A stretch of 64,000 nucleotides of DNA, taken from positions 1 to 64,000 of the forward strand of contig JANXYX010000021.1 in NCBI GenBank assembly GCA_025408425.1, in the 5' to 3' direction. The translations under genes and the position numbers were made by a program. The DNA is from Granulicella sp. Its GTDB lineage: Bacteria; Acidobacteriota; Terriglobia; Terriglobales; Acidobacteriaceae. Numbering within the stretch: the first letter of the stretch is position 1; the number at the start of each line of letters is the position of its first letter. The notes under the pieces are model-generated. The model did not search any database. It saw only the letters and a program-made list of their open reading frames with translations, and was not told where the DNA came from. This document shows positions 1-64,000 of the stretch, piece after piece.

Positions 1-5
1 TTCAC

Positions 6-779
6 CTAAGCCGCTTGGGGCTTTCCAGCGGCTTCTGAATGCGATCTTCGGTATCGGTAGAGGCTGAATATCTCCTGAGAGACTTGGATGGTCTGTTGTA
101 GGTGGAGGGGCGATGTCTCAGGACATGGCACCCACCTATCCAGAGAGGGGAGAAATGTTTCCTCGTTCATGTGGAACTCTCGATAGATGTGGCTTCTGTC
201 TCGGTGATTGGGCTGGTAGGCACTGAAACGCTCGTCGTCTACGAGTAGCTGACCTGTGAGGCCGCATTGAAATAAGTGGGTGTTAGGGATGCCGATGGTG
301 TCGCCAGGGCGATCTGCATCCAGTGAGCGGAGCCTTTCAACTATCAGACATGCCGGGTTGGGCGGGCGAGTACCGAAGGAAAACAAACACCCGTATATCC
401 GGGGGAGCATTTGGGGGTGGTCGATACAAGTCGCCATTTCGTTCACCGTGGATAGTCTCATGTGCAGATATGAAGGTTAACCCCGCCAGGCCATCTCCGT
501 TGGGTCTAGTTCGTCTGTTCGCTCCAGTTTGAGGACCATACCGAACGGCAGAGACCATGCACGACGTGTGCTGCCTTCTCCCAAAACTCGCGGTGGGTTG
601 AATCCTAGGGCGGGGCTCAAGGTGAGGGTGAGTGCTGTGATGAGTTCGTGGTTGTTGCTACATCCGGCGGCGAAGTCGGTGACGGCGTTGGCGAAGGCGT
701 GCCGGACGATGTCGAGTTGGTCGGGACTGAGGCGGGCGGGGTCCAGGTCGTAGAAGGGGTCAAGGTCGATATGGGTCAT
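6..779 (-). pseudogene. kinase-fold-like protein gene broken by an in-frame stop
   Basis: A 100-codon reading frame (779 down to 477) ends in TAA at 479-477, and the same frame continues without another stop to position 6. The two parts together would give one protein of about 257 residues. The upstream half ends in GEGSTRRAW...GMVLKLER, which resembles the glycine-rich loop and ATP-binding lysine strand of kinase-like folds. The downstream half continues with a VNEMA...PRIYG...LIVERL pattern that fits the next helix and hinge strand of the same fold. I infer a single ancestral gene interrupted by a nonsense mutation; readthrough or a sequencing error are alternatives. The fold assignment is tentative and no specific family was recognised. 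Its position beside a serine tRNA suggests the remnant of an accessory island. Confidence 0.5.
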
Positions 780-797
780 GGTTTCCTATGGGGGGGG

Positions 798-812
798 CTG
801 CACAGTGTGCAG
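798..812. promoter_or_regulatory. perfect 7-1-7 palindrome upstream of the broken gene
   Basis: CTGCACA-G-TGTGCAG is a perfect inverted repeat with a one-base centre. It lies 19 bases upstream of the start codon of the interrupted minus-strand gene, where a repressor site would be expected. No regulator gene is adjacent. Its role as an operator is inferred only from symmetry and position. Confidence 0.35.
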
Positions 813-830
813 AAAACCGGGCAAATCCCG

Positions 831-861
831 TAGTCCTGCAAAGATGGCTTAGTCCTGCAAA
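831..861. repeat. short direct repeat TAGTCCTGCAAA x2
   Basis: The 12-base unit TAGTCCTGCAAA occurs at 831-842 and again at 850-861, separated by 7 bases. It sits between the broken gene and the serine tRNA. It could be iteron-like binding sites or a scar of integration next to the tRNA; nothing in the sequence decides between these. Confidence 0.5.
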
Positions 862-965
862 ATGGGGGGAAGCGGGGGAATCATGGCGACTGAGGCGACT
901 GTAGTGCTACAGCCTAACCTTTGTTTTCAGTCACTTAGATGTTTTTGTTGGGCTTTGAAGGGTTG

Positions 966-1057
966 TGGCGGAGAGGGGGGGATTCGAACCCCCGATAGAC
1001 TTGCGCCTATGTCTGATTTCGAGTCAGGTGCATTCAACCGGGCTCTGCCACCTCTCC
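966..1057 (-). tRNA. tRNA-Ser (anticodon CGA)
   Basis: On the minus strand the acceptor arms GGAGAGG (1057-1051) and CCTCTCC (976-970) pair perfectly. They are followed by a G discriminator and an encoded CCA (968-966). The anticodon loop reads CTCGAAA with CGA at 1021-1019, and the T arm contains GGTTCGAATCC. A long variable arm, typical of serine tRNAs, brings the length to 89 nt plus CCA. The outermost anticodon-stem pair appears to be C-A. The molecule decodes UCG codons. Serine tRNA genes are common integration sites for mobile islands, which fits the decayed gene next to its 3' end. Confidence 0.95.
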
Positions 1058-1458
1058 GTGCTGTAAACCATTTTATAACAGATACTTACATCGCTCGTGT
1101 TGATTTGAAATTTGATTCAATCAGCACCAGTTCCGTTCGACTCTGGGATCCCCGACTTGTCCTGGGCCGCCGCCTGATGCTGCGGTGCAAGGTGGTTGGA
1201 GCGCGTTGTCTTCTGGATGGTTCGATGACCGAGATCTCCGCGATTGTCCGCAGATCAACTTCGGTTACTACAGTCTACTGGCAGGGGTATGCCTATTGCA
1301 ATGGCATGTGGGGTGAGAGTTGTTTGCATATCCAACCAGCAACGCATCCGGTTAGAGGGAAAGCTTTGTACTGCTCGATGTACAAGTCGTGCTGTCTTTC
1401 TGGGGCGGGTTGCTGGTGTTAGGGAGCGCTAAAGGGAGAGACTATTTAGCATAGGGAT
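1058..1458. other. intergenic region between tRNA-Ser and proBA
   Basis: I see no convincing gene in this roughly 400-base stretch. On the minus strand TATAAA (1077-1072) lies 14 bases ahead of the first tRNA base and is a plausible -10 element, without a recognisable -35 element at the right distance. At the right end AGGG (1452-1455) is a weak ribosome site just before the proBA start. Confidence 0.4.
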
Positions 1459-3729
1459 ATGACATTGAACGCAACTGAACAACCAGATACGGCAGCAGAG
1501 AGCAACCGCAACGAGCGCCTGATACCGCGACGTGTGGTGATCAAGCTTGGCACTAACGTGCTGATGCGTCCGGACGGGCGCGTAGCGCTGGGTCTATTGT
1601 GTGGCTTGGTGGAGTCGGTGGCGGCACTTCGGGAGAGCGGCATTGAAGTGGTGCTGGTTAGTTCGGGTGCCATCGGTCTTGGTATGGAACGGCTGGGGAT
1701 GAGCGAGCGCCCGCGTGAGGTGCCGCTGATCCAAGCATGCGCTGCGACTGGACAGTCTCGTCTGATGAGCCTGTACGACGAGGCATTTGAGACGATGGGT
1801 TGCCGCATTGCACAGGTTCTGCTGACTGAAGACGACTTTCGCGACTCCGTCCGATATGAGAATCTGCGTGCGACACTGCGAACCCTGCTGACCCTGGGTG
1901 TCATTCCAATCGTCAACGAGAACGATACTGTTTCGACGGTGGAACTGGACCGTCCCGCGGAAGTGACCGGGTCGGCACCTGAAGAGGCGCGACTGTTTGG
2001 CGACAATGACAAGCTTTCTGCTCTGCTGATGAAACATATTGATGCTGATCTGCTGGTACTGCTCTCCGATATCGACGGGCTCTACGATCGGCAACCTGGC
2101 GAGCCGGGAGCGAGACTGATTCCAGAGGTAACTGAGATTACGGATGCGATCCGAGCCTATGCGCATGGCGGTAATGGCCGAGGACGCGGAGGGATGGCTT
2201 CAAAACTGGAAGCGGCGCGCATCGTGATGGAGGCAGGCCGAAGGGTTGTGATCGCTAACGGCCGGACCCCCCGCCTGCTGGAACAGATCTGCAATGGCGA
2301 ACCTGTTGGAACGGTGTTTCTGCCACAGGCCAGGTCTAACGGGGAAAAGGAAGCGGATCGCGTTGTGATGACAAAGGCCCCAGCTTCGCTGATTTCTCTT
2401 CCACCTCAGGTCGCAGAGCCTGCGATGTCTCCGGTGCGAGCGGCGGCGGAGGCAGCCAAGTGTGCTGCCCGGTATGTCGCGCCTTTGAGCGAAGCTGCGC
2501 GTAATGCTGCGTTGGAGGCAATTGCCAAAGCCGTTGAGGGCGCGACGGAGCAATTGATTGAGGCAAATGTTTTGGATCTAAAGGCAGCGGAAGAACTGAA
2601 AGCTGCCGGTGAACTGAGCGATGCGACGATCTCTCGCCTGCGTCTGACACCCGCCAAAATCGTCGAGATGGTAGCGCAGGTACGTGCGGTTGCCGCGCTG
2701 CCGGAGCCATTGGGAAGGGTATTGGAAGCAACTGAGTTGGACGAGCATCTGGAACTGGAGAAGCGCAGCGTGCCGCTGGGCGTGCTTGCCGTGATTTTTG
2801 AAGCTCGGCCTGACGCTGTAACGCAGATTGCTGCCCTGGCACTGAAGAGCGGAAATGCTGTGCTGATGAAACCTGGGAAAGAGGTTGAACATACGGCAAC
2901 GGCACTTGTAGATTTGATTCGGACTGCCATGAAAACGGTTGGTCTACCGGAAGACGCAGTTGGCCTGGTTCTTGGGCGTGAGCAGGTTGCGGAGTTGCTG
3001 GGGTATGCCGACCTGGTAGATATGGTGATTCCACGAGGTTCGAAGGCGCTTGTCGAGTATGTGCAGCGGAGCACCCGCATCCCGGTGCTAGGTCATGCGG
3101 AGGGCGTGTGCCATGTCTTTATCGACGCGTCTGCAAACGCGGAACTGGCACTGCGTGTTATCGATGACGCAAAGCGCGATTATCCGGCTGCGTGCAATGC
3201 TGTTGAGACTGTGCTGGTGCATGAGAGTCTGGCCGAGTCGATGCTTCCCCGGCTGGCTTTGATGCTGATCGGAAACGGGGTTCGAGTGCTTGGCGACAAG
3301 CCGGTTCGAGATCTCCTGGCAGCGCACAATATTTATGCGGGACTGGTTGAGAATTGGCATACCGAATATGGCGATCTGACTCTGGCTATCAAGCTGGTGC
3401 CGGGGCTGGATGCGGCGATTGCCCACATCCATAAATATGGCAGCAGCCACACAGAAGCGATTTTGACCGAGGATACGAACAACGCGGAGCGGTTTCTGAA
3501 TGAAGTGGATGCGGCAGGGGTCTTCCACAATGCGAGCACTCGCTTTGCGGATGGATTCCGATATGGCTTCGGGGCAGAGGTGGGGATTAGTACAAGCAAG
3601 TTTCATGCGCGCGGGCCGGTCGGCCTGGACGGCCTGACAACTTACAAGTACGTGCTACGTGGCGCGGGACAGAGTGCAGGGGAGTATCGGGGGGCAGAGG
3701 CTCGGCAGTTTACTCACCGTAAGCGATAG
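1459..3729 (+). CDS. proBA: bifunctional glutamate 5-kinase / gamma-glutamyl phosphate reductase (ProB-ProA fusion)
   Basis: This is a single 756-residue frame. Residues about 22-290 form an amino-acid-kinase domain (VVIKLGTNVL near 26, SSGAIGLG near 68, VNENDT at 152, GDNDKL at 181, GGMASK at 244). It performs ATP-dependent phosphorylation of glutamate. Residues about 320-745 form the aldehyde-dehydrogenase-like ProA domain, with IFEARPD near 446, KSGNA near 463 and the catalytic cysteine at about 579 (YPAACN). It reduces glutamyl phosphate to glutamate semialdehyde for proline synthesis in the cytoplasm. The C-terminal PUA domain found on many bacterial ProB proteins is missing. The architecture matches eukaryotic P5C synthase; most bacteria keep two genes. 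A roughly 30-residue linker joins the domains. The function call is firm. Confidence 0.95.
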   Translation: MTLNATEQPDTAAESNRNERLIPRRVVIKLGTNVLMRPDGRVALGLLCGLVESVAALRESGIEVVLVSSGAIGLGMERLGMSERPREVPLIQACAATGQSRLMSLYDEAFETMGCRIAQVLLTEDDFRDSVRYENLRATLRTLLTLGVIPIVNENDTVSTVELDRPAEVTGSAPEEARLFGDNDKLSALLMKHIDADLLVLLSDIDGLYDRQPGEPGARLIPEVTEITDAIRAYAHGGNGRGRGGMASKLEAARIVMEAGRRVVIANGRTPRLLEQICNGEPVGTVFLPQARSNGEKEADRVVMTKAPASLISLPPQVAEPAMSPVRAAAEAAKCAARYVAPLSEAARNAALEAIAKAVEGATEQLIEANVLDLKAAEELKAAGELSDATISRLRLTPAKIVEMVAQVRAVAALPEPLGRVLEATELDEHLELEKRSVPLGVLAVIFEARPDAVTQIAALALKSGNAVLMKPGKEVEHTATALVDLIRTAMKTVGLPEDAVGLVLGREQVAELLGYADLVDMVIPRGSKALVEYVQRSTRIPVLGHAEGVCHVFIDASANAELALRVIDDAKRDYPAACNAVETVLVHESLAESMLPRLALMLIGNGVRVLGDKPVRDLLAAHNIYAGLVENWHTEYGDLTLAIKLVPGLDAAIAHIHKYGSSHTEAILTEDTNNAERFLNEVDAAGVFHNASTRFADGFRYGFGAEVGISTSKFHARGPVGLDGLTTYKYVLRGAGQSAGEYRGAEARQFTHRKR

Positions 3730-3855
3730 GAGAGACGCTTGCGCAGGTGGGAATCCCAGACAGCTACAGAGATTGATCTAAACCGAGCGTGCCTACAGTA
3801 AGCGCAAGGCCATAGTAAGCTTCGGGTGAAACGTTTCAGCAACGCAAGGAGAGCT

Positions 3856-4722
3856 ATGACGAGTCTTTCGCCAATTGATGCAAGCAACCTCCAGGAGGAA
3901 CTGGATTCTCCGTTTCATGTGACGGACGAGCACATCGCCTTCTATAGAGAAAACGGCTACATCAAACTGAAACACGTGCTTTCGGCCGGGTTGCTGGCAC
4001 ACTACCGGGAGGCAATTAGTCGGGGTGTCGCGGAGTTGACTGCCGGCACCGCTCCGATGGAGCAGCGGACGACATACGGCAAAGCCTTTCTACAGGTTAT
4101 GAATCTGTGGACAAAGTCAGATGTTGTCAGGGAGTTCGTTGTTGGTAAGAGGCTCGCGCGAATAGCAGCAGATCTGATGGAAACAAAAGGAGTTCGCCTT
4201 TACCACGACCAGGCGCTCTACAAAGAGGCTGGAGGCGGCATCACTCCGTGGCACGCAGACCAATATTACTGGCCTGTATCAAGCGACAAGATGGTGACGG
4301 CTTGGGTGCCGCTGCAGGACACGCCGCATGAGATGGGACCACTTGCCTTTTGTGAGAAGAGTCATCGGTTCCAGATTGGCCGCGATCTTGAGATAAGCGA
4401 AGAGAGTGAGATTACGTTGAAGGAGGCGCTAAGCACCTTCAGTATGGAAGGTAGCGGATTTGAATTAGGTGAAGTGAGCTTTCACGCGGGCTGGACGTTT
4501 CACCGTGCGGGACCAAATTCAACTGATCGGCCCCGAGAGGTGATGACGATGATTTACATGGACGAGAGTATGACGCTTGCCACCCCGAAGAACAAAAACC
4601 AGATGAATGACATGGAGTGCTGGTGTCCGGGTATCGGGATTGGTGATGTGGTCGCGTCACCACTGAATCCGGTACTTTATTCGAGCCAGGCGGAAGCGAC
4701 GTCTTCCAATATGCGCGCTTGA
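3856..4722 (+). CDS. phytanoyl-CoA dioxygenase (PhyH) family protein
   Basis: A 288-residue Fe(II)/2-oxoglutarate-dependent dioxygenase-like protein. The metal-binding HxD is visible in TPWHADQYYWP, a distal histidine lies in FHAGWTFHRAGPN, and an arginine follows (DRPREV) where the co-substrate carboxylate is usually held. The start at 3856 is preferred over an in-frame ATG at 3826 because AAGGAG (3846-3851) precedes it by 4 bases. The family hydroxylates varied small molecules, so the substrate cannot be read from sequence. It stands alone, 126 bases after proBA and convergent with the next gene. Protein cytoplasmic; no signal peptide seen. Confidence 0.85.
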   Translation: MTSLSPIDASNLQEELDSPFHVTDEHIAFYRENGYIKLKHVLSAGLLAHYREAISRGVAELTAGTAPMEQRTTYGKAFLQVMNLWTKSDVVREFVVGKRLARIAADLMETKGVRLYHDQALYKEAGGGITPWHADQYYWPVSSDKMVTAWVPLQDTPHEMGPLAFCEKSHRFQIGRDLEISEESEITLKEALSTFSMEGSGFELGEVSFHAGWTFHRAGPNSTDRPREVMTMIYMDESMTLATPKNKNQMNDMECWCPGIGIGDVVASPLNPVLYSSQAEATSSNMRA

Positions 4723-4827
4723 TACACGTGGCGCTGCTTGTGAGCAGCAGTTGATTCCGCTTCACTGGCTCGACTCTAGAGACTGCCACAAGTATCCGAG
4801 ACAACAACTGAGCGTGCGCCAGTAGAT

Positions 4828-6942
4828 CTATGGTTTCCTCCTGGCCCATTTCTGCCACATTGCCTGGTCGGCGAGCATCTTGATATAGACACCAGCGACA
4901 ACGGAACGAGCGAGAAATCCTGTCATCCGTGCTGAGTTGGTATCGTACCAATCAGTCATGGGCACGCGATCAGGAGTTTCATCCAGAAACTTAAAGACAG
5001 GATGAACCAGGAGCTCAAAGTCTTTCCGATTGGTGGCGAGAGTTGCAGTCCAAATTTCCCAATCAAGTTTCGTGTAGGTTGCTCGATTGTCGAGCGGTAG
5101 ACCGTATGGGTTGAGATGTTGTTTGTAGAATGCTATCTCTTCATCGGCTACTTTATTGGGGAAGAGATTCACGTTTAGAATCCGATCCCAAACCAGATTG
5201 TACTTCTGGCTCCAAGTTCCCGGCTTATCAAACGCGAGCCGGTAGTGATCGCCGTCCTGGGCCATTTGTAACCATTGAGTTGACATATGTTCTGCAGTTG
5301 ACTGGTAACTAGCCGCAACATCGGCATAGCCAAGCTTCCTGGCGAGGCTCGCATATGCGCCGAGACCCTCGATTGCTTTGATCGACAGATTGGAGTTGTG
5401 GGCTAAGTGTCCGGCAAAGTCGTCAGTGCTGAGTTGGTTTTCCGGGTCGAGCCCCTTGGAATGAAGATACTCTGCCCACTTTGTTAGCAGTGGCCAGTAT
5501 CGTTTGGCGAAGTCAGTATTTCTTTCTGCCTGGCTAATCGCGGCCACCAAGAGAATTATGTCGGCGGATTCCTCTACTGGCATTTGATCGACCTCGGACT
5601 CTTCGCCACCACCGTATAGCTGACCGTTGGCAAGCGGATACACTCCCAGATCGTGGGGAGCGAATGGAAATCTCCAGCGCGGCGTTTCGGCGTAGCGGAG
5701 TACGGGCTCCAATTGTGCTTCGACCAACTTTGGGTTCAACAGAAGAAACATGGGCGCCGAAGGGTAGATCACATCGACTGTGGAGATCGATCCGTTGCTG
5801 AAGTTCTCCTTCGGCATGAAAAATGGAGTGCCATCGCCATCCTCGACTAATTTGTGGGCTGCTATGGCTTGACGAAAGGCCAAGGTCGCAATCGCAGCGT
5901 ACTCTGGACCACCGGCACCGACCAGGTCCGCTTGCAACTCTGCATCGAATTGCGCCGAACGTTTTTCCAATGACTTATATTCCTGTTCCGCCGTCTTCAA
6001 TAGTTGTGCAAAGGAGGAAGATTGCTTACGCCAGTAGGGAAGTAAGCTACGGTTCATGTACTGAACGGAATTGATGTCATCGTAGGCCAAGAGGATATGG
6101 CGCGATACAGGGGTATCTCCTACTTTACCAAGGCGGAGATTCACGTTAAGAGTTGGGGGATAGGGGTACCGGCTCTGGGGAGTTCTGGGGCCTCCGATAT
6201 CGTCGTCCGCAGGAAGATGGCCCGTCTTGATAAAGGCTTCGCGGTAGCGGTTGTTGCCAGCTGTTAGTTCTGCCTGTCCGTCCTGCTCGGGGACCGCAAA
6301 GTAGAAGTAGCCCCAGTTGATACGAAGGTTGTCCCCGGAGCGCTGCAGAACAGGTTGAGTTTTGGTTCCGATGCGCAGTAGACGTAGACCTTCCAAAGCA
6401 CCACGTGACCACACTACCTCTTCACCGCCGTCGTTTGTGGCAAGGGTACCGGCCGCATCCAGATAGATCTGTACTTGATGCTTCTTGCCGTCGCGAGCTT
6501 TGACAGTCCATGTGAGGTAGGTAACTGGCCGAGCCATTACGTCAAGATCGTGGGGCAATGCTGGAGTAAGAAATGTAATCCGCAACTCGATCTCAGTGCT
6601 GGTTAGCACCACGATAGTGCGGGTTGGGGTCACTTCTTTACTGACCTGCTCCAGCGGCGCGACTCCGCGATCTGCGTCGCCAAGGAATCGATAGGCATGA
6701 TCATCGACACGCACGATCCCATTTAATTGCTGCGGCGTATCGGTCCAGTGACGGGTCGCACTGTCCGTCAACTTATCCCCTTTCGACCACACGCTGAAGT
6801 AAGGATCGTGGACGATAAGTGGGGTGGCCGGGGCACGAAGAGGTGACGGATTCTGCTGCGCCTGTGCGACGGATAGGATTGCGAACAGGCATACCAGAGT
6901 TGTGACTCTGAGGTGGCTGGAGTAAGTGCGAAGGTCAAACAT
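4828..6942 (-). CDS. exported glutaminase-type protein (DUF4964/DUF5127/DUF4965/DUF1793 architecture)
   Basis: A 704-residue protein with an N-terminal signal peptide ending near AQAQQ (residue 30). The following region (RAPATPLIVHDPYFSVWS) is typical of the N-terminal module. The middle contains FPFAPHDLGVYPLANGQ and PVEESADIILLVAA, and the C-terminal alpha/alpha-barrel-like part contains LDPENQLSTDDFAGHLAHN and VPMTDWYDT. This is the full layout of fungal GtaA-like glutaminases and their bacterial homologues. The activity is inferred from family and may be on another amide or glycoside. AAGGAG lies 9 bases before the start. It is encoded in the same direction as the GH127 gene upstream, 131 bases away, so both may be co-transcribed exported hydrolases. 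Confidence 0.8.
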   Translation of the reverse strand: MFDLRTYSSHLRVTTLVCLFAILSVAQAQQNPSPLRAPATPLIVHDPYFSVWSKGDKLTDSATRHWTDTPQQLNGIVRVDDHAYRFLGDADRGVAPLEQVSKEVTPTRTIVVLTSTEIELRITFLTPALPHDLDVMARPVTYLTWTVKARDGKKHQVQIYLDAAGTLATNDGGEEVVWSRGALEGLRLLRIGTKTQPVLQRSGDNLRINWGYFYFAVPEQDGQAELTAGNNRYREAFIKTGHLPADDDIGGPRTPQSRYPYPPTLNVNLRLGKVGDTPVSRHILLAYDDINSVQYMNRSLLPYWRKQSSSFAQLLKTAEQEYKSLEKRSAQFDAELQADLVGAGGPEYAAIATLAFRQAIAAHKLVEDGDGTPFFMPKENFSNGSISTVDVIYPSAPMFLLLNPKLVEAQLEPVLRYAETPRWRFPFAPHDLGVYPLANGQLYGGGEESEVDQMPVEESADIILLVAAISQAERNTDFAKRYWPLLTKWAEYLHSKGLDPENQLSTDDFAGHLAHNSNLSIKAIEGLGAYASLARKLGYADVAASYQSTAEHMSTQWLQMAQDGDHYRLAFDKPGTWSQKYNLVWDRILNVNLFPNKVADEEIAFYKQHLNPYGLPLDNRATYTKLDWEIWTATLATNRKDFELLVHPVFKFLDETPDRVPMTDWYDTNSARMTGFLARSVVAGVYIKMLADQAMWQKWARRKP

Positions 6943-7024
6943 TCAAAAATTCTCCTTGCGAGAGCAATCAACGGAAGCATCTTTAGAGCACCCCGGACGG
7001 TTCGCTTACATGCCCGGCGTTCCA

Positions 7025-7046
7025 AGACACCAGAATTGTGGTGTCT
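7025..7046. other. inverted repeat between two hydrolase genes
   Basis: AGACACCA (7025-7032) and TGGTGTCT (7039-7046) are perfectly complementary around a 6-base loop. The repeat lies in the 131-base gap between the GH127 gene and the glutaminase-type gene. There is no T-run, so it may be an operator or RNA-processing hairpin rather than a terminator. Confidence 0.4.
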
Positions 7047-7073
7047 GCGATGACAACATCGTCTTACCGATCG

Positions 7074-9119
7074 CTAATGTGGTTCATGGGTAGGTTCTTT
7101 TAGCTGTGGAAACGCGGTGATGCGGAGCTTGGCGGCTGCGTATGGGACGAGGGTGATCTTTTCCTCTGGTTCGTCGCTGCTTACCGGGCTTTGCGGGACC
7201 GGATCAGCAACGCCATCTACCGCTCGCCAAGTTGTAAGCTTACGGGCGTTGATCTCCAGCTTTACCGGTGCGCCTTTTAAGGTGAAAGGGGCAGCGCCAA
7301 CGGGAGACTCGTGAACAGATAGTGCATTTGTGTTCTCCGTTACGGCGAGGGCATAGTTCCATTGAGATGCAGGGAAGACCTGCCAGTCCGCAGTCATGCC
7401 GCGGTCGCGCAGCTTGACCCAGTTTTCTCCAATTGGATAGGCGAAGACTACTGGACCCCGCTCGAGAGAAACGGAATCGTTATATCCGGGCGAGAGCCTT
7501 GGGAGCATTGGGAAGTGCAACTCCACGACATCGCCGGAGTTCCAGGTCTTTTCTACTCGTGTGAAGGCACCTACGGAAGGGGAGGAATGCAGCCTTCCGT
7601 TGAGGTGGACTGTAGCTCCCTTAGCCCAGGCGGGAATACGAAGACTGAGGGGGAAGGAAGTGGGGGTTTCCGGATTGATGGTGATTCGTATGCTCCCTCG
7701 AAATGGATAGTCTGTCACTTCCGATAAATGGACTGGCGTCTTGCCTACCAACGTGTGGACTTCGCAAGGAGAGTAGGCCGCAGCAACAAGGCCGTCATCG
7801 TGAGAGGCCATCCATAGACTAGCTGCGAATTTTGGCCAGCCTTGGTGGAAGTTCGCAGTGCAGCAGCCGAAGTTAGGCTCGAGCCCGTAGAGATTAGATT
7901 CTGGGCCGTCCGTAGTCCAAGGCTTGTGATGCAGACTGCATTCCACCTGATTGGGCTCCTGGTTGTATTGATGTGCCCACATGTCGTCGGTGAAGGTTCC
8001 GGGAAGGGCGTTGAAGGCTATACGCTCCAGCCGATCGGCGAGCGCGGCATCCCCAAGGATTGCGAGCGATTGCTCGAGCGAGTACATGGTCTCGACCACA
8101 GTGCAGAGTTCCGAGCCTTGTGACGGATTGCGGCCGGCAAGGTGCTCGTCGCAGGAGAACATCCCGTTGGGTAGGCCGTGGTATTTATCCAGCATCGCGA
8201 GCTGCTGCGTTATTGCATTGCGATCTTTGTCGGCCTGGGATATGAGATACCACACGGGAGAAGTTTTGAGTGCCTGTCCGTTGTTGACTCCATGAGTCGC
8301 AAGCGCGAGGTCCTTAAGTCCGTTGCCCTGATCTAGCTTAAGGAACTCTGCTGTAATCGGCTGGGTGTACTTGAAGTTTGTGAACTGCGCTTGCCAGTCA
8401 AACCCCTGGTCATGAAGCAGGCGGGCAAGGTCTAGCAGCTTCGGATCGCCATTGCGGTTGTACAGCCAGAGGATGGAAAGCACCTCATCCTGCCAGCGAA
8501 ATCTTCCCCAGTCGCGGAGCGGACGTTGCGGTAGTTCACGAAGTGAATAGGCGAAGTAGCGCTCTAGAAATGGGATGACTCTCGGATCGGCTGTAGCCTC
8601 CTGATACTGGATGAGCACTTTGAGCATGACCATCCGCGGCCACCAGTCATCGTTGGTGTGGGGGCCGAAGAAGCCAGTTACATTGGAGCTACTCAAAGTC
8701 CAGTCGATGTACTTCTGTGCCTTAGCTTTGAGTGTTTGATCGTCAAGCATGTATGCCAGCGGTACTAGACCGTCGAGGAAGTATGGGCCGCGCTCCCAGG
8801 ATTCTCCTGTTCCACCGAGCCAGCCACTGTTTGGGCCGACGTCACTCCAAGTTTCGTCCAGATGCCCCCCGAGTCCATTTGCCTGAATCTCTAGTTGGCT
8901 CCTTAGCCATCCGGTGGGGCGGATTGAGCCGAGGGGGAGGGGATAGAAGGCATTCTGCGCAAGAGAGGCTCGGTTCTTGATGACCGCTGCGGGGGGTGAC
9001 ACCGCAGAGGACTTGGCAAACGCCAACCGAGTGCTGATGGGTAGTGACGCAAGGGCGGTAGCTCCGGCCTGCTTGAGAAAGCAGCGGCGGCTGGCTAAGA
9101 AACGATGAGTCCTAATCAT
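7074..9119 (-). CDS. Tat-exported glycoside hydrolase family 127 protein (beta-L-arabinofuranosidase-like)
   Basis: A 681-residue protein. The N-terminus has a twin-arginine signal (SRRCFLKQ at 10-17 followed by a hydrophobic stretch), so it is probably exported folded, consistent with a metal-containing active site. The body matches GH127/DUF1680: an N-terminal alpha/alpha barrel with GGTGESWERGPYFLDGL near 102 and the catalytic metal-site set Glu337, Cys339, Cys419 and Cys420 (SELCT and FGCCTAN). In characterised GH127 enzymes these residues hold zinc and one cysteine is the nucleophile. A beta-sandwich C-terminal region follows. The likely role is removal of arabinofuranose from plant polysaccharides or glycoproteins; other DUF1680 sugars are possible. 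Confidence 0.88.
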   Translation of the reverse strand: MIRTHRFLASRRCFLKQAGATALASLPISTRLAFAKSSAVSPPAAVIKNRASLAQNAFYPLPLGSIRPTGWLRSQLEIQANGLGGHLDETWSDVGPNSGWLGGTGESWERGPYFLDGLVPLAYMLDDQTLKAKAQKYIDWTLSSSNVTGFFGPHTNDDWWPRMVMLKVLIQYQEATADPRVIPFLERYFAYSLRELPQRPLRDWGRFRWQDEVLSILWLYNRNGDPKLLDLARLLHDQGFDWQAQFTNFKYTQPITAEFLKLDQGNGLKDLALATHGVNNGQALKTSPVWYLISQADKDRNAITQQLAMLDKYHGLPNGMFSCDEHLAGRNPSQGSELCTVVETMYSLEQSLAILGDAALADRLERIAFNALPGTFTDDMWAHQYNQEPNQVECSLHHKPWTTDGPESNLYGLEPNFGCCTANFHQGWPKFAASLWMASHDDGLVAAAYSPCEVHTLVGKTPVHLSEVTDYPFRGSIRITINPETPTSFPLSLRIPAWAKGATVHLNGRLHSSPSVGAFTRVEKTWNSGDVVELHFPMLPRLSPGYNDSVSLERGPVVFAYPIGENWVKLRDRGMTADWQVFPASQWNYALAVTENTNALSVHESPVGAAPFTLKGAPVKLEINARKLTTWRAVDGVADPVPQSPVSSDEPEEKITLVPYAAAKLRITAFPQLKEPTHEPH

Positions 9120-9228
9120 GTACTAATCCCCGAAGCAGGTAGGTCTATTCGTTTGGCGTACTGACAGTTACAAACTTACTTGGCCGTAATTTGACCGCAA
9201 GTGAACCGTATCGATGGGAGCAGCAGCA

Positions 9229-11025
9229 ATGGTAGAATCTCTGGATATGTTTAAGCGAATCTTCTGGCTAGTTTTATTGACGGTCGTATTTTTTAGTTGC
9301 GCCTCTGGCTGGAGTCAGGCGACTTCGGAGGTTATCGTAGAGCGGAATGTTGCGATGAAGACGCGCGATGGCGTAACTCTGCGTGCGAACATCTACCGTC
9401 CGGTCGGCGATCAGAAGCTCCCAGTGTTGTTGCAACGGACCCCCTATGACAAGGGTGGCGGAGAAGATTTTGGGAGGCTAGCCGCTTCGCGAGGTTACGT
9501 AGTGGTCATTCAGGACGTGCGCGGCCGATATGCCTCAGAGGGGGAGTGGTACCCCTTCAAGTATGAGAGTAATGACGGCTTCGATACGGTGGAATGGGCG
9601 GCCAACTTAACGAATTCTAACGGTAAAGTCGGAATGTTTGGCGGCTCCTATGTGGGGGCGACACAGATGCTGGCTGCGGTGAGCCGCCCACCTCATCTTG
9701 CCGGAATTTGTCCGGTAGTGACGGCAAGCAACTATCACGAGAATTGGACCTATCAGGGTGGGGCATTCGAACAGTGGTTTAACGAATCGTGGACTTCAGG
9801 TCTGGCTCAGGACACTTTCAACCGAGCAATCAGGCAGGGAAACAACGCGATGATCGGAAGCAAAGTACTTCCGTTGACTCAGTATCCCCTTTTCAATTTG
9901 GCGCTTCCTTCCGATGGCGCGGGTTTGACAAAGGAGTTTGCCCCGTACTTCCTGGATTGGCTGGCTCACCCGGAATACGACAACTATTGGAAGCAATGGT
10001 CAATCGAGGAGCTGTACGAGTCGATCCAGGTTCCGGCGCTTACTGTTGCGGCCTGGTACGACATCTTTCAAGGCGGTTCGCTGCGGAACTACGCAGGCCT
10101 CAAAGCTCACGCTGGCAATGAGACCGCTCGAAGAGAACAGCGGTTACTGGTTACGATCGGTGGTCATGCAGGCATCGGTAGAAAGATTGGAAACGTAGAT
10201 TTTGGTTCGGCAGCTGAGGAATATGACGAAAACACGTTGACGCTCGCGTGGTACGACTACCTGCTGCGCGGGCAACAGAACGAGTTTGCATCGGACAAGC
10301 GAGTCAAGATCTTTGTGATGGGCGAGAACAAGTGGCGCCTTGAGGATAGTTGGCCGCTGGATCGAGCCAAGGCGACCCGCTACTACTTAGAGTCGGCGGG
10401 GAAGGCGAACGGCCTCTCAGGAGATGGAGAGCTATCCGCCGAGCCCTCTAAGGCTAAGGTTCCAGATAACTATGTGTATGACCCGGCGCATCCGGTGCCG
10501 ACGGTGGGTGGTCCATTGTGCTGTGACAGCGAGCACCTTGCAGCTGGGCCCAAGGACCAGCGGGAGGTGGAGGGCCGCGCGGATGTGCTGGTTTATTCCA
10601 CCTCGCCTCTGGAACAGGATATGGAGGTGACTGGACCCGTAACGCTTGATTTGTATGCGAAGTCATCGGCAGTTGACACGGACTTCACTGCCAAGCTGGT
10701 GGATGTTTCTCCAGATGGATCCGCCCAGAATCTGACGGAAGGTATTTTACGGGCGCGCTACCGCGATTCTACGAAAGAGTCCAAGCCGATTGTGCCGGGG
10801 AAGATCTACGAGTACCGCATCGATCTGTGGTCGACGAGCAATGTGTTTCTCAAAGGGCACAAGATCCGACTTGAGGTAAGCAGCAGCAATTTTCCTCGGT
10901 TTGATCGAAACCTGAACAGCGGAAGAGGGGCGAGTATCAGCCAGGAAATCGTGAAGGCTACGAACACGATCTATCACGATGGAGACCACCCCTCCGCGCT
11001 TGTGCTGCCGGTGGTGCCGAGGTGA
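9229..11025 (+). CDS. secreted CocE/NonD-type hydrolase (peptidase S15 family)
   Basis: A protein of about 598 residues with a signal peptide (hydrophobic run after MFKRIFW, cleavage near GWSQA). It has the alpha/beta-hydrolase core of the X-Pro dipeptidyl-peptidase/cocaine-esterase family: YDKGGG, IQDVRGRYASEGEWYPF, and the nucleophile elbow GGSYVG. A jelly-roll C-terminal domain follows (DMEVTGPVTLDLYAKSSAVDTDF...VSSSNFPRFDRNLNS). The reaction is hydrolysis of an ester or amide; substrate unknown. GGGAG at 9216-9220 favours the ATG at 9229 over ATG 9214; ATG 9247 is another option. It is divergent from the GH127 gene, sharing the 109-base intergenic region. Confidence 0.88.
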   Translation: MVESLDMFKRIFWLVLLTVVFFSCASGWSQATSEVIVERNVAMKTRDGVTLRANIYRPVGDQKLPVLLQRTPYDKGGGEDFGRLAASRGYVVVIQDVRGRYASEGEWYPFKYESNDGFDTVEWAANLTNSNGKVGMFGGSYVGATQMLAAVSRPPHLAGICPVVTASNYHENWTYQGGAFEQWFNESWTSGLAQDTFNRAIRQGNNAMIGSKVLPLTQYPLFNLALPSDGAGLTKEFAPYFLDWLAHPEYDNYWKQWSIEELYESIQVPALTVAAWYDIFQGGSLRNYAGLKAHAGNETARREQRLLVTIGGHAGIGRKIGNVDFGSAAEEYDENTLTLAWYDYLLRGQQNEFASDKRVKIFVMGENKWRLEDSWPLDRAKATRYYLESAGKANGLSGDGELSAEPSKAKVPDNYVYDPAHPVPTVGGPLCCDSEHLAAGPKDQREVEGRADVLVYSTSPLEQDMEVTGPVTLDLYAKSSAVDTDFTAKLVDVSPDGSAQNLTEGILRARYRDSTKESKPIVPGKIYEYRIDLWSTSNVFLKGHKIRLEVSSSNFPRFDRNLNSGRGASISQEIVKATNTIYHDGDHPSALVLPVVPR

Positions 11026-11272
11026 ATTTTGGCTAGCGTATTAGCAGATAGGCTGGACTTGCGCACTGCTGTGTGTTGGTTGGAGTGATGAAGGGCGGGG
11101 TTCTCGGGGAAACTGCGCTTCAAACTGGATGGCCTGGAGAGACGAGTCTGCTGGGCGGCGAACGTCGAATCGTCCAATTCCTGATATCTATAAGTATTGA
11201 GGCCTGGACCCAGACCGGTTCGTTTTCAAGGATCTGCTGCACGACAGTCCAGTGGCCCGCGTGGAGGGCTTT

Positions 11273-12439
11273 GTGACGAGCGAATGGACTCCTGATTTTG
11301 TGGAGTGGATGCGGGCGGAGGCAGTTAAGGCTGGGTTCGACAGGGCCGGGGTGGCGTCTGTCGTCGCACCGGATGACGATGAGGAATCGTTGGATGCGGA
11401 GCGATTTACTGCATGGGTTGAGGCCGGTCGTGCAGGCGAGATGGAGTATCTGAAGCGAAGGAATGAGAGGGGTGTGCTGCTGAGAAGCGCGGTACAGGTG
11501 GTGTTTCCCTGGGCGCAGTCGGTGGTGGTGTGCGCGATGAACTATAACGCCGGTGGACCACTTTCCATTGAAGCGGCACCGGAGGGAGCGGGGTGGATTG
11601 GGCGCTATGCGTGGAGCGGCAGGTCGCGAGGCGGAGAGGGAGATGCAGGGGGCTTGTCTCCAACGGACTATCACGATGAGTTGCTGCTTCGGCTGCGGAG
11701 GATAGAAGAGACTTTGCGCGATTGTGTAGCGTGCGAGACACGGTGTTACGTTGATACGGGTCCACTTGTGGAGCGGACATTAGCAGCGCAGGCAGGAATC
11801 GGATGGATTGGGAAGAATACTTGCGTTCTGAATGAGAGTCTTGGATCGTGGCTTCTTCTAGGAGTGATCGTGACTTCGCTTCCAGTGGGGGGAGGCGGTG
11901 CGCTGGAGGTGGCGGCGGACCGATGCGGTAGCTGCACGCGGTGTATTGATGCGTGTCCAACGGGGGCACTGGTTGCACCACGGGAGATGGATGCATCGCG
12001 CTGTATTGCTTATCTGACGATTGAAAAGAAGGGCTTGATTGCGGAGGAGTTCCGTGAGGCGATGGGTCGCCAGATTTTTGGGTGCGATATTTGCCAGGAC
12101 GTGTGTCCTTGGAACCGGAGGTCTCCGATCGCTGTGCGCGAAGGAAGCCTGCCAAGGGCGGAGCTGATTAATCCAGCGCTGGAGTGGCTGGCAGGCATGG
12201 ATGCACAGGAGTTCCGGAGATGGTTCAAGGGGTCTCCGCTGGAGCGGACGCGGCGCAAGAGGCTACAGCGGAACGTCGCGATTGCGATGGGCAATAGCGG
12301 GGAGCGCCGGTTCCTGCCGCAATTAGAGAGTTGGGGCGCAGGAGATGACCCGGTACTGGCAGAGAGCGCGAAGTGGGCGGCGAACCAGATCCAGCACCGG
12401 CGCAGGGAAGAAGGATGTGCTGATGGTTTTTCGGGGTAG
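11273..12439 (+). CDS. queG: epoxyqueuosine reductase QueG
   Basis: About 388 residues. It carries out the last step of queuosine synthesis, reducing epoxyqueuosine in tRNA with cobalamin and two 4Fe-4S clusters. Visible motifs are YVDTGPLVERTLAAQAGIGWIGKN in the cobalamin domain, the first cluster CGSCTRCIDACPTGAL, and the second cluster CDICQDVCPWN. A C-terminal HEAT-like tail (RRKRLQRNVAIAMGNSG) follows. The frame opens with GTG at 11252, but GGAGG at 11263-11267 lies 5 bases before an in-frame GTG at 11273, which I prefer. It stands alone between two gaps. Cytoplasmic. Confidence 0.93.
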   Translation: MTSEWTPDFVEWMRAEAVKAGFDRAGVASVVAPDDDEESLDAERFTAWVEAGRAGEMEYLKRRNERGVLLRSAVQVVFPWAQSVVVCAMNYNAGGPLSIEAAPEGAGWIGRYAWSGRSRGGEGDAGGLSPTDYHDELLLRLRRIEETLRDCVACETRCYVDTGPLVERTLAAQAGIGWIGKNTCVLNESLGSWLLLGVIVTSLPVGGGGALEVAADRCGSCTRCIDACPTGALVAPREMDASRCIAYLTIEKKGLIAEEFREAMGRQIFGCDICQDVCPWNRRSPIAVREGSLPRAELINPALEWLAGMDAQEFRRWFKGSPLERTRRKRLQRNVAIAMGNSGERRFLPQLESWGAGDDPVLAESAKWAANQIQHRRREEGCADGFSG

Positions 12440-12532
12440 GAGCGAACTTCTTAGGGAGTCGTATGTAGGAAGGTGCTACCTGCTAGCATCGATTGCAGGC
12501 TCTGGATCGCTCGCCGATCTACATCATTGTCT

Positions 12533-13468
12533 ATGCTTACTATACTTCCGAAAAAGGGCAACACCGTAGAGCCAGAGAAGACTGGGTCGGCAGTCGTGCC
12601 GATCGAAGAGTTGTCTGCGGCCGCGCTGCCTTATGGGCTTTGGGCGCAGATGGTGGCGCTGGCTCGGTATATGGCGAAGACTGAGGTGCATACTTATGCG
12701 TTTAGTGTGGCGGCGAATGCGATTCTCTCTTTATTCCCGTTTATTGTGCTGTTGCTGACGTTGTGCCGCCGGGTGCTGCACTCGCACTCAATGGAAGATG
12801 TTGTGGGGGACATGATGCGAAGCTTTCTACCCACTGGCCAGGATTTTGTGATGCGAAATATGCAGATGCTGGCTCACCCAAGGAAAGGCACGCAGGTGTT
12901 TTCGCTGGTAATGCTGTTGGTTAGTTCCACAGGAGTTTTTCTGCCTTTGGAGGTTGCACTGAATGCAGTGTGGGGTGTGAAGAGGAACCGATCTTATCTG
13001 CATAATCAGGCAGTTTCGCTGGGGCTGGCGTTCGCGGTGGGCGGACTTGCGATGGCTTCGGTCGCATTTACGGCAGGACAGAAGACACTGCTGTCGTGGG
13101 TATTTCTGGGGCACACGCAGAATATCTTTTATGAGTTCGCTGCACATTTTGCGATGAAGTTTTTCGCAGTGCTATCAAGTATCTTGCTGTTCTTTCTCAT
13201 TTACTGGGTCTTGCCGTTCCGTAAGGTTCCGGCCCGCGCTGTTCTGCCGACGGCAATCGTAATTGGACTGTTGTGGGAGGTGGCGAAGTATGCGTATATG
13301 CTGGCGCTGCCGTGGCTGGACTTCCAGGCGGTCTATGGGCCATTTTATATTTCTGTTGGGTTGATGATGTGGGCATTTCTGTCTGGACTTCTGCTGTTGG
13401 CGGGAGCTCATTTTTCGGCGACGCGTTACACACTGCGTCTGGCCCGCGAGGCGGAGCAGGAAGGATAG
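12533..13468 (+). CDS. YihY/BrkB family membrane protein
   Basis: About 311 residues with about six membrane segments. The opening has HTYAFSVAANAILSLFPF, the typical YihY/virulence-factor-BrkB signature (formerly called RNase BN). The later helices include the family WVLPFRKVP region. Its biochemical role is unknown; the RNase label is an old misassignment. The start is uncertain: ATG at 12533 has no clear ribosome site, and a GTG at 12473 is in frame. Its stop codon is immediately followed by the ATG of the SpoIIE-type phosphatase gene, so the two are almost certainly translated together. Confidence 0.85.
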   Translation: MLTILPKKGNTVEPEKTGSAVVPIEELSAAALPYGLWAQMVALARYMAKTEVHTYAFSVAANAILSLFPFIVLLLTLCRRVLHSHSMEDVVGDMMRSFLPTGQDFVMRNMQMLAHPRKGTQVFSLVMLLVSSTGVFLPLEVALNAVWGVKRNRSYLHNQAVSLGLAFAVGGLAMASVAFTAGQKTLLSWVFLGHTQNIFYEFAAHFAMKFFAVLSSILLFFLIYWVLPFRKVPARAVLPTAIVIGLLWEVAKYAYMLALPWLDFQAVYGPFYISVGLMMWAFLSGLLLLAGAHFSATRYTLRLAREAEQEG

Positions 13469-15718
13469 ATGGTGACAGGAAACCAGATCGACGCGGGGAG
13501 ATCGGGATTGCTGCGCTGGCGGCCCCCGACGGGTCTGGCAGGTGCGGCCTTCTGGTTGGGGGTTTGGTTTTGCCTGCTTTGGCTGCTGCGGATGATTCCG
13601 GGCGGGGTAGGGAGTTTTAGCGGTTTTTTACAGATACTGGCAGGGATAGCGCTGGTTGTGGTGACGATTCCTCTGCTGTGGCAACTGGTTCGGCGGCACA
13701 TGCTGTGGAGTCTTCGTAACAAGCTGGTTTTGACGTATTTGCTGATCGGTGGGGCGCCAGTGGTGCTCTTTGTGACGCTGGTGACGGTATCGGCTTACAT
13801 TGCGGCGGGGCAGTTTGCGATTCATCTGGCGGATACACGTCTGCAAGCAGAGTTGAACCAGATGATTGGAGAGAATGGACATCGAGGTTCAACTACAGCC
13901 AGGCTGATAGAGGAAAAAGTTCGCATAGAGCCGCCTCCCGCGGCTGATATTGAAGCGGCGCGGACAGCAGCGGCTGATGTTCCGCGCCTGCGGCTGCATC
14001 GCTCGACGGTGGCGTTCATGGACGGTGTGCCTTACGATCTTGGGCCGATGACGAGCAATACTGGAAAGACACCATTTGGCCTGCCGCCGTGGGCTACCCA
14101 ACTGGGCAGGAACGATTTTCAAGGTTTAGTGCTGGACAACGATGAACTCTACCTTGTGGCAGTCCACCAGCAGCGGCTAAGGGATGGGCGCATGTTCAGC
14201 CTGATGACGAGTCTGCCTGTAGATGCAGAGGTGATGGATATGATCGCCGATGGGTTGGGACGGGCTGGCTTGCTGCCCCAGAGAGCAGGAAAGAACGCAG
14301 AGGCGGGACAAGGTGTGAGTTCAAGTACGGCACTGCAAGAAGGCGCTGTCCCGGCAGCCTCCAGTGCAACCGCCACATCGCGCAATGCAACCCAAAGAAG
14401 GTCAAGCGCACGTGGGGCCAGGAAAGGCTTTATCTATGGCGGAAGCGAGCCAGCGGGTGTGAATATTGCTGACATCCGTGTGGCTTTTATATCGACAATC
14501 ACGATAACGGACTGGGATACGGGTGAGCCCGATAACATTTTAATTGAGGTTGATTCGCGGCCATCACTGCTGTACCGGCAGCTATTTGGCGGGTCGCTGG
14601 GTGGAATCGTAACCAACACGATCCTGATTGGGCTGGTACTGCTTTGTGTGGTGTGTGCGTTGCTTGAAGCGCTAGCACTGGTGATGGCGTTCCGTGTTAG
14701 CCGTACGATTACTGCTTCGGTTGCGGATTTGTATGAGGCGACGCAGCGGATTGATCGCGGGGAGTTCAACTATCGAATCGGAGTGAAGCGCGACGATCAA
14801 CTGGCGGAACTGAGCCGATCGTTCAACCGTATGACTGGATCGCTGCAGCGGTTGCTGGTGGAGCAGAAGGAGAAGGAGCGGCTTCAGAACGAGCTTTCGA
14901 TTGCGCAGGAGGTGCAGGCAAACCTATTCCCACGTCTGGCTTGCGATCTGCCGTCGCTACAGTTGCATGGAGTGTGCCGTCCGGCGCGGTCGGTCAGCGG
15001 GGACTACTATGATTTTCTGGTGTTTCACGAGGAAGCCCATGATGGGCAGCCAAGCCGACGCGAGACTGGTGTCGGCATTGCGCTTGGCGATATCAGTGGC
15101 AAGGGGATTTCAGCGGCACTGCTGATGGCTACTTTGCACTCGGCGGTTCGAGCGTACCGGTTTGCGAGTGAGGAATTGGTTTATAGCGAATCGAGCTTTG
15201 CAGGCCTGACGGCGAGCCGTGAAGAGTTCGGAATGGATTGTGATGGGTTGTTTGAGTCGCCGGGCCGTATTCTTTCGCTGCTGAATCGGCACCTGTATCG
15301 CAGTACGCAGCCGGAGAAGTACGCCACGTTGTTTCTCGGTCACTACAACGCGAAGTCTTCCGTACTGACTTATTCGAATGCGGGGCAGCTGCCTCCACTG
15401 GTGCTGGGACGGGATGGCAGCATCCGCAGGCTAGACCGTGGGGGGACAGTAGTGGGTTTGATGGACGGGATGCACTACGAGGAGGATCGGGTTCAGATGC
15501 GGTCTGGAGACATTCTGGTGGCTTACTCCGATGGTGTGACGGAGCCGGAGAATGACTTTGGTGAGTTTGGTGAGGAGCGACTAATGGAGGTGGTGCGTCG
15601 GTATCGCGACCAGCCTCTGCATGTGATTTCCGCCCAGGTGATGCTGGCGTTGGACACATGGATCGGTGCCGAGGAACAGCCGGACGACATTACGCTGGTG
15701 TTGGCGCGACAGGTTTAG
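13469..15718 (+). CDS. membrane PP2C/SpoIIE-type serine phosphatase with HAMP domain
   Basis: A 749-residue protein. Two membrane segments lie near the N-terminus (about 25-45 and 55-75), a third near 90-110, and another at about 385-410. Between the last two is a roughly 270-residue putative extracytoplasmic sensor region. A HAMP domain follows (RVSRTITASVADLYEATQRI), then a short coiled coil (QKEKERLQNELSIAQEVQ), then the RsbU/SpoIIE phosphatase domain. Metal-binding aspartates are in GDISGKG, YSDGVTEPEN and QPDDITLV. Such proteins dephosphorylate anti-anti-sigma factors in partner-switching stress pathways. No anti-sigma or STAS gene is present nearby, so the target is unknown. The start ATG directly abuts the YihY stop, and GAAGG precedes it. 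Confidence 0.92.
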   Translation: MVTGNQIDAGRSGLLRWRPPTGLAGAAFWLGVWFCLLWLLRMIPGGVGSFSGFLQILAGIALVVVTIPLLWQLVRRHMLWSLRNKLVLTYLLIGGAPVVLFVTLVTVSAYIAAGQFAIHLADTRLQAELNQMIGENGHRGSTTARLIEEKVRIEPPPAADIEAARTAAADVPRLRLHRSTVAFMDGVPYDLGPMTSNTGKTPFGLPPWATQLGRNDFQGLVLDNDELYLVAVHQQRLRDGRMFSLMTSLPVDAEVMDMIADGLGRAGLLPQRAGKNAEAGQGVSSSTALQEGAVPAASSATATSRNATQRRSSARGARKGFIYGGSEPAGVNIADIRVAFISTITITDWDTGEPDNILIEVDSRPSLLYRQLFGGSLGGIVTNTILIGLVLLCVVCALLEALALVMAFRVSRTITASVADLYEATQRIDRGEFNYRIGVKRDDQLAELSRSFNRMTGSLQRLLVEQKEKERLQNELSIAQEVQANLFPRLACDLPSLQLHGVCRPARSVSGDYYDFLVFHEEAHDGQPSRRETGVGIALGDISGKGISAALLMATLHSAVRAYRFASEELVYSESSFAGLTASREEFGMDCDGLFESPGRILSLLNRHLYRSTQPEKYATLFLGHYNAKSSVLTYSNAGQLPPLVLGRDGSIRRLDRGGTVVGLMDGMHYEEDRVQMRSGDILVAYSDGVTEPENDFGEFGEERLMEVVRRYRDQPLHVISAQVMLALDTWIGAEEQPDDITLVLARQV

Positions 15719-15733
15719 GACTAGTGGTGGAGT

Positions 15734-16999
15734 CTAAGGCTTTACGTTGAGTGCCTTGACGACGATTGCGTTAGGAGAGCTGCCCGCGGGCAGAATCGTA
15801 AAGAGAGTCGCGCCGGGGTTGCTTTGGGTGCGGATGACAGCGACATCGCCGGAATGAGAGTCTGCGACGAGGAGAAGGTGCTCGTCAGCGGAGAATGCCA
15901 GGGCGTCGGGAGCAGAGCCGGTATGGATACTGGTGATCAGCCTGCCGTCGTCGATGCTCCAGAGGCTGATAGAGTCGGCGCCGAAGTTAGAGATGTAGAG
16001 GGAGCTGTTGTCGCTGGCGACGATGGCTCGAACGGGCTTGTTGCCGATGGTATAAGTGCCGCTGACTTCGTTGGTCCAGGTGGAAATTTCAGAGATGCTG
16101 TCGGAACCGAAGTTGGAGGAAAAGACCTCCCCCGTGTCCGGCTTCATCGCGAGATGGACGGGATTGAGACCGACATCGAGGAAGGCAAGGAGATGGTCCG
16201 TGGTGAGCGACGAGTCCTGCTTGGCGGCCCAAGAGTCGGCAGCAGCGGACAGACTGATCGCCATGACCTGATGACCGGCTGAGCAGGCGATGAATGCCTT
16301 TGACGAGTCGCGGAGAATCACTGCGTCGGTTGCTCCGGGACAACCGGAGAAAGCGGAACGGAGGCGCAGTATCTGGGGTCCGGAGGCGTTAGGTTGGTAG
16401 GGCGCGACGCTGAAGATAGAGACGCTGCCGCTGCCGCGGTTGGTTACGACCAGAGAGCGCATGTCGGAGGAGATGATGGCGATCCCAGGCTGTTCTCCAG
16501 TACCGGCGACGGCTATTTCGCGGCGGCGGTCGAGATCAAGGACACTGACGGTGTTCGAGCCTGAGTTGGCTACATAGGCCCTATGGCCGGAAGGCTCCAC
16601 GCTGATGAAGTAGGGAAGGCGATGAACGGGGATGGTGGCGACGACACGATTGGATTCGGCGTCAATGACAGAAACCGAACCAGATTGGGTGTTGACGACG
16701 TAGACTTCATTGCGAACTGGATTGGTGGCAAGGCCAGTGGGATTGCCACCGACCTGGATGGTACGGTCCTGACGCAGATATACGAGGTCGAGGACACTAA
16801 CGGTGTTTGACCCGCCGTTGCTGACGTAGGCGTACTCGCGATAGCCGCTTGGAACATCAGGGAAGTTGTTGCGATGGCAGCCCGAGGTGAACGTGAGGGC
16901 GGCAGTGATCGCGAAAGCGCTGAAGCGAGATAAGTGGAATTGCGATCGAAGAAAGGTTGGCACTGCTGCGAGTCTATCGGTGAGATTGTAGTGCTGCAA
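15734..16999 (-). CDS. YVTN/YncE-type beta-propeller protein, probable lipoprotein
   Basis: 421 residues. An N-terminal hydrophobic stretch is followed by TSGC (about residue 41), a plausible lipoprotein cleavage site. The rest consists of about seven repeats of the YVTN type, for example YAYVSNGGSNTVSVLDL, VYVVNTQSGSVSVIDAESNRVV and AYVANSGSNTVSVLDLDRR. These fold into a beta-propeller. Such proteins are extracytoplasmic and usually of unknown function. It follows the ccm operon on the same strand, 38 bases after ccmD, and may be read through with it. A role in the periplasm near cytochrome maturation is only a guess from position. Confidence 0.85.
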   Translation of the reverse strand: MQHYNLTDRLAAVPTFLRSQFHLSRFSAFAITAALTFTSGCHRNNFPDVPSGYREYAYVSNGGSNTVSVLDLVYLRQDRTIQVGGNPTGLATNPVRNEVYVVNTQSGSVSVIDAESNRVVATIPVHRLPYFISVEPSGHRAYVANSGSNTVSVLDLDRRREIAVAGTGEQPGIAIISSDMRSLVVTNRGSGSVSIFSVAPYQPNASGPQILRLRSAFSGCPGATDAVILRDSSKAFIACSAGHQVMAISLSAAADSWAAKQDSSLTTDHLLAFLDVGLNPVHLAMKPDTGEVFSSNFGSDSISEISTWTNEVSGTYTIGNKPVRAIVASDNSSLYISNFGADSISLWSIDDGRLITSIHTGSAPDALAFSADEHLLLVADSHSGDVAVIRTQSNPGATLFTILPAGSSPNAIVVKALNVKP

Positions 17000-17037
17000 G
17001 CGGTTGGGCAGGAGTTTGAGTATTTAGCAGTGTGTGC

Positions 17038-17184
17038 CTAGGCGCGAGGGGGCTTGGTGCGGACCCAGTTCCAGGCGATCCAGCTTGCGTAGCCAATCTG
17101 AATCGTGAGGACGAGCGCGTAGGCGATCGGGAGGTCTTTGAGTGTTGGATCGAAGAATGCATGCAGAAATGAGTGCCAGGTCAT
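17038..17184 (-). CDS. ccmD: small CcmD-like membrane protein
   Basis: 48 residues, starting at the ATG 17184-17182. GGAGA lies 6-7 bases upstream. One membrane helix (about residues 19-37, LPIAYALVLTIQIGYASWIAW) is followed by a short basic tail (NWVRTKPPRA). CcmD is a single-span peptide that stabilises the CcmC-CcmE complex and helps release haem-loaded CcmE. Sequence conservation in CcmD is poor, so the call rests on size, topology and its place 20 bases after ccmC. Confidence 0.75.
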   Translation of the reverse strand: MTWHSFLHAFFDPTLKDLPIAYALVLTIQIGYASWIAWNWVRTKPPRA

Positions 17185-17204
17185 TGCGGAATCTCCAGTG
17201 AGGC

Positions 17205-17930
17205 TTAGATGGTTCGGAGGGCTGCTTCCTGTTCGGCGATCTGACGACGGCGTTCGAGGGCGAAGCGAAAGAGCAGGATAAAGATGCCCCACATGGCCCA
17301 ACCGGCGACGTTCCACAAGAAGGCAGGATAAAGACTGGGATCAAGACCTGAGTCAGCACCTCCGCCGAAGACTGGCGAGGGATGCTGCGTGCGCCACCAG
17401 CGAATCGACATGTAGACGATGGGAACATCGACTGCCGCGAAGATGGAGAGAACGGCTGCGAGCGCGCTGGTCTGGCCGCTGGCGCTGCCGGCCGAGGTGA
17501 ATCGGCGGGTAAGGAGGTAGCTGACGTACAGGAGCCAGAGGATGAAGTAGGTGGTGAGGCGCGCATCCCACGTCCACCAGATGCCCCAGACGGGCTTGGC
17601 CCAGAGCATGCCAGTCATGAGACCTACACTAGTGTAGAGGACGGTGACTTCGGCAGAAGCCAGAGCCAAAGCATCTGCTGTGAGAGCGCTTAGGGGGTTC
17701 CGGCTGCGAAAGTAAAGGTACGCAAGCGATGCCAGGAGATTGACGTAGGGAAACACCAGGCCGAAGATCGCGAACGGGACGTGGTAGTAGAAGATGCGCT
17801 GAACGTCTCCCATAGTCGCTTCGGTGGGAGCCAAGAAGATGGCTTGACGGAAGGCGATTGCCATGACCACCAGTGTTGCAGTGAACCAGAGCCAGGCTGC
17901 ATTGCGGATCAGTTGGGTGCGCTGGGCCAT
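17205..17930 (-). CDS. ccmC: haem exporter protein CcmC
   Basis: 241 residues, six predicted membrane helices. The tryptophan-rich haem-handling motif VWGIWWTWDARLT is present, and two histidines flank it (YYHVPFAIF near 49 and a later one in the WRTQHPSP loop). CcmC presents haem to CcmE on the periplasmic side of the membrane. The 241-residue length fits CcmC and not the larger CcmF. It sits between ccmB and ccmD with 26 and 20 bases to its neighbours. Confidence 0.9.
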   Translation of the reverse strand: MAQRTQLIRNAAWLWFTATLVVMAIAFRQAIFLAPTEATMGDVQRIFYYHVPFAIFGLVFPYVNLLASLAYLYFRSRNPLSALTADALALASAEVTVLYTSVGLMTGMLWAKPVWGIWWTWDARLTTYFILWLLYVSYLLTRRFTSAGSASGQTSALAAVLSIFAAVDVPIVYMSIRWWRTQHPSPVFGGGADSGLDPSLYPAFLWNVAGWAMWGIFILLFRFALERRRQIAEQEAALRTI

Positions 17931-17956
17931 AGTCTCTATTTTACAGCGAAAATTGC

Positions 17957-18646
17957 TTACTCGGCGTGAAGGATGGTTTCAAAGAGCAGGATACAGATGG
18001 TGGTGAAGATGACGTCGTATGCGCCCAGTTGTCGTATCCACAGATTGATCTGGATGGGGTCAAGATCTCCGGTGAGGATGCCTGTTGTGGCTTGAACCAT
18101 GGCCAGGAGCGCGGGCAGGGAGACGGGCAGGAGAAGCAAGGGGAGGAGTAACTCGCGGTTTCGTGTGCGTAGGCCAAGGGCTGCGAAGAAGGTTCCATTG
18201 ACGACGAGTGCCCAGGTGCCAAGGGGCATGACGAGGGCGAGCAGCCAAGTGTTTCCTAGTGGGTGCAGGTTGTAAAAGATGATGAAGATGGGAGCGAGCA
18301 CCACCTCTACGGCCATCACAAATAAAAGGTTAGCGAGGGCTTTGCCCAGGAAGAGGGCGGAGGCGGGCGACGGGGCCATGCGCTGGGCGTCGAGAACCTG
18401 ATTGCGTTGCTCACGGGTCCAGGACTGGTTGAGGGCTGTGACAGATGCAAAGAGGATAGCAACCCAGATAACTCCGCCGGAGATCTGCCGGGCGGTGGTG
18501 GGGTAGCCGGTGGGATCGAAGGCGAGGGAGAATACGGCGACGATCAGCAGGGCAAAGAAGAGCATGCCGTTGATAGAGTCGCGCGAGCGCCACTCCAGGC
18601 GGAGGTCTTTGCGGAGGTGACTAAGTACGTGCTGGATGTATTTCAT
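17957..18646 (-). CDS. ccmB: haem ABC exporter permease CcmB
   Basis: 229 residues with six hydrophobic segments. The N-terminal LRKDLRLEWRSRDSINGMLFFALLIV and the LNQSWTREQRNQVLDAQRMAPSP cytoplasmic loop are characteristic of CcmB. It forms the membrane part of the CcmAB complex, which uses ATP to release holo-CcmE from CcmC. Its start overlaps the ybaK stop by 4 bases, so translation is coupled. ccmC follows after 26 bases. Confidence 0.9.
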   Translation of the reverse strand: MKYIQHVLSHLRKDLRLEWRSRDSINGMLFFALLIVAVFSLAFDPTGYPTTARQISGGVIWVAILFASVTALNQSWTREQRNQVLDAQRMAPSPASALFLGKALANLLFVMAVEVVLAPIFIIFYNLHPLGNTWLLALVMPLGTWALVVNGTFFAALGLRTRNRELLLPLLLLPVSLPALLAMVQATTGILTGDLDPIQINLWIRQLGAYDVIFTTICILLFETILHAE

Positions 18647-19167
18647 GCGCCGGTTGAGCCTTTCATTGGGGCTTTGGTGAGGTCGGCGAGGGAGGCTGAG
18701 GCGGCGCGGAGGTAGTCGGCAGGGGAGAGGAGGATTTGCAGGCCCCGCTGACCGGCCGAGACGGAGATGACGTCAAAGAGTTCGATGGTCTCGTCCGCAA
18801 ATGCGGGGAATGGCTTGCGTGCACCCATAACGGTGACGCCGCCGCGGATGTAGCCAGTTAGGGGCTCAACTTCTTTGAGGGAGGCAAGTTCGGCTTTCTT
18901 GGCTCCGGCGGCATGGGCCAATTTCTTAAGGTCAAGCTCAGCATCGCCGGGGATGACAGCGAAGAGATGGTCTCCTGATTTGCTGCTGGCGCCAGAATTG
19001 GTATGCGCAAGCAGGGTTTTGAAGACCTGCTCGGGGGGTAGTCCGATCTTGCGAGCTACGGAGATGGCGGTGAGGTCTTCGGGGTCGACTTCATAGGTGC
19101 GGAGTTCGTAGGAGATATTGAGGCTATCGAGGAGTCGGGCGGCGTTGGTCTTCGCAGGAGGCTTCAC
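18643..19167 (-). CDS. ybaK: YbaK/EbsC-type aminoacyl-tRNA deacylase, embedded in the ccm operon
   Basis: 174 residues. The protein matches YbaK: a short N-terminal stretch AARLLDSLNISYELRTYEVDPED, then VFKTLLAHT, GDAELDLKKLAHAAGAKKAEL and the glycine-rich YIRGGVTVMGARKPFP loop. YbaK hydrolyses Cys-tRNA(Pro) made by mistake by prolyl-tRNA synthetase. It is placed between ccmA and ccmB and overlaps each by 4 bases, so it is translated as part of the cytochrome operon. A tie between cysteine-tRNA editing and cytochrome assembly has no obvious explanation; simple hitch-hiking is possible. Confidence 0.9.
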   Translation of the reverse strand: MKPPAKTNAARLLDSLNISYELRTYEVDPEDLTAISVARKIGLPPEQVFKTLLAHTNSGASSKSGDHLFAVIPGDAELDLKKLAHAAGAKKAELASLKEVEPLTGYIRGGVTVMGARKPFPAFADETIELFDVISVSAGQRGLQILLSPADYLRAASASLADLTKAPMKGSTGA

Positions 19168-19859
19168 GCGGCAGGCTCGGAGATGATCTGGCCGTGTTGC
19201 ATGGTCATGGTTCGGTCAGCGAGGGGTTCCGCGAGGCGGTGCTGATGTGTGGTGAGGATAATGGTGCGACTACCGCCATGAGGAGCGGGCCAGGTGCGGA
19301 AGTCGGACAAGAGCTCTACCATGTGCCCGGCGGAGGCTACATCGAGATTGGAGAAGGGCTCGTCGAGCAGCAGGAGTTCGGGATCGGCCTGGAGGACGCG
19401 AGCAAGCGATGTGCGTTGGCGCATGCCTTGGGAGTATTGGCCAACCGGACGGGAGAGCTTCGGGTCGAGGCCGACGGCGCGGAGAGCCATCTCCGGACTG
19501 CCAACGCAGTTGCAACTGCTGCTCTGGAGCGAGGCGAAGTAGTCCAGGTTCTCCATGGCTGTAAGTTCGTCGTAGAGCATGGGAGAGTGGCTCATGTAGG
19601 CGACGCGTCCGCGCTGCTGCTGGGGTGGGTGGGAGAAGACGGTGGCTGTGCCGCGGGTGGGAGCGATGAGGCCGGCGAGGACGCGGAGGAGGGTCGACTT
19701 GCCTGCGCCGTTTTCACCGAGGATGACGGTGCAGGTTCCCGACTCGAAGGTTGCGGAGACGTTGCGAAGCGCTGCAAAGGAGCCGTAAAGGCGGGACACT
19801 GACTGCAGTTCGGCGGCGGTTGAGATGGTGCCGGAAGTGGAATTCGCTAACGTCTGCAT
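19164..19859 (-). CDS. ccmA: haem ABC exporter ATP-binding protein CcmA
   Basis: 231 residues of an ABC ATPase: Walker A GENGAGKST (48-56), signature YSQGMRQR, Walker B LLLLDEPFSNLD, and a switch histidine in TTHQHRL. Gene context with ccmB, ccmC and ccmE identifies it as CcmA, which powers release of haem-loaded CcmE. It overlaps ybaK by 4 bases, and ccmE ends 45 bases upstream. Confidence 0.9.
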   Translation of the reverse strand: MQTLANSTSGTISTAAELQSVSRLYGSFAALRNVSATFESGTCTVILGENGAGKSTLLRVLAGLIAPTRGTATVFSHPPQQQRGRVAYMSHSPMLYDELTAMENLDYFASLQSSSCNCVGSPEMALRAVGLDPKLSRPVGQYSQGMRQRTSLARVLQADPELLLLDEPFSNLDVASAGHMVELLSDFRTWPAPHGGSRTIILTTHQHRLAEPLADRTMTMQHGQIISEPAA

Positions 19860-19904
19860 CTGTGGCTTCCAAAGGTGGTGGCGTTCTGCGATTGACCAGT
19901 ATGC

Positions 19905-20381
19905 CTAAGGCTTGGCAGTTGCAGGGACGGTAGTTTCTGCGGTGGTGGTTGCTGTTTTGGCTGCAGGCGCATATTTAGAGGCGCACTTTGCCTGAAGTTG
20001 GGTGGCGTGGAAGACGCCGTCTCGACCGTAGGTGCCGACTGCAAGGGCCTGGGCGTCGTCTTTGAAGGTATCGGGCGGTGGTTCGGAGCCCTGGTAGCTA
20101 ACCTGGAGCGTCTTGCCCTGCTCGAGGAGTTGGAAGCTGGCGGTGGTCCCGACGCGATGGATGCTGCCCGGGGCTACGTTGCCCGCTACGCGGAGGTGGC
20201 GGGTGTAGGCCTTGTTCCCCATTGCGTTGAGTTCGCTGATCGTGACGTAGTAGCTCTTATTGTCACGGACTCCGGTGAAGGCGAGCCAAGATACGCTGGC
20301 CAGAATGATGATGGTGGCGACGATGATTTTGACCGGGTTATTCGATTTGGCGCTGGGCATATTGGGTATAGGTGCCTTCAA
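19905..20381 (-). CDS. ccmE: cytochrome c maturation haem chaperone CcmE, CxxxY type
   Basis: 158 residues: one N-terminal membrane anchor (about 18-38) and a periplasmic OB-fold domain (YYVTISEL, LRVAGNV, FQLLEQGKTLQVSYQGSEPPPDTFK, AVGTYGRDGVFHATQLQAKC). The residue that carries haem is histidine in most CcmE proteins (HxxxY). Here the matching place reads Cys133-A-S-K-Tyr137 (CxxxY). Such cysteine variants are known from archaea and some Desulfovibrio-type bacteria that use a modified system I lacking CcmH. A short Ala/Thr-rich tail follows. It is the first gene of the ccm operon. An in-frame ATG at residue 8 is an alternative start. Confidence 0.9.
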   Translation of the reverse strand: MKAPIPNMPSAKSNNPVKIIVATIIILASVSWLAFTGVRDNKSYYVTISELNAMGNKAYTRHLRVAGNVAPGSIHRVGTTASFQLLEQGKTLQVSYQGSEPPPDTFKDDAQALAVGTYGRDGVFHATQLQAKCASKYAPAAKTATTTAETTVPATAKP

Positions 20382-20567
20382 CTTTCTAGTTTACGGCTTT
20401 CCTGACGGTTTTGGTAGCGTGGTGGTGGCATGAAGTCTGTTGTTCGATTCGCGACGGTCCGAAAGGGTCTCAGGGCATGCTGGAAGGGCATGCTGCATGG
20501 AACTGTTCGGGATGATAGGGTGCTAGTTCGCGGGGGAAGGTCTAGAGAACGGAGTGCGGTACGAGAT

Positions 20568-22619
20568 ATGAATTCGACTCATTGGCGGGCGACCTACGGT
20601 GCAACGATCTTCCTTTCGGCATTGCTGCTGTTTCTGATCGAGCCGATTGCGGCCAAGCAGTTGCTACCGGTACTGGGCGGATCGTCTGCGGTGTGGGTCA
20701 CTTGTCTGGTTTTCTTTCAGGCTGCCCTGTTATTGGGATATCTGTATGCGCATTGGATGTCGCGTGGTGGCGAGGTTGGTCGGCGTCGTATCGTGCATCT
20801 GGCGTTGCTGACGCTCTGTTTGATTGTTCTGGTAGCGCCCGCTCGTGGATTGGACTTTAGCAAGGGAACGACTCATCCGGTTACGACAATTTTTGCTGCA
20901 CTGGGCTTAAGCATCGGTGTTCCTTTTCTGATATTGGGGGCGACGAGCCCGCTGCTGCAGGTTTGGCTGTTTCGAGGCGAGGGAGGAACCGTCAGTTATC
21001 GCCTTTTTGCGCTGTCGAATGCGGGTTCGTTGCTGGCTCTGGTGGCTTATCCGTTTTTGATTGAGCCTTACATTTCATTGAGGACTCAGAAGGTGGCCTG
21101 GTCGGTGGGTTTTGTCGTATTTGCTGTTCTGAGTGCGTTACTGGCGCTGCGGTCGAAGTCTCCTGGCAAAGGGCAGGCGGCCAGGGGCCAGCAGAGTACG
21201 TCGTTGGCCGCACGAAGTTCGATCGCAACGAAGTGGATGTGGTTCTTGCTGCCGATGGTGGCGGCGATGCAGTTGAGTGCGGTAACCAGTCATCTGACGG
21301 TGAATGTCGCGGCGATCCCGCTATTGTGGATGTTGCCGCTGGCTGCGTATTTGATCAGCTTTATTCTTGCGTTCGAGGCCCCGTGGGCCTACCGGCGCGG
21401 CGTCGTGGTGCGGGTGCTGGTGCTGATGCTGGCGAGCCTGGGTTATGCGCTGGCGAAGACGGACGTGTCGTTGCCGATTGGAGTGGGCATCGTGTTCTTC
21501 GTCGTGGAGTGCTTCGTGGCGTGCCTCTTCTGCCATTGCGAGGCTTATGCGCTGCGGCCGAAGGGGGCGTCTGAGGTTACGTTGTTTTATCTGCTGATCG
21601 CTGCGGGGGGAGTGACTGGAACCTTTTTGGTAGGTATTGCAAGCCCGCTGATCTTTGCGGCGAACTATGACTTACCTTTTTGCTTCTTGATGACGGCGTT
21701 GCTGGCTTTGGCGGTGACGTGGAGGGATGGGTGGGCACAGCGGTTGCTTTGGTCTACGGGGAGTGTGCTGCTGATGGTGCTGGTCCTTATGCTACATACG
21801 GTTTATCAGCGTGAGGCGATGGTGGAGGTGCGGAATTTCTATGGGACCTTACGGGTGAAACAGAGCTACGCGGCTCCGCACGCGAATGCGATGCGGATGC
21901 TATTGAACGGCACGATCCAGCACGGGACGCAGTGGTTTTCGCCGGGGCTAAGCAAAGTTCCGACGACTTACTATGCAGAGGACTCTGGCGTGGGAGTTGC
22001 ATTGCGGCTGTGTTGCGAGGAGCGACCGCGGCATATGGGCGTGATTGGGCTGGGCTCGGGAACATTGGCTGCTTATGGTAGGTCGGGAGACCGCTTTCGG
22101 TTTTATGAGATCAATCCCCAGGTAGGGCCGATTGCACGAAATCTCTTTACTTACCTTCGTGATTCGGGGGCGCAGATAAGTTTTGCGGATGGAGATGCCC
22201 GGACCTCTTTGCAGGGCGAGGCTGCCCAGAACTTTGATGTACTGGTGGTGGATGCGTTCTCTGGCGATGCGATTCCGTTGCATCTGCTTACATTGGAGGC
22301 GATGGCGGTGTACCAGCGGCACCTGGCAGTGGGTGGGGTACTGGCATTTCATGTGTCGAACCAGTATCTGAATCTGGCGCCGGAGATTGCGTTGCTGGCG
22401 CGATCAGTTGGAATGCGGGCGATGAGAATTGACAGTAAAGAGGATCTGGCTCGGGGAGCATATCGATCAACCTGGGTATTGCTCAGCCAAGATGGCGGAT
22501 TCTTCTCAAAACCGGCTGTTTTGTTAGTGGCGATGCCGATCGAGGTAGTTCGAGGCCTCCGGGCGTGGACGGATGACTACTCCAGCGTGTTGCCCTTACT
22601 GCAATGGGGAAGGAACTAG
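20568..22619 (+). CDS. membrane-fused spermidine-synthase-like protein
   Basis: About 683 residues. The N-terminal half has roughly ten hydrophobic helices, opening with ATIFLSALLLFLIEPIAAKQLLP, the usual start of fused MFS/spermidine-synthase proteins. The C-terminal 200 residues form a Rossmann methyltransferase-like fold: MGVIGLGSGTLAAYG, FYEINPQV and VVDAFSGD. The catalytic aspartate pattern of true SpeE is altered, so aminopropyl transfer is uncertain. The frame could open at 20430, but the first helix of the family begins just after the ATG at 20568, so I prefer that start. It is divergent from the ccm operon. Confidence 0.85.
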   Translation: MNSTHWRATYGATIFLSALLLFLIEPIAAKQLLPVLGGSSAVWVTCLVFFQAALLLGYLYAHWMSRGGEVGRRRIVHLALLTLCLIVLVAPARGLDFSKGTTHPVTTIFAALGLSIGVPFLILGATSPLLQVWLFRGEGGTVSYRLFALSNAGSLLALVAYPFLIEPYISLRTQKVAWSVGFVVFAVLSALLALRSKSPGKGQAARGQQSTSLAARSSIATKWMWFLLPMVAAMQLSAVTSHLTVNVAAIPLLWMLPLAAYLISFILAFEAPWAYRRGVVVRVLVLMLASLGYALAKTDVSLPIGVGIVFFVVECFVACLFCHCEAYALRPKGASEVTLFYLLIAAGGVTGTFLVGIASPLIFAANYDLPFCFLMTALLALAVTWRDGWAQRLLWSTGSVLLMVLVLMLHTVYQREAMVEVRNFYGTLRVKQSYAAPHANAMRMLLNGTIQHGTQWFSPGLSKVPTTYYAEDSGVGVALRLCCEERPRHMGVIGLGSGTLAAYGRSGDRFRFYEINPQVGPIARNLFTYLRDSGAQISFADGDARTSLQGEAAQNFDVLVVDAFSGDAIPLHLLTLEAMAVYQRHLAVGGVLAFHVSNQYLNLAPEIALLARSVGMRAMRIDSKEDLARGAYRSTWVLLSQDGGFFSKPAVLLVAMPIEVVRGLRAWTDDYSSVLPLLQWGRN

Positions 22620-22628
22620 GGTTCGGAG

Positions 22629-24188
<1,560 letters not shown>

Positions 24189-24213
24189 GAGCAACGAAGC
24201 AACTTAAGGACAG

Positions 24214-24244
24214 AGGCCGCATCCGGTGAGGATGCGGCCTTTTT
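24214..24244 (+). terminator. rho-independent terminator after thiC
   Basis: An 11-base-pair perfect stem AGGCCGCATCC / GGATGCGGCCT with the loop GGTGA, followed by a T-run. It lies 26 bases after the thiC stop. Confidence 0.9.
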
Positions 24245-24528
24245 GTTGGGAGGGGAGTTGGGGCGGAGTTGCAATGCAGAGCTGGAGTGGCGGAAGGTCC
24301 TAGCGGAATTTCCTTTGTTTGATGTGACTCGTGGCAGTTGCCACAAACTTGCTTCGCCGAGAGCGAACAGGGCTCCGGTGAGCTTCCAAGGGGGCGAGGG
24401 CGGGTTTGGGCTCGGTAGCGCGTTCGAGATCAACGGCGCTGAAGTTGAAGGCCATGCCGGCAACGCGGACCAGAATGTGGTGAGGTTTCGGCAGCGAACA
24501 ACAGTCCCGAGTCGGGGCCACGGTTATC
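24245..24528. other. intergenic region without a supported gene
   Basis: No frame here has convincing protein-like composition. A small palindrome GTGGCA-GT-TGCCAC lies at 24331-24344. A 73-codon minus-strand frame directly after the 33-residue peptide gene was considered but not called, because it lacks a ribosome site and protein-like hydrophobic patterning. Confidence 0.4.
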
Positions 24529-24630
24529 TTAGATGGAATCCTTCTCCTCCTTGCCAGAACGCATGGCGAGAAGGGCGGGGGCGATGATCATTCCGAGAAA
24601 AACCAGGGCTAGTACGAGATCGTGGACCAT
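24529..24630 (-). CDS. 33-residue single-span membrane peptide
   Basis: A small minus-strand gene: ATG at 24630-24628, TAA at 24531-24529. AAAGGAG lies 7 bases ahead of the ATG, a near-perfect ribosome site. The peptide has a hydrophobic stretch (LVLALVFLGMIIAPALLAM, residues 5-23) and a charged tail RSGKEEKDSI, so it should sit in the inner membrane with a cytoplasmic or periplasmic charged tail. I do not recognise the family. Size and shape are like other bacterial single-span regulatory peptides such as KdpF or CydX. The neighbours (thiC, an M28 peptidase) do not reveal a partner. Confidence 0.65.
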   Translation of the reverse strand: MVHDLVLALVFLGMIIAPALLAMRSGKEEKDSI

Positions 24631-24875
24631 TGGGATGCTCCTTTTAGCGGCTCTAAAGCCGTCTGCTGGAGCAATCATCGACTGGGTATCGAGAAGGGAA
24701 CATAGCACTTCAGCAGGTGCAGATAGTACTTAAGTTGTATGGCTTTTGACGTCCGGTGCGGGGATGGGAGGTGAAGGGTACTACGGAGTGCCGGCTTGAG
24801 ACCAAAATGCTCACGATTCTGCGGCGAGCGTCTTCGGATGGACCTGATGGGAAGCCGGATTCTGGTTTGCGGTGG

Positions 24876-27002
24876 CTATTCTGCGGCTTCTAGTATGGCT
24901 GCGGCGTGGTTGAGTGCTTCGGTGAGGCTGGTGAGCTGGGCTTGAGCACGAGCGGCATCGGGGACATCGATGGCTTCGTTGACGCCCGGGATGACCACGG
25001 CAGCGTAGCCAGTGAACTCGCCGGGAGCGTATATGGCGTGTTTGTACCAGGGGCGGTGTGGAAGGCCTGCGGGTTCCAGGAAGGCGGACTCGGCGGCACG
25101 GAGAGCAAGGTTGAGCGCGGTGGGATCTGGGGGAGGGGTGAGTTGGCGGGTGTGAATGGCGGTGCCGGCTGTGGCGAATCGCTGGGCGGCGGCAAGGGTG
25201 GAGGTGAAACTGAGCTTGAGATCTGGCTTGAGCGCGCGGTGCTGGGCTTCTTCGAGGTAGTTCACGATCTGTTTGCCGTAGAGCTGGTAGTCGTAAGGCA
25301 GAACGTCGGTCGAGGCCATGTGGAGGAGTTCGAGGCCGAAGACGCGGGCCTGCTGTTGTTCATAGACGAAGGTGGGGTCAGCGAATTTGATGAACCAGTT
25401 GTAGTTGTCGAAGACGGAGTGATAGACGCCGTATGATCCGTCGGATCCGATGTCTGTTGAGGGGACCCCGAGATGCTGGATGAAGGGGGTGTAGTCTGAT
25501 CCGGAGCCGAGGTCACCTACCTGGACGTCGGTGTCGATGCGGGAGGGAAAGTTCCGGATTGTTTTGTGCTCGACGTCTCCCTGAGACTTCTTCCACTGAT
25601 CGTAAACAGTGCCTCCGGCTGGGCTGGGGACTTCTCTGGTGATCTCGCGGACGAATTGTTTGAGTGACGGGACGGCGGCGGCAGAGAAGTTGGGGCCTGA
25701 AACGCCGACGTCTGTGTTGAAGTAGGCGACGGCGTGGGTGAGTTGATCGGAGTGCTGCTCGACCCATTCGGTGGAGCCGATGAGACCCTCTTCTTCGGCG
25801 TCCCAGCTGCCGATAACGATAGTGCGACGTGGTCGCCAGCCGAGCTTGAGGAGGTTGCCTAAGCCGTGGACAGCTTCAAGCATGGCGGCAGTACCGGAGT
25901 TGGGATCGACGGCGCCATAGACCCAGGCATCACGGTGGTTTCCGGCAATGACGATGTCGTCTGAGTTGTCGGTGCCGGGTATTTTCCCGATGACGTCCCA
26001 GATAGTGCGGAGGGCAATATCCTGCTCAAGGTGCATGTGGACCGTGACGTGACCGGGGCCGAGGTGGTAGGCAAAGGGGAGTGCTCCCTGCCACTCGCGG
26101 GGAGAAGTGGGGCCGCCAAGGGCGCGGAGGATGGGGGCGGCATCGCGGTAGGAGAGGGGGTTGGTCGGGATGCTGGGCTGGTTGAACTGGAGCTTGTTAG
26201 CTGGGATGCGCTTTGAGTCAGCGAGATTGAGAGTGGAGGCTAAGCCCGGGGTCTCGGGATCGCCAGGATAGATAGGGAGAAACTGGGTAGAGCCTCGCTG
26301 GACGGCGGTTTCGGGGCGGAAGGGGCCCTTGGGGTAGATATCGCCGCGAAAGTAACCATCGTCGGCGGGGTCGGAGTAGATGAGTACGCCCTTAGCGCCG
26401 CGCTGCTGGGCGATGTAGACCTTGACGCCGCGGAAGTTGCCGCCGTAGCGTACCAAGACGATCTTGTCTTTGACGGAGATGCCGAGGTCGGCGAGCTTCT
26501 TGAAGTCTTCGAGGGTGCCGTAGTTGGCGTAGACTACTTCGCCGGTAACGTCTCCTGAAGGTGAAGAGCCGTTGAATGCGGGAAGGATGCGGGGGTCGTT
26601 CTGGAAAGGATCGCCGCCGTCGAGAGTTGGGTCAACGTGCTCGGGGGTGGGGCCGCTGAGGATTGTTTTGCCTTGTGCGTCGAAGGCCTCGATGAGGATT
26701 TTAATGGGTTTGTTCAGCAGGACTCTGTAGGGAACGATTTCGGTTTGCAGGCCAGCAGCCTTGAACTTGTCGGCGACATAAAGCGCGGTGGCGTAGTCCT
26801 CGGGGGAACTCGCCCAGTGAGGCGCTGCGGTGAGGATTTTGAGGTGCTGGCCTGCTAGTTTGGCGTCGGGAACGGCGAGGAAAGCGGCGTCCCACTTGGC
26901 CTGCTGGGTAAAGTCTCGATAGCCGAAGACCTTAGGGGTCTGGGAGGAAGCGGTGAAGGCAACTAGAGGAATTACGCAGGCGAGGGAACGGAGACGATTC
27001 AA
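24876..27002 (-). CDS. exported M28 peptidase, glutamate carboxypeptidase II-like
   Basis: 708 residues with a signal peptide (MNRLRSLACVIPLVAFTASSQ). The layout is that of the NAALADase/transferrin-receptor group: a PA domain (GEVVYANYGTLEDFKKL, VLVRYGGNFRGVKVYIAQQRGAKGVLIYSDP), a zinc peptidase domain and a C-terminal dimerisation domain. Zinc and catalytic residues lie in GNHRDAW, GAVDPNSG, DAEEEGLIGS, FNTDVGVSG and YHSVFDNYNW. It should remove C-terminal glutamate or aspartate from peptides outside the cytoplasm; substrate is inferred from the family. Confidence 0.93.
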   Translation of the reverse strand: MNRLRSLACVIPLVAFTASSQTPKVFGYRDFTQQAKWDAAFLAVPDAKLAGQHLKILTAAPHWASSPEDYATALYVADKFKAAGLQTEIVPYRVLLNKPIKILIEAFDAQGKTILSGPTPEHVDPTLDGGDPFQNDPRILPAFNGSSPSGDVTGEVVYANYGTLEDFKKLADLGISVKDKIVLVRYGGNFRGVKVYIAQQRGAKGVLIYSDPADDGYFRGDIYPKGPFRPETAVQRGSTQFLPIYPGDPETPGLASTLNLADSKRIPANKLQFNQPSIPTNPLSYRDAAPILRALGGPTSPREWQGALPFAYHLGPGHVTVHMHLEQDIALRTIWDVIGKIPGTDNSDDIVIAGNHRDAWVYGAVDPNSGTAAMLEAVHGLGNLLKLGWRPRRTIVIGSWDAEEEGLIGSTEWVEQHSDQLTHAVAYFNTDVGVSGPNFSAAAVPSLKQFVREITREVPSPAGGTVYDQWKKSQGDVEHKTIRNFPSRIDTDVQVGDLGSGSDYTPFIQHLGVPSTDIGSDGSYGVYHSVFDNYNWFIKFADPTFVYEQQQARVFGLELLHMASTDVLPYDYQLYGKQIVNYLEEAQHRALKPDLKLSFTSTLAAAQRFATAGTAIHTRQLTPPPDPTALNLALRAAESAFLEPAGLPHRPWYKHAIYAPGEFTGYAAVVIPGVNEAIDVPDAARAQAQLTSLTEALNHAAAILEAAE

Positions 27003-27070
27003 CTTGGGGGCCTCGAGAAATGACGAATCAAACCGTAGGGTATCGCAAGAAATGGCAAGTGGCGGGAGTT

Positions 27071-27100
27071 AAAAAGAACTGGCAAGGTTTCCCTTGCCAG
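27071..27100 (-). terminator. rho-independent terminator of mscL
   Basis: A 9-base-pair perfect stem CTGGCAAGG / CCTTGCCAG with a 4-base loop. On the minus strand it is followed by TTCTTTTT. It lies 34 bases beyond the mscL stop. Confidence 0.85.
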
Positions 27101-27134
27101 GCGTTTGATGCAGTGAACCCGATTCAGCATGTCA

Positions 27135-27527
27135 CTAGACTGGCTGACTGCAGAACTTGCATCTGGTGGCGGCCAGGGGAATGTCGCTGAGGCATTGGCC
27201 GCAGGACTTAGTAGTGACGGCCTCGGGGGCTTTGTTCCTCGCAAGCAGATGGTTCGCTGGGGCGACGATGAAGAAGTAGACGACAGCGGCGAGGATTATG
27301 AAGGAGACAGCAGCATTTAGAAAGTTGCCATAGGTGACTATCCCACCATTGACGTGCACGACAAGAGCAGAGAAGTCAGGCTTACCGGCGACAGCGGCGA
27401 TGAGCGGGTTGATGATGTCTTTGACGAGCGAGTTGACGATGGCGCTGAAGGCTGCGCCGATGATGACGGCGACTGCCAGGTCGAGGACATTGCCACGGAA
27501 GATGAAATCGCGAAAGCCTTTGATCAT
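27135..27527 (-). CDS. mscL: large-conductance mechanosensitive channel with zinc-ribbon-like tail
   Basis: 130 residues. The MscL core is clear: an amphipathic N-terminus IKGFRDFIFRGNVLDLAVAVIIGAAF, the first membrane helix, a periplasmic loop and a second helix NAAVSFIILAAVVYFFIV. It opens under membrane tension to release solutes in hypo-osmotic shock. The C-terminus is unusual: after LLARNKAPE it has Cys109-x2-Cys112 and Cys123-x2-Cys126 instead of the normal charged helix bundle, a pattern like a zinc ribbon. The start at 27527 is chosen because GGAG precedes it by 8 bases; an upstream in-frame ATG (27539) overlaps that site. Confidence 0.93.
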   Translation of the reverse strand: MIKGFRDFIFRGNVLDLAVAVIIGAAFSAIVNSLVKDIINPLIAAVAGKPDFSALVVHVNGGIVTYGNFLNAAVSFIILAAVVYFFIVAPANHLLARNKAPEAVTTKSCGQCLSDIPLAATRCKFCSQPV

Positions 27528-27650
27528 GGAAATCTCCAAAGTTTGAAAATTGGTGAAGCCTGCGATCGTTGGATTTTAGTAGCGCCGTTCATCATACCCC
27601 AGCGGAAGAGGAAGGAGAAAAAATTGGCAGACCCGAAGAGATTCAGGTTG

Positions 27651-28121
27651 TTAGCGGCTGAAGGAGAGCCAGTTGGCGTAGGGGTATAGCAGGAAGAAGA
27701 AGACGATGCTGAGGATCATGAGGTCCATGTAAATGCAGAGGACTACCCCGGCGTGGTACCAATTCCAACGGCGTTGCATGCACCGCATGGTGTCTGCAGT
27801 GCCCAGGATTGCGAGGATGGAGGGGATGATGAGGAGCAGCGTGGGGCGGTTGTGGGGGAAGTCAGAGAGGGGCAGGGCAATGGCCAAGCTGACGAGTACG
27901 AAGATGTTGCCACGCAGTAGAGATTTTTCTCGCGGATTGAGAAGTCGGATGGCCACGCTCGTAGTACCAGCATAGGTCGCGCGCGAGATTGATGCCAACT
28001 GGCCGGAGTGCCGGATTCGTCGGATAAAGAGAACCGTAAGGGATTTATGACAGCGGCAAGCGACGTTCAATTGGTATGTTGCACAAAAGCCTACGCAGCA
28101 GAGAACTGGCCCTGGTGACAC
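27651..28121 (-). CDS. small membrane protein of unknown function
   Basis: 156 residues if read from the first ATG. Only residues from about 53 onward look protein-like: three hydrophobic segments (NIFVLVSLAIALPLSDF, TLLLIIPSILAILGTADTMRCM and AGVVLCIYMDLMILSIVFFFLLYPY). A GTG at 27956 (residue 56) is a plausible real start, though without a good ribosome site. It begins 3 bases after mtnA and reads in the same direction, so it may be the last gene of a pyrE-mtnA operon. No family recognised. Confidence 0.55.
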   Translation of the reverse strand: MSPGPVLCCVGFCATYQLNVACRCHKSLTVLFIRRIRHSGQLASISRATYAGTTSVAIRLLNPREKSLLRGNIFVLVSLAIALPLSDFPHNRPTLLLIIPSILAILGTADTMRCMQRRWNWYHAGVVLCIYMDLMILSIVFFFLLYPYANWLSFSR

Positions 28122-28124
28122 GGG

Positions 28125-29195
28125 CTATGCGGGTGTGAGTTCCGATGCTGATGGATGCTTGTCCATTTGTTGGATGGACTGGGTAAAGGGGGGGTAAAGG
28201 ACGCCACGCTCGGTGATGATTGCTGTGATGTATTTGGCGGGGGTGACGTCGAAGGCGGGATTCTCGATGGCGACGCCGTGGGGGGTCATCTGCTTGCCAT
28301 TGGAGTGGGTGACTTCGGTGGCGGCGCGCTGTTCGATGGGGATGAGGTCGCCATAGGCTGTGGCGAGGTCGATGGTGGACCAGGGGGCGGCTACGTAGAA
28401 GGGGATGTTGTGTTCTTTGGCGAGGATGGAGACGCCGTAGGTGCCGATCTTGTTGGCGGTGTCGCCGTTGGCGGCTATGCGGTCTGCACCGACGATGACG
28501 GCCTGGATGCGTCCTTTAGACATGAGGTGGGCGGCCATGTTGTCGCAGAGGACGGTGGTGGGGATGTTGTCCTTGAGGAGTTCCCAGGCGGTGAGGCGTG
28601 CGCCTTGCAGGAAGGGACGGGTCTCGTCGGCGAAGACGTCGATGTTGTGGCCGGCTTCGATGGCGGCGCGGATGACGCCGAGGGCGGTGCCGTAGCCGCA
28701 GGTGGCGAGGGCTCCGGCGTTGCAGTGGGTGAGGACGGTGCCTTCTTTGGGCAGGAGGGGTGCGCCGTGGGCTCCCATCTGCTTGCAGGCGGCGATGTCT
28801 TCGTCATACATGCGGCGGGACTTAGCGACCACTGCGGCTTTGATCTCAGGGATGGGTGTGTTGGTGGCAGCGAGTTCGTTGAAGAGGTTGCGGATCTCGT
28901 CGATGCCCCAGAAGAGGTTGACGGCGGTGGGGCGGGTTTCGGCCAGGGTCCTGGAGATGATGGCGACTTCAGCGGTGAGGGCCTTTAGATCAGTGGCGGT
29001 GCTGCGGTCGATGCCGATGGCTACGCCCATGGCGGCGGAGACGCCGATGGCGGGTGCTCCGCGGACGATCATGTCGCGGATGACGGTGGCGACCTGGTTA
29101 TAGTCCGTGGCGAGGACGTAGGTCTCCTCGAGGGGGAGCTTGGTTTGATCGAGGAAGTTGATGCCTTCAGGGAGCCATTCGAGAGTGGGGATCAT
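28125..29195 (-). CDS. mtnA: S-methyl-5-thioribose-1-phosphate isomerase
   Basis: 356 residues. It isomerises methylthioribose 1-phosphate to methylthioribulose 1-phosphate in the methionine salvage pathway. The family signatures are [11 protein letters not shown] (substrate loop), the active cysteine in [18 protein letters not shown], and the catalytic aspartate in [18 protein letters not shown]. It belongs to the eIF2B-like fold. pyrE ends 13 bases upstream. No other mtn gene is in the window. Methylthioadenosine, the source of its substrate, is a by-product of spermidine synthesis. Confidence 0.95.
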
Positions 29196-29208
29196 GTCTT
29201 GTCCTAGT

Positions 29209-29877
29209 TTACCTGGCGTTGAGCGCGATGTGGGCGGCGCGGACGTCGTTGGCGGTGAAGGCGGCTATGAAGGGGACGCCGGGGATGGTGGCTTCGATGT
29301 GGGCTCGGCCGCCTTGTTCGCGGTCTACCAGGCAGAGGACGGCGGCTACGTGCATTCCGGCTTCGCGGGCGGCCTCGATGGCGGTTATGGTGGAGCCACC
29401 GGTGGTGCAGACGTCGTCGACGATGACGACGTGGGCTCCGGGACTGAGGAAGCCTTCGATTTTGCGGCCGGTGCCGTGGGTCTTCTCGGCTTTGCGGACG
29501 AGGAAGCCGTGGATGAGTTGGGGGGCGGGTTCTTCTTCGGGGTCGAGTTCGAGGTCGGCGGCGAGGTTGCGGATCTCGGTGTATTCGGCGAGGGCCCAGG
29601 CGCTGGCGGAGGCGGTGTTGGAGACGAGGGGGTCGGCACCCATGGTGAGGCCGCCGACGGCTTCGATCTGGGTGGCGTTGGGGAGTTGCTGGATGAGGTC
29701 GTAGAAGACGAGGCCGGAGAGGCGGCCGCCTTCGGCGTGGAGGGTGGTGATGCGGCAGTCGATGTAGTAGTCGCTGCGGGCTCCGCTGGCGAGGGTGAAG
29801 TCGCCTAGTTTGAAGGAGTGGGTGGCGATGAGGTCGAGGAGCGTGGAGCGATTGTCTGGCTGGATGTCGGTTGGCAT
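29209..29877 (-). CDS. pyrE: orotate phosphoribosyltransferase
   Basis: 222 residues. Transfers phosphoribosyl from PRPP to orotate in pyrimidine synthesis. Visible are the N-terminal [32 protein letters not shown], and the PRPP-binding motif [18 protein letters not shown]. Compared with short PyrE proteins there is an acidic/proline-rich insert ([13 protein letters not shown]) before the catalytic loop. mtnA begins 13 bases downstream, suggesting co-transcription. Confidence 0.93.
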
Positions 29878-29934
29878 GGGCTTAGGTTGATTGTAGAGGA
29901 TGCGGTTTGGGTAGTCCCCCCGGGGTACGTTTAT

Positions 29935-29976
29935 TGTGCAAAGTCTTGATTGCAGGTGATTTAGGTTCGGACTTGA
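29935..29976. repeat. dispersed ~40-base repeat, copy A
   Basis: The copy has TGTGCAAAGTCTT, a 12-base spacer, TTTAGGT and then TCGGACTTGA. The same layout with the same 12-base spacer length recurs at 30021 and 47939. The AAGTC and GACTT parts are complementary and could form a short hairpin. It lies in the gap between pyrE and the next minus-strand gene, near a C-rich run. Confidence 0.6.
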
Positions 29977-30020
29977 GGTGTGCTATGTGTGTCGAGGTCT
30001 CTGGAATCAAGGGGTGGCGT

Positions 30021-30058
30021 TTGCAAAGTCTTCATTTCATTTGGGTTAGGTCCGATTC
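30021..30058. repeat. dispersed ~40-base repeat, copy B (with a weak third copy nearby)
   Basis: TTGCAAAGTCTT, a 12-base spacer and GTTAGGTCCGATTC. A degenerate relative lies at 30162-30197 (TTTATGTCTT, a 13-base spacer ending CAATGG, then TTTAGGT). Together with copy A and the terminator-like hairpin these fill the 350-base gap 29878-30229, in which I see no gene. Confidence 0.55.
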
Positions 30059-30084
30059 TTTCTGGTAAATATGGATTTAAACAG

Positions 30085-30115
30085 GAAATCCCCGGCTTTG
30101 GCCGGGGATTTCTTT
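30085..30115. terminator. terminator-like hairpin
   Basis: A 12-base-pair perfect stem GAAATCCCCGGC / GCCGGGGATTTC with the loop TTTG. On the plus strand TTTG follows, and on the minus strand the T-run is poor. It probably ends transcription from the 30230-30517 gene, which reads toward it. Confidence 0.6.
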
Positions 30116-30229
30116 GTCTCTGCTTCCATTATAGAGGATTGGGAGGGGGTAACCGGCACTTTTTATGTCTTTTGATTGCAATGGTTTAGGTGGTTTTGGG
30201 GCTTGACATGGGATTTTACTGGGAAATCG

Positions 30230-30517
30230 CTACGTAAGGAAAAAGACCGCGGCACAGGATGCGAGGGCAGCTGCGGCTTGCTGGGCGAGTACCTGCAGCG
30301 CCTTTCCTGGTGCGCGTGGCAGCCACTTGAGGGCAAAAAACGCAATGATCGGAATTTGTCCAGCCATTAGAAGCTGCCAGATGTGGGCGGCGGCGCCTTC
30401 GTCGGCCTCATGCGCGGTGCCGAAGATTGCAGCGTGACCGAGGACCAGCGCCAGAGCAGTGAGCGACATTGCGAGTGGAAAGAAGGCGCTTGGCTGTTTT
30501 ATGGATGGGACGTTCAT
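30230..30517 (-). CDS. small membrane protein of unknown function
   Basis: 95 residues with three hydrophobic segments (FFPLAMSLTALALVLGHAAIF, LLMAGQIPIIAFFALKWL and AAAALASCAAVFFL). GGAGG lies 8 bases before the ATG. A conserved-looking acidic stretch (HEADEGAAAH) separates the first two helices. No family recognised and no obvious partner; the CPBP protease gene ends 163 bases upstream on the same strand. Confidence 0.75.
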   Translation of the reverse strand: MNVPSIKQPSAFFPLAMSLTALALVLGHAAIFGTAHEADEGAAAHIWQLLMAGQIPIIAFFALKWLPRAPGKALQVLAQQAAAALASCAAVFFLT

Positions 30518-30611
30518 TTGAGAACCTCCGGGACGGGTTTGGTGGTGAACGTGGTCAGTTTACTCCTGCTGATTGCAAACAGGACGGGCAAGCGCAACTG
30601 CAAGAGCAGCA

Positions 30612-30643
30612 GCAGATCCTCCGCCTGCGGCGAAGGATGGCAT
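30612..30643. repeat. REP-like element, GCAGATCC family
   Basis: GCAG followed by ATCCTCCGCC-TGC-GGCGAAGGAT, a 10-base-pair hairpin with one mismatch, then GGCA. It matches in layout the elements at 55607 and 60727 (GCAGAT, C-rich arm, complementary arm, then TGACA or similar). It sits between the CPBP gene and the 95-residue membrane protein gene. Confidence 0.5.
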
Positions 30644-30680
30644 TGGTGAGAGGTGATGGTTTTGTGACTTGTGGGTAAGT

Positions 30681-31688
30681 TTAGCGGGTCATGCGGTCGA
30701 GGTGGCGGTAGCCGCCGGTGGCGATGAAGGCGGTGAGGAAGATGGTGAGGTTATAGCTGGCGTGGACGAGGGTGGAGGCTAGGACGGAGCGGAGGCGCAT
30801 GCGGACGGTGGTGAGGATGAGGGAGACGCCGAAGAGGAGGAAGAGGACGGGCCAGGTGAAGGCGACCTGTTTCCCATGCACTGCGGTGAAGAAGATGCTG
30901 GAAAGCACGGAAGAGAAGATGAGAGAGGCGAAGGTGAGTTTATTGGAGGAGTTCCAGTACTCGAGAGCGGCCTCGGTGCGGGGCAGGCAGAGCCAGTCAT
31001 AGGCGATGGCGAAGGCTGGAAAGAGGAAACCTCGGAAGACAATTTCTTCAAAAAGCGGGGCCAAGAGGGTGCCGAAGGCGGTGATGAGCCAGACGTCGGA
31101 ACGGGTGCGAAAGAAGTCATCCATCGGGATGGTCTTGGGCATGGGGACGATGGACGAAACTGCCTGCACGGTGAACGAGAGGACGAAGCCAAGGGGGATG
31201 AGTTTGAAGGCGTTACGAAGTGCTGCTGGAGCGTTGAGTTGGAGGCCGTTGGCGAAGGTGCGATGCCAGAAGAGCGGGAACAAGAACCAGGAGATGGTGA
31301 GTGCGGCGAGGTAGGTAAAGGCTTCGCTGGCGAGGAGAAGCTTGGGAGCGACGACCGCTGGGTTGTGGCCGGTGGGATGGGCAAAGCCGAGGATTACGAG
31401 ATTCGAGAAGAGAAGGAGCGCTCCGGTGAGCGAGAGGAAGAGGATGGCGTGGCCAAGGTTGGGGATGCGGGTCGGGGGTTCTGAGGGAGGCTCGTTGGGT
31501 GTGTTGTCGAGCGGCGGCAGGAGGATGGCTTCGCCTTCGGGGAGGATGGGGCGGACGACCGGGATCGTGGGCTGGTCGTCGGCAGCGCGGAAGATGGGCG
31601 AGCTTTGCTCCAGAGCGGCGGCGTCGGTGGATTGTCCCACGTCTGAGGAGCCGAACTGGGATCCTCTGGGATTGTTGCGAGGCATCAT
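30681..31688 (-). CDS. CPBP family intramembrane metalloprotease
   Basis: 335 residues. A proline-rich hydrophilic N-terminus of about 80 residues precedes about eight membrane helices. The Abi/CAAX-protease motifs are visible: [11 protein letters not shown] (motif 1) and FTAVHG (motif 2), with a late histidine in TLVHASYN. Members process prenylated or other membrane substrates, or act in bacteriocin immunity; the substrate here is unknown. Its ATG overlaps the uvrA stop by 4 bases, so it is translationally coupled to uvrA. Confidence 0.88.
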
Positions 31689-34600
31689 TTTGCTGCCTTC
31701 CTGGTTGCTGCTGTACTCGTGGCTGCCTTCCTGGCTGCCGATTTACTGTTTGCCGACTTGACGACTTTACTCGATGCAGACGTTTTCGTGGAGGCTTTTC
31801 GCGTGGCCTTGGGCTTGCGCTCTTCAGGCCTGGTGGTGCTGGCGGTGGGGACGCCGGTTTTCTTGTCGGGTGCGATGAACTTGCCGCGCGCGTCTTTCTT
31901 GCGGTCTTCCGGGGTGGTGGGATGGAAGGGCTGCGGGCCGGCGTGGCTGGCGCCATTGCGTTCGGCGAAGTTTGGGGAACTGGCGACGTAGTGGCGGGCG
32001 AGGAAGGCGCCGGTGTGGGAGGTAGCGACGGTGGCGATCTGCTCCGGAGTTCCGTGGGCGATGACGCGGCCACCGGCTTCGCCGCCTTCTGGGCCCATGT
32101 CGAGGACGTAGTCGGCGTTGCGGATGATGTCGAGGTTGTGCTCGATGATGATGATGGTGTTGCCGAGGTCGGTGAGGCGGTGGAGGACCTCGAGGAGCTT
32201 GCGGACGTCGTCGAAGTGGAGGCCGGTGGTGGGCTCGTCGAGGAGGTAGAGGGTGCGCCCGGTCTGGCGCTTGGAGAGCTCGCGGGCGAGCTTCATGCGC
32301 TGGGCCTCGCCGCCGGATAGGGTGGTGGCGGACTGGCCGAGGTGGATGTAGCCGAGGCCGACGTCGACGAGGGTCTGGAGCTTGACGTTGACGCTGGGGA
32401 TGTCCTTGAGGATAGGGACAGCGTCCTCGATGGGGAGGTCGAGGAGATCGGCGATGGAGTAGCCGTTGAATTTGACGGAGAGGGTTTCCTGATTGTAGCG
32501 ACGTCCGTTACATATTTCGCAGAGGACGTAGACGTCAGGCAGGAAGTTCATCTCGATGCGGCGCTGGCCTTCGCCGGTGCAGGCCTCACAGCGGCCACCC
32601 TGGACGTTGAAGGAGAAGCGGCCGGGTTTGTAGCCGCGCTCGCGGGACTCAGGGAGCATGGCGAAGAGGTCGCGCATGGCGGTGAAGACGCCGGTGTAGG
32701 TGGCGGGATTGGAGCGCGGGGTGCGTCCGATGGGGGACTGATCGATCTGGATGACTTTGTCGAGCTGGTCGATGCCGCGGACGGCGCCGTGCTGGCCGGG
32801 TTCTTCGCGGGAGCCGTAGAGATTTTTGGCGAGGGCGCGGTAGAGGATGTCGTTGACGAGAGTGGATTTTCCGGAGCCGGAGACTCCAGAGACTACGGTC
32901 ATGACGCCGATGGGGAAGTGGGCGGTGACGCTCTGGAGATTGTGGGAGTGGGCGTTTTCGACGGTGAGCCACTTGTTGGTGAGGGTGCGCGGGTTGGCGC
33001 GGGCTACGATTTCGATTTTTCCGGCGAGGTACTGGCCGGTGATGGACGCTGGATTGTCCATGATCTGCTGGGGGGTGCCTTCGGCAATGAGGTGGCCGCC
33101 GTTCTTGCCGGCTCCGGGGCCGAGGTCCAGGACATAGTCTGCTTTGCGAATGGTGTCTTCGTCGTGTTCAACGACGAGGACGGTGTTGCCGAGGTCGCGA
33201 AGGTTTTCGAGGGCGGAGATGAGGCGCTGGTTGTCGCGCTGGTGGAGTCCGATGGAGGGCTCGTCAAGGACGTAGAGGACGCCGCGGAGGCGGGAGCCGA
33301 TCTGTGTGGCCAGACGGATGCGTTGGCCTTCGCCGCCGGAGAGGGTGGCTGCGGAGCGGTCGAGCGAAAGGTAGCCGAGGCCGACGGCGTTGAGGAATTC
33401 AAGGCGCTCGATGACTTCGCGCTGGAGGCGGTCGGCGATGATGCGGTCTCGTCCGGTGAAGAGCATGGTGCGAGCGGTGGTGAGGGCGCGTTCGAGGGAA
33501 AGGCTAGTGAAGTCGGCGATGCTGGCACCGTTGACGGTGACGGCGAGGGATTCCGGGCGTAGGCGGCGCCCCTTGCAGACGGGACAGGTGGTCGCGGACA
33601 TGTACTGCATCATGTACTCGCGGTAGCCCTCGGATTTGGTGTCTTCGAGATTGGAGCGGAGGTAGGCGAAGATTCCGTGAAATCCGGTGCGTCCGGCTTC
33701 GCTGCGCGGGGGGCCGTAGAGGAAGAGGTGCTGCTGCTCGGAGGTGAGTTGCTCGAAGGGGAGCTTGATGTTGATCTTGTATTTTTCGGCTGCGAGCTTG
33801 ATGAGGCGGAGAAGGTAAGCGGAGCCTGAACCGGGGCCCATGGCGCCGTCAAGGAGAGGCTTGGACCAGTCGGTGATGGTTCGGGCGGGATCGAAGTCGT
33901 AGATGCTGCCGAGGCCGTGGCAGTTGGAGCATGCGCCGTAGTTGGAGTTGAAGGAGAAGCTGCGTGGTTCGAGGCGAGGGACGTTGATTCCACAGTCGGG
34001 GCAGGCCATGGAGGAGGAGTAAAGGGTCTCCTCCTGCTCGCGGTTGGCACCCTGGATGCCGATGAGGACGAGTCCGTTGGCCATCTGGAGGGCTTTGAGG
34101 ACAGAGGTTTCGAGGCGTCGGGTGTCGGGTTTTCCGTCGGGACCGGGCTTGAGGATGATGCGGTCTACGATGGCTTCGACGGTGTGGTTCTTGCGCTTTT
34201 CGAGGCGCATGCCTTCAGTGAGTTCGGTCATCTCGCCGTCGATGCGGGCACGGAAGCCCTGTTGGTCGAGGGCTTCGAGCTCTTCGCGGAATTCGCCTTT
34301 GCGGCCGCGGACGATGGGGGCGTAGATGGTGATGCGCTCGCCGGGAGCGAGGGCGACGACGCGCTCGACGATCTGGTCGGCAGACTGGCGGGAGATGGGG
34401 CGGTGGCAGTTGGGGCAGTGGGGCTGGCCGACACTGGCATACAGGAGGCGGAGGTAGTCGTATATCTCGGTGATGGTGCCGACGGTTGAGCGGGGGCTGC
34501 GCGAGGTGGTTTTCTGCTCGATAGAGATGGCGGGGGAGAGGCCATCGATGGCGTCTACGTCAGGGCGTTCCATCTGGTCGAGGAACTGGCGGGCGTATGC

Positions 34601-34780
34601 GGAGAGCGTTTCGACGTAGCGGCGCTGGCCCTCGGCGTAAATGGTGTCGAAGGCGAGGGAGGACTTGCCGGAGCCGGAGAGCCCAGTGACAACGGTAAGA
34701 GTATTGCGCGGGATGCTGACGTTGACGTTGCGCAGATTGTGCTGACGCGCTCCGCGGACGGTGATGTGGGTAATGGCCAT
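31685..34780 (-). CDS. uvrA: excinuclease ABC subunit A
   Basis: About 1031 residues. UvrA scans DNA for lesions in nucleotide excision repair. The protein has two ABC ATPase modules: Walker A at 33-41 (GLSGSGKSS) and a second, [11 protein letters not shown]. Each has an inserted zinc finger (CPNCHRP, CPDCG, CxxC in CEACTGEG and CEIC), two LSGGE signatures and two LLDEP / VLDEP Walker B motifs. The frame could start 29 codons earlier, but [16 protein letters not shown] is the normal family N-terminus. The C-terminus carries about 85 extra residues rich in Lys, Ala, Ser and Thr (histone-like), absent from the typical 940-residue UvrA. Its stop overlaps the CPBP start. Confidence 0.96.
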
Positions 34781-35056
34781 AGGGTGATAGCGGGTGATAC
34801 GTGACCGTTGTGTGGCCAAGTTACAAGAATACGGCATTGCGAGGAGTAAAGGAGGGGGGCGAAGCATGGGTCCTGGAGAGGGGGCGGACTTTTGAAGAGA
34901 GTGAAATCATTATGGGAATTATCCAAGTGAATCTGACTTGGCAACATCTTTCCAAGTGCTGGGGATGGTAAGCTGCGAGAGGTTCATAGCAAATTGGGCA
35001 GATTAAGTGCGGACCGTGGGCAATATAGGGGCTACGGCTGGATGCGGAGTTAGGGA

Positions 35057-35239
35057 ATGATTGTAAATTCGTCGATTGTGTTGATTTCTGCTGTTTTGGC
35101 CTCGCTGGTGGTGGGTGTCCTGCTGGGATACGGGGTTTGCATGGCCATGTTTGCGATCTTCCGTATGCATGCGAAGAAGGTAGCGGCGGTGAATACGGCA
35201 CGGCGCGTGGTGGCGCCGATTCAGGCGATCCCGAGCTAG
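35057..35239 (+). CDS. 60-residue single-span membrane protein
   Basis: A small protein with one strongly hydrophobic segment (about residues 7-35, VLISAVLASLVVGVLLGYG then MAMFAIF) and a basic cytoplasmic-type tail (RMHAKKVAAVNTARRV). GGAG and AGGG lie just ahead of the ATG. No family is recognised. It is divergent from uvrA and convergent with the secretin-like gene. Confidence 0.6.
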   Translation: MIVNSSIVLISAVLASLVVGVLLGYGVCMAMFAIFRMHAKKVAAVNTARRVVAPIQAIPS

Positions 35240-35305
35240 GTTTTGAAGCGGACGGCCTGTTTTGAGGCGGGGATAGCGACAATCTCTAAAATTTGAGCAA
35301 GATTT

Positions 35306-36046
35306 TTACTGCGGAGCTGCGGGCTGTTGTGTCTGCTGGCGTAGGCGCATGAGCTGATCGTAGATCTGCTGGGGAGTCTTGACTCCGTTGGGAGACTGCT
35401 CCTGGGTGGTGTCGGGTGGGGTGGTTGGCGGGTTGTTGGGAGGCAGCAGAGTGGGTGGTGGATCGGGGCGGTGGGGATCGAGTTCGCCGTTTTGACGGGG
35501 GGCGCGATTGATGAAGCGCTCTGTCGATGCGGGGGGCGTATCGTCGTTGTCCGCAGCATCGTTGGCACTGGCAGCGTTGGGGTTTGGGGGAGTGACGCCA
35601 CCGGTGCGCGGAGTGAGGATGAGTTCTATTGGGGCAGCCGTTCCGTTCTGGACCAGGAGCATGTTGCTGCCGGTGCCCTGGAGCAGGAGGGCGAGGACGA
35701 TCGAGGGTGGTGCGGGGCCGTATTTGCCGAAGACGTGTTCGTCGCTGACGCCGCCGGTGATCTTCATTCCGGTCTGACGGGAGACGTCGCGGAGAATCTG
35801 GTTGAGACTGGAGTTGTCGGCAGCTACGGAGAGCTGGCTGTTGGTGTAACTGACCTCGGCGCGATGAGTGGCCGGTACTGGTTGGGATTGTGGAGGCTGG
35901 GAGGGTACTTGAGACTGAGTGGTCGGGCTGGTGGCGGGAAGTTGTGAGGCTGGCACGTGGGCTGCCTGGGGCTGAGCCTGACTCGCACAGCAGAGCGCGA
36001 TGATGCTAAGGGCGGCGAGGCTTCGGATTGGTGTCGGGTGCAGCAT
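35306..36046 (-). CDS. exported protein with STN/secretin-N-like domain
   Basis: About 246 residues from the ATG at 36046, which directly precedes a signal peptide (IRSLAALSIIALCCASQAQPQ). A proline/serine/glutamine linker follows. Then comes a domain of about 75 residues (VSYTNSQLSVAADNSSLNQILRDVSRQTG...ALLLQGTGSN) with the pattern of the short N-terminal domain of secretins and TonB receptors. The C-terminal part is a long proline/asparagine-rich tail. There is no secretin channel domain, so it is a periplasmic accessory or orphan domain. Function unknown. The frame extends 57 codons upstream without signal-like sequence. Confidence 0.7.
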   Translation of the reverse strand: MLHPTPIRSLAALSIIALCCASQAQPQAAHVPASQLPATSPTTQSQVPSQPPQSQPVPATHRAEVSYTNSQLSVAADNSSLNQILRDVSRQTGMKITGGVSDEHVFGKYGPAPPSIVLALLLQGTGSNMLLVQNGTAAPIELILTPRTGGVTPPNPNAASANDAADNDDTPPASTERFINRAPRQNGELDPHRPDPPPTLLPPNNPPTTPPDTTQEQSPNGVKTPQQIYDQLMRLRQQTQQPAAPQ

Positions 36047-36217
36047 CTGATTGAGTAAGACGGAAACGGTCGATTGAAGGTCACGAGTACTGTGTCCGTT
36101 GGTAGACAGTCTATCGCGGAGTGAGCCGGGGAGCACTGGAGACTGATTACTCGCGTCTTGTACTAGACTGACTGTGGCTTGGCGAGTGTAGTTGGCGAGC
36201 TGAGGACGTTGAGGCAT

Positions 36218-37228
36218 ATGAAGATATTGAAGGTATCGCTGCTGGCGACGATGTTGTTACTGCAGGCCGCGGCTGGGGCAGAAGTCTGCACGACGCAGTC
36301 GCAGATGACGGCGACGGAGCGGGATGGGTTGGCATCGGCGGCGAAGAGCCTTGCAGACAAAGTGCAGGCGGGTGATGTTGCTGGCTTGCGAGCAATGACG
36401 GTGGCAGAGCTGGAGAAGGACTTCAATGGTGTCCAATCCGTCGTGGGACAGACGGCTCCGAAGCTCACTGGTGGATTGCTGACGGTTACGCAGGTTTACC
36501 TGCTGGATGGGTCTGAGTTGAAGCGGGGTGCGGACGGGAGCGCTCCGGATGCGCAGTTTTTCTGCTCTCTGAACAAGACTGCGGCAGAGGTGGATTTCCT
36601 GATTCCGGCGCTACCCCCCGGGCGGTATGGATTTGCAATTGTGGAGAGCACGGGTGCGACGCCGTGGCGGCTATCGTTCCTGATGCGGCAGGAGCAGGGC
36701 AAGTGGATGATGGCGGGGCTGTATCCTAAACCGATTCTGGCGGCTGGGCACGACGGCTTGTGGTTCTGGACGCAAGCTCGGCAGATGGTGAAGGCGAAGG
36801 AGCAATGGAATGCGTGGCTCTACTACCAGCAGGCGGAGTTGCTGCTGCGGCCAGTGAATTTTGTGCAGAGCTCTCATCTGGAGAAGTTGCATGCGGAGCA
36901 GAGTGCTGCGGCACCGCTGGCTCTATCGGAGGGCGTGACGGCGGACGCTCCGCTGGTGGTGAAGGGGGCGAATGGCGCGGAGTATCACTTTGTCGGGCTG
37001 GGCGTGGATGATTCGCTGGCAAAGGACAAAGTGGATGTGATCGCGCATTTGAAGGTCGATCAGATCGGTGATCCGGTGGTTGCGCGGAAGCGCAACGCGG
37101 ATGCGATGAGCGCCCTGGTGGCGGCGTATCCAGAGATGCGCAAGGCGTTCCACGGCGTGTGGATTTTTGCCGAGATGCCGGGTCAAAATCCCTATCCTTC
37201 GGAGCAGGCGATGAGCGAGATCCATTAA
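36218..37228 (+). CDS. secreted protein of unknown function
   Basis: 336 residues. A signal peptide (MKILKVSLLATMLLLQAAAGA) starts at the ATG 36218, with GAGG just upstream. The mature part has two conserved-looking stretches: one near 135-175 (FLIPALPPGRYGFAIVESTG, WRLSFLMRQEQGKWMMAGLYPKPI) and a later AWLYYQQAELLLRPVNFVQSSHLEKL. No enzymatic motif is seen. It is divergent from the STN-domain gene; both products should be extracytoplasmic. Confidence 0.75.
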   Translation: MKILKVSLLATMLLLQAAAGAEVCTTQSQMTATERDGLASAAKSLADKVQAGDVAGLRAMTVAELEKDFNGVQSVVGQTAPKLTGGLLTVTQVYLLDGSELKRGADGSAPDAQFFCSLNKTAAEVDFLIPALPPGRYGFAIVESTGATPWRLSFLMRQEQGKWMMAGLYPKPILAAGHDGLWFWTQARQMVKAKEQWNAWLYYQQAELLLRPVNFVQSSHLEKLHAEQSAAAPLALSEGVTADAPLVVKGANGAEYHFVGLGVDDSLAKDKVDVIAHLKVDQIGDPVVARKRNADAMSALVAAYPEMRKAFHGVWIFAEMPGQNPYPSEQAMSEIH

Positions 37229-37403
37229 GAGCGACGGGATGGAGTGGGTCGTCAACAAGAGGTTGATGAAGTGGTGATGATTTCGAACTGTTTGACAGTG
37301 CTAGTAGTTGCGCGTGGTTGAGGTAGCGCTGCTGGACTGGAAGAGGCATCCTAACAGGTAGCGAATTAGGAAATCGATTTCGTAGGTAAGAGAAGAGAGT
37401 GTT

Positions 37404-38051
37404 ATGGCAACAACAGATAGATCACTGAGCCAGGCGATTGCAGAGCGGCGGGCAACCCCGAGCTTCGATGGCGCTCCGATTCCTCCAGAAGATTTAAAGC
37501 GGATTCTGGATGCAGGGCTTCACGCTCCGAGCGGATACAACATGCAGCCGTGGCGGTTCGTGGTGGTGCAAGGCCAGGAGCAGAAGCGACGGTTGCGAGC
37601 GGCCAGCTATAACCAGGCGAAGGTGGAGGAAGCCTCCGCTGTGATTGTGGCGTGTGGGGATGCGGATGGATGGCGGAAAGATTTGGACCTGATACTGCAA
37701 CAGGGGTTGGAGGGCGGGATGCCTGCGGGTTACGCCGACCAGGCGCGGAGCAGCGTTCCAAACTACATGGGGAGCTTTAGCAGCGATCAGATGAAGGCCT
37801 GGCTGAACAAGCAGGTGATGCTCGCGTTTACCCATATGCTGCTGATGGCGGAGGTGATGGGGTATGACACCGCACCGATGGAAGGTTTCGAACAGGAAAA
37901 GGTGCATGAGGTGCTGAAGCTTCCATTGAGCTACTGGGTAGTGGCGCTGCTGGGAGTAGGGCATTTGAAGGGTGCGGATAAGTTTGACGGCGGACGGCTC
38001 GAGATGGCGCATACTGTGTTCGGCGAAGAGTTTGGCAAGCCGCTGAAGTAA
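37404..38051 (+). CDS. nitroreductase family protein
   Basis: 215 residues. An FMN-dependent NAD(P)H oxidoreductase-like protein: AIAERRATPSFDGAPIPPEDLKRIL at the N-terminus holds the phosphate-binding arginines, GLHAPSGYNMQPWRFVVV is the family core, and LGVGHLK lies near the C-terminus. Members reduce nitro-compounds, quinones or other substrates; the physiological one is unknown. A GAGAAGAG stretch precedes the ATG. The alpha/beta hydrolase gene begins 27 bases downstream. Confidence 0.88.
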   Translation: MATTDRSLSQAIAERRATPSFDGAPIPPEDLKRILDAGLHAPSGYNMQPWRFVVVQGQEQKRRLRAASYNQAKVEEASAVIVACGDADGWRKDLDLILQQGLEGGMPAGYADQARSSVPNYMGSFSSDQMKAWLNKQVMLAFTHMLLMAEVMGYDTAPMEGFEQEKVHEVLKLPLSYWVVALLGVGHLKGADKFDGGRLEMAHTVFGEEFGKPLK

Positions 38052-38078
38052 GAGGCAGGTCTTGCGGAGAAGAGATCT

Positions 38079-39038
38079 ATGAAGCCTGCGCTGCGAGTGG
38101 TTGCGGTGTTGTTGGTGCTGGCGATGGGGGCGGGACTAACGTTCTACCTGAACCCGCTGTGGGTGAATGATCAAGTGATCCGGCTTCATCTGTGGCATGA
38201 GAACGTGTCGAGCAAGTATGTGGAGGCTGGGGGATATCGGCTGCACTACTTTGAAGCCAAACTGGCGAATGGGACGGATGGAGCACCGCTGCTGCTCGTG
38301 CATGGGTTGGGATCGCGCGGAGAGGACTGGGCGGAACTGATTCCGAAGTTGGCGGCGCAGGGGTTTCATGTTTATGTGCCGGACTTGCTAGGGTATGGGC
38401 GGAGCCCGCGTCCGGATGTGAACTACTCGATCTCGCTGCAGGAGGCGACGCTGGTGCAGTTTCTGCGTGCAGTGCATGTGGCGCGTGCGGATGTTGGCGG
38501 CTGGTCGATGGGCGGGTGGGTCTCGATGAAGCTGACGCTGGACCATCCGGAGCTAGTGGATCGGTTAGTGATCTACGACAGCGCGGGGGTTTATTTTCCG
38601 GCGAAGTTTGATGCTGGCTTGTTTGTTCCGGCCGATATTGCAGGCGTGCGGCGCCTGATGGCGATTCTGTCCCCGAAGCCGCCGGTACTGCCTGCCTATG
38701 CTGCAGAGGCTGCGCTGCGCAAACTGCAGCAGAATGGGTGGGTGGTCAACCGGAGTGTGGCTTCGATGACGGGAGGGCGCGATCTGCTGGACTTTCGGCT
38801 GCAGGGTATCTCGCGGCCGACGCTGGTGGTGTGGGGTTCACGGGATGATTTGATTCCCCTGGAAGTGGGGAAGGAGCTTCACGAAAAGATTCCGGGTTCG
38901 GTGCTGAATGTGATGGAGGGGTGCGGGCATCTGGCGCCGGCGGAATGTTGGAAGCCGGTGCTGGCATCGACGGTGGGGTTTCTGCGAGCAGAGCCGCCTA
39001 TGTCTGGTGGGGACAAGGTGTTTCCGGCGGAGAATTAG
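38079..39038 (+). CDS. membrane-anchored alpha/beta hydrolase
   Basis: 319 residues. One N-terminal hydrophobic anchor (VVAVLLVLAMGAGLTFYL) precedes a hydrolase fold: oxyanion region LLVHGLGSRGEDW, nucleophile elbow GWSMGG, acid in GSRDDLIP and histidine in GCGHLAP. The catalytic triad is complete. The substrate (ester or lipid) cannot be told from sequence. It probably shares a transcript with the nitroreductase gene 27 bases upstream and is convergent with ubiX. Confidence 0.88.
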   Translation: MKPALRVVAVLLVLAMGAGLTFYLNPLWVNDQVIRLHLWHENVSSKYVEAGGYRLHYFEAKLANGTDGAPLLLVHGLGSRGEDWAELIPKLAAQGFHVYVPDLLGYGRSPRPDVNYSISLQEATLVQFLRAVHVARADVGGWSMGGWVSMKLTLDHPELVDRLVIYDSAGVYFPAKFDAGLFVPADIAGVRRLMAILSPKPPVLPAYAAEAALRKLQQNGWVVNRSVASMTGGRDLLDFRLQGISRPTLVVWGSRDDLIPLEVGKELHEKIPGSVLNVMEGCGHLAPAECWKPVLASTVGFLRAEPPMSGGDKVFPAEN

Positions 39039-39050
39039 GGCTTGCGTGGG

Positions 39051-39683
39051 CTAGTCGGCCTGCCACTGATAAGCGTCGGGTTGAGGCAGGCCGATATGGG
39101 CAAGGACACGGTTGACGAACTGCCGGGCCATGTCCGTGGTGCTTTGGGGGTGGTTGTAGAGGGTGGGGATGACGGGGAATATGGTGGCTCCGGCGTCTGA
39201 GGCTAACTGCATGTTACGTAGGTGGATGCGGTTGAACGGGGTTTCGCGGACACAGAGGATGAGGGGGCGGCGCTCCTTGAGGCAGACATCGGCGGCGCGC
39301 TGGATGAGGTTGGAGGCGATGCCGTTGGCGATGCCGGCGAGGGTTCCCATGGAGCAGGGCAGCACGATCATGCCGTTGGAGGGATAACTGCCGCTGGCGA
39401 TGTTGGCACCGATGTCGGCGTCGGGGTGCTGCTTGACTTTATCGAGTGAGGCGAGGAGCTCGGGCGAGGGGCTAAGTAGCTTTTCTGCCAAGGCGTTGCG
39501 GCCGCTGAGTTGCATCTCTTCCGCGAAGACGCGGAGGGAGCTATCCGAGACGACAAAATTTATTTTTGCCACGCGAGCGTCGGCAACGAGTGCGCGGAGC
39601 ATCTCAGCAGAATAGATGGATCCGCTGGCGCCGGTTACGGCGAGGGTGAGATTGCGGGCAGAGTGCGAGGAAGATTCGATCAC
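39051..39683 (-). CDS. ubiX: flavin prenyltransferase UbiX
   Basis: 210 residues. It makes prenylated FMN, the cofactor of UbiD-type decarboxylases, from FMN and dimethylallyl phosphate. Family signatures: VTGASGSIYSAEMLRAL, CSMGTLAGIANGIASNLIQRAADVCLKERRPLILCVRETPFN, and SDAGATIFPVIPTLYNHP. No ubiD gene is in this window. It is convergent with the hydrolase gene with a 12-base gap. Confidence 0.93.
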   Translation of the reverse strand: MIESSSHSARNLTLAVTGASGSIYSAEMLRALVADARVAKINFVVSDSSLRVFAEEMQLSGRNALAEKLLSPSPELLASLDKVKQHPDADIGANIASGSYPSNGMIVLPCSMGTLAGIANGIASNLIQRAADVCLKERRPLILCVRETPFNRIHLRNMQLASDAGATIFPVIPTLYNHPQSTTDMARQFVNRVLAHIGLPQPDAYQWQAD

Positions 39684-39795
39684 GCCTTCGATTATCGCCG
39701 ATGCGACAGACAGGGATGCGCGACTTATCCGGACTAGACCGATTTAACTCATAAATTTGAGTCCGGCCAAAATTGATATTCGATTGTGGAGGTTT

Positions 39796-40818
39796 ATGAA
39801 GGAAATGACTGGTAATTGGCGGGTTGCTTACTGGCGTTCGTTGCTGATGATGGCAATGATATTCAGTGGGACACGTTGCTTCGGGTCGGTGGCTCTGTTG
39901 ATGGAAGAGCCTTTCGGAGAGTTTGGGGCGTTCAATCCGACGGGTCATGCTGCGGTATATCTGAACCATATCTGCGCGGCTTCGCCTACTGAGTTACGCA
40001 TGTGCCAGAGCGGTGAGCTGGGGGTTGTGATCAGTCGATATCACAAGATGCACGGGTATGACTGGATTGCGATGCCGCTGATTCCTTACCTGTATGCGGT
40101 GGATGATGTGAACGATGCGCCAATGTCGGTGGACAGGGCGAAGGTGGTGGAGCTTCGGGATGCGTATCGCCGGAAGCGGTTGCTGGCGCTGGCTCCGGAT
40201 ACCAAGGATGGTGCGACTCCGAAGGGTGAGTGGATTCAGTTGGTGGGGGCTTCGTTCGACCGGACGATTCATGGGTTTGAAGTGAAGAGCACGGCGGAGC
40301 AGGATGAGCGGTTTGTTGCGCTGTTCAACGACAAGCGCAATGTGGGGCACTTCAACCTGCTGTTTCATAACTGCGCGGATTTCTCGCGGGTGGTGCTGGA
40401 CATGTACCTGCCACATGCGATCCATCGGAACTTTGTTGCGGATGTAGGGCTGATGACGCCGAAGCAGGTGGCCCGCTCGCTGGTTAAATATGGGAAGAAG
40501 CATCCTGAGGTGGAGATGAGCGCGTTTGTGATTCCGCAGGTGCCAGGAACAGTGGCGCGGAGCCATGGTGTTGATGGGGTTGCGGAGTCTTTGGTGAAGA
40601 AGAAGAGGTATCTGCTGCCGCTGGCGGTACTGGCTCCGGAGTTAACTGGTGCGGCGGTGGTGGCATATCTGGTGAAGGGCAGGATGGCGCTGCCGAAGGA
40701 TGCGACGATGTTTCAGATTGATGACGCCGTGGTAGAAGGTGGGCCGAGAGTTCCGGTGATCCTACCGGGTGAGGTGCTGCCGACTAGGCCGGGTGAGGTG
40801 GCGGCGCCGACGAACTAG
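39796..40818 (+). CDS. putative papain-like-fold exported protein
   Basis: About 340 residues. The N-terminus has a hydrophobic signal (WRSLLMMAMIFSGTRCFGSVALL). Two motifs fit a permuted NlpC/P60-like peptidase: histidine in NPTGHAAVYL near residue 45 and cysteine in FHNCADFSR near residue 190, with FNLL before it. A hydrophobic helix lies near 265-290 (LLPLAVLAPELTGAAVVAYL), so it may be membrane-bound. The start is at 39796, with GGAGG 3 bases upstream; an ATG at 39805 is also in frame. Exact family not established. The 3' end overlaps the convergent YkgJ-type gene by 35 bases. Confidence 0.7.
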   Translation: MKEMTGNWRVAYWRSLLMMAMIFSGTRCFGSVALLMEEPFGEFGAFNPTGHAAVYLNHICAASPTELRMCQSGELGVVISRYHKMHGYDWIAMPLIPYLYAVDDVNDAPMSVDRAKVVELRDAYRRKRLLALAPDTKDGATPKGEWIQLVGASFDRTIHGFEVKSTAEQDERFVALFNDKRNVGHFNLLFHNCADFSRVVLDMYLPHAIHRNFVADVGLMTPKQVARSLVKYGKKHPEVEMSAFVIPQVPGTVARSHGVDGVAESLVKKKRYLLPLAVLAPELTGAAVVAYLVKGRMALPKDATMFQIDDAVVEGGPRVPVILPGEVLPTRPGEVAAPTN

Positions 40819-41431
40819 GCGCTGCTGCTGCCGGGCGGAGGGCGTAGGCGATGAGGGTTTCGCCGTGGAGGTTATGGGCGGCGTTGAAGGCCTCATTGCT
40901 GGCGGCTTCGAGCGCGGGGATGGCGGGGTCGAGCTCGCAGGCTGCGATCTCTTCCGTGCTGGCGTGGATGTAGCAGAGCTCGCAAGTGGCGAGGTTTACT
41001 TCACCATTGTCGCCTTCGGCGCGCATGGGTGGGCCGAAGGTTCGGCAGAGGATGGGGCGGTGCTCGTAGAGGTCGCAGGTGCCGTGTTCGAGGTCAAGGA
41101 CAGGGCATGGTTCGTCGTTGGCGAACTCTTCAAAGAGGATGGCTGCTTCGTAGTCTTCAGCGAGGATGCCGGTGGTGATGTCGCCGGGGAACCAGGGGTC
41201 CAGGCGGGTGAGGGCTGCGGCTACTCTTGCGTGGACGCGGGCTGCTTTTTCTGGGTCTGATTGTTCCAGGAGTGAGAGGCCTTCGCGGAGGCGGGCTGCG
41301 TCCTCGTGGGCTATGGGGAAGACTCCGATGCAGCATTGGGAGCAGCCGGGGCGGCAGACGAGATGTTGGCCAGAGCGGGTGGTGGCGGAGGCTAGGGCGG
41401 TGTCTACGATTTGGATGAGGGTCTGCGCCAT
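40784..41431 (-). CDS. YkgJ-type cysteine-cluster protein
   Basis: 215 residues. The N-terminal CRPGCSQCCIG and later cysteines (DEPCPVLDLEHGTCDLYEHRPILCRTFGPP, LATCELCY) match the zinc/iron-chelating CxxxC cluster family. Members bind metal, possibly iron-sulfur clusters, but have no settled function. The gene is convergent with the papain-like-fold gene and precedes purB on the same strand by 85 bases. Confidence 0.85.
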   Translation of the reverse strand: MAQTLIQIVDTALASATTRSGQHLVCRPGCSQCCIGVFPIAHEDAARLREGLSLLEQSDPEKAARVHARVAAALTRLDPWFPGDITTGILAEDYEAAILFEEFANDEPCPVLDLEHGTCDLYEHRPILCRTFGPPMRAEGDNGEVNLATCELCYIHASTEEIAACELDPAIPALEAASNEAFNAAHNLHGETLIAYALRPAAAAPSSSAPPPHPA

Positions 41432-41516
41432 TGATGATTTTGTGGAAGGTCGCGCTTACGCGCGATGCCCACTCATGCGATGAGGCTGCATGAATGGGGC
41501 ACCCGATGGGGACAGA

Positions 41517-42818
41517 TTACTCTCCGAGAACGCGATTGAAGATGGCGTCCACGTTGGCTAGCTGGCGGGTGTAGTCGAAGGCGTGGGCTAGTTTTTCTGG
41601 GGAGAGGCGGGCGGTGATCTCGGGGACTTTGGCTACTTCGTCGCGGAAGATGAGGTCGTTCTTCCAGGAGTTCATGGCGTGGGTCTGGACGAGGCGGTAA
41701 GCGTCTTCGCGGGACATGCCGGATTCGGCGAGGTCGAGGAGGAGCTGGCCGGAGAAGATGAGGCCGCCGGTCGACTCTAGGTTCTTGAGCATGCGGGCGG
41801 GGTAGACGAGGAGTTTGGCGATGAGGTTCTCGGTCTTGTGAAGGAGGTAGTCGGCGAGGATGGTGGAGTCGGGGAGGATGACTCGCTCGGCGGAGGAGTG
41901 GGAGATGTCGCGCTCGTGCCAGAGGGCGATGTTCTCGAAGGCGGTCTGGGCGTTGGCGCGGACTACGCGGGCGAGGCCGGAGATCTGCTCGGAGGTGATG
42001 GGGTTGCGCTTGTGAGGCATGGCGCTGGAGCCCTTCTGTTTCTCGGAGAAGAACTCTTCGGCTTCGCGGACCTCGGTGCGCTGGAGGTGGCGGACTTCGG
42101 TAGCCATCTTGTCGAGCGTGGAGCAGAGGATGGCGAGGGCGGAGACGTAGGCGGCGTGGCGGTCGCGCTGGACTACTTGAGTAGCGACTGCGACGGGGGT
42201 GAGGCCGAGGGCTTTGCAGATTGCTTCTTCGTGGGCTGGCTTGAGGTGGCCGAAGGTTCCGACGGCTCCGGAGAGCTTGCCTACGCGGAGGTCTTCGGCG
42301 GCTGCGTCGAAGCGGGCGAGGTTGCGCTGCATCTCGGAGTACCAGAGGAGGAGCTTGAGGCCAAAGGTGGTGGGTTCGGCGTGGACGCCGTGGGTGCGGC
42401 CGATGATGGGGGTGTGCTGGAACTCGATGGCGCGGCGCTTGAGGGTCTCGGAGAGGGCGACGATGCCGGTGCGGATGATGGCGGAGGCTTCTACGAGCTG
42501 GAGGGACTGGGCGGTGTCGACGACATCGGTGGAGGTGAGGCCGTAGTGGAGCCAGCGGGAGTCCTCGGGGGAGTTGATGTGCTCGGCGACGGTGGTGGTG
42601 AAGGCGATGACGTCGTGACGGACTTCGGCTTCGATCTCGTTGATGCGGGCTACGGTGAAGTTGCCCTTGTCGCGGATGGTGTCGGCTGCGGACTGGGGGA
42701 CGAGGCCGAAGCTGGCGAGGGCCTGGGAGGCGGCGGTTTCTACGGTGAGCCAGCAGCGGTACTTGTTTTCGTCGGACCAGATTTTGCCCATCGCAGGGCG
42801 AGTGTAGCGAGCAATCAT
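41517..42818 (-). CDS. purB: adenylosuccinate lyase
   Basis: 433 residues. It splits SAICAR and adenylosuccinate in purine synthesis. Signatures of the fumarase/aspartase superfamily: TSTDVVDTAQSLQL, GRTHGVHAEPTTFG with the catalytic histidine, and the mobile loop QKGSSAMPHKRNPI. The N-terminal MIARYTRPAMGKIWSDENKY is normal for bacterial PurB. It is divergent from marR with a 140-base gap. Confidence 0.96.
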   Translation of the reverse strand: MIARYTRPAMGKIWSDENKYRCWLTVETAASQALASFGLVPQSAADTIRDKGNFTVARINEIEAEVRHDVIAFTTTVAEHINSPEDSRWLHYGLTSTDVVDTAQSLQLVEASAIIRTGIVALSETLKRRAIEFQHTPIIGRTHGVHAEPTTFGLKLLLWYSEMQRNLARFDAAAEDLRVGKLSGAVGTFGHLKPAHEEAICKALGLTPVAVATQVVQRDRHAAYVSALAILCSTLDKMATEVRHLQRTEVREAEEFFSEKQKGSSAMPHKRNPITSEQISGLARVVRANAQTAFENIALWHERDISHSSAERVILPDSTILADYLLHKTENLIAKLLVYPARMLKNLESTGGLIFSGQLLLDLAESGMSREDAYRLVQTHAMNSWKNDLIFRDEVAKVPEITARLSPEKLAHAFDYTRQLANVDAIFNRVLGE

Positions 42819-42939
42819 GAGTTGTTCCTTACTTGAGTGGCTGAGATATGTGCGCGATGGCGCGTGTAGCGAGCGATCACGTTGATGGTGTGGCGACTAT
42901 TTGATTTTACTTGGTGTCGGCGGGAGGAGATATATCGTG

Positions 42940-42956
42940 ATGCGATACAATCGTAT
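42940..42956. promoter_or_regulatory. operator-like palindrome at the start of marR
   Basis: ATGCGATACAATCGTAT is an inverted repeat (arms of 7 with one mismatch around ACA). It ends 2 bases before the start codon of the MarR-family gene. MarR repressors commonly bind such sites over their own promoter, so I infer autoregulation of the marR-clc operon and perhaps an effect on the divergent purB. Not tested. Confidence 0.5.
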
Positions 42957-42958
42957 TT

Positions 42959-43429
42959 ATGATGACGTTGACCAAGGCACGTGGAATGAAGGTGAGGCTG
43001 CCGGCGCAGTTGGGGGAGTTAGCTGAATTTCGATACCGGTTGCGGAAGTTTTTGAGCTTCAGCGAGGCGACGGCGGAAGCGGCAGGGATCTCTGCGCAGC
43101 AGTACCAGTTGCTGCAGGTGATTGCGGCTGCACCGGAGGGGCGTGCGGCGTCGATCTCGTACGTTGCGGAGCGGATGGTGGTGCGGCATAACAGTGCGGT
43201 GGAACTGGTTGACCGGGCGGAGAAGGCGGGGCTGGTGCGACGGGTTGCGGATGAGAGTGATCATCGGCGATCGCTGGTGGAGATTACGGAGCGTGGTGGG
43301 GAGTTGGTGGCGCGGCTAGTGGCAGAGCATCTGACGGAGGTGAAGGCCGAGGGGGCAGAGCTGATTCGGACACTAGAGGCACTGCTGGAGCAGCGAGCGG
43401 GGATGACGAGAAAGATTGGAGAGCGATGA
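42959..43429 (+). CDS. MarR family transcriptional regulator
   Basis: 156 residues with a winged helix: AGISAQQYQLLQVI, then SISYVAERMVVRHNSAVELVDRAEKAGLVRR (recognition helix) and the wing DESDHRRSLVEITERG. A long C-terminal helix would serve dimerisation. Its stop overlaps the start of the clc gene by 4 bases, so it very likely controls that channel gene and itself through the palindrome just upstream. The inducing ligand is unknown. Confidence 0.9.
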   Translation: MMTLTKARGMKVRLPAQLGELAEFRYRLRKFLSFSEATAEAAGISAQQYQLLQVIAAAPEGRAASISYVAERMVVRHNSAVELVDRAEKAGLVRRVADESDHRRSLVEITERGGELVARLVAEHLTEVKAEGAELIRTLEALLEQRAGMTRKIGER

Positions 43430-45240
43430 CAAAGTTAGGGACTCCTGAAGTATTGCGAGACTACTCGGTTAACCACCGGATGCTGACGATCAGTGGCCTG
43501 GCGGCAATTCTTGGGGTTGCCGGTGCGGTGCTGGCGTGGGTTCTGCTGGGGCTGATTCGTTTGGCGACAAATGTTTTTTATTACCATCGGTTGAGCTTTG
43601 TCGATGCGAGTCCTGCGCTCAATACGCTGGGGTGGAAGAGCGTCTTTGCGCCGGTGGTTGGCGGGTTGTTGATTGGGTTGATTGCGCGGTATGGGTCGGA
43701 GAAGATTCGCGGACATGGGATGCCAGAGGCGATCGAGGCGATCGTCTTCAAAGGAGGCAAGGTGGCGCCGCGGCTTGCGATATTGAAGCCGCTGGCGACG
43801 GCGATTGCGATTGGATCGGGTGGACCGTTTGGGGCGGAGGGGCCGATCATCATGACGGGCGGGGCCACGGGGTCACTGATTGGTCAGCTGCTGGATACGA
43901 CGGATGCGGAGCGTACGACGCTGCTGGTTGCGGGTGCTGCGGCGGGAATGTCTGCTACGTTTTCGTGTCCGCTGTCGGCAGTGTTGCTGGCGGTGGAGTT
44001 GCTACTGTTTGAGTGGCGTCCGCGTAGCCTGGTTCCGGTGGCGGTGGCTTCGGTGACTGCGGGAGCGATACGACGATTTTTGCTGGGACCGGGGCCGATC
44101 TTTCCGATGCAGGTGACGACGGTGCCGATGCACCACATGGCGATGATTGGTGCGCTGGTGGTTGGGGTGCTGGCGGCGTTGCTGTCGATGGGTCTGAGCC
44201 GTACGTTGTATGCGGTTGAGGATTTGTTTGAGCGGCTTCCTGTTCACTGGATGTGGTGGCCGGCGATTGGCGGCGTGATTGTGGGGATTGGCGGGATGAT
44301 CTTTCCCCCGGCGCTTGGGGTTGGGTATGGGGTAATTCAGCGGCTGGTGACGGATGACGTGACCTGGAAGCTGATCGTCGGTGTTCTGCTGGTGAAGAGC
44401 TTTATCTGGACGTTTTCTTTGGGGTCGAATACTTCGGGTGGCATTCTGGCCCCATTGCTGATGATCGGGGGCGCGATGGGCGCAGCGATGGGGCATGTAC
44501 TGACGCCGATATCGCAGGGAGCATGGGCGCTGGTGGGGATGTCGGCAATACTGGCGGCGTCGATTGGCGCACCCCTGACGGCGGCGATGCTGGCAGTGGA
44601 GCTGACGCACAACGGCGGACTGATGCTGCCGGTGCTGCTGGCCTGCGTGGTGAGTTATGGGCTGGGAGTGCTGCTGCAGCCGCGGTCAATATTGACCGAG
44701 CGTCTGAGCCGACGAGGGCTTCATCTGAGCCGTGAGTATGGAGTGGATCCGCTGGAGACGATGGTGGTGCGGGATGCGATGCATACCAGCGTGTTTGCGC
44801 TGTCAGCGGACGCGACGCGGCATGCAGCAGCGGACTGGCTCAGGAAGATGGAGGCGCGGGGGCCGGAATCCTGGAGCCACTGGCAGCGGTTGTTTCCATT
44901 GCTGGATTTCGAGGGCAGACTGGTGTCCATTCTGACGCGAACGCAGATGATGGCTGCTGCGAAACAGGGTGACTTGTCCAAGCCACTTGCTGGGGATGGG
45001 AGTTTGTTGCCAAAGACGATGGGTCCAATGGACACGTTGCGTCAAGCAGCCGGGACGATGGCGGCCTCGAAGCTGACGCGGTATCCGGTACTGGATGAGG
45101 AAGGGAAGTTCCTTGGGATTATTACGATTGACGACTTGCTGAAGGCCCGCAGCAAGGAGACGCTGCGGGAGAGCAACCGCACGCGGGTGCTACGACTGCG
45201 GTGGCCGTTTGGGAGTAATGGGGTTCCGCGGGTGGAGTAA
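43426..45240 (+). CDS. ClC-type chloride channel/transporter with CBS domains
   Basis: 604 residues. The first 430 contain the ClC membrane core: GSGGPFGAEGPI (the gating glutamate lies in GAEGP), GHGMPEAIEAI, and SLGSNTSGGILAPLLMIGGAMG. The last 150 residues hold two CBS-like motifs (VVRDAMHTSVFAL and KLTRYPVLDEEGKFLGIITIDDLL), which usually bind nucleotides. It moves chloride or another anion, possibly in exchange for protons. Translationally coupled to marR by a 4-base overlap. Confidence 0.93.
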   Translation: MTKLGTPEVLRDYSVNHRMLTISGLAAILGVAGAVLAWVLLGLIRLATNVFYYHRLSFVDASPALNTLGWKSVFAPVVGGLLIGLIARYGSEKIRGHGMPEAIEAIVFKGGKVAPRLAILKPLATAIAIGSGGPFGAEGPIIMTGGATGSLIGQLLDTTDAERTTLLVAGAAAGMSATFSCPLSAVLLAVELLLFEWRPRSLVPVAVASVTAGAIRRFLLGPGPIFPMQVTTVPMHHMAMIGALVVGVLAALLSMGLSRTLYAVEDLFERLPVHWMWWPAIGGVIVGIGGMIFPPALGVGYGVIQRLVTDDVTWKLIVGVLLVKSFIWTFSLGSNTSGGILAPLLMIGGAMGAAMGHVLTPISQGAWALVGMSAILAASIGAPLTAAMLAVELTHNGGLMLPVLLACVVSYGLGVLLQPRSILTERLSRRGLHLSREYGVDPLETMVVRDAMHTSVFALSADATRHAAADWLRKMEARGPESWSHWQRLFPLLDFEGRLVSILTRTQMMAAAKQGDLSKPLAGDGSLLPKTMGPMDTLRQAAGTMAASKLTRYPVLDEEGKFLGIITIDDLLKARSKETLRESNRTRVLRLRWPFGSNGVPRVE

Positions 45241-45251
45241 GCCGACGAGGA

Positions 45252-45503
45252 CTAGGTCACGGAGAAGAGCTCGGACATTTCGGCATGCAGGAAGCCGCGG
45301 CCGGGCTTGTAGGGCTGGATCCACTTGCCGTCGAGGACGAACTGGGGGATGGCGCGTTTGCCTACGTTGGCGAACACTTTGTCGGCTGCGCCGGGGGTGG
45401 TTTCGATGTCGATCTCTGTGAAGGGGATGCTGTGTTTGTTGAGGAAGCGTTTGGCTTCCCGGCAGTCGCGGCACCAGGAAGCGGAGTAGAGAGTTAATTC
45501 CAT
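45252..45503 (-). CDS. glutaredoxin-like protein
   Basis: 83 residues. A thioredoxin fold with CRDC at 11-14, cis-proline in RAIPQFV, and the C-terminal GRGFLHAEM region. It would reduce disulfides or glutathionylated proteins in the cytoplasm. The last gene of a five-gene run (aguA, a hypothetical gene, tadA, DUF3175, this gene); the DUF3175 stop is 9 bases upstream. Convergent with the ClC gene, 11 bases apart. Confidence 0.88.
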   Translation of the reverse strand: MELTLYSASWCRDCREAKRFLNKHSIPFTEIDIETTPGAADKVFANVGKRAIPQFVLDGKWIQPYKPGRGFLHAEMSELFSVT

Positions 45504-45512
45504 AGGTCTATT

Positions 45513-45932
45513 TTACTTGGGGAAGAAGTTGTAAGTATTGTTCTTGCTCGTGATAGTTGGGGAGGATCCCGTCGTTGATGGCGTAAGTGTAGCCGGTGAT
45601 GTAGGCGGCTTCGCCGGAGGCGAGGTCTTGATTTTCTTGACTGTTTTGTTTGGTGCGGGCTTGCTTTCTTTTTGAGAGGCGATGATACCGGAGAGGATTT
45701 CTTTTGCGCGTTCGAGGACTTTGTGGCGGGCGGGGGTGAGGTTTTTGCCGGCGCGATTGATGTAGAAGTTGAGCATTCGCATGCCGGAGACGGGGCCCTT
45801 GGGTGAGACTTCTGGCGAGGCGAGGGACTGGGCTATGGTTCGTGCATCTTTTTTGAAGAGGCCTGCTTCTGGATAGGTGGAATGGGTGTCAACCTTTGCT
45901 GACCACTTCTTCGTTGCCTTCCTGGTCGCCAT
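45513..45932 (-). CDS. DUF3175 domain protein
   Basis: 139 residues. The first about 90 match DUF3175 (KWSAKVDTHS, GLFKKDARTIAQSL, SGMRMLNFYINRAGKNLTPARHKVLERAKE). The remainder is a Lys/Pro/Ser/Thr-rich low-complexity tail. Function unknown. The start overlaps the 3' end of tadA by 44 bases in a different frame. Small, basic and operonic, it may bind nucleic acid, but this is a guess. Confidence 0.8.
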   Translation of the reverse strand: MATRKATKKWSAKVDTHSTYPEAGLFKKDARTIAQSLASPEVSPKGPVSGMRMLNFYINRAGKNLTPARHKVLERAKEILSGIIASQKESKPAPNKTVKKIKTSPPAKPPTSPATLTPSTTGSSPTITSKNNTYNFFPK

Positions 45933-46440
45933 TGGTCACCGCTCCCTGTGGCGTTGGATGCGCGGGGCGCTTGCGTCGCTGTACGAAGAAGTTGGTGAGC
46001 ATGGCGCCGCACTCTTCGGAGAGGAGGCCGGAGGTGACTTCGACTTTGTGGTTGAGCTGAGGGTGGTTCATGACGTTGAGGACAGAGCCGCAGGCGCCGG
46101 CTTTGGGGTCGGGTGCGGCGTAGACGAGGCGATCGATGCGGGCGTGGAGGATGGCTCCGGCACACATGGCGCAGGGCTCGAGGGTGACGTAGAGGGTGCA
46201 GCCTTCGGATTCGCCGGGGGGTGGGCTGAGACGGTAGTTCTGAAGGGCCAGGCCGGCGGCGCGGAGGGCGACGATTTCTGCGTGGGCGGAGGGGTCGTGG
46301 TCGCGGAGGACACGGTTCTGGCCGCGGGCGATGATTTCGTTTTTGTAAACGATGACTGCGCCTATGGGGACATCGCCGGACGCTTCGGCGGCGTGGGCTT
46401 CGGCGATGGCGGCGTTCATGAAGGTGAGGTCTTCAGGCAT
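45889..46440 (-). CDS. tadA: tRNA(adenine34) deaminase TadA
   Basis: 183 residues. It converts A34 to inosine in tRNA-Arg(ACG). Zinc and catalytic residues are His53-Ala-Glu55 (HAEIVAL) and Cys90-x2-Cys93 (PCAMCAG). The substrate-side NVMNHPQLNHKVEVTSGLLSEECGAML region is typical of TadA. The upstream 111-residue gene overlaps it by 8 bases. Confidence 0.93.
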   Translation of the reverse strand: MPEDLTFMNAAIAEAHAAEASGDVPIGAVIVYKNEIIARGQNRVLRDHDPSAHAEIVALRAAGLALQNYRLSPPPGESEGCTLYVTLEPCAMCAGAILHARIDRLVYAAPDPKAGACGSVLNVMNHPQLNHKVEVTSGLLSEECGAMLTNFFVQRRKRPAHPTPQGAVTNGDQEGNEEVVSKG

Positions 46441-46768
46441 GGGCTAGCTGCGGTCTCTCTTTAGGTTGGGCTTGAGGGCCGAAGAAGTGGTCGATTTGTT
46501 GCGCGAGGTTCATCAGTGCTGGCCGACGTTGAGCAAGTTGCCCTTCGTTCAACATGAACTGCTTCACCCAGAGTTGTTCCAGCAACGGGAGTGTCTGTTT
46601 CACGGTGAACTTGCTGGTGGGATTGCCGATCGTCGCTTCATAGAAGTACTTGGCCTCAGGATCGTACTCATCATGCGGACACTCACCTGCAATGAGGCCT
46701 TCGACGTCAGCAATCGCGAATAGTTCTTTCAACGAGTCCAAATCCGGTGGTAGGGGCCAGGCGGTCAT
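46433..46768 (-). CDS. 111-residue protein of unknown function
   Basis: The frame overlaps aguA by 4 bases and tadA by 8 bases, which argues strongly for a real gene. The stretch DVEGLIAGECPHDEYDPEAKYFYEA resembles the DP-G-x-x-x-PEDEYD pattern of DUF1871-type proteins, but the match is only by eye. It is acidic in its first half and has no membrane segment. Function not inferred. Confidence 0.75.
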   Translation of the reverse strand: MTAWPLPPDLDSLKELFAIADVEGLIAGECPHDEYDPEAKYFYEATIGNPTSKFTVKQTLPLLEQLWVKQFMLNEGQLAQRRPALMNLAQQIDHFFGPQAQPKERPQLAHA

Positions 46769-47862
46769 GCGGGTTCTTGTTGGGTCATGCAGTGGAGGGT
46801 GCCCAGGCCCCAGACGAGGTCTACGGCGTGGATGCCTATGACTTCGCGGGTGGGGAAGCAGTTGGCGATGATGTTGAGGGCGTGGCGGTCGTGGGGGTCG
46901 TTGAAGGTGGGGACGAGGACGAGATCGTTGGCGATGTAGAAGTTGGCGTAGCTGGCAGGGAGGCGCTGGCCCTCGAAGATGACGGGGTTGGGCATGGGGA
47001 GGGTGATGATGTCGAAGGGCTGGCCTTCGAGATTGCGGGCGGTGCGGAGGCGGTCGAGGTTTTCGGCGAGGGGGAGGTGGTTTTCGTCGTGAGTGTTGGG
47101 CTCTACGGCGGTGAGGATGGTGTTTGCGTTCTCAGCGGGACCGGGTACAAAGCGGGTGACGTCATCGACGTGGCCGTGGGTGTCGTCGCCGGCACAGCCG
47201 CGGTTGAGCCAGATGGTCTGCTCGATGCCGAGGTAGTTTTTGAAGGCGTCTTCGAGGTGGTGGCGGGTCTCTTCTGCGTTGCCGAGGCCGGGGTTGCGCT
47301 CCTGGACTTCGGAGAGGAGGCACTCTTCGGTGGTGAGGAGGATGCCGGCGCCGTTGGTGTCGATGCTGCCGCCTTCGAGGACGATGCGGTGGGCGGGTTT
47401 GTGGGGGAAGGTGACTTCAGGGCAGAACTCGGGCATGGCGTAGAGCTTGGCAACGTGCTGGGGGATCTGATTGTCGCGGCGCCAGTTATCGTACTTGGCC
47501 CAGGCGTTGAACTTCCAGTTGGTGAGGGCGATGTCGCCTGCGGGATTCTTGACGAAGATGGGGCCGGAGTCGCGGAGCCAGACGCGGTCGGTAGGCCAGT
47601 GATGAAAGTGGAGGCGAGCTAGATTGGCTCCTGCGCGGCGGAGTTGAGAGACGGCACGGGTCTCGGCGAGGAGGTTGTTTACGAGGATGTGGACGTCTTC
47701 GACTTGCGAGAGGTGGCGGACGATGTCGGCGTAGACCCAGGGGATGGGCAGGAATTTTCCGGGCCAGTCTTCGGAGTTATGGGGCCAGGCGATCCAGGTG
47801 GCGGCGTGGGGGGCCCACTCGGCGGGCATGCGGAAGTTCTGGGCGCTGGGCGTGTCGGTCAT
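46765..47862 (-). CDS. aguA: agmatine deiminase
   Basis: About 365 residues. It converts agmatine to N-carbamoylputrescine. Motifs of the guanidino-modifying fold: WIAWPHN near the start, EGGSIDTNGAG, CAGDDTHGHVDDV, and the catalytic cysteine near the C-terminus in GTLHCMTQQ. The frame runs 31 codons upstream, but only the ATG at 47862 is followed by family-like sequence. First gene of a tightly packed operon; aguB lies about 3.3 kb upstream on the same strand. Confidence 0.93.
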   Translation of the reverse strand: MTDTPSAQNFRMPAEWAPHAATWIAWPHNSEDWPGKFLPIPWVYADIVRHLSQVEDVHILVNNLLAETRAVSQLRRAGANLARLHFHHWPTDRVWLRDSGPIFVKNPAGDIALTNWKFNAWAKYDNWRRDNQIPQHVAKLYAMPEFCPEVTFPHKPAHRIVLEGGSIDTNGAGILLTTEECLLSEVQERNPGLGNAEETRHHLEDAFKNYLGIEQTIWLNRGCAGDDTHGHVDDVTRFVPGPAENANTILTAVEPNTHDENHLPLAENLDRLRTARNLEGQPFDIITLPMPNPVIFEGQRLPASYANFYIANDLVLVPTFNDPHDRHALNIIANCFPTREVIGIHAVDLVWGLGTLHCMTQQEPA

Positions 47863-47938
47863 GGAGGGTTGCAGCTTCCTTTGGTCTTGTCTGTCGTTGG
47901 CGCTGGTTGAGGGATGTCCCCCCTCCCCCGTCGTTATG

Positions 47939-47981
47939 TGTGCAAAGTCTTCCATCGAAATGGTTTAGGTCTGTACTTCGA
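47939..47981. repeat. dispersed ~40-base repeat, copy D
   Basis: TGTGCAAAGTCTT, a 12-base spacer, TTTAGGT and CTGTACTTCGA: the same layout as the copies at 29935 and 30021, 18 kb away. It is preceded by a C-rich run, as is copy A. It lies in the 224-base gap between the amine oxidase gene and aguA. Confidence 0.6.
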
Positions 47982-48086
47982 GCCCTTTAACCGGCACGCG
48001 GATGCAAGCCAAAACATCAAACCGCCTTTGTGGCGTCTGGTGCTTTGTCAAGTATATCTGCTTAGGTGGGAGTGATTTAGGCAAGG

Positions 48087-49406
48087 TTAGTGCGTTTTGC
48101 GGTGAAGGATCTGGCCGGCGGCGCGGTGGCCGGAACGGATGGCGCCGTGGACGGTTCCCCAGTGGCCGGTGGTATCGGTGTGCTCGCCGGCGAAGAAGAG
48201 GATGTGGTCGGCAGGGAGGGTCATTTTGGAGCAGGCATCGAGGGCTCCGACAGGGATGTAGCTGTATGCGCCGAAGGTGAGGGCGTCGTTTTGCCAGTCG
48301 TGGGTGTGGCAGCGGAGGAGTTGGCTGCGGATGTAGGCGAGGTCGAGAGAGAAGATGCGGGCAAGTTCGGTGCAGGCGACATCGGCGAGTTGATCGGGGG
48401 GGTGGTTGGCGAGGGCCTCGGACCATGGGCCGCCGATCCACCCGGTGAGCGTATTGCTTTGGGCGGGGTGCGGTGTCCACCAGACCGGAGGCATGGAGGC
48501 GAAGGAGAAGAGGAAGCTGAGGTCGGCAAGGGAGACCTGTTGAAGGTTGGCCCAGAACCTTTCGCGAAAGAGGAGGGTGAAGCGACGAGCGCGGCCCATG
48601 CGGAGTCGGTGGGCCTCGTGGATGGCGTCGGGAATGGGAACGAAGGTGACGGCTTTCTGTTGCAGGACGCCAAGGGGAAGGGTGATGACGGCTTGATGGG
48701 ACTCGAACAGAGTGGGCTGGTCGTTGGAGCAGGCGCTGATGCTGACGTGGCCGCGTGTCCAGTCGATGCGCTCGACGAGGGTGTTGTAGAGGATCCGGCC
48801 CCCGGCGCTGATGACCTTTTGGGCGAGAAAGGTGGGGAGTTGGTCGTAGCCGTGGCTGAGGCGGAAGCCCCGGTCGCCTTCGATTTGGTCTTCTGCGGCT
48901 TGTTGCATACCGAGGGCGGCGATGCTGATGAGATTGTGGTCGGCGGCGTTGAAGCCTTCGACGTAGCTGATGACACCTTGCCGCTGGTCTTGAGGGATTT
49001 TCTGCTGTTCGAGGTAGTCGGCGAAGGAGAGGTCGGGATGGGTGGGGTTTTCGAGCCTGGATTCGAGTTTGGCGAGGATGGCGAAGCGCTGGTCTTCTTC
49101 GTCCGTTTCGGCGGGTCCGTTCTGGAGTTGGCCGTTCTGGAAGCTGAGGTGGGAGCCCTGAATCTCGTAGGTCTCGAGGTTGGCTTCTTCGATGAGGGAC
49201 CAGAGTTCGGGCGGTTTGCCGTGGACGAACTCGGCACCTAGTTCGATGACTTCGTCGCCGTCGCGGATGGTGTGGATGCGGCCGCCTACTCGGCTGCTGG
49301 CTTCGAGGAGAGTTACGCTGCGGCCTGCTTCGGCGAGAACGCGGGCTGCGGTGAGTCCGGCCATTCCTGCCCCAATGACCAGAACGTCTTGTGAGAAGGA
49401 TTCCAT
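48087..49406 (-). CDS. flavin-containing amine oxidase
   Basis: 439 residues. N-terminal dinucleotide fold [39 protein letters not shown] and a C-terminal FAD site [26 protein letters not shown] are typical of monoamine/polyamine oxidases. There is no secretion signal. Substrate is not defined by sequence; its neighbourhood with aguA and aguB makes a polyamine a reasonable guess. A 27-nt gap follows the small membrane protein gene's own start region to the right. Confidence 0.88.
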
Positions 49407-49439
49407 TTTTTGCTTAGATGCTGTTTGTGGCGCAGACGG

Positions 49440-49682
49440 CTAGAAGCTGGCGCGGAGAGACCAGACGAGGAGCATGCCGAAGAGGATGTAGGCGGTGCCG
49501 ATGATCTTCCAGTTGATGGGGGTGACTTGCTGGAAGCGTGGAGCATTTTTTTCGTAGAGGCGGCGGCCGAGGAGGAGGCGGTAGATGGGAAGGACTTTGG
49601 TGGGCGCGGCGAGGTGGGCGGCTCCGAGGAGGATGTAGGCGGCGGCGAGGATGAGGATCAGGAGGGGAATGAGGGTGGTCAT
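49440..49682 (-). CDS. 80-residue membrane protein of unknown function
   Basis: Two hydrophobic segments (PLLILILAAAYILLGAAHL and WKIIGTAYILFGMLLVW) flank a basic loop (RLLLGRRLYEKNAPRFQQV). Starts with ATG at 49682. No family recognised. It precedes the amine oxidase gene by 33 bases on the same strand and may be co-transcribed. Confidence 0.7.
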   Translation of the reverse strand: MTTLIPLLILILAAAYILLGAAHLAAPTKVLPIYRLLLGRRLYEKNAPRFQQVTPINWKIIGTAYILFGMLLVWSLRASF

Positions 49683-49787
49683 GTTGTGGACTGAGTGAGG
49701 ATACCTGAGAGCGAGCTTGCGCGGGTGTGTGATCGCCGGTTTACCAGATGGGATACCGAGCGGCTCTCTTGATTTTCTTGATTTAAC

Positions 49788-50264
49788 TTACTTCTCTTTG
49801 AAGACCAGATAGGTGGTGGTGGTGCCGGGGGCGACCTTGACCCAATGGGGGATGCCGGCGGGGATGTGGACGATGTCTCCGGCGTGGAGGACGACTTCCT
49901 TGCCACCTTCGACGCCGCTGCCGAGGGTTTCGCCCGGACGGCCTGGGCCGCTGTTGGGGTGCTCGCCCTGCATGGTGCCGCCGGTGACGAGGGTAATGGT
50001 GCCTTTCAACATGACGATCTGGTCGGCGAAGAATTGATGACGCTCAGCGTCGCCGGTGTGGAGGCGGACTACGAGGAGGGTGTAGTCGTTGCCGTAGTCG
50101 TCGAGGGTCGCTACGGCGAAGCCTGTGGGCCTTGCCTTTGCAAGCTCGATCAGTTTGGCTTCACTCTGCTGCAGGTCGGCGGGGGTGTGGACGGTCGGCT
50201 CGGGGGTCTGGGCTACGAGGGGGGCGGTGAGTAGGGCTACTGCAAGGAGCTTGATGGGAGTCAT
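49788..50264 (-). CDS. exported cupin-domain protein
   Basis: 158 residues. Signal peptide (KLLAVALLTAPLVAQ) followed by a single cupin barrel. Motif 1 lies around the MLKGTITLV strand (with RHQFFADQIV before it), and motif 2 in GDIVHIPAGIPHWVKV with two histidines that likely bind a metal. A small periplasmic cupin of unknown activity; it could be a dioxygenase or a sugar-binding protein. Confidence 0.82.
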   Translation of the reverse strand: MTPIKLLAVALLTAPLVAQTPEPTVHTPADLQQSEAKLIELAKARPTGFAVATLDDYGNDYTLLVVRLHTGDAERHQFFADQIVMLKGTITLVTGGTMQGEHPNSGPGRPGETLGSGVEGGKEVVLHAGDIVHIPAGIPHWVKVAPGTTTTYLVFKEK

Positions 50265-50314
50265 TGCTTCACCTGATTGGAGTTGATGGAATTGTACTTT
50301 GTGGGGCGCGTGGG

Positions 50315-50767
50315 TTATGGGCTTTGTAGGAGGTGTGTGGGGATTGAATCGATTTGATTGGCGAATTGGGTGTGGACGTGCGGGTAGTCTTCGTAGTGCT
50401 TTCGGGAGGGGTTATTGGCTATGTAGATGAGTTGGGACTGAAAGTCGTCGGCGTCGCGGATGCGGTGTTCGTGGTGGCCGGAGTGCCAGACGTCTCCTGG
50501 GGATTGCTGGCGGACTGCGAAGGAGTAGCCGCCCTTGATGTACTGGATGCACTTTGCGGTGGATTGATCGGTTGCAGGCGTGATGAGGACGTGGGTGTGA
50601 TCGGGCATGACGACGAAGCCGTGAAGTTGGAAGCGGCCCTGATCGCGATGGCGGAGGAGTGTTGCGATGAAGAGTTCGGCGTTGGCTGTACGCTGGAAGT
50701 GGCGATGCTGCTGGAAGGTTGAGATGGTGATGGCGTAGGTGCTCTGCTTTTGGCGGATGGTGGCCAT
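50315..50767 (-). CDS. REP-associated tyrosine transposase (RAYT)
   Basis: 150 residues. The HUH-type Y1 transposase core is present: VVMPDHTHVLI (the HxH metal site) and the IKGGYSFAVRQ helix with the nucleophile tyrosine, followed by DVWHSGHHEHRIRDADD. Such single-copy proteins act on REP palindromes rather than moving themselves. A REP-like palindrome begins 8 bases upstream of its ATG. Elements of the same family appear in the sdh operon. Confidence 0.9.
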   Translation of the reverse strand: MATIRQKQSTYAITISTFQQHRHFQRTANAELFIATLLRHRDQGRFQLHGFVVMPDHTHVLITPATDQSTAKCIQYIKGGYSFAVRQQSPGDVWHSGHHEHRIRDADDFQSQLIYIANNPSRKHYEDYPHVHTQFANQIDSIPTHLLQSP

Positions 50768-50774
50768 GAAAAGA

Positions 50775-50844
50775 GAGCATACCCCAGGGGCTAAAGCCCG
50801 GTTTTGTGGATCGGGAAAGAGAGGGCCAAGCCTGAAGGCTTGGC
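50775..50844. repeat. REP-like elements flanking the RAYT gene
   Basis: Two palindromes. The first is GAGCATACCCCAGGGG then CTAAAGCCC (50775-50799), containing GGGCT-AA-AGCCC. The second is GCCAAGCC-TGAA-GGCTTGGC (50825-50844). The first differs by only two bases over 25 from 62927-62951 in the sdh operon. Confidence 0.75.
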
Positions 50845-50887
50845 GTACCTAGATGCAAGAACTAATACGGGGTGTCCTGCTCTTTTT

Positions 50888-51169
50888 TCATAGTTCGGAA
50901 ACGGTCTGAACGATATTTGCAAGCAGCAATCCTTTGTCTAGGGAAACGGTCGTACACCAAATGCTCTGGAGACCATCTAAGGCGACCGGACACTCCTGAG
51001 CAAACATCAAAGTCAGCTCATCTCGTACCAATTTCCATGCAACCAGGTCTTTGTCGGACTGCACTGAAACCCCAGCGGTCAATGCCTCTGCAGGCCCGGT
51101 CGCGTGGACCTGGGAGATATAGGTTCCGCCTGCGTATTCGACGAGTACAGTGAACAACAAATTGGCCAT
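50888..51169 (-). CDS. 93-residue protein of unknown function
   Basis: A soluble-looking protein with alternating strand-like segments (LLFTVLVEYAGGTYISQVHATGPAEAL). No family recognised. It starts 19 bases after the aguB stop on the same strand, so it may be the tail of that operon. Confidence 0.6.
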   Translation of the reverse strand: MANLLFTVLVEYAGGTYISQVHATGPAEALTAGVSVQSDKDLVAWKLVRDELTLMFAQECPVALDGLQSIWCTTVSLDKGLLLANIVQTVSEL

Positions 51170-51188
51170 AGAGATTTTGCGCTTTTTC

Positions 51189-52130
51189 CTAGTCGATGAA
51201 GCGGCTGGTGATGCCCTGGTAGGCGTCGATGCGGCGGTCGCGTAGGAAGGGCCAGTTGCGGCGGGTGTCTTCGAGGAGTTTGAGGTCGATCTCGGCGGTG
51301 AGGATTTCTTCCTTGTCGTGGCTGGCCTGGGCGATGATGCGGCCGAAGGGGTCGGCGATAAAGGAGCCTCCCCAGAACTCGAGGCCGGATTGGGGGGTGT
51401 GGTCGCCGGGGCCGCGCATGGTGACTCCGTTGTGGGTGACGTCGCCGTGTTCGTGGCCTACGCGATTGACGGCTCCGACGAAGACTCCGTTGGCGATGGC
51501 GTGGGCGCGCTGCATGGTCTGCCAGGCGGAGTATTGGGCTTCGCCGTACTCAGCTTTTTCTGAGGGGTGCCAGCCGATGGCGGTGGGGTAGAAGAGGGTG
51601 TTGGCTCCGCTGAGTGCGGTGATGCGGGCGGCTTCGGGATACCACTGGTCCCAGCAGACGAGGGTGCCGATTTTGCCGTGGCTGGTGGACTGGGCTTTGA
51701 AGCCGAGGTCGCCGGGGGTGAAGTAGAACTTCTCGTAGTAGAGGGGGTCGTCGGGGATGTGCATCTTGCGGTAGATGGCGAGGATGTTGTCGGGCGCGGT
51801 GGCTGCGTGGTCGAGGATGGCGGCGGTGTTGTGATAGAGGCCGGGGGCTCGGCGTTCGAAGAGGGAGGCGACGAGGACGATTTTTTCTTCGCGGACGATG
51901 GCGCTGAGGCGTGCGGTGGAGGGGCCGGGGATGGACTCGGCGGTATCGAAGAGGGCGTGCTCCTCGCGCTGGCAGAAGTATTGGGCGCGGAAGAGCTCAG
52001 GGAGGCAGATGACGTTGGCTCCGGCGCGGGCGGCTTCGCGGACGCGGTCTGCGGCTTTATCGAGATTGGCTGCGGTGTCCGGTGTGCAGGACATCTGGAT
52101 GAGGGCGATGCGGGTGTTTCTGGACGACAT
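51189..52130 (-). CDS. aguB: N-carbamoylputrescine amidase
   Basis: 313 residues of the nitrilase superfamily. The Glu-Lys-Cys triad is visible in CLPELF, YRKMHIPDDPLYYEKFYF and LVCWDQWYPEAAR. The surrounding residues match plant and bacterial N-carbamoylputrescine amidases, which yield putrescine from the AguA product. It is on the same strand as aguA, with four to five genes between. The pair gives an agmatine-to-putrescine route. Confidence 0.93.
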   Translation of the reverse strand: MSSRNTRIALIQMSCTPDTAANLDKAADRVREAARAGANVICLPELFRAQYFCQREEHALFDTAESIPGPSTARLSAIVREEKIVLVASLFERRAPGLYHNTAAILDHAATAPDNILAIYRKMHIPDDPLYYEKFYFTPGDLGFKAQSTSHGKIGTLVCWDQWYPEAARITALSGANTLFYPTAIGWHPSEKAEYGEAQYSAWQTMQRAHAIANGVFVGAVNRVGHEHGDVTHNGVTMRGPGDHTPQSGLEFWGGSFIADPFGRIIAQASHDKEEILTAEIDLKLLEDTRRNWPFLRDRRIDAYQGITSRFID

Positions 52131-52246
52131 GACTTGAGTTTCCTTCTGTGCGAATGGTATCAGTGGGTCGGTATCGTCTGAAGATTGGAAGAGACTTTGG
52201 TGCGGTAGTGGCTTGGGTGGAGCAAGAAAAATGGTTCATAAAAGAT

Positions 52247-52268
52247 ATTTATTTGATGGCAAATAAAT
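52247..52268. promoter_or_regulatory. AT-rich palindrome upstream of glnA
   Basis: ATTTATTTG-ATGG-CAAATAAAT is a perfect 9-base-pair inverted repeat in GC-rich surroundings. It lies 325 bases ahead of the glnA start and 117 bases upstream of the aguB start, within the 462-base gap 52131-52592. In that gap I see no gene and no riboswitch. It may be a regulator site for either gene. Confidence 0.4.
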
Positions 52269-52592
52269 TGTGATGAAGAGCTGCTGATTGACGGTGGCTG
52301 GGAGCCACTTGCGCGAAATGTGCGATTTTGAAGAGGTTCGCGCGATGGAGGGGATGGGATGCGGGTGAGGTTGGAGTGGTAGCAAGGTGGGGGAGCGGGT
52401 TATCGGTGAAGGGTGGAGGGTGCGATGCGGGTGGGACGGCAGGAATCGCACTTTTGTCTGTAAGGGTTATCTGATACGTTGGATTTGCTGGCTAGTTGCT
52501 GCGCGACGAGTTGGCACACATCGCATCCAACTCAATCATCTTTCCCAGAAATGTTCTGGAGACGTGTAATTCATAGCAGAAGGAGTGTCATT

Positions 52593-54020
52593 TTGAGCGA
52601 ATTTCGTGATTTTCTGGAACTTTCGTACGCTGAACTGGAAGACCTGAACCTGCAGGCCAAAGAACAGCGCAAAAAGCGTGTCGCTGCCGATGTGATTCAG
52701 GAAGAGCGACTGAAGTATCTTACGGACGAGCGCCGGATCAAGGCAGTCACCGTATTGTTCAGCGATCTTGAAGGCCGGCTGCACATGCTGGACTACGACA
52801 AGAAGTTTCTAGTGAAGAGCTTCGATAACCTGACGTTCGACGGCTCGTCGATCCGTGGCTTTACGGCGCAGCGTGAGAGCGATTTGCGCCTGGCGATCGA
52901 CTGGAGCGCATTTTACTGGGTTCCTGCGGACGTATTTGGCGCCGGTAAGGTGATGGTTTTCGGCGAAGTGAAGGGCAAGAATGGCGAGACGTACAGCGCC
53001 GATCTTCGTGGAGTGCTGAAGGACTTCTCGCAGCAGCAGTTCACCTCCAACGGCTATACGCTGAACGCAGCCAACGAGATTGAAGGCTTCCTGTTCGAGG
53101 GTATCGATGCCGAGCGTCGCTTCCATGAGACCGGCAGCTTCGAGTATGTGAACAAGGGCGGATACTATCACTCGCTGCCTGGCGACCCGCTGCGTGAGTT
53201 TATCGACACGACAGCTGAAGTGCAGCGCGCCATGGGCTTTGAGAACGAAAAGGACCACCCAGAAGTTGCTCCTTCGCAGTTCGAGATCAACTACACCTAT
53301 GGTGAAGTGGTTGCGGCCGCCGACCAGATTCAGCTGTACAAGCTGATCTGCCGCCAGGTTGCGACGCAGATGGGCATGACGGCGAGCTTCCTGCCCAAGC
53401 CAGTGGTTGGTGTGAACGGCAGCGGCATGCACACGAACGTTTCGATCACGAAGAACGGCAAGAACATTTTCTGGGATCCGAAGGGTGAAGAGAAGATTTC
53501 GAAGCTGGCGTGGCAGTTTACGGACCGCATTTTGACGCATGGCAACGACATCTGCCTGCTGCTGAATGCGAGTGTGAACTCGTACCGCCGTCTGGATCCT
53601 CACTTTGAGGCTCCGAACCAGATCAAGGCATCGGCGACTGACCGCGGCTCCATGGTTCGTATTCCTATCGGCAACGAGAAGTCTTCGCGTGTGGAGGTTC
53701 GTTCGGTTGGACCGGATGCGAATCCTTACATGGTGCTGTACTCGATCTTCCGTAGTGGTCTTGAAGGCAACACCTCGAAGATCAAGAATCTTCGTCAGGC
53801 AGAGCGGTATCTTCCGGACAATGTCTATACGGCGATTGAGAACTTCCGCGGTGCGGAGTGGACGACGACGCTGCTGGGCGAGGATGTGAAGAGCCGCTAT
53901 GCGGATCTGAAGCAGGGTTCGGCGGATCGCTGCGCGCGTCTGCTGGGCACGATCGTGAAGCCGGCGGAGATCCAGTTCCACCATGATGTTTATAACCAGT
54001 TGCTCTGGAACCAGTTCTAG
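52593..54020 (+). CDS. glnA: glutamine synthetase
   Basis: 475 residues from a TTG start at 52593, with AAGGAG 7 bases upstream. The ATG-initiated longer frame (52479) has no family-like N-terminus. The enzyme ligates ammonia to glutamate. Active-site stretches: FDGSSIRGF, NEIEGFLFE, VAPSQFEINYTYG, NGSGMHTNVS, and NQIKASATDRGSMVRIP. In the region where E. coli GlnA carries the adenylylated tyrosine (NLYDLPP), this protein reads NLRQAERYLPDNV, so adenylylation control seems absent. It resembles GSI-type enzymes without that site. A terminator follows. Confidence 0.95.
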   Translation: MSEFRDFLELSYAELEDLNLQAKEQRKKRVAADVIQEERLKYLTDERRIKAVTVLFSDLEGRLHMLDYDKKFLVKSFDNLTFDGSSIRGFTAQRESDLRLAIDWSAFYWVPADVFGAGKVMVFGEVKGKNGETYSADLRGVLKDFSQQQFTSNGYTLNAANEIEGFLFEGIDAERRFHETGSFEYVNKGGYYHSLPGDPLREFIDTTAEVQRAMGFENEKDHPEVAPSQFEINYTYGEVVAAADQIQLYKLICRQVATQMGMTASFLPKPVVGVNGSGMHTNVSITKNGKNIFWDPKGEEKISKLAWQFTDRILTHGNDICLLLNASVNSYRRLDPHFEAPNQIKASATDRGSMVRIPIGNEKSSRVEVRSVGPDANPYMVLYSIFRSGLEGNTSKIKNLRQAERYLPDNVYTAIENFRGAEWTTTLLGEDVKSRYADLKQGSADRCARLLGTIVKPAEIQFHHDVYNQLLWNQF

Positions 54021-54040
54021 AGATTGCTGCAGGAATGATG

Positions 54041-54075
54041 AGTAAGCCCCGGCAGATTGCCGGGGCTTACTTTTT
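54041..54075 (+). terminator. rho-independent terminator after glnA
   Basis: A 14-base-pair perfect stem AGTAAGCCCCGGCA / TGCCGGGGCTTACT with a three-base loop and a following run of T, 21 bases after the glnA stop. Confidence 0.92.
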
Positions 54076-54192
54076 GATGCGGGCGCTAAACGCACTGAAT
54101 GTGCGATAAACGGATGGCCTGATTGCGACCTGTATTCTCGCGATGTTAGGCTTTTTGCGACAACTACTTTGCTTTGAGGAGCGCACCAGACG

Positions 54193-56585
<2,393 letters not shown>

Positions 56586-56614
56586 GACTAGTTGTTGTTT
56601 GAAGAACAACAGTG

Positions 56615-56642
56615 AAGGCCCGCTCTTGTGAGCGGGCCTTTT
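56615..56642 (+). terminator. rho-independent terminator after mdh
   Basis: A 10-base-pair stem AAGGCCCGCT / AGCGGGCCTT with the loop CTTGTG and trailing T residues. It lies 29 bases after the mdh stop. Confidence 0.88.
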
Positions 56643-56663
56643 GCTGTCTCACTGCGGATTTAA

Positions 56664-57185
56664 TTAAGCGATGCGTTCGATGGTTACAGACTCCAGGACT
56701 ACTGGGGTTTTGGGGCGATCCATGCCGTCGCGGCTGACTTTGGAGATTTTTTCTGCGATGTCGTAGCCTTCGACTACTTCACCGAAGATGGTGTGTTTGC
56801 CGGTGAGCCAGCTGGTGTCGGCGGTGGTGATGAAGAACTGGGAGCCATTGGTGTTGGGGCCGGAGTTGGCCATGGCGAGCTTGCCGGGCTGCTGGAAGCC
56901 GTGTTTGGATCCCTTGGTCTCGTCGGCGAACTTGTAGCCTGGGCCGCCCATGCCGGTTCCTTCGGGGTCTCCGCCCTGGATCATGAAGTTGGGGATGACG
57001 CGGTGGAAGATGGATCCGTCGTAGAGCTTGGGGCCTTTCTTGGAGCGGCTGTTCCAGTCCTTGGTGCCTTCTGCGAGGCCGATGAAGTTGGCGACGGTCT
57101 CTGGGGCGTCCTTTTCGAAGAGTTCGCAGACGATGGTTCCTTCGGTGGTCTTAAAGGTGGCGTAGGTGCATGGCTTGGTTGGCAT
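56664..57185 (-). CDS. cytoplasmic cyclophilin-type peptidyl-prolyl isomerase
   Basis: 173 residues. The cyclophilin fold is complete: IFHRVIPNFMIQGGDPEGTG, LAMANSGPNTNGSQFFITT, LTGKHTIFGEVVEGYDIA. No signal peptide, so cytoplasmic. It speeds cis-trans proline isomerisation. AGGAG lies 9 bases before the ATG. It sits 78 bases after a second, exported cyclophilin gene read in the same direction. Confidence 0.93.
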   Translation of the reverse strand: MPTKPCTYATFKTTEGTIVCELFEKDAPETVANFIGLAEGTKDWNSRSKKGPKLYDGSIFHRVIPNFMIQGGDPEGTGMGGPGYKFADETKGSKHGFQQPGKLAMANSGPNTNGSQFFITTADTSWLTGKHTIFGEVVEGYDIAEKISKVSRDGMDRPKTPVVLESVTIERIA

Positions 57186-57263
57186 TTCGGTGTTCTCCTA
57201 ACAGGTTGTGGTGCTGGGTTGAAAGAGAAAGAGTCTGCGCGGATGTCGCGAAGATCAGGAAGA

Positions 57264-58004
57264 TTATTTTGGCGCTGGCACCGGTGGTGGCATGTTTGCG
57301 GTCGGTACTGAAGCGGGCGCGGGGGCCGGGGCCGGAGGCAGAGGCGGCATGGGTTGTCCGTCGCGCACGATGGTGATGTGATTGATGACGACGGGGGTGG
57401 TGGGCTTGTCCGAACCGTTGCGATCGACGCGGGCGATGGAGGAGACAAGCTGTACTGACTGTTCGTCGCACTGGCCGAAGATGGTGTGCTTGCCGTTGAG
57501 TTCGGGGACTGGCTGCTCTGTGATGAAGAATTGGGAGCCGTTGGTGCGGGGGCCTGAGTTGGCCATGGCAAGGCGGCCGGGGACGTCGAAGGTGAGGTCA
57601 GAAGTGATCTCGTCGTCGAAGTAGTAGCCGGGGTCGCCCATGCCGGTTCCGATGGGGTCGCCACCCTGGATCATGAAGCCGGGGATAACGCGGTGGAAGG
57701 TGGTGCCGTCGTAGAGGGACTTGTGATGAACCTTCTTGAGGGTGGTGGGGTCAGTCCAGTCCTTGGAGCCGTCGGCGAGGCCGATGAAGTTGGCGACGGT
57801 GATGGGAGCCTGCTGGTCGTAGAACTTGCAGGTGAGGCGGCCCATGGTGGTGTCGATGACGGCGGTGGGGCCGGTGGGGACTACAGGAGCTTTTGCTGCC
57901 TGAGCAGCAGCGCCGGGTGCATCCGGAAGGGCATCCTGGCTCGTACTCTGAGCAAAGGCAGATCCGGTAAGCGCAAGGCAAAGAGCGATGGTCTTGGCAA
58001 TCAT
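57264..58004 (-). CDS. exported cyclophilin-type peptidyl-prolyl isomerase
   Basis: 246 residues from the ATG at 58004. A signal peptide (IAKTIALCLALTGSAFAQS) starts there; the frame extends 38 codons upstream without family-like sequence. The cyclophilin core has FHRVIPGFMIQGGDPIGTG, LAMANSGPRTNGSQFFITE and LNGKHTIFGQ. It has a Pro/Ala-rich tail. Should fold proteins in the periplasm. Paired with the cytoplasmic cyclophilin gene downstream, a likely duplication with different localisation. Confidence 0.92.
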   Translation of the reverse strand: MIAKTIALCLALTGSAFAQSTSQDALPDAPGAAAQAAKAPVVPTGPTAVIDTTMGRLTCKFYDQQAPITVANFIGLADGSKDWTDPTTLKKVHHKSLYDGTTFHRVIPGFMIQGGDPIGTGMGDPGYYFDDEITSDLTFDVPGRLAMANSGPRTNGSQFFITEQPVPELNGKHTIFGQCDEQSVQLVSSIARVDRNGSDKPTTPVVINHITIVRDGQPMPPLPPAPAPAPASVPTANMPPPVPAPK

Positions 58005-58142
58005 TATGTTCAAGGCTAACTCATGCGGCTGTGCGTCGGCAAAGCGATGGGTGCAGGCAAACACCGCTGAGGAAGCGTGATGGCGAGGGCGAGCGATTAA
58101 TGGCTCGCCCTTTGGCATGAAGAAGCTGGAAGTCTGGGCAGC

Positions 58143-59423
58143 TCAGGGTTTGTCGGCGGCGGCCTGGACGGCTCGGAAGACGCGGAGGAGGTTGCCGCCA
58201 AGGAGTTTGTGCATGTCTTCGGCGGAGTAGCCGCGGGCCATAAGGGCGGCAGTGACTTTGGGGAGGTCAGCGGCTGAGTCTATGCCGGCGGGTGGGACGG
58301 GGATTCCGTCGAAATCTGTGCCGATGCCGACGTGGTCGATGCCGGCGACCTTGATGACGTGATCGAAGTGGTCTATGAGGGAACTGAAGGGGGCGCGGCC
58401 GATGCGGGCAGCGAATTCGCGATCGACTTTGTCAGAGGCGGTGTAGGGGACAGGGAGACCTTTGGCTTTGTACTCGGCCTCGAGGGCGTCCTGAGCTTTT
58501 TTGCGTTCGGGGGCCTGGGTGGACCAGGCTTGACGCCAGTTCTCGTCGATGAAAGCGGGGAAGAAGTTGACCATGACGACACCGTTGTTCTTTGCCATGG
58601 CGCGGAGCATGTCGTCGGTCATGTTGCGTCCGGCAGCCGTGAGGGCGCGGGCGGAGGAGTGGGACGCGATGATGGAGGTGCGAGTGGTGGCGAGGACGTC
58701 CCAGAAGGTTTTGTCGGAGACGTGGGAGATATCGACCATCATGCCGAGGTGGTTCATCTCGCTGACGACGTCTTTGCCGAAGGGGGTGAGGCCGTCGTGG
58801 TGTGTGACGGTGGGGTCGTCTATGTCGCCGGAGGAGTCCGCCCAGTCGTTGGTGTTGGACCAGGTGAGGGTCATGTAGCGGACGCCGAGGCTGTAGTAGT
58901 GGCGGAGGAGATCAAGCGAGTTCTCGATGGAATGGCCGCCTTCGATGCCCATGAGGACGGCGAATTTTTCGTGTCGGTGGACGGCGAGGATGTCGTCGGC
59001 GGAGAGGGCTAGCTGGAGCTTGTCTGGGTGTTTACGAACCTGCTCGAGGGTGCCGTCGATGAGGGCGAGGGTGCGATGGGCGGAGGCGTTGGCAGCGTAT
59101 TGGGCGGGGTCGACCCAGATGGAGAAGAATTGGGCGTCGAGATTGCCCTGTTTTGCGGAGTCGAAGTTGAGCATGCCGCCGTTGAGAGGGCCGGTGAAGT
59201 CCCATTGCTCGTCGACGAAGCGCTGCGGGGTGTCGGCGTGGGTGTCGATGACGATGGCGGAGTTGTGCACGGCGGCGGGATCGAGCTGGGTCATCTTTCT
59301 CTTTCCGGAGGGCTTGTGGGGCGGAGCGGTCTGGACGGCGGTTTGGGCGTGTGCGATGAGGGTGATGGCGAGGAGTGTGGATGCGGCGAGGGAGAGGATT
59401 TTGGTCTTCAAAAGGGCATCCAT
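58143..59423 (-). CDS. exported M19 (renal-type) dipeptidase
   Basis: 426 residues with an N-terminal signal (LAASTLLAITLIAHAQ). The zinc-dependent dipeptidase family is recognised by IVIDTHADTPQRF (first metal ligands), MGIEGGHSIENSLDLLRHYYSLGVRYMTLTWSNTNDWADS, VDISHVSDKTFWDVL, SHSSARAL and VGIGTDFDGIP. Hydrolyses dipeptides, probably in the periplasm. It lies 138 bases upstream of the cyclophilin pair on the same strand. Confidence 0.93.
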   Translation of the reverse strand: MDALLKTKILSLAASTLLAITLIAHAQTAVQTAPPHKPSGKRKMTQLDPAAVHNSAIVIDTHADTPQRFVDEQWDFTGPLNGGMLNFDSAKQGNLDAQFFSIWVDPAQYAANASAHRTLALIDGTLEQVRKHPDKLQLALSADDILAVHRHEKFAVLMGIEGGHSIENSLDLLRHYYSLGVRYMTLTWSNTNDWADSSGDIDDPTVTHHDGLTPFGKDVVSEMNHLGMMVDISHVSDKTFWDVLATTRTSIIASHSSARALTAAGRNMTDDMLRAMAKNNGVVMVNFFPAFIDENWRQAWSTQAPERKKAQDALEAEYKAKGLPVPYTASDKVDREFAARIGRAPFSSLIDHFDHVIKVAGIDHVGIGTDFDGIPVPPAGIDSAADLPKVTAALMARGYSAEDMHKLLGGNLLRVFRAVQAAADKP

Positions 59424-59534
59424 CTGTGGTGTTTGGGTTTAGGAGGATTGTAGCAAGCAGGGTGGGCTGGGGTGAGGACGGGGAGAGCAACCCAGTTGGT
59501 TGGGAGACCATCTGTACTTAGGTAGAGGTGACTT

Positions 59535-59738
59535 ATGCCACAAGGAATGGACTCAACCAAGAGTGCAGCACTCCCTTCTCATGAAGCGATAGAGAACAAG
59601 CCGGGCAACGTGACGCAGGTGGGTAAGAGCGAAGAGAAGAAGATCGACCAGACTGCGATGCGTATGGCGAAGCGCGCAGAGAACCGGATAAAGGCGAACA
59701 AGAATACAAATCCCGGTGAGAGACTGTTTACGAAGTAG
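59535..59738 (+). CDS. 67-residue basic protein of unknown function
   Basis: A hydrophilic protein, rich in Lys, Ala and Asn, with a helix-like centre (EEKKIDQTAMRMAKRAENRIKANK). GGTAGAGGTGA precedes the ATG at moderate distance. No membrane segment or known family. It is followed by a bidirectional terminator. Its charge and helicity would suit nucleic-acid or ribosome binding, but this is a guess. Confidence 0.6.
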   Translation: MPQGMDSTKSAALPSHEAIENKPGNVTQVGKSEEKKIDQTAMRMAKRAENRIKANKNTNPGERLFTK

Positions 59739-59753
59739 TTTGGAGTTTATGGA

Positions 59754-59780
59754 AAAAGCCCCGCTGGTTGCGGGGCTTTT
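59754..59780. terminator. bidirectional terminator between the 67-residue gene and sdhB
   Basis: An 11-base-pair stem AAAAGCCCCGC / GCGGGGCTTTT with the loop TGGTT. A/T runs on both sides let it work on either strand; it should end both the plus-strand small gene and the minus-strand sdh operon. Confidence 0.88.
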
Positions 59781-59837
59781 CTATGTGTGTTCGAGGCGGC
59801 GTCAGAGCGGGGTGTCTACGCGAAACTTCGGTGGAAT

Positions 59838-60599
59838 TTAGCGGGTGAAGAAGTCTTTGACTTGCTGGATAAAGACGTCGCGACCCATGTCTGAGATGGC
59901 TTCGGTGAGGGGGAGTTGTTTGGGGCAGGCCTGGACGCAGTTCTGGGCGAAGCCGCACTCCTGGATGCCGCCGTCTCCGGCGAGGGCGCGGAGTCGTTCT
60001 TCCTTGAGGACTGAACCGCTGGGGTCCATGTTGAAGAGCTTGGTCTGAGCGATGGTGGCAGCTCCGACGAAGCCGGTGGCGTCGTTGAACTGGGGGCAGA
60101 CCTCCATGCAGATGGTGCAGGAGATGCAGTTGGAGAGCGGGTAGCGCTGCTCCTGAATCTGGGGGTGCTGCCGAGGACCAGCGCCTAGATCGTATGAGCC
60201 GTCGATGGGGACCCAGGCTTTGACCTTCTTGAGGTTCTCGAAGAGGACGGAGCGGTCTACAGCGAGGTCGCGGACGACGGGGAATTTCGAGAGGGGGGCG
60301 AGAGTGATGGTCTGGTCTTTGTTCGGACCGGTGAGCTTGTCAACGAGGGCGGAGCAGGCCATGGTGGCCTTGCCGTTGATGAGCATGGCGCAGGAGCCGC
60401 AGATCTCTTCGAGGCAGTTGGAGTCGTAGGTTACGGGCGTGGTGGGCTTGCCGGTGACGTCTACGGGGTTGAGCGCGATTTCGCCAAGGAGCGAGGTGAT
60501 GTTCATGCCCGGGCGATAGGGGATCTCGAACTTCTCGGTGGTGGCTGGGGCGTCCGGGGTGGACTGGCGCTTGATCTCGACTTTGATGGTGCTTGGCAT
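59838..60599 (-). CDS. sdhB: succinate dehydrogenase iron-sulfur subunit
   Basis: 253 residues from the ATG at 60599; an in-frame start 17 codons upstream lies in low-quality sequence. The N-terminal 2Fe-2S domain has CLEEICGSC and a later Cys (ATMAC). The C-terminal domain has CISCTICMEVCP and CGFAQNCVQACP for the 4Fe-4S and 3Fe-4S clusters. It passes electrons from the flavoprotein to the membrane subunit. Last gene of the sdh operon, 170 bases after sdhA with REP-like repeats in the gap. Confidence 0.95.
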   Translation of the reverse strand: MPSTIKVEIKRQSTPDAPATTEKFEIPYRPGMNITSLLGEIALNPVDVTGKPTTPVTYDSNCLEEICGSCAMLINGKATMACSALVDKLTGPNKDQTITLAPLSKFPVVRDLAVDRSVLFENLKKVKAWVPIDGSYDLGAGPRQHPQIQEQRYPLSNCISCTICMEVCPQFNDATGFVGAATIAQTKLFNMDPSGSVLKEERLRALAGDGGIQECGFAQNCVQACPKQLPLTEAISDMGRDVFIQQVKDFFTR

Positions 60600-60671
60600 T
60601 GTTGTTGCCCTCTTTGGTTTTGCGCCTCGCTTTCGCTTGGCGCAAAACAAAATTATTGGGAGTTCTTTATT

Positions 60672-60706
60672 GTCCGGGCTAAAGCCCGGACCTATCTCAG
60701 AAGCAA
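60672..60706. repeat. REP-like element (GTCCGGGCTAAAGCCC family) between sdhA and sdhB
   Basis: GTCCGGGCT-AA-AGCCCGGAC (60672-60691) followed by CTATCTCAGAAGCAA. The 35-base unit differs by one base from 62973-63007 inside sdhC. The palindrome core GGGCTAAAGCCC is shared with the RAYT-adjacent element. Confidence 0.8.
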
Positions 60707-60726
60707 GTGCAAAAGCAACGACAGAA

Positions 60727-60747
60727 GCAGATCCCTACGGGATGACA
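60727..60747. repeat. REP-like element, GCAGATCCC family, between sdhA and sdhB
   Basis: GCAG-ATCCC-TAC-GGGAT-GACA: a 5-base-pair hairpin of the same flanking layout as 30612 and 55607. It lies 35 bases downstream of the other REP-like element, so the gap holds one member of each family. Confidence 0.55.
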
Positions 60748-60769
60748 AACAAAAAGGCAAAGGCGATGG

Positions 60770-62542
60770 TTACGCGGTAGCGGTGTAGCTGCGTGGCCGC
60801 GGTTTGATGTGGCTGATGTCGACTTCTTCAAACTCGAAGGCGGGGGCGTTGTCTTTGAAGCTGGCCTTGGTGGTTTTGAGGAACTTCTCGTCGTTGCGCT
60901 CGGGGAAGTCGGGTTTGTAGTGGGCTCCGCGGGACTCGTCGCGGAGGCGTGCGCCCTGGACGATGACACGGCCGAGTTCGAGCATGTTTTTGAGCTGGCG
61001 GGTGAAGGCGAAGCTGGTGTTGGCCCACTGGCTCTTGTCGGAGAGGTTGATGTTTTTGTAGCGGTCGAGAAGTTCGACGATCTTGGCGTCGGCTTCGTCG
61101 AGGCCGGCGTTGTAGCGGATGATGGTGGCGTGCTTGGTCATGGTGTCGCCGAGTTCGCGCCAGATCTTGAAGGGGTTTTCCGTACCGGTGGAGGAGAGAA
61201 GCTGGTTGTTGAGTTCCTTCTGGCGCTGAAGCTCGGCTGCGTGGCCTCCGTCGCCTTGCTGGGCGGGCAGAGCCTTGGCGTAGGCGAGGGCTTGCGGGCC
61301 GGCGACGAATCCGCCGTAGATGCAGGAGAGGAGGGAGTTGGCACCGAGGCGGTTGGCGCCGTGGATGGAGTAATCCGCTTCTCCTGCTGCATATACGCCG
61401 GGAATGTTCGTCTGCTGGTTGAAGTCTACCCAGAGGCCGCCCATGGTGTAGTGCATGCCGGGGAAGATCTTCATGGGGACCTTGCGGGGATCGTCGCCAA
61501 CGAACTTCTCGTAGATCTCGAGGATGCCTTCGAGCTTGTGGATGCGCTCAGGGGGCAGATGGGTGAGGTCGAGGTAGACCATGGGCTGGCCGTCGATGCC
61601 CATACCGTGCTCGTAGACGACCTTGAAGATGGCGCGGGTGGCTACGTCGCGGGGGACGAGATTACCGTACTTGGGGTACCACTCCTCGAGGAAGTACCAG
61701 CGGTCGGACTCGGGGATGGAATTGGCTACGCGCTTGTCGTTCTTGTCGCGGGGGACCCAGACGCGGCCACCTTCGCCGCGAGCGGACTCGGACATGAGGC
61801 GGAGCTTGTCTTCGCCGGGGATGGCGGTGGGGTGGACCTGGATGAACTCGCCGTTGGCGTAGAAGGCGCCCTGCTGGTAGAGAGCGGACTGGGCGGAGCC
61901 GGTGCAGACGACGGAGTTAGTGGACTTGCCGAAGATGGCTCCGTTGCCTCCGGTGCAGACGATGATTGCGTCGGCGGGGAAGGTTCGGGTCTCCATGGTG
62001 CGGAGGTCCATGGCTACGATGCCGCGGCAGGCGCCTTTGGAGTCGAGGACTGCGGAGAGGAACTCCCAGCCTTCGTACTTGGTTACTTTGCCTTCGGACT
62101 CGTGGCGGCGGACCTGCTCGTCGAGGGCGTAGAGGAGTTGCTGGCCGGTGGTGGCTCCGGCGAAGGCGGTGCGCTGGTAGAGGGTGCCACCGAAGCGGCG
62201 GAAGTCGAGCAGGCCTTCCGGCGTGCGGTTGAAGGGGACGCCCATGCGGTCGAGCAGGTCGATGATGGCGGGGCCCTGGGCAGTCATGGCCTTGACGGGG
62301 GTCTGGTTGGCGAGGAAGTCGCCGCCGTAGATGGTGTCGTCGAAGTGCTTGAGGACGCTGTCGCCTTCGCCCTTGAGGTCTTTGGCGGCGTTAATGCCGC
62401 CCTGGGCGCAGACGGAGTGCGAGCGCTTGACGGGGACGATGGAGAAGAGGTCGACGGTGCCGCCGGCTTCGGCGATCTTGATGACGGCGGAGAGACCGGC
62501 GAGGCCTCCTCCTACGACGATGATTCTGGGTGATGCTGCCAT
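60770..62542 (-). CDS. sdhA: succinate dehydrogenase flavoprotein subunit
   Basis: 590 residues. It oxidises succinate to fumarate. FAD-binding IIVVGGGLAGLSAVIKIAEAG, the covalent-flavin histidine in SHSVCAQGG, active-site HPTAIPGEDKL, and ANRLGANSLLSCIYGG. The subunit is of the single-gene type used with the diheme SdhC found here. The RRFGGTLYQRTAF stretch lies near residue 115. A frameshifted gene and sdhC precede it. Confidence 0.96.
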   Translation of the reverse strand: MAASPRIIVVGGGLAGLSAVIKIAEAGGTVDLFSIVPVKRSHSVCAQGGINAAKDLKGEGDSVLKHFDDTIYGGDFLANQTPVKAMTAQGPAIIDLLDRMGVPFNRTPEGLLDFRRFGGTLYQRTAFAGATTGQQLLYALDEQVRRHESEGKVTKYEGWEFLSAVLDSKGACRGIVAMDLRTMETRTFPADAIIVCTGGNGAIFGKSTNSVVCTGSAQSALYQQGAFYANGEFIQVHPTAIPGEDKLRLMSESARGEGGRVWVPRDKNDKRVANSIPESDRWYFLEEWYPKYGNLVPRDVATRAIFKVVYEHGMGIDGQPMVYLDLTHLPPERIHKLEGILEIYEKFVGDDPRKVPMKIFPGMHYTMGGLWVDFNQQTNIPGVYAAGEADYSIHGANRLGANSLLSCIYGGFVAGPQALAYAKALPAQQGDGGHAAELQRQKELNNQLLSSTGTENPFKIWRELGDTMTKHATIIRYNAGLDEADAKIVELLDRYKNINLSDKSQWANTSFAFTRQLKNMLELGRVIVQGARLRDESRGAHYKPDFPERNDEKFLKTTKASFKDNAPAFEFEEVDISHIKPRPRSYTATA

Positions 62543-62562
62543 TGAATATTCCTTCTCGTTCG

Positions 62563-62932
62563 TTAACTAAATGCACCGACTAATTGAAGAGCGCCGATCA
62601 ACATGACGAAAACGCCGACAACGGTTAAGATCTGTCCAATTCTGAGCATCTTGTAGAAAGGCCCGTCCGGCTGTGTCTCCCGATACTTCTTGACTGCCGC
62701 TGCTCGTGTGGCGCTTGCTCCGGGGAGAAGTCGCGTCGCCGGTTGAGAACATCTCATGTTTGGCACTGACATCTTCCTCCGCGGCATCCATCATCTTCCA
62801 GATGCCCATATTGCCTACTACGATCCCGCCAAATATCGCTACCATCCCCGCTGCGACTACCGGATGCAACAGGAATTTCCAAAAGCTTTCAGTCTGTTCG
62901 TTGCCTGCGGCTAGAGAGAGGAAATGGAGCAT
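62563..62932 (-). pseudogene. frameshifted small membrane protein gene between sdhC and sdhA
   Basis: From an ATG at 62932 the first about 65 codons look like a real protein with one membrane helix (VVAAGMVAIFGGIVVGNMGIW) and MDAAEEDVSAKHEMFS. Then the frame turns into low-quality sequence. In the frame one base over, a good protein end appears (AAAVKKYRETQPDGPFYKMLRIGQILTVVGVFVMLIGALQLVGAFS, second helix) and stops at 62563. I infer a single about 120-residue two-helix protein broken by a one-base indel around 62740-62700. A sequencing error or two overlapping genes are alternatives. The start codon lies in a REP-like element. Confidence 0.65.
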
Positions 62933-63007
62933 ATCTCAGGGGCTAAAGCCCAATTCTTTCTCTTCCTGTAATGTCCGGGCTAAAGCCCGGACCTATCTCA
63001 GAGGCAA
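62927..63007. repeat. pair of REP-like elements at the sdhC 3' end
   Basis: Left element: GAGCATATCTCAGGGG-CTAAAGCCC (62927-62951). Right element: GTCCGGGCTAAAGCCCGGAC (62973-62992) followed by CTATCTCAGAGGCAA (to 63007). The left one matches the RAYT-flanking element at 50775-50799 with two differences in 25; the right one matches 60672-60706 with one. Together they form a BIME-like pair that covers the end of sdhC and the start of the next gene. Confidence 0.8.
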
Positions 63008-63752
63008 TAACAACTGCGCCTGGAGTGAGGCTGGAAGTCTGCGCGGGCAGAACGTCGGCTGGGGCGTTGGGGTACTTATAGACGACGGCGTAGATGCTGG
63101 CGAGGCCCATGAGGCATAGGGCGATTCCGAAGAGGGCGCAGACGTAGCCGAAGCGTTTGCGGGCGCGGTCGCCGGGGGTGATGCCCCACTTGGCGGCGAA
63201 GAGCCAGATGCCGTAGGAGAAGTGCCAGGTGGTGGCGATCATGGCGATGACGTAGATGGCGAGCATCCAGGGGTTGGCTAGCTCGTGCTGGACTTTGGCG
63301 AATGCGGCGCCGGGGTGCTCTGGAAGCTGAACGCCGGCAAAGCGTTGCCGCCAGACGTGCTGGATGATGTAGACGAAGGCAATGAGGCCAGTGATGCGCT
63401 GGGAGAGGTACATCCAGTTGCCGGCCCAGGGGTAGACGTTGACGTTGGAGCGGCCGCGGAAGGCGATGAAGACGCCGTAGAGTGCGTGGAAGGCGAGGGG
63501 GATGAAGATGAAGGCCCACTCCAGCACGCGAACGAGGGGGAGGGAGTTGAGGAAGAGGACTTGTTTCGCGTAGGCGAGGGGGCCGTTCCAGGTTTCGAAG
63601 TTGGAGACGATGTGCTCGATGAGGAATGCGCCGATGGGGACGATACCTGAGAGCGAATGGAGCTTGTGCCAGAGGAAGGAGTTGCCCTGACCGGCGCGCA
63701 GAGGTTGAACTCCGCGGAGGGTAGGGGGGGCAGGCGTTGCGGTTGTTGCCAT
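62943..63752 (-). CDS. sdhC: succinate dehydrogenase cytochrome b subunit (b558 type)
   Basis: 269 residues with five membrane helices and several histidines placed to hold haem (HKLHS, LIEHIV, AFHALYG, IIQHVW, TWHFSYG), as in B. subtilis-type diheme SdhC. It anchors SdhAB and passes electrons to quinone. AAGGAG precedes the ATG. The last about 21 residues (IASEIGPGFSPDITGRER...) are the translation of a REP-like element, and the TAG stop at 62945-62943 lies in its partner palindrome. The natural C-terminus has evidently been replaced. Confidence 0.93.
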   Translation of the reverse strand: MATTATPAPPTLRGVQPLRAGQGNSFLWHKLHSLSGIVPIGAFLIEHIVSNFETWNGPLAYAKQVLFLNSLPLVRVLEWAFIFIPLAFHALYGVFIAFRGRSNVNVYPWAGNWMYLSQRITGLIAFVYIIQHVWRQRFAGVQLPEHPGAAFAKVQHELANPWMLAIYVIAMIATTWHFSYGIWLFAAKWGITPGDRARKRFGYVCALFGIALCLMGLASIYAVVYKYPNAPADVLPAQTSSLTPGAVVIASEIGPGFSPDITGRERIGL

Positions 63753-63780
63753 GAAAGGACTCCTTGGATCTGAGCGGATG

Positions 63781-63810
63781 CAAGTGACTCTGTATCAAGT
63801 GACTCTATAT
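63781..63810. repeat. tandem 15-base repeat in the sdh leader
   Basis: CAAGTGACTCTGTAT and CAAGTGACTCTATAT lie end to end, differing at one position. They sit 29-58 bases upstream of the sdhC start, between the predicted promoter and the gene, where they could bind a regulator or lie in the mRNA leader. Confidence 0.6.
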
Positions 63811-63826
63811 AAAGATCAGCAGGGTG

Positions 63827-63856
63827 ATTATTCCGCCGCTGTCTCATCAGCGTCAA
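63827..63856 (-). promoter_or_regulatory. predicted promoter of the sdh operon
   Basis: On the minus strand TTGACG (63856-63851) is followed after 18 bases by AATAAT (63832-63827). Both hexamers match the housekeeping consensus in 5 of 6 positions. Transcription would start near 63820 and read through the tandem repeat into sdhC. Confidence 0.5.
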
Positions 63857-63911
63857 GGGAACTCCGGGCGTTTGTGCGGTTATCGAAGCGCTTGTGCGAA
63901 ATAATTGCACC

Positions 63912-64000
63912 TCATTGAATTTGTGCGGCTTCGATTTGGGGCAGGAGAGCTTGCAAGGCGCGGCCACGATGGCTGAGGGAGAGTTTGGTGGTGAGGTCGA
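63912..64000 (-). CDS. rdgB: C-terminal end of a RdgB-like dITP/XTP pyrophosphatase (cut by the window edge)
   Basis: The last 28 codons of a minus-strand gene run off the right edge. They read DLTTKLSLSHRGRALQALLP and then a short tail to a TGA at 63914-63912. The SHRGRALxALL pattern is the conserved C-terminus of RdgB/Ham1 proteins, which clear deaminated purine nucleotides. The call rests on this short piece only. It ends just upstream of the predicted sdh promoter on the same strand. Confidence 0.65.
   Translation of the reverse strand, partial: DLTTKLSLSHRGRALQALLPQIEAAQIQ

Follow-up and report, generated by a model that had tools for sequence, protein, structure and literature searches.

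REPs with GTAG termini are short palindromic repeats, single or dimeric, that are linked to REP-associated tyrosine transposases (RAYTs); their termini often supply TAG stop codons, and REPs lying within ORFs, some of them at the coding end, have been described (PMC3733652). The Rickettsia palindromic elements (RPE) cited in that article are palindromic repeats translated in-frame in genes that probably work. In REPIN/RAYT systems the REP doublet is the unit, located near RAYT genes and carrying compensatory changes (PMC3116915, PMC2817692). REPIN doublets are inverted repeats (PMC3116915), RAYT genes are flanked by REPs in inverted orientation, and more than 100 copies per genome are usual (PMC2817692). 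Finally, class 3 Y1 transposases of Acidobacteria and other bacteria are accompanied by REP-like structures, with ∼600 copies in Solibacter usitatus (PMC6006769).

Here we analyzed a stretch of 64,000 nt of DNA (the window) from contig C21 of a soil acidobacterium of the Edaphobacter/Granulicella clade with a genome of 4.23 Mb, in which a dimeric REP-like element encodes the end of the succinate dehydrogenase gene sdhC. Compared with the portions of the cited articles drawn on here, the element resembles the GTAG-tagged REPs in its palindromic single or dimeric build and its link to a RAYT, but the sdhC TAG lies in the core of a palindrome and not in a terminal tag, and the tetranucleotide beside the second palindrome is ATAG in 14 of 18 aligned copies, GTAG in two and another sequence in the remaining two. 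As in RPE, a palindromic repeat is translated in-frame in a likely working gene; unlike RPE, it also ends that gene. The doublet behaves as a unit near RAYT genes and shows compensatory changes as REPINs do, but its two palindromes have the same orientation, and a transposase gene on contig C39 is flanked by dimers in the same, not inverted, orientation. The 43 genomic matches, possibly a lower bound, are fewer than the more than 100 usual for REPs. Like the class 3 system, this one involves many REP-like structures in an acidobacterium, but class 3 structures carry a CnGA foot and their transposases other motifs; judged by eye, the window RAYT (...YIANNP and DHTH) is closer to the class 2 motifs of PMC6006769. 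Stop-supplying and in-frame translated REPs are already in print (PMC3733652), and the sdhC case adds to that kind. The passages of PMC3733652 considered here name no Acidobacteria sdhC case, and we found no report of it among the papers listed, mainly from open-access journals, on REP/RAYT in Acidobacteria or Edaphobacter or on stop-supplying and coding REPs. The locus offers a clean case, placed via relatives, of a mobile-type repeat forming the end of a core respiratory protein, a single repeat providing its final residues, its stop and also the next possible start.

The sdhC stop codon and the next possible start lie within one REP-like dimer

The features of the window on which the analysis rests are the following:
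62943-63752, minus strand: sdhC, b558-type succinate dehydrogenase cytochrome b subunit, 269 aa
62943-62945, minus strand: sdhC stop TAG, read from the sequence, inside palindrome P1, in GGGCTTTAGCCC
62930-62932, minus strand: ATG, first possible start of the next ORF, in the conserved outermost part of the element (plus-strand GCATA)
62926-63007, plus strand: dimeric REP-like element, from the 18-copy alignment, in the order P1, spacer, P2
62939-62951, plus strand: palindrome P1, GGGGCTAAAGCCC, holding the sdhC stop on the opposite strand
62973-62992, plus strand: palindrome P2, GTCCGGGCTAAAGCCCGGAC, translated in sdhC as GPGFSPD
62567-62932, minus strand: small ORF between sdhC and sdhA, whose N-terminal part (62723-62932) is similar to a two-TM protein found in a relative, the frame changing thereafter
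62566-62718, minus strand: C-terminal half of the small protein in another frame (...VKKYRETQPDGPFYKMLRIGQILTVVGVFVMLIGALQLVGAFS), from comparison with a relative
60770-62542, minus strand: sdhA, flavoprotein subunit, 590 aa (NF006392, 993 bits, cut-off 855)
60632-60711, plus strand: second copy of the element, between sdhA and sdhB (model match, E 3.6e-7)
59838-60593, minus strand: sdhB, iron-sulfur subunit, 251 aa (NF006391, 365 bits, cut-off 244)
50767-50863, plus strand: third copy, a whole dimer whose P2 is variant, adjacent to the RAYT gene on its upstream side (model match, E 3.6e-15)
50315-50767, minus strand: RAYT, 150 aa (NF047646, 94.1 bits, cut-off 80; PF01797, 4.7e-08)

The sdhC product matched PF01127 (3.1e-09) and TIGR02046 (5.7e-25; 88.2 bits, under the 96-bit cut-off of that profile). 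Read from the minus strand, the gene enters the element through P2 and then reaches P1. Its final codons are GTT GTT ATT, followed by GCC TCT GAG ATA GGT CCG GGC TTT AGC CCG GAC ATT ACA GGA AGA GAA AGA ATT GGG CTT TAG. The original prediction derived the 21 terminal codons from REP-like elements. The element-coded tail was indeed read in the sequence, but it amounts to 20 codons and part of a 21st, ASEIGPGFSPDITGRERIGL, and instead of several elements we found one dimer, whose two palindromes share an orientation and lie 37 nt apart. The TAG within P1 and the ATG of the next ORF were both located as predicted, the latter inside the covariance-model match at 62919-63012; they are separated by 10 nt and both belong to the conserved element as delimited by the 18-copy alignment and the model. 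The next ORF has no start before this ATG because of an in-frame TGA at 62936-62938; translation might alternatively begin later, at the TTG of codon 22. In the sdhC copy, two frames are closed within at most 17 nt of the edge of entry, whereas the frame that sdhC uses stays open as far as the P1 TAG. Having entered the element in its only long frame, SdhC thus ends in 20 element-coded residues. Across the 18 copies, all three frames in this direction of entry are closed in 10 and one is left open in eight.

Directly after P2, the sdhC-end element continues with CTATCTCAGAGGCAA. Comparison of the 18 copies showed that the P2 stem consists of eight pairs, six with changes on both sides and none broken, and that its covariation score was reached by none of 500 shuffles. 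The four modelled pairs of P1 did not vary in any of the 18 copies, so P1 is uninformative on compensatory change.

The dimer belongs to an interspersed family with adjoining RAYT genes

Genome-wide mapping of copies, proposed as a check along with the original prediction, revealed a repeat family. The sequence GGGCTNNAGCCC occurred four times in the window, as against 0.10 expected, a number reached by 0 of 100 shuffles, and GGGCTAAAGCCC was found 37 times in the genome, with none for the reversed control. Close pairs of exact cores, 36-38 nt apart, had the same orientation in eight of eight cases, three of them belonging to a second type. We refer to the sdhC-end type, of ∼80 nt, as family A and to the second as family B, names coined in this analysis; family B has other flanks (GGCCCGGGGC...TGCTCCCACC) and was seen among the weaker model matches. 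A regular expression applied over 33 loci returned 22 dimers, five of which were omitted as other or divergent types (L008, L011, two in L026 and L089:2373-2463). The 17 retained dimers, the sdhC-end copy being one of the 18 sequences finally aligned, were joined by the RAYT-side copy of the window (50767-50863) to build a covariance model, R1. At least 43 genome matches were obtained at E ≤ 0.01 (150 of 890 first-look candidates scored), including the 18 model-building copies, which match by construction. The sdhC copy scored 97.9 bits (E 2.8e-19) and ranked 12th of the 43, the best in the genome reaching 107.5 bits. In addition, a 17-nt piece of the element was found in 35 of 62 genus genomes, and its reversed control in none.

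Both neighbouring copies announced by the prediction were recovered in some form. The near-identical non-coding copy at 60672, between sdhA and sdhB, has a P2 half identical at 35 of 36 nt; its P1 half is unrecognisable by eye. Beside the RAYT gene, a partner palindrome had been placed at 50775. A copy is present there (50770), but it is the whole dimer, its second palindrome being a variant one.

The genome contains seven Y1_Tnp matches. In the window, the RAYT gene is adjoined by the dimer at 50767. On contig C39, a Y1 transposase gene (15418-15738) lies between two near-consensus dimers (15300-15393 and 15928-16021), both on the minus strand and hence in the same orientation; this gene is the best candidate for the mobiliser of the family. 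Two further Y1 transposase genes, at G000:C39:73289-75354, adjoin family-B dimers. The family therefore shows the REP traits of many interspersed copies, a compensatory P2 stem and a RAYT gene with adjoining copies.

The element-coded tail is found in a single SdhC lineage

SdhC was found in 57 of the 62 genus genomes, at a total of 58 loci, including one truncated by the start of its contig. Addition of the best 80 of 152 named loci found brought the number to 138; judged by the terminal 200 nt of sdhC, 106 of them were distinct, 57 belonging to the genus set and 49 to named, mostly acidobacterial records. The element palindrome lay within the sdhC coding tail in only one of these 106 distinct loci, that of the window, which indicates that the tail is lineage-specific. 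The prediction could have failed on a tail common to SdhC proteins of many genera, and no such tail emerged; rather, a REP supplies the stop codon of a gene and is absent there in its relatives. GFSPDI occurred in no other SdhC tail among the 106, the nearest string being an unrelated PGFSPASR in L225, and a looser palindrome test added two chance palindromes of different sequence (L068 and L246). Across the 58 genus loci, SdhC tails differ widely in length and sequence, the common one being PAQPAGI-LPAPTVPPPNSTNP-QPGEVR, with variants.

When the sdhC-sdhA spacer was considered along with the tail, the strict palindrome was present in 15 of the 106 loci, window included. R1 matched the sdhC junction at E ≤ 0.05 in 12 of the 58 genus loci, again counting the window, always on the strand opposite sdhC. 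These 12 matches do not equal 12 events, since several probably share descent and the weakest (L032, L047 and L054) are marginal. The matches in L047, L054 and L077 enter the sdhC coding end by 14, 4 and 7 nt and were rejected, as only the outer flank of the model is involved. Nor is the sdhC-sdhA spacer a special hotspot: in the 58 of the 80 named loci that have all three genes in order, palindromes were found in 6/58 of these spacers and in 6/58 of the sdhA-sdhB spacers.

Probable insertion of the element and competing explanations

We consider it about three-to-one probable (∼0.75) that a family-A element inserted into the 3′ end of sdhC, whose element-coded tail and stop, like the next possible start, are read directly from the sequence. 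According to this reading, a RAYT-associated dimeric element would have entered sdhC in the lineage of this species, presumably placed by a RAYT acting in trans, and may have persisted because SdhC can accommodate altered sequence C-terminal to its last transmembrane helix. The resulting tail would be neutral or nearly so, with translation of the small ORF downstream possibly affected as a side effect. In a tree of the SdhC core, the SdhC of the window grouped with those of genomes G052 and G042 (support 98/89, from a bootstrap that had not settled). Both sisters have their own sdhC stop followed by degraded REP dimers in the same orientation as the window's; the palindromes begin 19 and 55 nt after the stop in G042, and G052 has decayed versions at the same places. 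This arrangement is what would be expected if a REP dimer had already resided in the sdhC-sdhA spacer and the 3′ end or stop of sdhC had been lost by deletion or mutation, extending the gene into the dimer. In the same direction, 11 of the 57 other genus sdhC loci, sisters counted, carry a junction match to R1 at E ≤ 0.05 on the strand opposite sdhC, although these may share descent and are not necessarily 11 independent cases. However, the sister elements scored 30.4 (G042) and 20.6 bits (G052) as against 97.9 for the sdhC-end copy, which is favoured by its inclusion in the model, and the sister element flanks read AGGCACTTCG as against TGAGATATGCTC. With their lower scores and other flanks, the sister dimers look like another REP family and not like the ancestor of the sdhC-end copy, which is a family-A dimer complete to both of its own ends. 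This difference favours insertion in the window lineage, and we regard extension into a resident dimer as unlikely. Since G042 and G052 have dimers right behind sdhC, the site may nonetheless have held an element before read-through. Alignment of the junction with the sister and other loci revealed no clear insertion point, the tails being too diverged. As for the age of the event, the original prediction called it recent; the near-consensus copy and its absence in the sister species agree with this, but the word exceeds the evidence, as does the description of the operon as essential. Replacement of a native SdhC tail is likewise partly uncertain: neither sister has the common tail either, and SdhC tails are highly variable. 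That the tail would be ancestral SdhC sequence resembling a REP by chance has a negligible probability, given the palindrome in one of 106 distinct loci, the full-length match to a family with 43 matches and the fourfold occurrence in the window of a palindrome expected 0.10 times.

Distinct from the origin of the element is whether it has been kept as a functional part, the P2 and P1 hairpins tuning sdhC termination and re-initiation at the small ORF, or protecting the upstream message. In E. coli, a REP located shortly after a stop codon can cause ribosomes to stall. Here, the element contains both the stop and the next possible start, a P2 hairpin is predicted in the mRNA, and the small ORF of some relatives begins at -4, overlapping the sdhC stop, a layout whose place the element would have taken. 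On the other hand, the whole element folded not much better than its shuffles (z -1.30; 20/200 as good), the small ORF of the window is frame-shifted, and REP palindromes are equally common in the two spacers of the operon. Taken together, a retained function appears quite improbable. The wide variation of SdhC tails seen in sequence comparison fits a tolerant position.

Other translated copies in the genome

Gene context was assessed by applying a crude ORF picker, based on codon scores and trained on 21 ORFs of the window, to the ∼3 kb surrounding each copy; it found no gene near some copies. With this tool, sdhC was the sole clear case among the 43 matches of a gene stop deep inside the element, so that the family does not generally behave in this way. 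At C6:65761, an apparent second gene with GFSPDI at its end was discarded, as the likelier gene, judged by eye, stops upstream; the copy at C9:31070 and the family-B copy at C13:214092 were also discarded, the gene stopping at the element edge only.

Two further copies, C13:84474-84570 and 85974-86070, were located in-frame in an ORF of 1574 aa (L143:3679-8403, G000:C13). The protein comprises an SSF symporter domain, a beta-lactamase-type (serine) hydrolase domain and NamZ, and the elements occupy both linkers, where the dimers are translated as RYPKASALGLYNPALKSGLQPLGYA and RYPKASALGLSSPDQEKGLQPLGYA. A fusion made by REPs was rejected as an explanation of this protein because the three-domain architecture is generally present in the genus, with matches at E ≤ 1e-100 in 60 of 62 genomes, in many of them as a single open frame; the REPs thus do no more than occupy its linkers. 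Ten of the 29 relatives' versions fetched were given to R1, which matched in the linker before the hydrolase in L151 (G042) and L147 (G002), elsewhere in the protein in L159 (G028), and not at all in the other seven. The two in-frame copies suggest that the sdhC case is no single accident, and sdhC tail and linkers reflect the same tolerance of the element at presumably non-critical positions. The sdhC case shows a route from non-coding repeats to variable protein tails and linkers. A broader proposal would be that, in this genus, REP dimers with open frames continually provide material for protein tails and interdomain linkers, being taken up by genes again and again at non-critical positions, the sdhC element also resetting a stop/start junction; we hold this generalization to be doubtful. 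Other recurring peptides, e.g. VPHLRDGFIVAKVG and ILSGASR-C-AQSKDPDA, were observed in the linkers of this protein in the relatives L147, L148, L153, L158 and L164, and may be translations of further repeat families.

A small ORF between sdhC and sdhA

A small, fast-changing ORF is present between sdhC and sdhA in many genomes, often starting across the sdhC stop; examples are the window (62566-62932), L034, L036, L049, L056, L058, L060, L064, L068, L084 and L209. Spacers of 230-500 nt were found in 35 of 103 cases, and in 17 of these 35 a simple hydropathy window identified an ORF with exactly two hydrophobic segments. An HRxxxPxSxxR-like motif, recognised by eye, is common to many of these ORFs, and none of the four tried gave a significant Pfam family. 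The small ORF may encode a hitherto unrecognised accessory protein of complex II. In the relative L049 (G008) both halves of the small protein are in one 112-aa frame; the mid-gene frame change in the window is either a real lesion or an assembly error.

Elsewhere in the window, direct repeats of 62-117 nt with a spacing of ∼690-702 nt were observed at 56827-57871, consistent with two tandem paralogous genes. The ORF at 57264-58118 is, judging from its motif, what we take to be a cyclophilin-type peptidyl-prolyl isomerase.
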